The position numbers and the translations under genes are program-made. From IMG/VR virus record IMGVR_UViG_3300031801_000010, positions 1 through 29,975 of that record: 29,975 nucleotides of DNA. The stretch is one strand, 5' to 3'. The notes below the pieces were generated by a model, which was not told where the DNA came from, did no database searches, and worked only from the letters and a program-made list of their open reading frames with translations. This document shows, piece by piece, positions 1-29,975 of this stretch (positions within the stretch are counted from its first letter, which is position 1; each line of letters starts with the position of its first letter). The DNA is from a virus.

Positions 1-1901
1 CCTGCGGCAGAAGGAAAGCAAAATGGATCAAGGAGTTCAGAATATTTAGCTCCCCCCGGTGGACCCCATCGGCGGTTGGAGGAGGGAATATGGGTACTGC
101 TTCCCGATCCCGGTGCCCAATTATGATAAATTTTAGTCCACGTATTAGCTTGTTCTATCCACATTAGATAGTAACTATTCCAAGTAGGCATAGTTTGTGA
201 AGTTTCCATACACAACTCCCTCGTAGTGAAGGTTGGCTCCTGTGACCAATATTCACCGGCGCCACCTTGCCATTGATCACTCGTGTATAAGCATTTGCCG
301 CCATTATTCCAAACATCGTGAACACCTGTTTCTTCTACACCTACAATCGTGAATTCAATTCCCCACCATGGTCCGTCAACCCATTGAACTGATTGCATTT
401 CGCCACCTTGACCATCATCTACCATTCCGGTACTTGCTTGCCAACATCTCCATTCTGCATCAATTTTATACCCATAGGGAGTGTGAGTTATTTCCTCTCC
501 TGTAACTGTGTTAACACACCAACCCTTTCCTTCACTAATTCCCATCTCTTCGTCGGGAGGAGGGTAATAGGAAGGAGTAAAACGTGACCAAAATCCAGTC
601 TTACCTTGATATATCTCGAGGTCAGGACTTATGTTTTTAAAACTAAAGACGGCATCTGCCCCATCTTGCCAGTAACCGGAATCGTCACCCTGCTGTACCC
701 CAACTAAAATGGTATCATTAATTGGATTACCAAAACTTACCTCAACAAATTCCTTATAAGAAGAAAAGTCTCCTTTAAATCTAATTTTTGTAATTACCGC
801 TGAACCAGGAACAATACCGAAAGGCGTTTCAAGATCAATAAACACAAACTCGTTAGGAACGTTATTCCAGCGTTCTACTTTCGCAGTTGTAATTGCCCAG
901 TCTGGATCAGAAACAAGTCCGGCACAACTAGATTCAGACATTGGCTGTTTAAGTCTGAGGGCAACATTTGGAGCCGGATACATTTCTTCCTTATTGGAAT
1001 AAAGAACTGGCGTTGAAGTCCAAGTATATTCTGCATCTTCGCAAAGTAGTCTAGTCTTGTGATCATTATTAGAACATCTTCCCGTATGTCTATTACTAAT
1101 AATTAGAGGTTCATTAAAGTCGGTTTGTCTGCAATATCCACTTCTTACTGATGATTCACAGGGTACTATGTGTGTAGGATAGCTACCATCAGTACACGAA
1201 CCGATGCCAGTAATAGCGACCCATTTGACTTCAACATAACCTGCTCCGTCAATATCCCAATTAACTATTCCAGTTCCGCCGCCGGAAGTGCCCCAGGACC
1301 AATCTCCCGCGGCGGGGTTTTGCCCCCAAAGTGTCCATTGTGGCCCACCACCCATATAGATATTGGAGTCAGTATACATATCCCAATAGGGATTTTCAGC
1401 GTGTTTTTCTATTAGTGAATATTGTGTGATTACACCAGAGCCCGTCCAGTAAAGACCGGAGCCCGACCACTCTTGCCACCATTCGTCTGTCCCAATTTCG
1501 GTTATAACCACTCTGGAATCGAATGTAATAGCAAGATCCAGGGCATCAGCCTTAACAATTTTTACTTCCCAGTCTTCATCAGGAAATTCAACAGCAAATT
1601 CAGTCGGTGGACCCATAATATAATAAACTCCATCCACAATCAACGGAAATGTGATTGTTAATGGACCATCTCCTCCAAATAATGTTCTTATAATTTCTAA
1701 TACTGGAGATGTCCTCGCCAGTTGAAATTCTTGATGTACCCAAGAAAGTTCAATTGCATTTTTAGTGGCTTCTAAACACGAATCGGCACCCAAAACTATT
1801 TCAGTTAGGCGCATATTACCATCCGTAGATGGCAGTCCAAATTGAACGATGTACCCGTTCCATTGAGTAACGGGAGTATATTTAAAAATATCTTCAGCCA
1901 T
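1..1901 (-). CDS. Trp-rich probable virion/tail protein, C-terminus beyond window edge
   Basis: The frame is open without a stop from an ATG at 1901 to the left edge, giving 633 codons, so the gene is partial. The protein begins MAEDIFKYTPVTQWNGYIVQ and is rich in Trp, Gly, Tyr, Thr and Cys; many short segments (for example WWQEWSGSGLYWTGSG and PQWTLWGQNP) resemble extracellular adhesive or tail-fibre folds. About a dozen Cys occur in the middle part. No signal peptide is visible, which fits a particle component rather than a secreted protein. A CATAAATA element lies 8 nt upstream of the ATG and no Shine-Dalgarno is visible. I do not recognise the family; tail fibre, adhesin or baseplate decoration is inferred from composition and from its place beside late promoter-like DNA. 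It follows the RuvC-like gene by about a dozen bases. Confidence 0.75.
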   Translation of the reverse strand, partial: MAEDIFKYTPVTQWNGYIVQFGLPSTDGNMRLTEIVLGADSCLEATKNAIELSWVHQEFQLARTSPVLEIIRTLFGGDGPLTITFPLIVDGVYYIMGPPTEFAVEFPDEDWEVKIVKADALDLAITFDSRVVITEIGTDEWWQEWSGSGLYWTGSGVITQYSLIEKHAENPYWDMYTDSNIYMGGGPQWTLWGQNPAAGDWSWGTSGGGTGIVNWDIDGAGYVEVKWVAITGIGSCTDGSYPTHIVPCESSVRSGYCRQTDFNEPLIISNRHTGRCSNNDHKTRLLCEDAEYTWTSTPVLYSNKEEMYPAPNVALRLKQPMSESSCAGLVSDPDWAITTAKVERWNNVPNEFVFIDLETPFGIVPGSAVITKIRFKGDFSSYKEFVEVSFGNPINDTILVGVQQGDDSGYWQDGADAVFSFKNISPDLEIYQGKTGFWSRFTPSYYPPPDEEMGISEGKGWCVNTVTGEEITHTPYGYKIDAEWRCWQASTGMVDDGQGGEMQSVQWVDGPWWGIEFTIVGVEETGVHDVWNNGGKCLYTSDQWQGGAGEYWSQEPTFTTRELCMETSQTMPTWNSYYLMWIEQANTWTKIYHNWAPGSGSSTHIPSSNRRWGPPGGAKYSELLDPFCFPSAA

Positions 1902-1909
1902 AGTATAGA

Positions 1910-1917
1910 TATTTATG
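1910..1917 (-). promoter_or_regulatory. Candidate T4-type late promoter (CATAAATA)
   Basis: Read on the minus strand this is CATAAATA, one base off the T4 late -10 consensus TATAAATA and a match to the NATAAATA form reported for marine T4-like phages. It lies directly before the Trp-rich gene. The expected start of transcription is only about 3 nt from the ATG, so either the transcript is almost leaderless or the match is chance in AT-rich DNA. Confidence 0.4.
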
Positions 1918-2473
1918 AGTTTGAGTCACAATATTTGGCTATATAATAAGAATCTACAATGTCAGAAACAGGGGATTGTCCAGTATAGGGGTCAAATTCA
2001 AACAACTTTGCAAGATCATCGCCAGTTTCTTCTACAAATGCTTCGTACATTAATAGTTTATTGGCATTTCCTTTTCCAGTTGCGAATTTTTTTATCGCGG
2101 AGGGAGAAATTACATCGATAATATTAGATATTTTTTCTGCTAGTTTATATTTAAGTATTCCGGTATTCTCACCTATATTAAATACTTGTCCTTTAGCACC
2201 AAACGCATATCCTTCTATAGCAAGTTTATTTCCGTGATGTCGGGTGAGTGCGTGAGAAAGAATCCAATCGACAGTTATATCAGCAAGACGGGTGAATCTT
2301 TCTAGATTATCGTTGTACTCGTATAAATCAAGTCCAACAATATTTGGGGAGTGATTGACTGCAAGTTTCTTGTTCTTAGTAATGAACATAAACTTACAAT
2401 TATCATAACTAAATGGGGTTTGTCCTATGCAAACCGCGGGAGATGTCATTGAATAATCTATTCCAATAATCAT
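1913..2473 (-). CDS. RuvC-like Holliday junction resolvase
   Basis: A 186-aa protein with the acidic motifs of the RNase H-like RuvC fold: D6 in an N-terminal strand (IIGIDYSMTSPAVCI), an acidic residue after the central strand (LAIEGYAFGAKG, E87), and a C-terminal SDIVDSYYIAKY segment with paired Asp. The segment SPSAIKKFATGKGNANKLLMY matches the family's basic loop before the C-terminal helix. It should cleave four-way junctions during recombination-dependent replication and packaging, the role played by endonuclease VII (gp49) in T4. Its ATG overlaps the stop of the upstream zinc-ribbon gene, implying translational coupling. It is the last gene of the unit that begins with gp61. Confidence 0.85.
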   Translation of the reverse strand: MIIGIDYSMTSPAVCIGQTPFSYDNCKFMFITKNKKLAVNHSPNIVGLDLYEYNDNLERFTRLADITVDWILSHALTRHHGNKLAIEGYAFGAKGQVFNIGENTGILKYKLAEKISNIIDVISPSAIKKFATGKGNANKLLMYEAFVEETGDDLAKLFEFDPYTGQSPVSDIVDSYYIAKYCDSNS

Positions 2474-2610
2474 AGAATATCTTCTTCAATTTCAATATCT
2501 TCTGCCCCACAAAAGGGGCAATATTCTACTTCATATAATTTTTCTTCGAGATCGTGTTCGATTGTGCAAGTTGCTTGGCACTCATCGCATTGCACATTTA
2601 TTATTATCAT
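2470..2610 (-). CDS. Small zinc-ribbon protein (46 aa)
   Basis: A 46-aa frame from the ATG at 2610 to a TGA that overlaps the RuvC-like ATG. It contains CDEC near the N-terminus (C8, C11), a further Cys at 15, and CPFC (C31, C34) followed by a strongly acidic tail. Two paired CxxC knuckles indicate a single zinc ribbon. It fills a gap that would otherwise be empty, and its start/stop spacing matches its neighbours. The function is unknown; small zinc ribbons next to nucleases are often nucleic-acid or protein adaptors. Confidence 0.75.
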   Translation of the reverse strand: MIIINVQCDECQATCTIEHDLEEKLYEVEYCPFCGAEDIEIEEDIL

Positions 2611-2615
2611 TTTAA

Positions 2616-3038
2616 TTAACTACAGAAGGTATACCATTTGTGAGTGCCGATATTTGTCACATTAACATAATTATTTTCTTTTAATATTTGTAAGGCAGAT
2701 CCAGCCATATTACCTTCATTTGAATATACAAGAATATGAGTATTTTTATTTATACGTTCATTTGCATTGCACCAATTTAATAATCCATCAATAGGAACAT
2801 TAACTGAATTATGTATTTTTCCTCCTGCTATATACTCAACTGGACTTCTTACGTCAATAATAAATCCTCCAGATTTAAATATTTCTAAAATTTCTTCACA
2901 AGTTGATTTTTCACCTGTTGCTCCAAAAATATTTTGATATCTTTTTCTTTTTTCCGCTAATTCTTTAAGCCGCATCGCATTGCCCTTGCGAAAGGCATCC
3001 ATAACATTATCCCATTCACTTTCAACCACTCTACTCAT
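2616..3038 (-). CDS. Rhodanese-like domain protein with Cys-to-Ser active site
   Basis: A 140-aa protein. The N-terminal ~45 residues are charged and helical; the rest is a rhodanese fold, with IIDVRSPVEYIAGGKIHNSVNVP (residues 60-82) matching the 'DVR...E...GHI.GA.N.P' signature. The segment HILVYSNEGNMAGSALQIL (101-119) corresponds to the active-site loop, but the catalytic Cys after 'VY' is Ser (S106). A single-domain rhodanese lacking this Cys cannot form the persulfide, so the domain is probably a binding module. The start overlaps the stop of the upstream gene and is preceded by AAGAAGG. Confidence 0.8.
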   Translation of the reverse strand: MSRVVESEWDNVMDAFRKGNAMRLKELAEKRKRYQNIFGATGEKSTCEEILEIFKSGGFIIDVRSPVEYIAGGKIHNSVNVPIDGLLNWCNANERINKNTHILVYSNEGNMAGSALQILKENNYVNVTNIGTHKWYTFCS

Positions 3039-3789
3039 TCCTTCTTTCTCTTGTAAGATTTTTTTCTATTATTTTAATTAATTTTTTCTTAAACTGAAAT
3101 TTATCAAACAACTTATAGTAATAAGAAAAAACTGTATCTTTTGGATTGAGCAAGGCTTTCTTATGTGGTTTTGCGGCCAATATAGGTTGATAATATTCAT
3201 TGATTTCTTTATCCCAAAAAAATTGTTGAAAAACGATTGGTCTTGTTGTATGAAATCGAATATAATAAAATATCTCTTCTCTTAAAAATTGTATTGATGT
3301 TACTTTCTTTTTGAAAATAAATGAATAATCTAAAGTCCTGAAATATTTTGCAATATCAAATTGACCAGGAATCATTATTGAAGATTTACTAACATCATTA
3401 TCCTCAAAAGAAGGAGGAACCTGTGACATTAATAAACTTTTTTCGTATGGCGCAAAAAATAGATGATGTGTTGCGAATGAAAGGTGTCTATCAGACCTAA
3501 TATTAATATGTGAATCAAAAAAGAATTGATCATATTCACCAGTTCCAACATTATTATTTGAATCAATTTTCAACTTATAATCATAATAAGGCCTTACTCC
3601 ATATAGATTTGTCAATTCATCTAGTATCGCAGGACAGCGAGACATCATTGACGAATGTTCATCTTTTCCTGCATATTCTATTAGAAAATTTTTCAAAATC
3701 GATAAGGGTTCTTCTGCTCTGATACCCTCTTCAAAACCCTTCACAGAAGTATTTACACCCCACCATATTATAATAGGTTCTTGTTTCAT
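3031..3789 (-). CDS. Unknown protein, divergent paralogue of the 4050-4754 gene
   Basis: A 252-aa protein of unknown function. It shares with the protein at 4050-4754 the motif CP(A/G)ILD preceded by a basic/polar stretch (SRCPAILDELTNLYGVRPYYD here; KSCPGILDALSYGYIIPLWSD there), followed by a beta-rich middle, and a C-terminal segment in which a short strand pair leads into '(V/I)..I(I/V)..(F/W)...E'. The basic tail (KKKLIKIIEKNLTRERRN) suggests nucleic-acid or membrane-surface contact. It sits between the FmdB-like and rhodanese-like genes, with a 1-nt gap to the former. I do not recognise a catalytic site. Confidence 0.75.
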   Translation of the reverse strand: MKQEPIIIWWGVNTSVKGFEEGIRAEEPLSILKNFLIEYAGKDEHSSMMSRCPAILDELTNLYGVRPYYDYKLKIDSNNNVGTGEYDQFFFDSHINIRSDRHLSFATHHLFFAPYEKSLLMSQVPPSFEDNDVSKSSIMIPGQFDIAKYFRTLDYSFIFKKKVTSIQFLREEIFYYIRFHTTRPIVFQQFFWDKEINEYYQPILAAKPHKKALLNPKDTVFSYYYKLFDKFQFKKKLIKIIEKNLTRERRNE

Positions 3790-3790
3790 A

Positions 3791-4042
3791 TCAATCAGGC
3801 TTTACATTGGGTTGAGGCACATTCGGCACATTCGATTTATTTATCAATTTGTCGGCTTCTCGCCTTTCTTCGTGTCCAGTAGTTAAATCTTTTTTATATC
3901 CCCAACTAACACTATGTATGCGTTTAAAATCTTTTGCACCACACTCACACTTATCTATATATAAGTGCATATCTTCAGACCATAACCCAAACTCTTCCTT
4001 AACTTCACCACATTTCTTACATTCAAAATCAAATATTGGCAT
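3791..4042 (-). CDS. FmdB-like zinc-ribbon protein
   Basis: An 83-aa protein starting MPIFDFECKKCGEVKEEF, the typical N-terminus of FmdB/CxxC putative regulatory proteins. It has a CxxC at residues 8 and 11 and a second CEC pair (KCECGAKDFKRI) that completes one zinc ribbon. The tail is polar and Pro/Asn rich. In T4-like phages such proteins occur among early genes and may contact host RNA polymerase or other proteins, but no role is proven. The gene is flanked by two genes that are paralogues of each other. Confidence 0.8.
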   Translation of the reverse strand: MPIFDFECKKCGEVKEEFGLWSEDMHLYIDKCECGAKDFKRIHSVSWGYKKDLTTGHEERREADKLINKSNVPNVPQPNVKPD

Positions 4043-4049
4043 TTTTTCT

Positions 4050-4754
4050 CTATTTGTATCGGTTTATACTTAACTTTTTTCTATAATGTTGTTTAACAAA
4101 CATAGATTGATGAATAAATTGTGTCACTTTATTATCTATACTTCTATGATCTCCAGTTTCAACTTTCATTTTAAATTCTTCACGTTTGAAAGGAATGATC
4201 TGAGCCACAGGCATTCCATAGGGAAATAATATTTCTTCATTCAATGGAGCAGTAAACCACGTATTGATATGGGCATCGTGATAAATATCCGTATCAATAA
4301 TCCCACTTAATACTGTCAAGTTAGGGTGTTTATTGTAATGTGGTGCAGTAATATAACAACTGTATCCAGGAGGAGTTTTAATGTACCAAGGATTAGTAAA
4401 TTTAAATGATCCCTTAAATGTTTCTGGTGGAAAAGGATAACTGTCGATTTGAGCTTGTGGATGTATATTAGCAGTAAAATCACCTCTATTATGAGGAGGC
4501 GTTGCCCAACCAATACCTTCTGGACTGTCTTTAGATACAGGAACTCGTACCACCATATAATCTGACCATAATGGAATAATATAGCCATAGCTGAGAGCAT
4601 CAAGTATTCCAGGACAACTTTTTACAGTTAGTTTTTCTTCTTGTTCTGGACCTTTTTGTTTTTTAAACCATCCTGGCCAAAAATCCCTTGCTGATACAGG
4701 AGGATTTGCAAGTTTAAGTTCTTCAATGTCTGTAAAAAATGTTACTTCAGTCAT
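4050..4754 (-). CDS. Unknown protein, paralogue of the 3031-3789 gene
   Basis: I choose the ATG at 4754 (MTEVTFF...), which overlaps the gp61 stop as ATGA; a second ATG 12 nt upstream is less likely. The product is 234 aa. Recognisable parts are DFWPGWFKKQ, KSCPGILDALSYGYIIPLW, a Pro/Tyr-rich middle (NPWYIKTPPGYSCYITAP), a segment with two His (YHDAHINTWFT) and FPYGMPVAQIIPFKREEF. The pattern 'G.p.aqiiPF+RE' with an upstream small beta domain resembles a phage/bacterial DUF family I cannot name with certainty. No signal peptide or membrane span. The function is unknown. Translation is coupled to gp61. Confidence 0.75.
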   Translation of the reverse strand: MTEVTFFTDIEELKLANPPVSARDFWPGWFKKQKGPEQEEKLTVKSCPGILDALSYGYIIPLWSDYMVVRVPVSKDSPEGIGWATPPHNRGDFTANIHPQAQIDSYPFPPETFKGSFKFTNPWYIKTPPGYSCYITAPHYNKHPNLTVLSGIIDTDIYHDAHINTWFTAPLNEEILFPYGMPVAQIIPFKREEFKMKVETGDHRSIDNKVTQFIHQSMFVKQHYRKKLSINRYK

Positions 4755-5785
4755 ATGCGTTTCCATTTATTTAATGCTACTTTTGCCTGTAAGCCCTTAA
4801 ATGTCCTAGACTTAATTGAATCGTGTAGCTCTTCACTACTCATACCCGAAAGAATCATATCATTTATATCCTTCTGTCGAATTCTCTCATCCCAGATACA
4901 TACTGCATAGCCCTTTTTAATAAATGTCTCGATTTTATTAACTATTTCTTTATTTCTGTTTTCGTTATCCATTACGATAACAAATTCTGTCTCACTATTT
5001 AGATTACAAGAACTGGATAGATCCGAGCCTGCCATTGCAATTGCGTTGTCCAGAAACAAAGAATCAATCGGTCCCTCGACAACATATACTGGTTTAGATT
5101 CATCCATCTTGTCTAAGCCAAATAGTTTACACTCATCCTCTGTTACTTTAATAGTTATATAACGTACTGTATTGTTTGGATCCAATGAACGGCCCTGAAA
5201 TGCCATCATCTCTCCCTTCTTATCAAAAAATGGTATAATAAGACGACCTTCGTCTTTCTCTATGTCTTTAAATTTATTCTTAACAATCGTATTAGTCCAC
5301 GCTTTAAAAGTTTCTGTATAGTACAATCTCGACATTTGACGTAGGGGTATTTTTCTCTCGTGAATATATAATCTTGCTGGATGATTAATATCACACAAGT
5401 CCAAGCAAGTAATATGTTTGAGAGGATTAGAAGAGAATGTAGGAGTTTTGTTTGTCTTGAAGAAATTAGATTGGTCACCTGCGCCAAGTTTTATTTTCTT
5501 GCCTTGTCTGCCGCGTGCCCCAAATTTTTCAAGAGTATACTCTTTTTTTAGAGATGGTGCCACGTGTTCGATTAATTGCGATAGTCCAGTTGCTACGCCA
5601 CAGTTGTGACATTTATACAACGCATCACCTTTATTCTCAAAGATGTATCCACGGGCTTTTAGTTTGTCTTTGGCTGAATCGCCACATAGCGGGCATCTAA
5701 AATTCCAAAGGGCTTTACCCTTTTTTTTGAATTGTTCTAGTCGAACACCAAGAATTCCGATGTATTTTGAGTCAATATAATCCAT
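4751..5785 (-). CDS. 61: DNA primase (T4 gp61-like)
   Basis: A 344-aa protein, essentially the T4 gp61 length. It has an N-terminal zinc-binding domain with C31, C34, C59 and C62 (RCPLCGDSAKDK... YKCHNCG), then a primase core, then a TOPRIM domain with VYVVEGPID (E237, D241) and VIVMDNENRN (D273, E275). It makes RNA primers for lagging-strand synthesis in complex with the gp41 helicase, which is also encoded here. The N-terminus MDYIDSKYIGILGVRLEQF matches the family start, so the ATG at 5785 is firm. It is the first gene after a consensus sigma70 promoter, with an expected leader of only about 2 nt. Confidence 0.95.
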   Translation of the reverse strand: MDYIDSKYIGILGVRLEQFKKKGKALWNFRCPLCGDSAKDKLKARGYIFENKGDALYKCHNCGVATGLSQLIEHVAPSLKKEYTLEKFGARGRQGKKIKLGAGDQSNFFKTNKTPTFSSNPLKHITCLDLCDINHPARLYIHERKIPLRQMSRLYYTETFKAWTNTIVKNKFKDIEKDEGRLIIPFFDKKGEMMAFQGRSLDPNNTVRYITIKVTEDECKLFGLDKMDESKPVYVVEGPIDSLFLDNAIAMAGSDLSSSCNLNSETEFVIVMDNENRNKEIVNKIETFIKKGYAVCIWDERIRQKDINDMILSGMSSEELHDSIKSRTFKGLQAKVALNKWKRI

Positions 5786-5793
5786 AATATAAT

Positions 5794-5822
5794 ATTATAC
5801 ACCCCTCACGAATGTATGTCAA
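5794..5822 (-). promoter_or_regulatory. Consensus sigma70 early promoter for gp61 unit
   Basis: On the minus strand: TTGACA (5822-5817), a spacer of exactly 17 bp ending in GTG, then TATAAT (5799-5794). The -35 overlaps the stop codon of the upstream Cys-rich gene. The predicted start of transcription (about 5787) is 2 nt before the gp61 ATG, so this mRNA should be leaderless or nearly so. Confidence 0.9.
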
Positions 5823-6055
5823 GTCAAAAAATCGCAATCATTACAATAATCTCTTTCATCCTCCTCTGTCAGGCGAACACAAGGTAGAATATTACTGTAA
5901 TCACCACTTTCCTTCGCCATTTCTTTTTGTTTTGTGTGACATTCCCATTTCAAAGGACACGAACAACAACATACTTTGGGGATTGTTTCTCGAAATGGAC
6001 AAATAACAGGCACAATGGGACTACTACAAAATCGTAGTTTTATCTCCTGAGCCAT
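5819..6055 (-). CDS. Cys-rich small protein, unknown
   Basis: A 78-aa protein with ten Cys (residues 10, 19, 29, 30, 31, 33, 39, 59, 71, 74), including a CCCSC cluster and CNDC near the C-terminus. The arrangement suggests metal or Fe-S binding, or several zinc knuckles, but I do not recognise the family. No signal peptide, so disulfide stabilisation outside the cell is unlikely. The start is preceded by AGAAGG within the end of the neighbouring gene. The end of the gene carries the -35 box of the gp61 promoter. Confidence 0.7.
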   Translation of the reverse strand: MAQEIKLRFCSSPIVPVICPFRETIPKVCCCSCPLKWECHTKQKEMAKESGDYSNILPCVRLTEEDERDYCNDCDFLT

Positions 6056-6058
6056 TAG

Positions 6059-6355
6059 TTACCTTCTGATAACTTGGAATACTGGATTATTCGGATGTTT
6101 CATTAGCATACCTCCTTTAGGATTTTTCTTGGCATATGCTGACACTCCCTTAGCCCACTCTGTCTTTCCGACAAATGAATCCCAACGTTGGTATTTTTGT
6201 CTACCTAGTCTTACTCCATCATATGTATTTGCATCCGGGGCGGTCCAATAATTTTGACCAAATGCTTTACCATTCGGGTTGGTAAATAGCGGCACATCTT
6301 TCTGAACATTTATAGGTCCAGAGCCGTCTCCGACTACATTACTTTCATCAATCAT
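6059..6355 (-). CDS. Unknown small protein (98 aa), probable late gene
   Basis: A 98-aa protein rich in Gly, Asn, Tyr and Trp (PNGKAFGQNYWTAPDANTYDGVRLGRQKYQRWDSFVGK), with a basic C-terminus ending VIRR. The ATG overlaps the upstream stop as ATGA. Composition and position beside other presumed virion genes suggest a small structural component; no family is recognised. Confidence 0.65.
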   Translation of the reverse strand: MIDESNVVGDGSGPINVQKDVPLFTNPNGKAFGQNYWTAPDANTYDGVRLGRQKYQRWDSFVGKTEWAKGVSAYAKKNPKGGMLMKHPNNPVFQVIRR

Positions 6356-6798
6356 CTTTTCACTTTCTCTAATAGTATATGCTGATTCATCAAGGCTTTT
6401 ACTTGCATTGATTCTTTCAATGTCATATTATCATTTATATAGTCAATAAATCCTTCATCTAATACCTCGCCATTTGCTCCGTGTTTCTCCATACCTTCTT
6501 TGAAAAGAAAATATGCGGCAACTGCTTTACCGAGTTTGCCCTTCATTCCAGGCACTTTCTCTAGTAATTGTTTTAACTTACGAAGAAGGCGATGGAATAA
6601 CGTATAATTGGATCTCTCTTCCAACCCTGAGCGTTTCTTTTTAATGACATTACCTTGATCATCAATGATGCCTAAGTGATATGCTGGCCAGTCTGTCCAT
6701 TCCATAGCAATAAACTTAGCAAACTTATATACAAAATACAAGTCCATAGCGGTTGAAGCGGCTTTGAATTTTTTCACTTCATCTATTTGGATTGTCAT
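6352..6798 (-). CDS. Conserved phage protein of unknown function (148 aa)
   Basis: A 148-aa mostly helical protein. The segment AASTAMDLYFVYKFAKFIAMEWTDWPAYHLGIIDDQGNVIKK, then a KLKQLLEKVPGMKGKLGKAVAAYFLFKEG helix pair, is a pattern I associate with a conserved T4-like marine phage family without assigned function, probably virion related. Start and stop overlap both neighbours, so the three genes 6059-7190 are likely translated as a coupled set. Confidence 0.7.
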   Translation of the reverse strand: MTIQIDEVKKFKAASTAMDLYFVYKFAKFIAMEWTDWPAYHLGIIDDQGNVIKKKRSGLEERSNYTLFHRLLRKLKQLLEKVPGMKGKLGKAVAAYFLFKEGMEKHGANGEVLDEGFIDYINDNMTLKESMQVKALMNQHILLEKVKR

Positions 6799-7190
6799 TT
6801 TAATTCTTCTCTTATAATGGCTCGTACCTTTGTGTCTATTGTAATTAACGACTTCAACTCTGGAGTTAATGCGTTTAACTCATCCAAAAATGTTGCAATA
6901 ATCTCGTGGTGTTTAGGATCTATCTTGTACATCAATATTCGTGTACACGGAAATGAACCGAAAACATTAATTAAAACCAACAAATGATTCATCAATAATC
7001 GACTCTTTAGCTTTCCGGTATCTACATATTTGGATATCAAACGTTTAATATATTTAATCCTATTAATATCTTCATAGAATTCTTCACTAACACTACCCTG
7101 GCGGTCGTTGTAATGGGTAGCCATATAGAACATCATATTTTGATTGTTTAACTTCGGAAAATACGACTCTATTGGTTGTTTTACCATCAT
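6795..7190 (-). CDS. Conserved T4-like phage protein (DUF7207-like), 131 aa
   Basis: The body (SYFPKLNNQNMMFYMATHYND ... FYEDINRIKYIKRLISKY ... LLMNHLLVLINVFG) resembles a short helical family widespread in T4-like phages, to my recollection DUF7207; function unknown. I choose the ATG at 7190 (MMVKQ...); the frame also opens from a TTG at 7220. No good ribosome-binding site precedes 7190, whereas a strong one precedes an overlapping frame starting at 7263, so expression may use coupling or a frameshift. Confidence 0.7.
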   Translation of the reverse strand: MMVKQPIESYFPKLNNQNMMFYMATHYNDRQGSVSEEFYEDINRIKYIKRLISKYVDTGKLKSRLLMNHLLVLINVFGSFPCTRILMYKIDPKHHEIIATFLDELNALTPELKSLITIDTKVRAIIREELK

Positions 7191-7263
7191 TTTCTTTAAG
7201 CGGTTTCTCTTTAGGTTCAATCTCTTGAGTAATAACAGTATCTACTACTTTAATAAAACTCAT
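7093..7263 (-). CDS. Short overlapping frame with strong ribosome-binding site (56 aa)
   Basis: The frame starts at an ATG at 7263 that overlaps the upstream TAA (TAATG) and is preceded at ideal distance by GGGAGG. It reads MSFIKVVDTVITQEIEPKEK... and ends at a TAG at 7095-7093. Its last two thirds overlap the 6795-7190 gene in another frame. The first ~24 codons occupy otherwise non-coding DNA and look protein-like. It may be a real small protein, a leader for coupling, or the N-terminal part of the next protein joined by a +1 frameshift. Confidence 0.35.
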   Translation of the reverse strand: MSFIKVVDTVITQEIEPKEKPLKENDGKTTNRVVFSEVKQSKYDVLYGYPLQRPPG

Positions 7264-7616
7264 TAAACCTCCCAGTAAGGTACTCCACCAGATCGACCGT
7301 TTGAAACTCCGGGTGGTTTAGAACCTTTGGAAAAATGACCGGTATTTTTATCTCGAAGAAGAACCTTTTGTGATGGGTAAATTCGCCCTTCGTGGATGGA
7401 GGTAAGTGCTTCTTCGTTTCCTTCATTTGCGTGAGCAACTTCTAACGCATCGGCAAACCTGGAAGCAAGATCAGGTCCCGTTGCTTCTTCTACTTCCAAA
7501 TACTCTTCCACTTGCTTGACCAATGCTTTTTTCGTTAGACGACGGTCAAGTTCAATACCAACTGTTCTCCCATATTCTTCGAGAGCCTTTTTATTCATTT
7601 TTTTAAGGTCTTTCAT
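7263..7616 (-). CDS. Unknown protein with N-terminal HeH/SAP-like motif
   Basis: A 117-aa protein. Residues 1-40 (KKMNKKALEEYGRTVGIELDRRLTKKALVKQVEEYL) fit a helix-extended-helix/SAP-like motif, found in several phage DNA-binding or virion-associated proteins. The remainder is polar, ending HFSKGSKPPGVSNGRSGGVPYWEV, without a recognised domain. An AATAAATA element lies just upstream. Its neighbours suggest a late gene; the DNA-binding role is inferred. Confidence 0.65.
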   Translation of the reverse strand: MKDLKKMNKKALEEYGRTVGIELDRRLTKKALVKQVEEYLEVEEATGPDLASRFADALEVAHANEGNEEALTSIHEGRIYPSQKVLLRDKNTGHFSKGSKPPGVSNGRSGGVPYWEV

Positions 7617-7626
7617 AATTTATCCA

Positions 7627-7773
7627 TTATTTATTTAATTTCTTTACCCTTTTGTCGGAAGAAGTAGCCTTGTGATCTTTAAAGGTTGGAACTTCTTCTT
7701 TGAGTGTAGTTGCTTCTTTCAAAGCCTTATTCGCGGCTTCGACCTTTTTTAACAATTCCTTGTCTGGTTCCAT
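7627..7773 (-). CDS. Small charged protein (48 aa)
   Basis: A 48-aa frame from the ATG at 7773 with a GGAGAC ribosome-binding site, lying between two larger genes. The sequence MEPDKELLKKVEAANKALKE continues as a Lys/Glu-rich, probably helical, protein ending in a basic tail (KRVKKLNK). No family recognised. Its spacing and ribosome site make it a credible gene. Confidence 0.6.
   Translation of the reverse strand: MEPDKELLKKVEAANKALKEATTLKEEVPTFKDHKATSSDKRVKKLNK
7628..7635 (-). promoter_or_regulatory. Weak candidate late promoter (AATAAATA)
   Basis: The minus strand reads AATAAATA, one base off TATAAATA, overlapping the end of the 48-aa gene and 11 nt before the ATG at 7616. In AT-rich DNA this could be chance. 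Confidence 0.25.
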
Positions 7774-7784
7774 TATATGTCTCC

Positions 7785-10700
7785 TTATGCGATGTAACAA
7801 TTCAATTCATATCCGTGCTTACCTTTGCCATAGATTTGAATTTGTAGTTTCTTTTTTTGTTCTTTGCCCTGTTTTTCCAAGGCAATTTTAAATATATTAG
7901 TCTTGCCTTCATTAGGCTTGCGAGGACCAGTTGCAACCTTGTTGAAATAATCATCCATATCAACTTCATAACCTGCCTTATCTGCCACGATTAGTGCTTC
8001 TTCTACTGCGGCCGTGTAAGTCTTGTGGTCTATCTTATATTTATAGGCTTCTGTAAAAAGAACAACGTAGTTTTCCTCTTCTTCTTTCATCGCACTATCT
8101 AAAGCGGGAGAAGATCCCTTATATTTCTTTAGATATTTTTTGGCTAAGTGCTTACCCATTATGGAAAATATTTTATCTCTAGGTTCTGTATCACCTGGAA
8201 TCTGCTTTGCTGAGGGTAATTTTCCTTTTTTCAGAATAGTGGCAGTAGCTAACATATCGTCCTTATCAATTCCTCCACTTTTCTTTGCATATTTTTCTAA
8301 TTCTACTCCAGCAGAAATTGAACCATTGTATATGTCATTTCTTGAAGATTCAAAAATGAATGGTCTATTGTAGTAATCGGCAAATGATTCCATTTTTCTC
8401 AATCGAGGCTCTCTACGGTTCTTAGAAGGATCCTCGTTTCGTAAATTCTTAGGGTCGTTATTCAAAGGATTATTATCCTTATGACCTACATCTTTACCTT
8501 CTTCAGTCTTGTCGCCCATAACTCTACGTGCTTGATTACGGGAAGAACGTCTAGCAATCTGTTCAGGCTTGCCTTGGTAATTGTCGTATTCTTTACGATA
8601 ATCCCTATCTTCAAATACTCCAGAAGGTATAGACTTTTTCATATACCTAACTATTTCCTCTGTTGATTTAACATCACTTACTGCTGTGATCTTAATTTTT
8701 CCATTCTTCCATCTAGCTATTTGTTGACTGCCCATACCACTTTTCTCTAAAGTCATACCATCGGTACTAAGCATTCTTCCTTCTAAAGGCTTTTTATCAT
8801 AAAAAGCATCTATAACAGATTTATCTTTTGATTTGAGGACTTCGGTGATAGTGGCGGCTTCAAGTTTAAGAGTGGGCCATCCACCCTTTTTGAAAGATTT
8901 TTCAAATGCTTTTTGAGCTTTCTTTTTATCACTTTTCTTGATTGTTATTGAATTATTCTTTGTAGAATATTTTATTCCAGCATCATCTAATGCCATTTTT
9001 GCTTGTAGTTCCTGAGTTTCAAATATATCAACTTCTTCTTTGATTTTATGAGCAGGTACTTTTTCGGATCGGCGCTCACCTACGTCTACAACATAAAATG
9101 GACTTCCTGGACCCTGATCATCGTATCTAACAATTTTTCCTGTCACCATACCCTTACCTTTGGCTGGGTGAGCGACTTTCACTTTTGTTCCTTTCTTCAA
9201 TATTTTTGCTTTGGCTGCCTTTCTTTTATTATTGTACATATCAATACCGCTTGAATCCACTTCTCCTAGTTCCATTTCTTCCTTTGTAAAACTCTTAACT
9301 GAAACACCCATATCACCTTGTGCCATTGATACCTTATTACCTCTCTTATACAAATAATGTTTAACACTATTTGGTTTTGTAACACTTTTCAAAGTTATTT
9401 TTCCTACTTTAGCTTTACCAACCACATTTTTTGCTGACACTTTAAATGATGCTTTGCCACCTGACATAGCACTTCCATACTCTATTACAACAGTATCACC
9501 TTTCTTTAGAGCATCGTAGTCTTTTGCAGTAATTTCTTCTGTGATAAGAAAGATTTTCCCTTCTGCTACAATAACACCTTCAGCGGCTGCCTGTGCTTCA
9601 ATTTCATCTTCGAGAGACAGTTCAATCTCCTTTTGTGTCATTTTTTTATGACTTTTCCTGAATTCAGCGGCTGCCTTAGCGACTTCTTTTTTAGAAACTG
9701 CTAGTTTTTTGATTTTACCACCCTTTTTCAGAAAAGCGGCAATTTCTTTTTCATATGCAGATTTCCCTTCAGCCACTTCGACTTCCTCTCTCCAGACAAT
9801 GGCTAGCCATTTACCATCTCTTTTATTTTGAAACGCTTTACCACGAATTTCTTTTGCTTTTTTCTCTGCATCTTTTTGGTTGTCAAATAAATGAGCTTGT
9901 TTTACTTTCTTTTGTTTTCCATCTTTTCCGCGTGCTATAGTCGGTCCCAAAAGAGCCTCATCAACATCTTCTTCACCTATATGGATTTTATCGTTTTTCT
10001 TTTTCCAATCTTTCATCTGCTGTCTTATTTGTCTTGGTGTTCCTTTAAAGACAGGAGACTTCTCTTTCTTCTTTTCATCAATCTCAACTTCTTCCTTGAT
10101 AAGTCCTTCAAACTCACTTTTATTTTTCTTGAACCAATCAGTCATTTTCTTTACTGCATCTGATGGGCTTTTCGCAGATATTTTTCTAAACTTAACGGGC
10201 AATCTTCCCATAATCTTTCCTATGGAAAACTTAGACATAGGAATAGCTTTGCCAAAATTATCTGTTAAATGCATCATATATTTAGAATGTGCCGGAGCAT
10301 TGAGCAAATCAACACCCTTTGCTTTTGCTTTTGGAATTACTGCAAATACGAAAGTAATTCCTCCACCTAAAGGAGCACCATATGCACCTGTAGTGAATTG
10401 TTTATCGGGGAAATTCTTAGCCATTTCAGAATCAAATTGTTTCTTCGCTGGCTCAATGGCTGACTTAATATCTTCTGGTGACATTTCTTCGTCTATTTCT
10501 ACTTCTTCTTTACGTTTGGCTTTCTTATCACCCTTTTTTCGAGTAAATTTTATACTTCCAACTCCCAAATCATCATAATCTCTAGGGCTTCGGTATTTTG
10601 CTTCTTTTATATCTTTTATGCCTCCAACAGGTGCTTTGATTTTATCTACTGCCATTCTTCGTGCAACTTTACCTCTGTATCCTTTATCTACATATAGAGA

Positions 10701-10934
10701 TCCATTTTTAAAATGAAATTCTACACCTGAAAATGCGTTTTTCATCCATAAACTAACTGTCTTTTCATATCCTTCATCAATCTCAACATCATCTGTCATT
10801 GCCTTTAAACCTTTTCTTTTTCTATATTCATCTTTTTTGATTTTTTTGTGTCTTGAACCTGCATAAGCAGGCTTGTCAGGATCATATTTTTCTTCTGTAT
10901 CTGACCGATATTCTTTGAAATGTGCTATACTCAT
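7785..10934 (-). CDS. 1049-aa modular Lys-rich protein with repeated [ILV]xE linkers; candidate capsid-packaged polyprotein
   Basis: A very basic, modular protein. Similar short linkers separate unlike domains: EIDE at 51-54, EEVEIDE at 143-149 and 281-287, DVDE at 323-326, EEVEVAE at 383-389, VIVAE at 454-458, MELGE at 554-558, EEVDIFE at 633-639, TITE at 695-698, VFE at 773-775 and IFE at 860-862. These end in [ILV]-x-E, the type of site cleaved by T4 prohead protease gp21 ((L/I)xE). Cutting there would give about twelve pieces of 35-140 aa. Residues ~565-635 look like an SH3/KOW-type barrel (KKGTKVKVAHPAKGKGMVTGKIV); ~776-845 look like an HNH nuclease (DVGHKDNNPLNNDPKNLRNE...NR). The N-terminus carries HFKEYRS, reminiscent of the neighbouring capsid-targeting leaders. 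The ATG has a strong GGGGAAA site. I infer an internal head polyprotein; a large scaffold or tail protein is the alternative. Confidence 0.8.
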   Translation of the reverse strand: MSIAHFKEYRSDTEEKYDPDKPAYAGSRHKKIKKDEYRKRKGLKAMTDDVEIDEGYEKTVSLWMKNAFSGVEFHFKNGSLYVDKGYRGKVARRMAVDKIKAPVGGIKDIKEAKYRSPRDYDDLGVGSIKFTRKKGDKKAKRKEEVEIDEEMSPEDIKSAIEPAKKQFDSEMAKNFPDKQFTTGAYGAPLGGGITFVFAVIPKAKAKGVDLLNAPAHSKYMMHLTDNFGKAIPMSKFSIGKIMGRLPVKFRKISAKSPSDAVKKMTDWFKKNKSEFEGLIKEEVEIDEKKKEKSPVFKGTPRQIRQQMKDWKKKNDKIHIGEEDVDEALLGPTIARGKDGKQKKVKQAHLFDNQKDAEKKAKEIRGKAFQNKRDGKWLAIVWREEVEVAEGKSAYEKEIAAFLKKGGKIKKLAVSKKEVAKAAAEFRKSHKKMTQKEIELSLEDEIEAQAAAEGVIVAEGKIFLITEEITAKDYDALKKGDTVVIEYGSAMSGGKASFKVSAKNVVGKAKVGKITLKSVTKPNSVKHYLYKRGNKVSMAQGDMGVSVKSFTKEEMELGEVDSSGIDMYNNKRKAAKAKILKKGTKVKVAHPAKGKGMVTGKIVRYDDQGPGSPFYVVDVGERRSEKVPAHKIKEEVDIFETQELQAKMALDDAGIKYSTKNNSITIKKSDKKKAQKAFEKSFKKGGWPTLKLEAATITEVLKSKDKSVIDAFYDKKPLEGRMLSTDGMTLEKSGMGSQQIARWKNGKIKITAVSDVKSTEEIVRYMKKSIPSGVFEDRDYRKEYDNYQGKPEQIARRSSRNQARRVMGDKTEEGKDVGHKDNNPLNNDPKNLRNEDPSKNRREPRLRKMESFADYYNRPFIFESSRNDIYNGSISAGVELEKYAKKSGGIDKDDMLATATILKKGKLPSAKQIPGDTEPRDKIFSIMGKHLAKKYLKKYKGSSPALDSAMKEEEENYVVLFTEAYKYKIDHKTYTAAVEEALIVADKAGYEVDMDDYFNKVATGPRKPNEGKTNIFKIALEKQGKEQKKKLQIQIYGKGKHGYELNCYIA

Positions 10935-10988
10935 ATTTCCCCTTTAATTATTTGTAGTCATATTGAGACTTTTATTCACTTGTTATAT

Positions 10989-11234
10989 TTAAATTGGTAC
11001 AACCGTTGTATCTAGACCGAATCCAATCATAGATTCGACATCTTTAACTTGAATACTGGTTATGTCTGCGATACCCATATCCCAGACACCAATGTTAGAC
11101 CCTTCGTCTAACGCTTTGTATGCGGCTTTTTGCTCTGAATTAGCGGCTTTGCGTGTTAATTGACGGAGTTTCCCATCAATAATCACTCTCACTGGTCCTT
11201 CGTTCAGTCGCTTTAGTAATTCTTTTTTAGTCAT
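10989..11234 (-). CDS. Unknown small protein (81 aa)
   Basis: An 81-aa protein, MTKKELLKRLNEGPVRVIIDGKLRQLTRKAA..., with an N-terminal helix, a short beta segment and a hydrophobic C-terminus (MIGFGLDTTVVPI). No family recognised. A ribosome-binding site (AAAGGTAA) precedes the ATG. It lies between the modular 1049-aa gene and a lipoprotein gene, in the presumed late block. Confidence 0.6.
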   Translation of the reverse strand: MTKKELLKRLNEGPVRVIIDGKLRQLTRKAANSEQKAAYKALDEGSNIGVWDMGIADITSIQVKDVESMIGFGLDTTVVPI

Positions 11235-11265
11235 AATATTACCTTTTACTTATATTTAGTTTAAA

Positions 11266-11499
11266 TTATCCGTATGGTCTTTTTTCTAAATTTAAACCAC
11301 TATCTTCATCCACACATTGTCGATACGGTTTAATATTATTTTTATTAGAATAAATTGTACCTCTTTTATGGCCACTTCTTGCTCCGTCTCTCGATTCTAC
11401 CCAATGTCCGAAGCATCCTGATTTTACTTGTCTTACTGTTTCACATCCAGCAACCATCCATAGTGCCATCATTACAAAAACTAATAATAGCTTTCTCAT
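11266..11499 (-). CDS. Small predicted lipoprotein
   Basis: A 77-aa protein with a type II signal peptide: basic MRK, hydrophobic LLLVFVMMALWMV, lipobox VAGC with Cys19 as the likely lipidated residue. The mature part (~58 aa) is polar and basic with three further Cys (residues 29, 62 and nearby). A GGAG ribosome-binding site precedes the ATG. Phage lipoproteins of this size can act as outer-membrane spanins or block superinfection at the envelope; nothing in the sequence decides between these. Confidence 0.75.
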   Translation of the reverse strand: MRKLLLVFVMMALWMVAGCETVRQVKSGCFGHWVESRDGARSGHKRGTIYSNKNNIKPYRQCVDEDSGLNLEKRPYG

Positions 11500-11506
11500 T
11501 TACTCC

Positions 11507-11710
11507 TTAAATATTATTGAAAAACTTTTCCTTTATTTTTAATAACCCCTTTTCTCCACAATGTGGACAGTACATATGTTTACAAATTTTCTTATGCTTT
11601 TCTTCTTTATTATCTGGGGTTTTCGCATAGCTCCACCACTTACCACATTCTCCACAGTCAAAATGATACAAAATTTCATAAACGTAGTTATGCACAATTT
11701 CATCACTCAT
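11507..11710 (-). CDS. Small zinc-ribbon protein (67 aa)
   Basis: A 67-aa protein with DCGECGKWW (CxxC at 19 and 22) and KHMYCPHCGEKG (CxxC), enough for a zinc ribbon, plus an extra Cys at 43. The rest is Lys-rich. It starts just downstream of a perfect TATAAATA late-promoter match and has no evident ribosome-binding site. The function is unknown. Confidence 0.7.
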   Translation of the reverse strand: MSDEIVHNYVYEILYHFDCGECGKWWSYAKTPDNKEEKHKKICKHMYCPHCGEKGLLKIKEKFFNNI

Positions 11711-11721
11711 AGTCTATAGTC

Positions 11722-11729
11722 TATTTATA
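11722..11729 (-). promoter_or_regulatory. Candidate T4-type late promoter (TATAAATA)
   Basis: A perfect TATAAATA on the minus strand in the short gap before the 67-aa zinc-ribbon gene. The region between it and the ATG holds a tandem GACTATA-GACTAT repeat. The expected leader is only about 6 nt. Confidence 0.45.
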
Positions 11730-11736
11730 TTTTTAC

Positions 11737-12012
11737 CTATCTTTTATAAAGTTTCTTAAAATCTATTCCGCCCGACATATTAACTTCCTTTTCAAGTTCT
11801 TTTGGAGTTATCTGTTTTAATTTAGCTTTTTCAAAATAACTGTTTTTTCCGTGTGTCATTACAAACTTTAAAAACATATTTTCTCCCTTCACGCCGACTT
11901 TACCTGTATACCAAGAGGCTCCATCATACGCAACAAACTTTTGAGTATTATCAAAAGATGGATCCAGATAATATTCTGTTTTTTCGGTTAAATGCTGTTT
12001 AAATGTTTTCAT
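11737..12012 (-). CDS. Small protein with capsid-targeting-like N-terminus
   Basis: A 91-aa protein whose first ten residues, MKTFKQHLTE, align without gaps to the T4 internal-protein capsid-targeting peptide (as I recall it, MKTYQEFIAE): M-K-T-aromatic, a second aromatic/His at 7, Leu/Ile at 8 and Glu at 10, where T4 protease gp21 would cut. The mature part (KTEYYLDPSFD...) is a small beta-rich domain of unknown function ending FKKLYKR. The ATG overlaps the stop of the upstream cytidylyltransferase-like gene (ATGA). I infer packaging in the head. Confidence 0.75.
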   Translation of the reverse strand: MKTFKQHLTEKTEYYLDPSFDNTQKFVAYDGASWYTGKVGVKGENMFLKFVMTHGKNSYFEKAKLKQITPKELEKEVNMSGGIDFKKLYKR

Positions 12013-12965
12013 AAGTATTTTTCTGGTATTTTTAGAATTTCTCCGCCCTCAATATATTTTCCCCGATTTTTCAAATGATGTTTTACTGTTTTTTGTAAAC
12101 TCTTATCCGTACCAGGAATGAATTCAGTCTGTGCTTTTGTGCCAGAGGCAAAATTAGTTGCTTCTATTTCTTTCCAATGTATTATTGCAATATGAGTATT
12201 GCCTGGTCTTAGTCTTACATTTTGAGTGTAAGATTTACCACCTGATTTTAGTGTTACTTTTTGGGGCTTTACATATTCTTTAAATGTTTTCATAGAAGTA
12301 TCATCTATTTCATCATCGGCAAAGGTCTCACCTGGAGTAATTGATTTATATTTTTTCGTTGTTCGGTTTGTACCAAACTCCAGATACTCTTCTTTAATGC
12401 CAAGACCTTTTCTTACAGCATCGTATATTGTTTTAGTAATGGTATCATCGGCAGCTGAGGGCATACCTTCTTTATATGATTCAAAATCTCCATCGGCGGC
12501 AAACTTTCTCATCTTTGAGGCACTCATCTCATTACCATCTCCTCGAGCGACTCCTGCTTGAACTACTTCAAAGTGATCAAACCCATATGAGTCAACATAT
12601 GGTCGCATATATTTTTCAAATCTGGCAACCCTGTCAGAGCCAACCACCATTGTTACGTTTTTATATCCTTTACCAGATAACCATTCTAGAGCATCGAAAG
12701 CCGTTATAATTTTGGTATTCTTTACTATTATCTTTCCCCAAAAATGCTTGAGAAATTTTGTCTTGTCTTTATAAGACAGGGGATTCTTTTTCTTATCTTG
12801 AGTCTGACTGGTAAATATCAACGGGTTACCGCCTCGACTCTTAGCCTGCTTGATGACATCTTTAATCATTATTTCGTGTCCGGCAGTAACAGGATTAAAT
12901 CGTCCAAATGTGAATATGACGGGCTTACTCTTCGCTTCCTCTAGATATTCATCGTAAGTTAACAT
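12009..12965 (-). CDS. Cytidylyltransferase-like nucleotidyltransferase with capsid-targeting-like leader
   Basis: I choose the ATG at 12965, which overlaps the upstream stop as TAATG and follows GGGG; a TTG three codons earlier is less likely. This gives 318 aa. Residues 1-10 (MLTYDEYLEE) fit the capsid-targeting pattern with E10 as the cut site. Residues 16-155 form a nucleotidyltransferase fold: FTFGRFNPVTAGHE (TAGH in place of HxGH), VVGSDR (108-112 region), and SASKMRKF matching the 'S.S..R' nucleotide-binding loop. It probably transfers a nucleotide from NTP to an unknown acceptor (NMN, phospho-alcohol or sugar). From residue 225 a second leader-like MKTFKEYVK begins a separate ~94-aa C-terminal module, suggesting a gene fusion. 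Confidence 0.85.
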   Translation of the reverse strand: MLTYDEYLEEAKSKPVIFTFGRFNPVTAGHEIMIKDVIKQAKSRGGNPLIFTSQTQDKKKNPLSYKDKTKFLKHFWGKIIVKNTKIITAFDALEWLSGKGYKNVTMVVGSDRVARFEKYMRPYVDSYGFDHFEVVQAGVARGDGNEMSASKMRKFAADGDFESYKEGMPSAADDTITKTIYDAVRKGLGIKEEYLEFGTNRTTKKYKSITPGETFADDEIDDTSMKTFKEYVKPQKVTLKSGGKSYTQNVRLRPGNTHIAIIHWKEIEATNFASGTKAQTEFIPGTDKSLQKTVKHHLKNRGKYIEGGEILKIPEKYL

Positions 12966-14197
12966 TATCCCCAACTCTTAATGGCATTGAAATTATTCCT
13001 ACTGAATTCCAATCTATTTACTAATTTAATTGCTTTGTTACTCATATGATCGACAGCGACAAATCCCTCAGGACCAGTAACTTTATAACCAGTAGCCGTT
13101 TTCATAAATGCTGGAATAGAATTTACTTGCTCCATCTTCTTAATGAGGGTTAGTTTTATATCTGCAACATTATTGTGCCACTCTAACGCATAAGCGAAAG
13201 TGCCTCCAATCTTTCTATCCGAATTCAATGATTTAACCATTTCTTCGGCTTTTGCTAGTTTTTTAGCTTTCGCTTTTTCAGTCTTTACTTTATCCGCTTT
13301 AGCTTGATAACGTTTTCGGATAAAATCAATAAATGAACCGATTGCTTTTTGTTTGTTTGAGAATTTCTTCCCTGAGCTAACCATATCATTAATATAGATT
13401 TTTACGTTAAAGGCTATTGTATCTTCTTTCTGGTCAGAAAACAATACTTTCATACCTTGTTTGCTGAGTCTCTTTAGTGATGCTCTGGCTTTATTTATTT
13501 CTCCCTTAACATCTGATAACTCGCTTTTCGTTAGTGTAGCAGTACCAGATACATCTTTAAAATCTGTGTCTCCTGCCCATACGGCCGCAGTTTTTGTTAG
13601 TGCGCCAACATTAACTGAGAATACCGCAGATAGGTCTGCGATTGTATCTCCCGTGTATGATGTGTGCCAAATAACTCCAACTTTAGCTGATAAAATCTGT
13701 TTCGCAAGTGGTTGATCAGCCGGGACAGCGTAGGTTATAGTATTCGGAGTAAAGGTGATCATCGACTCTCCATCGATGGTTTCTTTCTTTAAGTCTGAAG
13801 GTACAAACATAAAATCTCCTTGAATAATACCATCAATACCTAATTTCGGGAATTGGGCTAATGCTATTTTCATTTTCGTTGCTAAATCGCCGGAGTGATT
13901 AGCACTAATGTCAGCATCCGTATAATTAATTTTAGGAGTCTTATTGAATAAAGATTTAGTCGCTACAAAGAATTTTCCATTTTCTGGATTAGTTCCTGCA
14001 ATGATTGATGGAGCACCATCTACTTTGCTCTGTATATTGACACTCGATGAAGCAGAACCTTGGAGTGAGGCAACTATCTCCTCTAGTATTCGTAAAGCAT
14101 CTACGGCTCCTCCATAACCCTGATTAAATAGAGCATCTTCTAAATGCTCTAAATGTTTGAGTTTTTCTTCCGCTAAATAGGCATTGAATCTTTTCAT
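12965..14197 (-). CDS. Nucleotidyl ligase-like protein (KxDG) with capsid-targeting-like leader
   Basis: A 410-aa protein. Residues 1-10 (MKRFNAYLAE) match the capsid-targeting pattern. SVNIQSKVDGAPSIIAG (53-67) contains K58-V-D-G61, the adenylation motif I of DNA/RNA ligases, followed by a Phe/Thr-rich segment (KFFVATKSLFNK) like motif Ib, IDGIIQGDFMF (121-131) like motif III, and ALEWHNNVADIKLTLIKK near the C-terminus, a candidate motif V with alternating Lys. A Lys/Ala-rich helix (KADKVKTEKAKAKKLAKAEE) lies between. It could seal DNA or RNA breaks, or act on tRNA, after delivery into the host; this is inferred. The family is probably DUF6267-like, which I cannot confirm. Coupled at both ends (overlap with 14197 and 12965). 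Confidence 0.8.
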   Translation of the reverse strand: MKRFNAYLAEEKLKHLEHLEDALFNQGYGGAVDALRILEEIVASLQGSASSSVNIQSKVDGAPSIIAGTNPENGKFFVATKSLFNKTPKINYTDADISANHSGDLATKMKIALAQFPKLGIDGIIQGDFMFVPSDLKKETIDGESMITFTPNTITYAVPADQPLAKQILSAKVGVIWHTSYTGDTIADLSAVFSVNVGALTKTAAVWAGDTDFKDVSGTATLTKSELSDVKGEINKARASLKRLSKQGMKVLFSDQKEDTIAFNVKIYINDMVSSGKKFSNKQKAIGSFIDFIRKRYQAKADKVKTEKAKAKKLAKAEEMVKSLNSDRKIGGTFAYALEWHNNVADIKLTLIKKMEQVNSIPAFMKTATGYKVTGPEGFVAVDHMSNKAIKLVNRLEFSRNNFNAIKSWG

Positions 14198-15639
14198 TAT
14201 GCTTCTTTAAATCCTATTGGACGATTTCCAGGTGCTTTAGCCATACCGTTGTAACTAAATCTAAATTCATTTTTAGAAAATTTGATAATAGATATTGTTG
14301 TATCTGTAGCAGACATATTCACGGTAACTTGAGAAATGAAATTACCAAAGTCTGCTAATAAATTTAAGGCTTCTTTATATTCCGTTTTAGCATTCAGATA
14401 AGATACTATATAACTACCTAGAGGATAAATCAAGTATCCTCCATTATATTCGTTTTTATTACTCGTTTTGAACATATCTTTCAATGAAGCATCTGATGCC
14501 GCTGGAGTCTTTCCGGGTTGGTCGGATAATACTTTGTCATACACCTTTTTCATTATAGCGATAAAATGGACTTCACTTCTCTTTTTTCTCATTGCTCGAA
14601 TCCACTTGACTAATGCGGTAGTAGATATTTCTCTAAGTTTTGCGCCTTTGGACATTATACCAAGTATTTCCCGTATCTTTTTTGGCTCAAGAGTATCAAT
14701 GAAATCTATGATATTTCCAACAGTATTTCTGCCCTTGTAGTTTACTAAAGCATCGATAGTTTCTAATTCATCCATATGTTTCTGGACAAAAGTATTATTG
14801 ACCGAAAAATTCTTCTTAATAAAATTTAAATTTATTAATGATGTTGAACTACCGCCGGCAGCCTTTACACTATAATAGTGCAATCTACCTTTTTTATCTT
14901 TACCATAAAAATCATATAATCCTTCACTAATATTTGAAGGAAAACCAACGGTTGTCATTTTCTTGTTAGTATGAATAATGTATAATGCTCCAAGAACTTC
15001 ACCAAAATTTTTACTCAAAATTTTGATATCTGATGCGACGACCTCAAATGTATTTGAAGTAGTATATGTTTTTGTGAATCTAGGTGCTGATCCTTCTGTG
15101 AGTCCAGAGCCAGAAATAAGTTTACAAAATTCAGAAAGATATTTCTTAATATCCTTATATTCATCGCCACCATATTTTTGATTTATTTTAGTTGAAACAG
15201 TCGTTACTAAGGCGCTAGATGAGGAAAATTCTTCTCCTCCTAAAGATAATTTATCAGGAGTAAACTCTTTTGAATTTTTTCCACCACTAATAACGCCACC
15301 TTCTTGTTTATCAGAATCCGGTTTACTAATGTTTCCGATACTTACAAATCCTGCTTTAGTTTCGTCTTTAATTTTTACTTTAGCATACGTAGATACACCA
15401 GATTTTGTCACATTCTTAGACATAATCTGAAGTTTAGTGCCTTTTGAATGGCTACTTTGTTTTTCTTTAGAGTCAAGGGAGGATAAAACAGAAGAGTCCT
15501 TAGATAAAGAATGAATATATCCATCACTTTTCTTCCAAGTTGGAACGATATAATAGTCCCACTTTGACATCCCTCCAGACCGTGAATTGCCGGATAAACT
15601 TGCTTCAGAAATAGAACGATAAGATTTAAAACAGAGCAT
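14197..15639 (-). CDS. 480-aa protein with targeting-like leader and possible nuclease domain
   Basis: The N-terminus MLCFKSYRSISEASLS carries a longer variant of the leader: aromatic residues at 4 and 7 and I-S-E at 10-12, a plausible prohead protease site followed by Ala. Residues ~30-105 look like an SH3-type barrel (KGTKLQIMSKNVTKSGVSTYAKVKIKDETKAGFVSI). Residues ~205-262 contain NFGEVLGALYII (E214), then GLYDFYG (D243) and HYYSVKAAGG (K259), the E-D-xK layout of PD-(D/E)XK nucleases. The rest is helical and unassigned. It is the first gene after a good late promoter and the head of a coupled run of four genes. Role as a packaged nuclease is inferred. Confidence 0.75.
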   Translation of the reverse strand: MLCFKSYRSISEASLSGNSRSGGMSKWDYYIVPTWKKSDGYIHSLSKDSSVLSSLDSKEKQSSHSKGTKLQIMSKNVTKSGVSTYAKVKIKDETKAGFVSIGNISKPDSDKQEGGVISGGKNSKEFTPDKLSLGGEEFSSSSALVTTVSTKINQKYGGDEYKDIKKYLSEFCKLISGSGLTEGSAPRFTKTYTTSNTFEVVASDIKILSKNFGEVLGALYIIHTNKKMTTVGFPSNISEGLYDFYGKDKKGRLHYYSVKAAGGSSTSLINLNFIKKNFSVNNTFVQKHMDELETIDALVNYKGRNTVGNIIDFIDTLEPKKIREILGIMSKGAKLREISTTALVKWIRAMRKKRSEVHFIAIMKKVYDKVLSDQPGKTPAASDASLKDMFKTSNKNEYNGGYLIYPLGSYIVSYLNAKTEYKEALNLLADFGNFISQVTVNMSATDTTISIIKFSKNEFRFSYNGMAKAPGNRPIGFKEA

Positions 15640-15674
15640 AATGATTTTATAATTGAATATAATCTAACTCTACA

Positions 15675-15682
15675 TATTTATA
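15675..15682 (-). promoter_or_regulatory. T4-type late promoter (TATAAATA)
   Basis: A perfect TATAAATA on the minus strand between the gp41 stop and the 480-aa gene. The expected start of transcription leaves a leader of about 30 nt before the ATG at 15639. It marks the change from replication genes to the late block and is the best late promoter candidate in the window. Confidence 0.55.
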
Positions 15683-15693
15683 AGAATCAGACG

Positions 15694-17085
15694 TTACATT
15701 TTAAATTCCTTGAATGCCTTCTTTTTGTTGGCACCGGAAAATTGAGATTCATTTGGGGGAGAAGTAGATCCAGAAGAAGTAGTTCCGATGATGTCCTCTT
15801 GAGCAGATTGCTCTGCATCGTACCATTTCATCTTGGCTTTGTCAATACCGATAACAAATCGCCTGAATATAGCGACATCATTGTATCGATTTTTCAACTG
15901 TTTGACCATTACTTGATTCAAATCTTCTAATTCTTCTGTCTGAATAAGAGCAATAAAGAGATCAGCGGTTGCAGGCAATCCAAAACTTTCGGAAGTATCT
16001 TCGAGTCCAACGTCCGAACTTGAAAATCCACCTCTTGTCGTTTGTGTAGCAGACCAAATCGGCAAGTTAAATTCAACTGCCAGGCCTCTGAGTTCTTCTG
16101 CTATTGCTTTAACATAAGTGTATGAATTAACAGAATTTGATCCTGTTAATCTTTGAGATGCACAGATATTCAAATAATCAATATAGATAATATCTGGTTT
16201 GAAATCTTTCTTTAATGATAATTCGTTTAATAGGTGTCTGAAATGACCTGTGTGTGCTTGTGATGTAGGAAATTCTTTAATGATTATCTTACCTTTGACC
16301 TTCTGTTTAAGTTGCTCCATCTTTCTATCGTACATCACCTTGGTTAAATCTTTCAGGCGATTCAATTCGATATCAAGAAGGTTAGCATCGATTCTTTCAG
16401 CAATACGTTCCTCTGCCATCTCCATTGTGACATACAAAACATTCTTTCCTAATGTCAAATTAGCGGCTGCCATATGACACATACCAATAGTCTTACCGAC
16501 ACCAGTACCTGCCATTATAATGTTTAGTGATTTGCGAGTAACTCCACCTTTTGTAATCTTGTTCAGATATTCAATATCAAATGGAATTCTTTCTTCTGTT
16601 GCGTGATAGAATTCATATCGTTCATCAGAATCCTCTAAAAAATCGTGACCGATATGAGTATCAAATGATACTGCTAAAGCATCGGACAATAAGTCTGGAA
16701 TTCCGTCATCCTTTTTCTTCTTATGCTTTCCGTCAATAATTTCTATTGACTCCATAATAGCATTATAGACCGCTTTGTCTTTACAGAACTTTTCAGTTTC
16801 GTCCAGGAGCCAATCGGCATTATTATCTGTTTTTCCAAGAGACTTGATTAATGCTTCCACTTCTTCATATATCGTAGAACTAATATCACTTTTCTCATTC
16901 ACGGCAATTTGAAGTGCTTCTTTTGACGGAACATCATTATATTTCGTCCAGAATTTCTGTATCTCCGAGAACACTACTTTCTCAGAGGCGTCCATAAAAT
17001 ATTCATCCTTCAGAAATACTATTACCTTTCGAGCATACTCCTCATTATGTAGAAGATTGGAAATGATAGTGGCTTCTATATTCAC
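15694..17085 (-). CDS. 41: Replicative DNA helicase (T4 gp41-like, DnaB family)
   Basis: A 463-aa protein, close to T4 gp41 (475 aa). It has an N-terminal helical domain (1-~150), then a RecA-like ATPase core: Walker A AGTGVGKT (192-199), METS-like VTMEMAEERIAERI, Walker B DIIYIDYLN (298-306), and an ATQTTRGGFSSSDVGLEDTSESFGLPATAD segment matching DnaB motifs H3/H4. It unwinds the fork as a hexamer and works with gp61 primase. The start is GTG at 17085, overlapping the upstream TGA as GTGA and preceded by AAGGGA. The C-terminus is a Ser/Gly/Asn-rich tail, probably flexible. Confidence 0.95.
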   Translation of the reverse strand: MNIEATIISNLLHNEEYARKVIVFLKDEYFMDASEKVVFSEIQKFWTKYNDVPSKEALQIAVNEKSDISSTIYEEVEALIKSLGKTDNNADWLLDETEKFCKDKAVYNAIMESIEIIDGKHKKKKDDGIPDLLSDALAVSFDTHIGHDFLEDSDERYEFYHATEERIPFDIEYLNKITKGGVTRKSLNIIMAGTGVGKTIGMCHMAAANLTLGKNVLYVTMEMAEERIAERIDANLLDIELNRLKDLTKVMYDRKMEQLKQKVKGKIIIKEFPTSQAHTGHFRHLLNELSLKKDFKPDIIYIDYLNICASQRLTGSNSVNSYTYVKAIAEELRGLAVEFNLPIWSATQTTRGGFSSSDVGLEDTSESFGLPATADLFIALIQTEELEDLNQVMVKQLKNRYNDVAIFRRFVIGIDKAKMKWYDAEQSAQEDIIGTTSSGSTSPPNESQFSGANKKKAFKEFKM

Positions 17086-17324
17086 GTATTTTCCCTTTTT
17101 TCTGCGTTATCTATTTCTAATTTAATTGCATTATCCACTTGTTCTTCTACAATCAAACAGACCTCTTTATCATAATGAGATTTGTCTAGCGGATTTTCAT
17201 CAATATAATTATAACCAAAAGATATTATATCGCATTCATCTGATAGAGTCAAGTCATATATAGCAAAGGTTGTTTCATCTTTAGTCTTTATATAAAAGAC
17301 ATCGGACATAGTTTGTTCACTCAT
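17082..17324 (-). CDS. Small acidic protein between uvsX and gp41
   Basis: An 80-aa acidic protein. I choose the ATG at 17324 (ATGAGTGA overlapping the uvsX TGA); an in-frame ATG two codons upstream is possible. The middle (FYIKTKDETTFAIYDLTLSDECDIISFGYNYID) looks beta-rich and the C-terminus is helical (EEQVDNAIKLEIDNAEKR). No recognised family. Location between the recombinase and helicase suggests a replication or recombination accessory role, but this is only positional. Confidence 0.65.
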   Translation of the reverse strand: MSEQTMSDVFYIKTKDETTFAIYDLTLSDECDIISFGYNYIDENPLDKSHYDKEVCLIVEEQVDNAIKLEIDNAEKRENT

Positions 17325-18378
17325 CTGCATCTATAGATTGAAGTAATCCAGAACCCATAGAATATTTTTCTTCTACATATTTGGTAAATTTGGGATGATC
17401 AATAATTCCATCCCAAAACTCTTTAGTTTCCGTTACAGCGGCACGAACTTTATTTTCTTCGACTACGCCTGTTTCCATATCTACTTTTGAATACCAGCCC
17501 ATAGTGGGTTTAACAACAAATTCACCTTCAAGAGCAACATCTAATAATCCGGACCACTTCTTAATACCGCCCTCCCAAGTTACTGAAATAGGAATCTTAC
17601 TTTTCTCTTTAACAAACCTAGATTTCTCTACGTTGATAATAAAATTATATCCTTCAATTTCTGTTCCCTTCTTCTCTTGCTGTCTACCAATAATCCAAAT
17701 ATTATCTGCGGAGTAATATACTCCAGTACCACCGGAGACAACCGCTTTAGAGAACATTTCCTGGGTTTGATATGTATGATTGACAGCAACAAGTGGAACA
17801 TCATTCATCGCCAAATATGGAGTAACCATTCTGAATAGTGACTTGAGTTGTTTGGCTCTTGTCATATCTGCAACAGATTTTTCATCCCTAGCATCGTCCA
17901 CTTCTTTCTTAGATGCTAGATTACCAATAGAGTCAATCATAACGTAAACTTTATCTTCGACAGCAATTTCTTCAAGTTGCTTGACAAGGTCAAATTTTAA
18001 CTCTTCAACATTCTTAATTGGAATGTGCATAACTCTGTCGGTATCAATCTTCAAAGAACTAAAATAATGTTCTGGAGTTCCGAATTCAGAATCATAGAAT
18101 AGACAAATGGCATCTGGATATTTATCCATATATGCTTTCATCATCAATAGACCGAATGCTGTTTTGAAATGCTTTGATGGGCCGGCAAGAACTGTCAGAC
18201 CAGGGGTTAGCCCACCATCAAGTCTGCCACTTAATGCGACATTGACCATCGGTACGGCTGTGGGAATTTCGTCTTTCTCTTTAAATAGAGAGGACTTTGT
18301 TAATTGTGTAGATTTAATAGAACCTGCTTTATGCAGGCGCTCCATTAATCTCTTTTGTGCGACAATAGAATCACTCAT
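17317..18378 (-). CDS. uvsX: RecA-like recombinase UvsX
   Basis: A 353-aa protein. It has the UvsX-type Walker A AGPSKHFKT (65-73; T4 has GPSKSFKT), the strand ICLFYDSEFG, Walker B YVMIDSIGNL (D149), and the L1/L2 region around VAVNHTYQTQEMFSKAVVSGGTGVYYSADNIWII. It forms filaments on single-stranded DNA, driving strand exchange and recombination-dependent replication. It is the first gene of its unit: a consensus promoter lies upstream and GGAGAAATAAATG gives a good ribosome-binding site. Confidence 0.95.
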   Translation of the reverse strand: MSDSIVAQKRLMERLHKAGSIKSTQLTKSSLFKEKDEIPTAVPMVNVALSGRLDGGLTPGLTVLAGPSKHFKTAFGLLMMKAYMDKYPDAICLFYDSEFGTPEHYFSSLKIDTDRVMHIPIKNVEELKFDLVKQLEEIAVEDKVYVMIDSIGNLASKKEVDDARDEKSVADMTRAKQLKSLFRMVTPYLAMNDVPLVAVNHTYQTQEMFSKAVVSGGTGVYYSADNIWIIGRQQEKKGTEIEGYNFIINVEKSRFVKEKSKIPISVTWEGGIKKWSGLLDVALEGEFVVKPTMGWYSKVDMETGVVEENKVRAAVTETKEFWDGIIDHPKFTKYVEEKYSMGSGLLQSIDADE

Positions 18379-18408
18379 TTATTTCTCCATAATATAAGTT
18401 AAAGTCAC

Positions 18409-18437
18409 ATTATACACCAATCAAGGTGCATTGTCAA
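18409..18437 (-). promoter_or_regulatory. Consensus sigma70 early promoter for uvsX
   Basis: Minus strand: TTGACA (18437-18432), 17-bp spacer, TATAAT (18414-18409). Expected leader about 24 nt, carrying the uvsX ribosome-binding site. The element starts just after the stop of the upstream 147-aa gene. Confidence 0.9.
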
Positions 18438-18442
18438 GTCTT

Positions 18443-18886
18443 TTATGTTACTGGATTGTCCCTCAACATCTGTAAATCAAAAGGTTTACGTAAATTTCCC
18501 CAACGGGTAAAATAAATAATTGGAAATTTAGGAAACATCTTCAAAAAAGATTTTGTCTCGAAGCCCAATACCCCAGCAACTAAAGTATGGTCAGTAGGAA
18601 CTGATCCTTCTCCATAAATCTTTCGTCCTGCGATTAGAGTGTCTATTCTAATGGTTGTTGCCTGAAATCCATTCAAGGACATTAATTCTGCGGCGATTCC
18701 TTCTGTCCAAATGCTTCCGACAATATATCCATCTTCATCAAGAGAAAATTCCTTATCAGATTCTACCTGTCCAAACTTTGCTCTGATGTTAAGATTAGCA
18801 ATATTTTCCTGGAAGTTTTTTGCAAAATCATCAAATGTAGCCCCCATACTTTGCCCTGCTATTCCTTCTAAGTTTATTTTAGCCAT
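18443..18886 (-). CDS. Unknown protein between DNA polymerase and uvsX
   Basis: A 147-aa protein, MAKINLEGIAGQSMGATFDDF..., with an alpha/beta appearance and C-terminal KSFLKMFPKFPIIYFTRWGNLRKPFDLQML. I do not recognise a family. It is not RegA, which is encoded at 25760-26200. It follows gp43 by only a few bases and probably shares its promoter. Confidence 0.7.
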   Translation of the reverse strand: MAKINLEGIAGQSMGATFDDFAKNFQENIANLNIRAKFGQVESDKEFSLDEDGYIVGSIWTEGIAAELMSLNGFQATTIRIDTLIAGRKIYGEGSVPTDHTLVAGVLGFETKSFLKMFPKFPIIYFTRWGNLRKPFDLQMLRDNPVT

Positions 18887-18894
18887 ATTATTTT

Positions 18895-21384
18895 CTATTT
18901 GAAAAATGATTCAAGCGTACTCTTTTCTTCCCAATCCCAACCAACTGGGTGAAGAACTCCTTCTAATGGAGATAGAAACGCTTTTTCAAATTGTGTTTCA
19001 TAATCAACCCAGCGTTCAACATCGAATTCTGGTGGAAGTCCATCAAGAAAAGCAATCGCATTACTACCAAATGGATTAGGAGTTTTCAAGTAAATGAACT
19101 TTAACTTAGCACCATCTCCAATCTTCTCGGCATTCTTAATATCGTGTTTCTTTAATAATTCATTATACACTTTAGCCGCTCGTGCGTGGATTGGCACAGA
19201 TTTCGTGGCGTGTTCATACTTTGTATATTCGCTTAATCCTCTAGGAAATGCAATATCTGGAATTTCTAAATCGACAAACTCCTTCTTATATTTATGCACC
19301 AAAGATTGTAATTGTCGTTCATTTCCTGTCAACATTATATTAACTGCTTCTTTAAGTTTGCCACGAACATTCGCTGGTGTCGAGGATTTGACAATCTCTA
19401 ATCCTATAACTTTCATCTTAGGCTTCTTATATCGAACCCCTTCAGAATCGTATACATTAAGGGCATAGCGTTTCTTTGCTGTCCAGACTCCTTTATCTGC
19501 GATAACCTCTCGTCCCATAAACATCTTTTGCTCATAAGCATTTACATAATCTGCTAGTTCCTCATATGACTTGGCAATGAAAGGTTCAAATGCTTCTTTT
19601 GTTACCTTATCGATAAGGTCACAAATCTTATTCTTATCATCAGAATTGATAAACTTATCAACAAACTTTCCTAGACGTAGATAAACCGAATCTGTATCAA
19701 TAGCAACAACATAATCATAATCAGTTGTGTCGAGATACTTGTTCAGGTAATCATTCAAGGCTTTTTCAATCCATCGAATTGCTAATTGTCCACCGGTAGT
19801 AACGGCTTCGGCATTGCGTAAATCATAGTATCTGAACCATTGATTACCAATCGCTCCATAAGCAGAATTCAACTGAATCTTTTTAGCCATCTGAATATTA
19901 AGATACTTTGATATTTCGTTGTCGGTATCTTCGCCCTCTTCTTTTCTTTGTTGAGCGTCCAACATTTTCTTCTTATAGACTACACGGTCAGCATAGATTT
20001 TCTCCATTAAAGTTGGAAAGAATCCCCGCTTATCTTTTCGATACATCGTTCCGTTTGGAGCAACAGTATATCCCTTCTTATGTACATCCGATAGGTCTGC
20101 TTCTTTACTCAATAGATTATCTACATCAACATCAGAGTTATGACCTACAATGGTCTCTGGACTGATATTGTATTGCATAATCAAATGCGGATATAGAGAA
20201 TTCAAATCAAACGATACTACCCAATCGTGGAATCCAGTTATGGGTTCTTTAACGAAAGCACCCGTAAAAGTTCGAGTTTTCGAGTGGGAAGTTTTCGTAG
20301 GACATACTATATCCTGTTTTTTCAAATGATCGTAGATAATCGCATCCCAAATATTAACAGTACCGAATACATCCACAAAATTAACTTTAGCATCATATGC
20401 CATTGTTATACCCAAATCAATAATCTTCAACTTATCATCGATCCGTTGGACCAATTCAACATCTTTGATATTATAATCTATAAACTTTTGATGGTCTGTA
20501 CGGGCAAGTTTGAATAAGGAACCAGCTTCTTCGTAAGAAATCTTTCTCTCCCCCAATTCAACAAAGGCAATATGATTTAATCTATAGGATTCTGCAATTC
20601 CTCCGACTGCAAATTTCTTATAGAGTCGCATATAATCCATAGTAGAAACGCCATAAATATCGTATACTACAGATTCCTTGAAATACTTCTGGGTGACTGT
20701 TCGTTCTTTAATCCAACCGAATGGGGAAAGTCTCTTCGTTTCTTTCTGCCCAAACAGTCGAGTTATACGATTAACCAAATATGGAATATCGAAATTCTCT
20801 ATGTTCCATCCTGTTAAAATATGTGGTGGGGAATTTTGATATAGATCGAGGAAATGCTGAAGCAATTCCTCTTCGGTATCCATCTGAAAATATTCACATC
20901 GAATATCATCTCGATGATTTTCCCAGGGTCCAAGACCCCAAGTAAAATAGATATCTTCAATAGAATCATACACGGTGATAGCATTAACTACCGACAATGC
21001 TTTATCCGGTTGAGGGAATCCCTTTTCAGAATCGACCTCAATATCTAAATTCCAAATGCGAATTTTGGAGATATCGTAATCAACATCTCCTTTCCATTCT
21101 TTACAGGTGTATTGAAGTGCAAAATTGTCATTACCGTGAATACCAAACCCCTCAACATTTTCATATTGCTTAATAAACTCTCGGGTTTCTTTGATATTAC
21201 CAGGCGATATCTTATACACAGGCTTGTCATCCAACGTGCGAAAGGGAGTCTCACCCTTCTTACCTTCAACAAACATCGTAGGCTGAAAGTCTTCCCGTCT
21301 AATGAAATCGTTACCTGTTTCGGCGTTCACGCCTCGAACAAGAACCTTATTACCAAGTGTACCTACATAAGTGTAAAATCTCAT
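18895..21384 (-). CDS. 43: DNA polymerase, family B (T4 gp43-like)
   Basis: An 829-aa protein (T4 gp43: 898). Proofreading exonuclease motifs: NLDIEVD (D114, E116), GWNIENFDIPYL (D199) and YNIKDVELV (D308). Polymerase motifs: A, SFDLNSLYPHLI (D393); B, KIQLNSAYGAIGN (502-514); C, AIDTDSVYL (D563, D565). All catalytic acids are present, so both activities should be intact. It is tethered by the gp45 clamp encoded downstream of 29014. The ATG at 21384 is only about 3 nt from the predicted start of transcription and has no Shine-Dalgarno, so the mRNA may be leaderless. Confidence 0.97.
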   Translation of the reverse strand: MRFYTYVGTLGNKVLVRGVNAETGNDFIRREDFQPTMFVEGKKGETPFRTLDDKPVYKISPGNIKETREFIKQYENVEGFGIHGNDNFALQYTCKEWKGDVDYDISKIRIWNLDIEVDSEKGFPQPDKALSVVNAITVYDSIEDIYFTWGLGPWENHRDDIRCEYFQMDTEEELLQHFLDLYQNSPPHILTGWNIENFDIPYLVNRITRLFGQKETKRLSPFGWIKERTVTQKYFKESVVYDIYGVSTMDYMRLYKKFAVGGIAESYRLNHIAFVELGERKISYEEAGSLFKLARTDHQKFIDYNIKDVELVQRIDDKLKIIDLGITMAYDAKVNFVDVFGTVNIWDAIIYDHLKKQDIVCPTKTSHSKTRTFTGAFVKEPITGFHDWVVSFDLNSLYPHLIMQYNISPETIVGHNSDVDVDNLLSKEADLSDVHKKGYTVAPNGTMYRKDKRGFFPTLMEKIYADRVVYKKKMLDAQQRKEEGEDTDNEISKYLNIQMAKKIQLNSAYGAIGNQWFRYYDLRNAEAVTTGGQLAIRWIEKALNDYLNKYLDTTDYDYVVAIDTDSVYLRLGKFVDKFINSDDKNKICDLIDKVTKEAFEPFIAKSYEELADYVNAYEQKMFMGREVIADKGVWTAKKRYALNVYDSEGVRYKKPKMKVIGLEIVKSSTPANVRGKLKEAVNIMLTGNERQLQSLVHKYKKEFVDLEIPDIAFPRGLSEYTKYEHATKSVPIHARAAKVYNELLKKHDIKNAEKIGDGAKLKFIYLKTPNPFGSNAIAFLDGLPPEFDVERWVDYETQFEKAFLSPLEGVLHPVGWDWEEKSTLESFFK

Positions 21385-21393
21385 AATAGATAT

Positions 21394-21422
21394 ATTATAC
21401 TACAAAGTAGGGTCATTGTCAA
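21394..21422 (-). promoter_or_regulatory. Consensus sigma70 early promoter for gp43
   Basis: Minus strand: TTGACA (21422-21417), 17-bp spacer, TATAAT (21399-21394). It overlaps the 3' end of the upstream zinc-ribbon gene. The predicted start (about 21387) lies 2-3 nt before the gp43 ATG. Confidence 0.9.
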
Positions 21423-21804
21423 GTTCTTCCACATTATGACCTACTCCTTCACCTTGACATTTTTTTGTAATTGGGTTCCACCATCCGCCATCAGGACATC
21501 TTGCGTGTGTGAATCTATCTTCTGCTTCTAATCTCGTGGTTGTCTTTTCTCCCTTAGGTGCTATAATTGGTGCCGACATTGGCATTCGAGTTGCTTCGTC
21601 CAACTCTTCTCTTGATGTATTATCATCTACATAAGGTAAAGCCTTATCATTTACATTTTTAAGAGATTGTTTCTTACCACAATATGGACAAAAGTATCCA
21701 ACATCTTCTAAAGTTCTCCAATCTTTACCCGGATTAATCATCATCCAATCGTGTGAACATTTTTCACATTCATACTTCAATATTTTTAATTCAGTTATCG
21801 CCAT
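21400..21804 (-). CDS. Zinc-ribbon protein, unknown
   Basis: A 134-aa protein with YECEKCSHDWMM (CxxC at 13 and 16) and YFCPYCGKKQ (CxxC), an N-terminal zinc ribbon; a second Cys pair near CPDGGWWNPITKKC may be structural. The middle is acidic and probably disordered. The ATG has a GGAGAACACA ribosome site inside the end of the 2OG oxygenase gene. Its last codons contain the gp43 promoter. Confidence 0.75.
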   Translation of the reverse strand: MAITELKILKYECEKCSHDWMMINPGKDWRTLEDVGYFCPYCGKKQSLKNVNDKALPYVDDNTSREELDEATRMPMSAPIIAPKGEKTTTRLEAEDRFTHARCPDGGWWNPITKKCQGEGVGHNVEELDNDPTL

Positions 21805-22408
21805 TGTGTTCTCCTGGATAATGTAAATATGTTTTAATCATATACTTCGTATTACTTATAGGCGTAATAGCAGAGTGCGGAAAACCAAACCAAGACGGAG
21901 TGATTGCTAGTTTACCTCCTACGGGATTTACTTTTAAGTCAATAGATTTAAACCAAGTTTCTCCTCCTTCTTCCACAGTATTGAGATAATACAACATCTG
22001 AAGCATCCGTTTGGATGTATGAACGTCAATGGCATCAATATGCTCTTTATAAAAATGTTTACCAGGATCATATCGGTGCATTCTCCATTGTTCAAGAGTT
22101 ACCGTGTTGAAAAAATGTGCCTCTGGATATCCACTTACTATTAAATCGTTTTTATATCGTTTAAATGAGGAAGCGGCGTGTTTATTCAATACATCCATTA
22201 TGGCAGCCCACTGGGAAGATTCCGTGGCACGTTTCGTGCAATTCATTTCAATTGCATTACGAAACTCATTGTCTGTGTCAACTTGAGCACCTATTCTTGA
22301 CTTTATATGATGATCTTCATCCTCATCAAAAGCATTTATAATTATTGCACAAAATTTAGCTGATAAATTATTGTCGTATATTCTGACAAAATCTGTTAAT
22401 TTTTTCAT
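21791..22408 (-). CDS. 2-oxoglutarate/Fe(II)-dependent oxygenase (prolyl 4-hydroxylase-like)
   Basis: A 205-aa protein with the 2-His-1-carboxylate iron site: H123-x-D125 in YKEHIDAID and H177 in FGFPHSAITPI, followed by KYMIKTYL supplying a Lys for 2-oxoglutarate. YNTV/GGETWF (YYLNTVEEGGETWF) is the usual double-stranded beta-helix hairpin. Such enzymes hydroxylate proteins or nucleic acid bases; the substrate is unknown. The TAATG overlap with the DexA-like gene indicates coupling. Confidence 0.85.
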   Translation of the reverse strand: MKKLTDFVRIYDNNLSAKFCAIIINAFDEDEDHHIKSRIGAQVDTDNEFRNAIEMNCTKRATESSQWAAIMDVLNKHAASSFKRYKNDLIVSGYPEAHFFNTVTLEQWRMHRYDPGKHFYKEHIDAIDVHTSKRMLQMLYYLNTVEEGGETWFKSIDLKVNPVGGKLAITPSWFGFPHSAITPISNTKYMIKTYLHYPGEHNGDN

Positions 22409-23025
22409 TAGAAAGGAATGTCTTCAGATGGTCCTAGTGTGTCTTGAAATGTATAAAGAGCTTTTTGTATTGTTAAATATTCCCTCGCGGCATCGTGTAA
22501 GCAATCGTGATGAATAAATCCTTCAGGTTCTACGCCCATATCCCAGACATCACGGCCGAGTAATGTTAATACAACTGTTTTTGAATCGTGAATATTCCAG
22601 AAGCGCCAGGGGAGTTCGGGTTGATCGCAACCTTCTGTAATGCGGAAGAGGTCGTGTAAAATGCCAAAATCGAAGTGGGAACCTCGTGAATAGGCTTTTA
22701 CTGTATGAGTATCTACACCTTGTTCGGTCAACCACGAGATCATATTTTCTCGTAACTTCGACCAGTGCATATCTTTTGGGGAGGGGTTTAGAATATGTTG
22801 TGCGGCTTTACCTTGCTGATCCCACCATTCAAGAGTATCTTTGTAGATTTTCCTTCCGGCATCGACTTGACTCTTGACATCGAGTTTAGCATAATAGCCA
22901 TTTTCAATCAATTCATCAAATGTATAATCTTTGGTAGAGTCAACTGCGACCATACCAACTGATAAAATTACACAATTATTAACACTTCCTAGAGTCTCAA
23001 TATCTAATATCACCGTATCTTTCAT
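22408..23025 (-). CDS. dexA: 3'-5' exonuclease (DexA/DnaQ-like)
   Basis: A 205-aa DEDD exonuclease: motif I VILDIETLG (D8, E10), motif II RGSHFDFGIL, motif III HHDCLHDAAREYL. It resembles T4 DexA, which degrades DNA 3' ends, probably helping break down host DNA or processing ends. First gene of its unit; AGGAATATATTATG gives a ribosome-binding site, and a near-consensus promoter lies upstream. Confidence 0.85.
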   Translation of the reverse strand: MKDTVILDIETLGSVNNCVILSVGMVAVDSTKDYTFDELIENGYYAKLDVKSQVDAGRKIYKDTLEWWDQQGKAAQHILNPSPKDMHWSKLRENMISWLTEQGVDTHTVKAYSRGSHFDFGILHDLFRITEGCDQPELPWRFWNIHDSKTVVLTLLGRDVWDMGVEPEGFIHHDCLHDAAREYLTIQKALYTFQDTLGPSEDIPF

Positions 23026-23060
23026 AATATATTCCTATTTCACTTATTCATAATACTTTC

Positions 23061-23089
23061 ATTATACAGAAGTATTGAACATTAGTCAA
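23061..23089 (-). promoter_or_regulatory. Near-consensus sigma70 early promoter for dexA unit
   Basis: Minus strand: TTGACT (23089-23084; one base from consensus), 17-bp spacer, TATAAT (23066-23061). The -35 overlaps the stop codon of the nuclease gene. Expected leader about 29 nt. Confidence 0.85.
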
Positions 23090-23513
23090 GTGCTTCTATG
23101 TGTTTTTCTACATATTCTGTGGATAGTTTTCGTGCTTCCAATAATGCGTCCTTAACTTCTTGTTTAGACCCACCGAAGTATGCTACTGCGTGTCCTTCGT
23201 CTATTAGCATTTGATTAATACTTAATTCTGATTCGGGATGATGAAATAACTCTCCGAGTACACGTCCATACTTACCTGTACCGTGAGATTTAACAACAAA
23301 TATATTGTCGTTATTTTCCAGCATTTCTATCAATCGGTATTTTGCACCAAGTCCATAACGCTTTTCTGTAAGGTCACGTGTGCGAGATTCTGGAGTATCA
23401 ATACCCATAAATCTGATTCGTTTATCAACGTGGACCTTAAATCCTAAATCAATGTAAGCATCGACAGTATCTCCGTCAACTACTCTTTTTAATTTTGCTG
23501 TATACTGGTACAT
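23082..23513 (-). CDS. Staphylococcal nuclease-like (SNase) thermonuclease
   Basis: A 143-aa SNase-fold protein with VVDGDTVDAYID (D13, D15, T16), IRFMGIDTPESR (R34, E42) and KYGRVLGEL (R84), the calcium-binding and catalytic residues of the family. No signal peptide, so it acts inside the cell, or is packaged; it probably degrades nucleic acid. It lies downstream of the structured-RNA interval. Confidence 0.88.
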   Translation of the reverse strand: MYQYTAKLKRVVDGDTVDAYIDLGFKVHVDKRIRFMGIDTPESRTRDLTEKRYGLGAKYRLIEMLENNDNIFVVKSHGTGKYGRVLGELFHHPESELSINQMLIDEGHAVAYFGGSKQEVKDALLEARKLSTEYVEKHIEALD

Positions 23514-23537
23514 TCACAACCTATTTCCAAGTAGATC

Positions 23538-23553
23538 AATAGGACATCCTATT
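23538..23553. repeat. Short inverted repeat (AATAGGA-ca-TCCTATT)
   Basis: Two perfect 7-bp arms with a 2-bp centre, between the 51-aa gene and the SNase gene. There is no T-tract, so it is not an intrinsic terminator. It may be a protein-binding site or part of the SNase mRNA leader. Confidence 0.4.
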
Positions 23554-23575
23554 ATTCTACACATTTCGTATATAC

Positions 23576-23731
23576 TTAATCCCATAAATCTTTGTCCCAA
23601 TCCTTATTGAAATGTTCATCATAATGTTTTTTCTTAGTTTTCTTCGACTTCTTCCCAACATTATCCCTAGCAGTCATACGTTGATGTGATGGGAGTCTTT
23701 CAAGGATACTAAGTTTATCTAATATGCTCAT
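23576..23731 (-). CDS. Small basic protein (51 aa)
   Basis: A 51-aa frame from the ATG at 23731: MSILDKLSILERLPSHQRMT, then a Lys cluster (GKKSKKTKKKHYDEHF) and an acidic/aromatic end (NKDWDKDLWD). The charge pattern is that of a small nucleic-acid or protein-binding polypeptide. No clear Shine-Dalgarno. It lies directly 3' of the structured RNA, so its translation could depend on the RNA's end. Family unknown. Confidence 0.55.
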   Translation of the reverse strand: MSILDKLSILERLPSHQRMTARDNVGKKSKKTKKKHYDEHFNKDWDKDLWD

Positions 23732-23760
23732 TGGTTTAACTTATTAAAGGTTCATAATAA

Positions 23761-23988
23761 AAGAGAGTAATTGGGTAGAGCTTAGACTATCCCGAAAGAC
23801 GGCTCTTGCGTGGGCACTCTCGCCCCGATTAGCAAGCCAGCTATCTACTCCCTCACCCGATGGCACGTTACCGCTGGTCCTATTGGAGGGGCTTCTTAAC
23901 TTCATCTAAGTAGGGTCACTTACTCGCACTCAGGTAAAAGTCCGTCTCTTTTCCCTGGCTTTAGTGTCGTTTACCCAACTACTCTCTT
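23761..23988 (-). ncRNA. Candidate structured RNA, ~228 nt, with closing helix and pseudoknot
   Basis: Arms at 23972-23988 and 23761-23777 pair in one 17-bp helix; the only non-Watson-Crick pair is G-U on the minus strand and would be A-C on the plus strand, so the RNA is on the minus strand. Inside: AAGCCAG (23955-23961) pairs with CTGGCTT (23834-23840), and AGAGACGG (23942-23949) pairs with CCGTCTTT (23795-23802). These two helices interleave (a-b-a'-b'), a pseudoknot. Local hairpins: TAAGT/ACTTA (23907-23922), CCCTC/GAGGG (23850-23890), CTTGC/GCAAG (23805-23836) enclosing GGGC/GCCC. The closing helix is followed by TTTTATT. The DNA is noticeably richer in G+C than its surroundings. I could not match it to tRNA, tmRNA, RNase P or group I intron consensus. 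Confidence 0.7.
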
Positions 23989-24004
23989 ATTCCATTGTTT
24001 ATTA

Positions 24005-24616
24005 TTAGTATACCCAACAAACATAAGAATATCTAAATCCTTTTGTTAGTGGAGTAACTTGATGTGGATAGATAAAACTTGAAGGAAATATTAATACATT
24101 TCCTTTCTTTGCGTCTATTTTTTTATCCTCACATAGAATTAAATCGCCTCCTTCATAATCATTATTCAGGAAACCTATAATAGTAAGAAAGGATACTCCT
24201 GTCGTTTCCGGAAACGAATGACTAACATTATCCCAATGTGCCATCATTCCTTGTCCTAAGGAATATCGATTAAATTTTATTTCACTATATCCTGTCCAGC
24301 CACCAAGCCAATTAAATTTAAAAGAAGAGCAGTATTCCATTAAAACTTCTGGAATACTTTGCATCATTTCGGATGTAATACTTTTAATTTCACGCTGAAG
24401 AAACATATTGTTTAGATTATTAAAATCAAGCAATTCTGATTCTTTCGGTATATCACTTAATGGTATATCAGCTTGCTGTTCCTCTGGCTTTATCGGGTAA
24501 CGAAGCCAAGGCTTTATCCAAGAAGCCTTACTCAATATATCTATACTATAATCACAAAAATCTTCTCCCAAAAAATTCTCTTTGAGAAAAATATAATCTT
24601 CAATATTTTTATTCAC
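24005..24616 (-). CDS. 2-oxoglutarate/Fe(II)-dependent oxygenase
   Basis: A 203-aa protein with H127-x-D129 in MMAHWDNVSHSF, H185 in YPHQVTPL and R195 in GFRYSYVCW, giving the full iron and 2-oxoglutarate site; YEGGDLILCED is the typical jelly-roll turn. Substrate unknown; related phage enzymes modify protein or nucleic acid. Starts with GTG overlapping the IscU stop (GTGA). It is the second enzyme of this class in the window but shares little sequence with that at 21791-22408. The structured RNA follows 16 nt beyond its stop. Confidence 0.85.
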   Translation of the reverse strand: MNKNIEDYIFLKENFLGEDFCDYSIDILSKASWIKPWLRYPIKPEEQQADIPLSDIPKESELLDFNNLNNMFLQREIKSITSEMMQSIPEVLMEYCSSFKFNWLGGWTGYSEIKFNRYSLGQGMMAHWDNVSHSFPETTGVSFLTIIGFLNNDYEGGDLILCEDKKIDAKKGNVLIFPSSFIYPHQVTPLTKGFRYSYVCWVY

Positions 24617-25002
24617 CCTGTAATTCTGTTTTTGTTCCTATAATCTGCGATTGCTGATTTAATAGCATCTTCCGCCAATACAGAGCAATGAATTTTGACA
24701 GGGGGAAGAGAAAGTTCTTCCACGATGTCAACATTTTGAATTGTATTTGCTTCCGAAATAGATTTACCCTTGACCCATTCAGTCGCCAGAGAAGAAGATG
24801 CAATCGCAGATCCGCAACCGAACGTTTTAAATTTGGCGTCAATAATATTTTCATTTTCATCTACCTTTATTTGTAGTTTCATAACATCACCACATTCTGG
24901 AGCACCCACAAGACCAGTACCGACAGACTTATCCCCACTATCCAGACTACCAATATTTCTAGGTTTTTCAAAATGCTCCAATACTTTATCTGAATATGCC
25001 AT
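24613..25002 (-). CDS. iscU: Fe-S cluster assembly scaffold IscU
   Basis: A 129-aa protein, nearly full-length bacterial IscU (E. coli 128). It keeps the cluster ligands C37, D39, C63, H105 and C106, at the same numbering as E. coli IscU, and the LPPVK motif (99-103) recognised by the HscA chaperone. It should therefore accept sulfur from the host IscS and hand clusters to host chaperones. A viral copy probably maintains Fe-S assembly during infection. It starts at a TAATG overlap with the repeat/EF-hand-loop gene, inside the clamp-loader/RegA operon and not with other isc genes. Confidence 0.93.
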   Translation of the reverse strand: MAYSDKVLEHFEKPRNIGSLDSGDKSVGTGLVGAPECGDVMKLQIKVDENENIIDAKFKTFGCGSAIASSSLATEWVKGKSISEANTIQNVDIVEELSLPPVKIHCSVLAEDAIKSAIADYRNKNRITG

Positions 25003-25736
25003 TATCTAGTTATAGAAAGAATTTTACTTATTTGAGCATCTAATACTGGTGCTCTACCCGGCCAGTGAATATATGCTTTGTCCGGATTACTCTTTAAATT
25101 TTTCAGCAATGGAATTATTAATTTCTCTAATGCTTTAAGTTTTTTAGTTTTGTAGTCTTCAAACTCAACCTTTTTCGCTTCCAATTCTGCTTCCGCTGCC
25201 TCTTGCCGTGACAGTAGGTCGGCTAAATTATTATTGATATCACCGAAATCTACTGTACCATCTCCATCAAAATCCATCTCACGGACTTCATTTACTTGAG
25301 TTTCTATTGTGTCAAGTTTATCGGTAATGCTACTCAAATCTACATTCACTTCTGGAGCATTAACCGTGGTTTCTTTGGCAAGAATCTTAGCCTGATTTCC
25401 TACAATCACATCCAATTTATCTTCTAGTGGAGACAAGTCTGGCATATCGCCAGCGGTGAGAGCATCTACTTTTTCTAGTGCAATAATTTGGTCTAATTTA
25501 TTTTCAAGCCCACTCAAATCAACATCTACTTCAGAGGTGTTAGTCACGCCCTCAGTAGGTATCAACGCTAAAATTGCATCTAGTTTTTGAGAAATAGGTC
25601 CTAAATCGGACGATATTGCTTGTGTCGTTTCTTTAACGACGGTGGCGCTATCTGCTTCATCAGTATCAGAAAAGGAAAATCCCCAATCAAACTCTGCTTC
25701 TTCAATATTGCCTTCTGCTGTATCTATATCTGCCAT
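25002..25736 (-). CDS. Repeat protein with EF-hand-like loop and coiled coil
   Basis: A 244-aa acidic protein. A motif DLSxLExKLDxI recurs four times (near residues 44, 73, 100 and 133). Then DFDGDGTVDFGD (155-166) has acidic residues at positions 1, 3, 5 and 12 and Gly at 6, a canonical EF-hand/dockerin-type calcium loop. A coiled coil (~170-205, AEAELEAKKVEFEDYKTKK) leads to a C-terminal YIHWPGRAPVLDAQISKILSITR, a segment I recall from other marine T4-like phage proteins of unknown role. Probably an elongated oligomer; virion or replication role undecided. Confidence 0.7.
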   Translation of the reverse strand: MADIDTAEGNIEEAEFDWGFSFSDTDEADSATVVKETTQAISSDLGPISQKLDAILALIPTEGVTNTSEVDVDLSGLENKLDQIIALEKVDALTAGDMPDLSPLEDKLDVIVGNQAKILAKETTVNAPEVNVDLSSITDKLDTIETQVNEVREMDFDGDGTVDFGDINNNLADLLSRQEAAEAELEAKKVEFEDYKTKKLKALEKLIIPLLKNLKSNPDKAYIHWPGRAPVLDAQISKILSITR

Positions 25737-25759
25737 TATGTTTCTCTACGTGTAATCAT

Positions 25760-26200
25760 TTAATATTTGACCCCTATATTATATTTAGGTACCAGTTGCC
25801 AATCAACTTTATCTTTAAATGATATAATCTTAAATTGACCAACATTGCCCATCGGAACTAGAAGATCAGGTTTTACAATTGTTAATAACTTCCATTCTTG
25901 TAGTAAATTAACAATAGCATTTCGTCTTTCAATATCAACTTTAGTTAAGTTAGTAGGTTTGCCATCTAAAGCGAATAATTCTTTAAAGTGTACAATATAA
26001 TACTGTCCCTGCTTGTGAAGTATATGAGTGGATTGATATAGAATTTTATCTCTGTTAGATGCAACCCCCATTCGGGTAAGAGTTTCTTTAATCTTCAAAA
26101 AATCGTCAGGTTCATTGAATCTAATTTCTACCATATCAGAGGGAGACCAGTCTACAACATAATCATCTTCATTTTGCTTTCCTCGGGATTGCAATGTCAT
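25760..26200 (-). CDS. regA: Translational repressor RegA
   Basis: Residues 23-146 align closely to T4 RegA: MVEIRFNEPDDFLKIKETLTRMG, LYQSTHILHKQGQYYIVHFKELFALDG and FKIISFKDKVDWQLVPKY. RegA binds early mRNAs near the start codon and blocks their translation, including its own and those of replication genes. I keep the ATG at 26200, because AAGGCGG lies before it; this adds 22 residues not found in T4. The internal ATG at 26134 would give the T4-like start but lacks a ribosome site. The longer form overlaps gp62 by 32 nt. Confidence 0.93.
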   Translation of the reverse strand: MTLQSRGKQNEDDYVVDWSPSDMVEIRFNEPDDFLKIKETLTRMGVASNRDKILYQSTHILHKQGQYYIVHFKELFALDGKPTNLTKVDIERRNAIVNLLQEWKLLTIVKPDLLVPMGNVGQFKIISFKDKVDWQLVPKYNIGVKY

Positions 26201-26591
26201 CGGTACCGCCTTTTGAAAATTTGAGGCGAAGTTTCTGAATTTCAGATTCAGAGAGAAGGTCTAAAACTTCCCTAGCCCGTGCTTCATTATAATTATAATA
26301 CTCTTTAATGAGTTCAAGATTCGATGATGGTCCTGTTGCTTTGGCCCATTTAGACCATCGTTTCCTTTTTCTTAAACTATTTATATAATAGTCGTATTGA
26401 AGCAAAGGATCCAACTGCCAATTAACATTCATTTCATTAACATACAAAATAGTATCAATATTCATACTCAAGGCACGATTAATGATGAAGCAATTTCTTC
26501 CAAATTCTGCTTCATCCATATCTCCTGTACGGATTAAATTCTTATGTCCGTAGTTGATATCGGGTAGTATTTCTTTAAATAAATCAGACAA
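26169..26591 (-). CDS. 62: Clamp loader small subunit (T4 gp62-like)
   Basis: The protein contains FIINRALSMNIDTILYVNEMN and QYDYYINSLRKRKRWSKWAK, matching gp62 features, and lies between gp44 and regA as in T4. It joins four gp44 subunits to load the gp45 clamp. No ATG suits the start: TTG at 26591 overlaps the upstream stop (TTGTCTGA) and gives 140 aa; a TTG at 26615 would give 148. T4 gp62 is longer (187 aa), so this is a compact form. Confidence 0.85.
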   Translation of the reverse strand: MSDLFKEILPDINYGHKNLIRTGDMDEAEFGRNCFIINRALSMNIDTILYVNEMNVNWQLDPLLQYDYYINSLRKRKRWSKWAKATGPSSNLELIKEYYNYNEARAREVLDLLSESEIQKLRLKFSKGGTDDIAIPRKAK

Positions 26592-27084
26592 TTCGTTTAT
26601 CCGTATTGATTTCAAAAACTGGTCGTTCTTGTGGAGTTATGTCTTTTGGAGGCCTACGTTGTTGTCTTGGTGGCCCCTGTTGTCCTTGAGGTCCTGTGCT
26701 TGTGTTTGGGGGTGGCTGTTGTTTTGGTGGTGGTCTCTGTCCTTGATTCCATTCGTCAATTGTACGTTCACCAAGATAAAATGTATCTAATAGAGTTTCA
26801 ACATTCTCCATAGTGGTCTGACCAGCGGGATGCTGAATACAACGTCCATCTTTAAAGAAATATGCTACTGGATGGGCACCAACTGGAAATACCATGGCTT
26901 CCATAATTTGATAAATTGGGATATGGTTATATTTCTCTTTAGCAAAAATTGGTTTCAATACATCCGGTAAGAAAGTGTCACAAATAGGACAATTTTCTCT
27001 CGTGTGTATAAACACAACATCTCCACCTTTATCAATAATTTTTCTTGCTTTCTTTTCTGTTACTACTGTAAAAACTTCCGGCAT
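26584..27084 (-). CDS. Thioredoxin-fold protein with Pro/Gln-rich tail
   Basis: A 166-aa protein. Residues 1-~105 form a thioredoxin fold with a CPIC active site (C32, C35) and the cis-Pro loop GAHPVAYFF. From ~112 the chain is a Pro/Gln/Gly-rich disordered tail (QRPPPKQQPPPNTSTGPQGQ). T7 uses host thioredoxin as polymerase processivity factor; here the gene is in the clamp-loader operon, but the polymerase is T4-like and no such role is shown. Ribonucleotide reduction or other redox work is equally possible. It has its own consensus promoter inside the preceding gene and an AAGGAG ribosome site. Confidence 0.8.
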   Translation of the reverse strand: MPEVFTVVTEKKARKIIDKGGDVVFIHTRENCPICDTFLPDVLKPIFAKEKYNHIPIYQIMEAMVFPVGAHPVAYFFKDGRCIQHPAGQTTMENVETLLDTFYLGERTIDEWNQGQRPPPKQQPPPNTSTGPQGQQGPPRQQRRPPKDITPQERPVFEINTDKRIV

Positions 27085-27086
27085 AC

Positions 27087-27401
27087 TTACTCCTTTACAA
27101 ATGTTCCTTGTGATGTTAAATGACCTTTACGATCTTTGATTTCATTATACGCACTTTCAATACATTTGTCAAGTGAAATATTACTTACTTTACAAACGCC
27201 CCGTAAAGTTACGTATATGTCTCCGATAGCATCCTTAATGTCTGCTTCATTATTATGATTTATAGCATCAAGGAGTTCGGTAGTTTCTTCTAAGGTTTTA
27301 ATGGCTTGAGCCATAGCAGTTCCGTTTTCGGTAATGCCTCTGTCATCCATCCATTTATCAATTTTATGATCATAAATTATTTTGTTAAATGTATTACTCA
27401 T
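27087..27401 (-). CDS. MazG-like nucleotide pyrophosphohydrolase
   Basis: A 104-aa all-helical protein with KTLEETTELLDAI (ExxE) and DIKDAIGDIYVTL (ExxD-type second motif), the metal-binding helices of the MazG superfamily. It should hydrolyse NTPs or ppGpp-like nucleotides to monophosphates. Found in many marine phages. Overlaps the gp44 stop. Its body contains a consensus promoter for the next gene. Confidence 0.8.
   Translation of the reverse strand: MSNTFNKIIYDHKIDKWMDDRGITENGTAMAQAIKTLEETTELLDAINHNNEADIKDAIGDIYVTLRGVCKVSNISLDKCIESAYNEIKDRKGHLTSQGTFVKE
27144..27172 (-). promoter_or_regulatory. Consensus sigma70 promoter inside mazG-like gene
   Basis: Minus strand: TTGACA (27172-27167), 17-bp spacer, TATAAT (27149-27144). 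It would drive the thioredoxin-like, gp62, regA, iscU genes separately from the clamp promoter, with a ~55-nt leader. Confidence 0.85.
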
Positions 27402-28341
27402 TTATCCACTCCGCTTCTACCATTACTTCTGTTAAAAAAGCAACTAGATTAATTTCTGCATCCTGCACGAAAGCCTGTTTATATTGATAGTCCGCAATCA
27501 GCAGAACTACCTGTGGGATGCTCTGCGGTTGTAAAAACCGGTGCATCGTATCGTAAATCTGGCGATAAATAGCAATGGGATCTGTATCTATGTGGTCGAC
27601 TACCCATTGTCTCATACCAGTAAAGTTCTTATCCTTTAACATCGACATCAAAATACCAATATTAGCTTCACCTACCCGTGCTAAAACACCATTATCAATG
27701 ACTCCTCCAGACGAATATCGCTGGAGTTCATTTAGGGTTCTTCGCATATCTGGAAAATGCCGTTTAATTAATTCGGCAAGAGCAGGCTTACTCTCAATCT
27801 TGACCCCTTCTTTTTCAAGAATACTAATAATCCGATTCATAAACTCGCCCATCAAAGGCGGTAATTCTTTTTTACCAACTCTAAAATCTATATATGTAGT
27901 CCGAGAATGAATCGGTTCGATAATCTTATCCTTGAAATTACAAGTTAAGATGAATCTAACGTTTTTGGAAAAGTGTTCTATGAAGCCACGTAGAGCAGGC
28001 TGAAACGATTGTGGATTAAGATAGTCTGCCTCATCTAATATAACACACTTCTTACCACCATCAAAGGCGACAGTGGAGGCGAACGTGGAGATATCATTTC
28101 TCAACGTGTCAATATTTCTATCAAGTGATCCGTTGATCACTAACGTAGTATAACCTAATTGTTCGCAAAGGGCTTTTGCAACAGTTGTCTTGCCAGTTCC
28201 TGCTGTTCCACTCAACAAAAGATTTGGCATATCTCCTTCAAGTAAAAACTCCCGAAATGTATCTATCAAAGAATTTGGTAGAATACATTCCTCAACTTTC
28301 TTGGGGCGATATTTTTCTACCCATAGAAAATCTTCACTCAT
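27394..28341 (-). CDS. 44: Clamp loader large subunit (T4 gp44-like AAA+ ATPase)
   Basis: A 315-aa protein (T4 gp44: 319). VEKYRPKKVEECILP, Walker A GTAGTGKT (45-52), Walker B CVILDEADYL (D103, E104), sensor 1 FILTCNF, and a Ser-Arg-Thr arginine-finger region (IHSRTTYIDF). Uses ATP to open gp45 and place it on primed DNA. The ATG overlaps the gp45 stop (ATGAGTGA), so clamp and loader are coupled. Confidence 0.95.
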   Translation of the reverse strand: MSEDFLWVEKYRPKKVEECILPNSLIDTFREFLLEGDMPNLLLSGTAGTGKTTVAKALCEQLGYTTLVINGSLDRNIDTLRNDISTFASTVAFDGGKKCVILDEADYLNPQSFQPALRGFIEHFSKNVRFILTCNFKDKIIEPIHSRTTYIDFRVGKKELPPLMGEFMNRIISILEKEGVKIESKPALAELIKRHFPDMRRTLNELQRYSSGGVIDNGVLARVGEANIGILMSMLKDKNFTGMRQWVVDHIDTDPIAIYRQIYDTMHRFLQPQSIPQVVLLIADYQYKQAFVQDAEINLVAFLTEVMVEAEWINE

Positions 28342-29014
28342 AAGTTGAATCCTGTTCTAATGCAATCCAATAAGTTAGTTTACCATCCGCAGAAGTCAAT
28401 TTAGAAATCTTCTGGGCTGAAATTTCAACATCATAATCACCCGGAAGCATCTTCATACGTTCAGTCAAAAAGTAAAAGTTGAAGTCAGACTCACCTTGAT
28501 AGTTGCCGACTTTAACACTAAAGGTATTTGAAGTATCATTGCGTTTATCAAGAACTTCAGCAACAAGTTCGTCACCCACGGCAGTTCGTATAACCAAATC
28601 AGGAACTGCTAATGTACCAGTTGCTCGTTGAAGTTTGTCCAAGGTTACGGCACTCAATTTAAATTTAACTTCATTTGACGGCATATCAATCTTGGAAGTT
28701 GGATATACGATAATTTCTTTATCAGCATACCAGTAAAGCGTAACTGAATATTCATCCTTGATTGTGGCATATTGCTCACCGAATTCAATTTCTGGATCAT
28801 CGAATAATGACAACGTGGAAAGAAATTCGTTGAGATCATATATTGCAAAATCTTCACCATTGGAAGATTCAAAAGTCTCGGCTACTGTTGCTGATGCCAG
28901 GACGTTCTTTTGTACAGATACAGTATCCAGTTGTTTCCCCTGTGTAAAGAGAATCGACTGATTGATTGAGGCGAAATTCTTCAAAACCTCAAGAGTTGTT
29001 TCACTTAGTTTCAT
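28334..29014 (-). CDS. 45: Sliding clamp (T4 gp45-like)
   Basis: A 226-aa protein, T4 gp45 size (228). MKLSETTLEVLKNFASINQSILF and the C-terminal KLTSADGKLTYWIALEQDSTYE match the clamp fold; the trimer encircles DNA and tethers gp43. In T4 gp45 is also needed for late transcription as a mobile activator, which fits the late promoters seen here. First gene after a consensus promoter, with a ~26-nt leader. Confidence 0.95.
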   Translation of the reverse strand: MKLSETTLEVLKNFASINQSILFTQGKQLDTVSVQKNVLASATVAETFESSNGEDFAIYDLNEFLSTLSLFDDPEIEFGEQYATIKDEYSVTLYWYADKEIIVYPTSKIDMPSNEVKFKLSAVTLDKLQRATGTLAVPDLVIRTAVGDELVAEVLDKRNDTSNTFSVKVGNYQGESDFNFYFLTERMKMLPGDYDVEISAQKISKLTSADGKLTYWIALEQDSTYE

Positions 29015-29046
29015 AATATTTTTCTCATTTAATTATTATAACGACT

Positions 29047-29075
29047 ATTATACACAATACCAACATCATTGTCAA
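29047..29075 (-). promoter_or_regulatory. Consensus sigma70 early promoter for gp45 unit
   Basis: Minus strand: TTGACA (29075-29070), 17-bp spacer, TATAAT (29052-29047). It lies in the gap upstream of gp45 and is the only strong promoter before gp44 and mazG. Confidence 0.92.
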
Positions 29076-29079
29076 GCGT

Positions 29080-29454
29080 TTAATCGTTCATTAAATACCA
29101 TTTTGTTTTCGTGCAAGTAGGACAGACTCCTTTTTTCACAGGACATCCAGAGATACTTTTACATACATTCTGATCATAACCAGATATGGCGTTTGGTTCC
29201 AATTTTACTAGGCCTTTAAGCCAAGTCCTTTTCGTTTCTCTCAATCCAGGCACTTTAGCATACTGTCTAGTTCCAGAATATAGTTCTGGTTCCGTCATAC
29301 AAATATTATCGGTATCGATTATAGAAATTTGACATTCTCGTTTGGTTTGATATTCTTGGACAAGTTCATATGGACTACTATTAGGTGAAGCCGAAATTTC
29401 CGGTGGAAATAATAAAGAGAAAGTTATTCCGATTATTGAACCAATTATTTCCAT
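29080..29454 (-). CDS. Small secreted/membrane-anchored Cys protein
   Basis: A 124-aa protein. The N-terminus MEIIGSIIGITFSLLFPPEISA is hydrophobic and may be a signal peptide or anchor, though it lacks the usual basic start. The rest has Cys pairs (ECQIS, NICM, VCKSISGC, GVCPTC) suited to disulfides in the periplasm. Unknown family; upstream of gp45 by about 60 nt, so in the preceding unit. Confidence 0.6.
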   Translation of the reverse strand: MEIIGSIIGITFSLLFPPEISASPNSSPYELVQEYQTKRECQISIIDTDNICMTEPELYSGTRQYAKVPGLRETKRTWLKGLVKLEPNAISGYDQNVCKSISGCPVKKGVCPTCTKTKWYLMND

Positions 29455-29742
29455 TTAATCCTCCTTCTTTATCTCGCTTTTCAATTTTTCTATGTATACA
29501 GAAGCATCCATTAACTCTTCCTGAAGATGCTGTAGCCACTCTATAACTGATAGGTCTTTACGTTCAGTAGTCACTCCATATTTTAGTAATCCTTTTTCTG
29601 CCCTCCAGCGGAGTTGTGCGACTACCTCTTCTACGTTTCGGTCGGTTTCCTCTCGGACCGTGGTGATAGTAGGACCCATTGCTTTTTCTAACTTTTTTTT
29701 GAATTCATCTGATTCCAGCCGGTCGGCATAAGTTTCCATCAT
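29455..29742 (-). CDS. MazG-like/nucleotide pyrophosphohydrolase-related small protein
   Basis: A 95-aa helical protein. The segment RAEKGLLKYGVTTERKDLSVIEWLQHLQEELMDASVYIEKL fits a phage family related to MazG-type dNTP pyrophosphohydrolases ('KYG...EWL.h.qEEl.Da..Y'). The EEL.D helix supplies potential metal ligands. Catalysis is not certain because only part of the MazG metal site is visible. Starts at an ATGATG overlapping the upstream stop. Confidence 0.65.
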   Translation of the reverse strand: MMETYADRLESDEFKKKLEKAMGPTITTVREETDRNVEEVVAQLRWRAEKGLLKYGVTTERKDLSVIEWLQHLQEELMDASVYIEKLKSEIKKED

Positions 29743-29891
29743 ATTAATCCGCCCTCTGGGATAATAATTTCTGAAATATCTTTACCACTTTCAGAAAGTA
29801 AATCCAAAAACCCGTACATATTTTCTGTATCTGGGAAACATAACTCTTCGTCTTCTCCGTCTTCCATCGGTATACTAATAATATAATCCAT
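29739..29891 (-). CDS. Small acidic protein (50 aa)
   Basis: A 50-aa frame, MDYIISIPMEDGEDEELCFP... ending IIPEGGLI, from the ATG at 29891 with a strong AGAGGAAAA ribosome-binding site, ending in a TGA that overlaps the next ATG. Acidic, no recognised family. I prefer it to the overlapping frame 29744-29938, which has a TTG start and a poor composition. Confidence 0.7.
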   Translation of the reverse strand: MDYIISIPMEDGEDEELCFPDTENMYGFLDLLSESGKDISEIIIPEGGLI

Positions 29892-29920
29892 TTTTCCTCT
29901 AAATTTTCCTCTTTAATTAG

Positions 29921-29959
29921 AAAAATCCTCGGCCCCAAAAGAGGAGGAAAGGGCCGAGG
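29921..29959 (-). terminator. Intrinsic terminator
   Basis: Minus strand: CCTCGGCCC (29959-29951), a pyrimidine-rich loop, GGGCCGAGG (29935-29927), then ATTTTT. A 9-bp GC-rich stem followed by a T-run is a standard Rho-independent terminator for genes to the right of the window. It separates them from the unit leading to the MazG-like pair and gp45. Confidence 0.85.
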
Positions 29960-29975
29960 GTGCTGAATGAGGGTT

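Follow-up and report, generated by a model that had tools for sequence, protein, structure and literature searches.

A modular T4-like phage protein with linkers resembling prohead-protease sites: a probable cargo polyprotein of the phage head

Why should a single phage gene encode a chain of unlike modules joined by nearly the same short acidic sequence? The question is raised by an open reading frame (ORF) in the virus record IMGVR_UViG_3300031801_000010, which was analysed as a single stretch of 29,975 bases, referred to here as the window. The window contains a T4-like set of genes (UvsX, a DnaB-type helicase, primase, DNA polymerase, clamp and clamp loader), by which it is judged to be a fragment of an uncultured T4-like myovirus; this appears to be a marine virus of bacteria. 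The ORF lies between helicase and primase, among the replication genes. We consider it probable (about 0.78) that it encodes a polyprotein of cargo for the phage head, cut by a gp21-type prohead protease. The ORF and its predicted modules are listed below, with ^ marking a predicted cut.

7785..10934, reverse strand: modular polyprotein ORF, 1049 aa, 118 kDa, pI 9.6, 17% Lys
10773..10934, reverse strand: putative N-terminal propeptide (aa 1-54), MSIAHFKEY...DDVEIDE^, with an FxxY core resembling a capsid targeting sequence
10488..10772, reverse strand: M1 (aa 55-149), ends EEVEIDE^
10074..10487, reverse strand: M2 (aa 150-287), ends EEVEIDE^; an internal module in contig L007
9957..10073, reverse strand: M3, short (aa 288-326), ends EEDVDE^
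9768..9956, reverse strand: M4 (aa 327-389), ends EEVEVAE^; placed after M7 in contig L002
9561..9767, reverse strand: M5 (aa 390-458), ends VIVAE^
9261..9560, reverse strand: M6 (aa 459-558), ends EEMELGE^; in about 20 contigs, with differing neighbours
9018..9260, reverse strand: M7 (aa 559-639), ends EEVDIFE^
8841..9017, reverse strand: M8 (aa 640-698), ends TITE^
8610..8840, reverse strand: M9 (aa 699-775), ends GVFE^; duplicated in L002
8397..8609, reverse strand: M10, the HNH module (aa 776-846), also stand-alone in small genes
8349..8393, reverse strand: internal sequence like a capsid targeting sequence, MESFADYYNRPFIFE^ (aa 848-862)
8049..8348, reverse strand: M11 (aa 863-962), ends LFTE^
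7788..8048, reverse strand: M12, C-terminal (aa 963-1049); at least 15 other contigs have it at the C-terminus or inside the chain

The ORF is rich in Lys and Glu. EEVEIDE occurs in it twice, with the variants DDVEIDE, EEVEVAE, EEMELGE and EEVDIFE. This recurrence, on which the original prediction was built, is confirmed: EE[VIM][DE][IVL]xE is found five times against 0.003 expected per composition shuffle, and the five matches to the near-identical strict motif among the 40 non-overlapping ORFs of the window all fall in this one. Eleven or more [ILV]xE linker ends, 35-140 aa apart, had also been claimed. Candidate ends are indeed present at E54, E149, E287, E326, E389, E458, E558, E639, E698, E775 and E862, with a further FTE at E962, and are 39-138 aa apart, but their number does not exceed chance, bare [ILV]xE occurring 19 times against 14.5 in shuffles (p=0.12). 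We therefore discarded the bare count as evidence; eleven sites alone prove nothing, and the linker case rests on the acidic context and on comparative data. T4 internal head proteins are small basic products with L/I-x-E sites, and in the ORF five of the eleven [ILV]xE ends lie in the acidic motif. Cuts at E54 to E862 and at E962 would give products of 4.7-15.3 kDa, with a pI of 8.9-9.9 for the cargo, the N-terminal propeptide excepted. The masses were computed with the last cut at 961 in place of E962, a shift that scarcely alters them. Some joints depart from L/I-x-E by having F or V at P3, and junctions in contigs L043 and L041 lack a hydrophobic-x-E.

The HNH-like domain that had been suggested was located at aa 807-832, where phrog_4590 gives the better support (E 8e-9, PHROG) and PF13392 is weak, below the cut-off (E 4.6e-4, Pfam). 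The only other Pfam match on the chain is a weak one to SutA-RBD, no peptidase domain was detected in it, and the SH3/KOW-like guess for M7 received no profile support. AlphaFold2, given five sequences, modelled the whole chain poorly (pLDDT 38). For M6 by itself, and from 18 sequences, it gave a compact beta domain (pLDDT 83, pTM 0.75) in which confidence is low for the final five residues (the linker end MELGE), as expected since the linker would be an exposed joint. Searches of the PDB and Foldseek with the M6 model returned no confident solved relative; its best match among predicted structures is a 93-aa halovirus protein.

When viral contigs were scanned, 281 relatives came to light; of those listed, most match through the HNH module. 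In the closest, L002, most modules are present at 69-99% identity, in a changed order: M4 follows M7, M9 is present twice, M2 is missing, and the edges of the rearranged blocks coincide with predicted cut sites. In L007 successive modules of about 40-65 aa each end in EEVELDE. Across 54 large related ORFs the linker motif occurs 45 times against 0.64 expected. Scans with single modules gave no relatives for M2 among the viral contigs and a single one, L002, for M5; relatives of M1 and M3 were sought and none was found. MAFFT placed fragments wrongly, both when modules were aligned to the full chain and when stand-alone M11 was aligned with M12, and these alignments were left out.

The joints of this shuffling lie at the motif. 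Among 437 non-redundant homology breakpoints 47.6% are within 8 aa of an [ILV]xE, against 25% at random (z about 11), and [ILV]xE, with spacing one and Glu, ranks first among six spacings and the 20 possible P1 residues. Enrichment is also seen for [KR]xE (z 8), but it is strongest for hydrophobic-x-E with spacing one, so a mere Lys/Glu composition effect was rejected as the source of the signal. The HNH module starts R[ND]YRKEYDNYQG and, as a separate small gene, M.RNYRKEY; a hydrophobic-x-E junction precedes it in 29 of 33 distinct fused contexts. Copies of M7, up to 91% identical, are embedded in polyproteins whose first parts are a targeting sequence and a nucleotidyltransferase. The domains found as modules in relatives include NMNAT, PAP2, DUF192 and DUF5824. 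ORFs in L013 (5125-9753, 1543 aa) and L014 (966-4967, 1334 aa) combine cytidylyltransferase, HNH, PAP2 phosphatase and DUF5824 modules. A chain in L010 (6141-7922) begins MGVFKKFLTE and continues with a P-loop kinase-like module (GGPGSGKSYV), the internal targeting sequence MENTQFKEYRNIVTE and further modules.

The modules also occur outside such chains, so that both kinds of copy that had been looked for, stand-alone and reshuffled, exist. M2 is a separate gene in the Pseudomonas phages Paride (Paride_0330) and Astolliot (UOL48850). A homologue of M11 stands alone as a gene of about 83 aa in contigs L142-L150, where it sits between portal and gp21 in the head operon and starts MKSFAEFMTE^S or MKTFTEFFTE^G; it has no match among named phages. 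Fused copies of M11 retain the targeting sequence, as MESFSSFTTE^S in L133, with which MKSFAEFMTE^S of the stand-alone gene aligns, and as MESFADYYNRPFIFE^S in the window. In phage C48C1 three separate genes with targeting sequences correspond to internal polyprotein modules of other phages. These comparisons suggest that single targeting-sequence genes and fused modules interconvert.

The same observations bear on whether the protein might be packaged and injected as one intact polyvalent chain, in which the linkers are flexible, charge-balancing spacers. Phage proteins with 2-15 domains whose packaging is predicted are known (PMC5512222), and the acidic linkers offset the basic modules. A spacer, however, needs no hydrophobic-x-Glu at a fixed spacing, yet this is the best-enriched sequence at breakpoints and is present at the HNH joints, and a targeting and cleavage sequence is common to the stand-alone and internal copies of M11. 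We regard an intact chain as quite improbable.

Packaging in T4 needs no more than the first ten residues of IPIII; within the targeting sequence, residues 4 and 7 affect targeting, residues 8 and 10 affect processing, and the cut by gp21 follows L/I-x-E (PMC9026906). Of 135 window ORFs with 60 aa or more, three match the pattern M..[FY]..[FYHL][ILVMF].E, which is modelled on positions 4, 7, 8 and 10, and all of them lie just upstream of the polyprotein. They are listed here with a fourth ORF that has a loose match.

11737..12012, reverse strand: 91-aa protein, targeting sequence MKTFKQHLTE^K
12009..12965, reverse strand: cytidylyltransferase/NMNAT-like protein, targeting sequence MLTYDEYLEE^A
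12965..14197, reverse strand: DUF6267 protein, targeting sequence MKRFNAYLAE^E
14197..15639, reverse strand: 480-aa protein, loose targeting-like match MLCFKSYRSISE^A

The polyprotein itself starts MSIAHFKEYR, a putative shifted variant in which FKEY is offset by two, and around residue 10 its N-terminus has no clean hydrophobic-x-E. In T4, an Asp at position 10 prevents processing. At the propeptide position, relatives carry FKEYRDDITE^G, FKEYRNIVTE^G and FKQYRNEIHE^G. The cytidylyltransferase ORF contains a second targeting-like sequence, MKTFKEYVKPQ (about 12261-12293, reverse strand), ahead of an additional C-terminal domain, and is apparently two cargo genes fused. In the DUF6267 protein (12965-14197) KVDGAPS and PEGFVAVD recall motifs of ligase/capping nucleotidyltransferases; this reading has no profile support, and a PDB search with the protein found nothing. 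In the 480-aa protein (14197-15639) DFYGK...YYSVKAAGG recalls a PD-(D/E)xK nuclease core, and C48C1 has a similar VSVKSGGGG; the matching place in Synechococcus phage S-SCSM1 is occupied by SSCSM1_90, which is annotated as a virion protein. A 117-aa ORF on the other side of the polyprotein (7263-7616, reverse strand) matches the prohead protease inhibitor families phrog_8608 and phrog_1051 weakly (E 0.005-0.009).

Neither gp21 nor gp23 is present in the 30-kb window. The genomes of relatives encode both gp21 (S77) and gp23, and their gp23 N-termini have the candidate sites FLTE^ or LQE^. In L031 a modular ORF lies directly upstream of gp21-gp22-gp23. A DNA scan of contigs that was independent of the modules, using the eight residues KEEVELDE alone, gave at least 80 loci. 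Among the matches listed, 27 of 82 ORFs contain further linker motifs, 44 against 1.1 expected. Thirteen of the 80 listed loci lie in the portal-gp21 interval, or beside one of these genes where the other is off the contig. NMNAT or DUF6267 genes are found at 32 of the 80, and helicase or primase is near others. The listed loci thus seem to stem largely from two places, the portal-protease interval and the helicase-primase island.

Related modular ORFs between portal gp20 and gp21 stand at the position of T4 gp67/gp68, which raises the alternative that the protein belongs to the prohead core, a scaffold like gp67, gp68 or gp22 whose fragments exit or fill space and are no cargo. In T4, gp21 fragments the core proteins (PMC9026906), and the Lys/Glu-rich composition also suits a core protein. 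Set against this, the modules are conserved domains, some of which are separate genes and which in relatives include HNH, NMNAT, PAP2 and DUF192; M6 is predicted to be a compact fold; and the window copy lies in the helicase-primase island, where the S-SCSM1 counterparts are annotated as virion proteins. A scaffold role is unlikely.

The syntenic island of S-SCSM1, SSCSM1_89 to SSCSM1_97, lies between helicase and primase, and seven of its nine proteins bear a virion annotation, in contrast to the replication genes on either side, of which hardly any do. The S-SCSM1 virion proteins were identified by mass spectrometry (PMC9602691). SSCSM1_91 (NMNAT) has the start MKSFLQFLKE^A, and KEEVELDE^RTRYAKE is present in SSCSM1_92. 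Besides S-SCSM1, the cultured phages with proteins of this kind include Methylophilales phage Melnitz (EXVC044M). Elsewhere in this phage a small gene, S-SCSM1_30 (L151, 44215-44535), starts MKTFKQFMSE^S, a perfect targeting pattern, and has no virion annotation. NMNAT-like proteins have been found in the virions of several cyanophages, and the S-CREM2 authors allow that virion proteins detected by mass spectrometry may be contaminants (PMC10665884). The presence of the syntenic proteins in virions was shown by others, for related phages. It bears on the further alternative that the ORF encodes an early multidomain protein, absent from the virion, which acts in host take-over or DNA binding and in which the linkers are coincidental. 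The ORF does stand among replication genes, and HNH and basic domains suit DNA work. Its neighbours, however, carry targeting sequences, the syntenic island is virion-annotated and the same linker occurs in the head operon, all of which make this alternative very improbable.

We therefore return to a head-cargo polyprotein. The original idea of a packaged, protease-cut chain is supported by the shuffled modules, the targeting sequences, the genomic position and the S-SCSM1 virion annotation; packaging, cutting, injection and the functions of the modules are what we infer from them. The N-terminus, a putative variant of the T4-type capsid targeting sequence, would dock the whole chain in the prohead core, a step proposed because of the targeting sequences and genomic position. 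A gp21-type protease would then cut the acidic linkers behind the Glu of their hydrophobic-x-E ends, typically at K-E-E-V-E/D-L/I-D-E^A/G/K, as suggested by the motif, the joints at it and the presence of the enzyme in relatives. The cuts would release about a dozen basic proteins of 5-15 kDa. On T4 precedent these would remain with the DNA inside the head and pass into the next host. The protease sites may double as cassette joints at which modules are gained, lost, duplicated and reordered. For the roles of the modules, counter-defence or host take-over is a reasonable guess after T4 IPI and Alt.

Several known systems resemble this arrangement in part. T4 IPI, IPII, IPIII and Alt share with it the basic products, predicted here, and the protease, found in relatives; the targeting sequence of T4 internal proteins, with aromatic residues at 4 and 7 and a hydrophobic-x-Glu end, is shared by the window neighbours and stand-alone M11. 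T4, however, has one cargo protein per gene, whereas in the window ORF about a dozen different modules follow one another, mostly with an internal site at the junction. Polyvalent proteins (Iyer et al. 2017; PMC5512222) share the many unlike domains, the shuffling and the predicted delivery with DNA, and the roughly 12 shuffled modules fall within their range of two to 15 domains. They have embedded peptidases (PMC5512222), whereas for the window chain we propose processing in trans by the head protease. Pfam found none of the typical polyvalent-protein domains in the chain; one relative has a sub-threshold match to LPD11. Iyer et al. likened polyvalent proteins to the polyproteins of RNA viruses (PMC5512222).

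The inner-body and ejection proteins of phiKZ and SPN3US are also cut after Glu by gp21-like proteases, some propeptides at several sites. The phiKZ motif is S/A-x-E, and in both phages the cuts strip propeptides and do not separate a chain of unlike cargo. P1 DarA, DarB and Ddr share head packaging with the cargo proposed here and are large defence proteins. For head targeting of DarB its first 30 residues are enough (PMC9024508). DarA is believed to be processed; the P1 genes are separate, and the accessible text reports no repeated inter-domain sites. The NMNAT-like cytidylyltransferases of cyanophage virions (S-SCSM1, S-CREM2, S-CBWM1, S-SZBM1) are homologous to the protein at 12009-12965 of the window; some start with targeting sequences, and some relatives are polyproteins with the same linkers. 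They are described as individual virion proteins with a presumed action on NAD, and the accessible text mentions neither a targeting sequence nor a protease.

The openly licensed literature that was searched gave no description of a prohead protease splitting a cargo polyprotein. Polyproteins are a hallmark of RNA viruses. If the proposal is true, the head-maturation protease of a tailed DNA phage gains a new use, the splitting of a cargo polyprotein, and one gene would deliver many proteins into the next host cell. It would account for large uncharacterised Lys/Glu-rich ORFs in many marine phage contigs and predict small proteins that marine phages inject, and a sequence rule, a targeting sequence plus hydrophobic-x-E linkers, would find cargo from genomes, counter-defence included. 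More broadly, and with less assurance than for the gene itself, we think it rather likely that marine T4-like phages run a head-cargo cassette system, in which prohead-protease sites are the standard joints, single-cargo genes and long polyproteins interconvert, and two gene islands would hold an open-ended, fast-changing repertoire of injected proteins.

Follow-up and report, generated by a model that had tools for sequence, protein, structure and literature searches.

A family of structured RNAs in marine T4-like phages with covarying helices and a loop-loop contact

To our knowledge, few structured RNAs of phages have been described, and we know of no established function for the tRNA-island RNAs among them, namely GOLLD, ROOL and the T4 RNAs RNAC and RNAD. 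The phi29 pRNA is a phage RNA with paired ends, a three-way junction and two arms whose loops are complementary, and in both the purine riboswitch and the hammerhead ribozyme a three-way junction is organised by two hairpin loops in contact. GOLLD and ROOL are phage or prophage RNAs found near tRNA islands, and they carry conserved intermolecular kissing loops (PMC12286853). RNAC and RNAD are small stable RNAs of unknown function (PMC9697503), and Melnitz-like marine phages encode a tmRNA (PMC9004378).

The DNA analysed here is a 29,975-base virus record, called the window at its full length. It comes from a T4-like phage: its family-B DNA polymerase, gp43, is about 49% identical to cyanophage enzymes, and the gp44 clamp loader and gp45 clamp are also encoded. 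A 228-nt interval at 23761-23988 stands out by its G+C content (0.50, against 0.32 in the flanks and 0.36 in the whole window), as an earlier sequence-only reading had remarked. On the minus strand it lies between a 2OG-Fe(II) oxygenase gene (24005-24616, Pfam PF13640), whose stop codon is 16 nt upstream, and a 51-aa open reading frame (23576-23731), both outside the element itself. An IscU/NifU-type iron-sulphur scaffold gene with 429 relatives in viral contigs adjoins the oxygenase gene at 24613-25002.

That reading had taken the interval for an unassigned structured RNA with a pseudoknot, and had found no motifs of RNase P, tmRNA or group I introns. The Rfam 15 covariance models, which include RNase P, tmRNA, group I and II introns, GOLLD, ROOL, HEARO and riboswitches, likewise gave no match in the window at their gathering scores; with permissive filters, the Infernal search that it had proposed returned a single chance-level, snoRNA-like match (E 4.7). 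Folding energies of the single sequence stand out only mildly (z = -2.3 for the minus strand, -3.3 for the plus strand) and do not pick the strand. Since neither Rfam nor folding energy was decisive, the claim of a structured RNA needed homologues. These were found, their helices covary, and together with the lack of an Rfam match they support the proposal.

Homologues and two classes

Scanning IMG/VR with the neighbouring proteins yielded syntenic loci, where blastn located it with 69-90% identity, and the family was enlarged by motif scans and a first covariance model, R1. In total, 41 distinct copies were collected from IMG/VR phage contigs: 28 belong to class 1 and 13 to class 2, a diverged group. 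Class 1 has long forms, most of them of 210-230 nt, and short forms without one insert hairpin, which measure about 168 nt. The window copy is a long form of class 1, which R1 matches over 23761-23988 of the minus strand with 233 bits (cmsearch, E 8.7e-54), a score to be read knowing that the window sequence is itself part of the alignment behind the model.

Class 2 first came to light in L139, as a weak R1 match (38 bits, E 7e-7) some 30 nt past a class 1 copy; the two stand in tandem there, at 4729-4896 and 4928-5131. The classes have junction strands and helices in common and differ in the letters of those helices. Contig L130 also carries one copy of each, the class 2 copy being cut off at the contig end; thus one of each class can co-occur. 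An R1 search of eight larger records, including ones of 124 and 177 kb, returned one match in each, and six related records gave none. No clean empty site emerged from a comparison of loci, and the closest 2OG oxygenase orthologues all carry the RNA.

Among cultured phages, blastn queries from class 1 (three copies) and class 2 (one copy) found no homologue, the class 2 query matching only through its flanking tRNA. Model R2 likewise had no match in T4, HTVC008M, C48C1 or three single-cell marine viruses. The carriers are T4-like phages known here only from metagenomes. A pattern scan of bacterial and archaeal genome contigs gave 18 matches, none convincing by model (L157, at E 0.86, is at chance level). 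A generic junction pattern intended for a third class retrieved only L315 and L316, and the model rejected both. As far as these searches show, the family is new relative to Rfam 15, the phage records searched and the literature, and it may figure as an unnamed entry in a large-scale prediction list.

A three-way junction and a contact between two loops

Covariation indicates that the minus strand of 23761-23988 encodes a structured non-coding RNA, a conclusion that largely holds. Across 26 homologues, 97.4% of helix cells pair when the helices are read as minus-strand RNA and 88.8% when they are read as plus-strand RNA, in agreement with the strand proposed earlier. The same helices contain 88 G-U cells and 5 A-C cells, an excess that shows selection acting on an RNA strand, and they combine compensatory changes with this tolerance of G-U. 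The sole open reading frame over the element, of 53 aa at 23744-23905 on the minus strand, is crossed by single-base indels in relatives, so the sequence-only view that no protein is encoded stands. A pattern search for this frame in the homologues found no match, and the argument about the frame rests on the indels in alignment A1.

RNAalifold, applied to a plain MAFFT alignment of the 26 class 1 copies and making no use of our hand-built structure, recovered P1, P2, P3 and part of P4 unaided. With the full model, 94.4% of cells in these copies are paired and 18 pairs show two-sided changes. None of 500 shuffles, which ignore the relatedness of the copies, reached either figure, and slid controls, which preserve it, paired in 24-46% of cells. 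When both classes are combined, 92.7% of cells are paired and the number of two-sided pairs rises to 26. This covariation, drawn from sets of 26-31 sequences, strongly supports a predicted architecture in which a three-way junction connects P1, the P2 arm and a long arm composed of P3, P4, P5 and P6. The strands that join them (AAAYGACA, GUG-CUCUAC, GAARUUUAAG and GCUCU) are near-invariant.

All of the following features lie on the minus strand. P1, the 17-bp closing helix, is formed by 23972-23988 (5' strand) and 23761-23777 (3' strand), with two-sided changes in 8 of 9 tested pairs; it contains a single G-U pair and, like the several hairpins, had been seen correctly from the window alone. 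The nearly invariant AAAYGACA belongs to junction strand J1/2 (23964-23973), whose first A pairs in P1 and whose final CAC starts P2. The P2 arm (23917-23966) comprises a CAC/GUG base, a CAGG/CCUG segment, an upper stem that covaries within and between classes, and a 7-nt loop of the form RG-NNN-GA. P3 joins CUUAGAU (23904-23910) to GUCUAAG (23781-23787), and 5 of its 7 pairs show two-sided changes; its covariation extends over CCUAG/CUAGG, CUUAG/CUAAG and GCUAG/CUAGC, with CUCUGG/CCAGAG in class 2.

The 5' strand of P4, CCCCUCC (23885-23891), pairs with an inner 3' strand at 23849-23851 and with an outer one, GGG at 23791-23793, which follows the optional insert hairpin (23794-23848) missing from the short forms. 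P4 covaries as well: CCC/GGG alternates with CUC/GAG (in L025 and L032), short class 1 forms have CCUAUCC/GGAUAGG, and class 2 has GUUAUG/CAUAAC. P5 (23876-23878 with 23856-23858) leads to the P6 hairpin GGUAACGUGCC at 23862-23872, where GG/CC becomes GC/GC in L023. In three class 2 loci (L272, L277 and L279), an outer helix, GUGGG/CCCAC, extends the closing stem upstream of the RNA, and an extra hairpin on the 5' side (GUUCUG..CAGAAC) may create a further junction.

A scan of all column pairs found, besides the nested helices, one crossing helix with a compensatory change at every pair: the P2 loop with the P6 loop. In the window copy, ACG at 23943-23945 pairs with CGU at 23865-23867. This combination is the one found throughout class 1, and class 2 pairs GUA or GCA with UGC or UAC. 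Because the triplets are invariant in the 26 class 1 sequences, the contact could be tested only once class 2 had been added. Standard pairs then occupy 93 of 93 cells in 31 sequences, and pairing falls to 0% when the contact is slid by one position. Compensatory changes occur at all three pairs, two of them separating the two classes only and the middle one also varying within class 2; the changes from class to class could represent few historical events. The frame around the triplets is kept, as RG-NNN-GA and, in most copies, UA-NNN-G. Contact within one molecule or between two would fit the covariation equally well.

These results revise the topology first proposed, in which long-range helices were interleaved. 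P1 and P3, the long-range helices with covariation, are nested, and the one covarying pseudoknot is the 3-bp kissing contact between P2 and P6. The likeness to ribozymes drawn from interleaved P2/P4-like helices is therefore not sustained, as the column-pair scan supports nested P1 and P3 with one loop-loop contact and no covarying crossed long-range helices of the RNase P or ribozyme type. Two other crossings were rejected. ACUA with UAGU has no compensatory change to support it and is broken in L025, a copy whose P3 is intact; pairing of the P2 loop with CCGUC in the insert has no support in the column-pair scan, and the short forms are without the insert.

Genomic context and possible roles

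Small doubtful open reading frames aside, the RNA is always co-directional with its immediate neighbours, and in nearly all copies the start of the analysed core is close to the upstream stop codon, anywhere from about 19 nt ahead of it to 40 nt past it. The neighbours themselves vary (named by Pfam for the window and by inspection at other loci): 2OG oxygenase, methyltransferase-like, SET-domain-like and small proteins upstream; nuclease, glycosyltransferase-like and glutaredoxin-like genes or tRNAs downstream. The earlier placement of the element in a replication region is accurate for the window genome and does not extend to the family; because copies adjoin genes for tRNAs and for glycosyltransferase-like, methyltransferase-like and SET-domain-like proteins, among others, the association with replication genes is incidental.

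A tRNA gene lies within about 20 nt downstream of 10 of 37 copies, compared with 6 of the 482 gene stops counted at these loci, an enrichment that overstates independent events because the tRNA-adjacent copies are partly related by descent. The tRNAs are tRNA-Asp, -Tyr, -Asn or -Gly, five of them also called by Rfam. Either class can precede the same tRNA-Asp (class 1 does so in L140, class 2 in L310), and a tRNA-Tyr likewise comes after a class 1 copy in L136 and a class 2 copy in L313; the L278 copy directly follows an apparent tRNA end. No tRNA gene stands beside the window copy. In L309 (3070-3164) and L314 (7665-7759), the tRNA-Tyr gene immediately downstream of the RNA draws a weak R2 match of 21 bits, probably by chance.

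Five related copies have a perfect TTGACA-17-TATAAT, the consensus sigma-70 promoter, just upstream of the core. Over all copies, promoter enrichment is weak outside this one lineage, and most, the window copy included, have no convincing promoter or terminator; a terminator search of the window found none. In L308, a TATAAATA box matching the T4 late-promoter consensus precedes the class 2 RNA, some 20 nt from its closing helix. A very basic 48-aa peptide (..KRTSIGKSKNSRPKNKHKRKGWKKYRGQG..) recurs downstream of both classes (L022, L037, L032 and L277) and is a possible nucleic-acid-binding partner. In L138, L144, L149, L139 and L133, upstream and downstream gene modules are reshuffled independently on each flank, as if the RNA were a recombination joint between them.

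We favour, with a probability of roughly 60%, the interpretation that the element is a gene for a stable, trans-acting RNA of marine T4-like phages and that it founds a new family of structured RNAs, in which classes 1 and 2 are two interchangeable subfamilies. This assignment of function draws on conservation and placement: the three-way junction, its joining strands and the tertiary contact are kept while neighbours and insert have changed, placement is of the tRNA type (10 of 37 copies precede tRNAs), copy number is low, with one full match per record, and five copies have a sigma-70 promoter. The RNA would be part of its neighbours' transcripts or, in one lineage, start from a sigma-70 promoter of its own, and would be released by processing like the adjoining tRNAs. 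It would then persist as a stable molecule acting in trans, presenting its pre-organised junction to a phage or host protein or to the translation machinery during infection.

Two points count against this interpretation: the lack of a convincing promoter or terminator at most copies, and the position of most copies between co-directional genes, beginning at a stop codon or no more than 40 nt from one, as could a cis-acting element of the mRNA, whether a riboswitch-like aptamer, a 3'-end stabiliser or an operon insulator for neighbouring genes. Riboswitches have been reported in marine phages (PMC9004378), and a three-way junction with docked loops resembles the purine-riboswitch architecture and could hold a ligand. 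However, genes differ on both sides of the RNA, neither class is tied to one gene family, and the same tRNA follows either class; there is neither the consistent downstream gene class nor the expression platform of a riboswitch, given downstream features that differ widely, tRNAs included, and a window without a terminator. We therefore consider a cis-acting role possible but unlikely. Near-invariant junction strands organised by a loop-loop contact, as in hammerhead-type ribozymes, together with copies directly before tRNA 5' ends, might instead suggest a self-cleaving or otherwise catalytic RNA with a candidate activity in trimming operon or tRNA transcripts. This seems improbable for an RNA that matches no Rfam ribozyme, RNase P or intron model, has no conserved sequence adjoining P1 outside the element and, at about 168-230 nt, is large for a self-cleaver.

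The complementary loops might also kiss between molecules, making the RNA an oligomer-forming scaffold comparable to phi29 pRNA rings or ROOL and GOLLD cages, in which each class (ACG/CGU versus GUA/UGC or UAC) would assemble only with itself. The loop triplets do differ between classes with complementarity kept, and the classes co-occur in L139 and L130. Even so, the contact amounts to just three base pairs, loops touching within one molecule would account for the covariation just as well, and we know of no RNA requirement in T4-type packaging. ROOL and GOLLD offer a precedent, lying near tRNA islands and having conserved intermolecular kissing loops (PMC12286853); self-assembly into a ring or cage nevertheless appears doubtful here. 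The varied positions and the high-G+C island would agree with a selfish element, either mobile or intron-like, or with a structure at the DNA level, for example an origin or a cruciform, but one full match per record, the lack of an intron model match, the intergenic location of copies and the 88 to 5 ratio of G-U to A-C cells, which shows selection on an RNA strand, make this reading very improbable.

Relation to described RNAs

Phage-encoded structured RNAs of tRNA islands, such as GOLLD, ROOL and T4 RNAC and RNAD, are an already known kind; what is new is this family, which is compact and single-domain and has helices backed by covariation, a tertiary contact that also covaries, and a core that hardly varies. 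Its small size makes it tractable for cryo-EM, crystallography or NMR and for biochemistry, and it offers a way into why phages keep non-tRNA structured RNAs beside tRNA genes. If the loops did join separate molecules, it would be a compact counterpart of ROOL, GOLLD or pRNA in T4-like ocean phages.

Compared with described RNAs, the marine RNA shares with phage tmRNA its nature as a structured RNA of marine phages and differs in having no tRNA-like domain or tag, neither ARAGORN nor the Rfam models giving a match. It resembles the purine riboswitch and the hammerhead ribozyme in its three-way junction with loop-loop contact, but no Rfam match, expression platform or known catalytic core was found in it. 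With phi29 pRNA it has in common the paired ends, the three-way junction and two complementary arm loops; it differs in the lack of an Rfam match, in coming from a T4-type phage and in an intermolecular pairing that is only hypothetical.

RNAC and RNAD are also small RNAs of a T4-type phage, located inside its tRNA cluster. Homology to them was rejected, as the best score in the T4 tRNA region was 7.7 bits with filters off and R2 found none in the whole T4 genome; RNAC has, by eye, a T-arm-like sequence not seen in the marine RNA. The likeness to GOLLD and ROOL lies in being phage-encoded, structured, often near tRNA islands (here 10 of 37 copies are next to tRNA genes, the window copy not among them) and equipped with kissing loops. 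GOLLD and ROOL, however, are several hundred nucleotides long and have their own Rfam models, which do not match here, whereas the marine RNA is 168-230 nt in length and is predicted to fold around one three-way junction.
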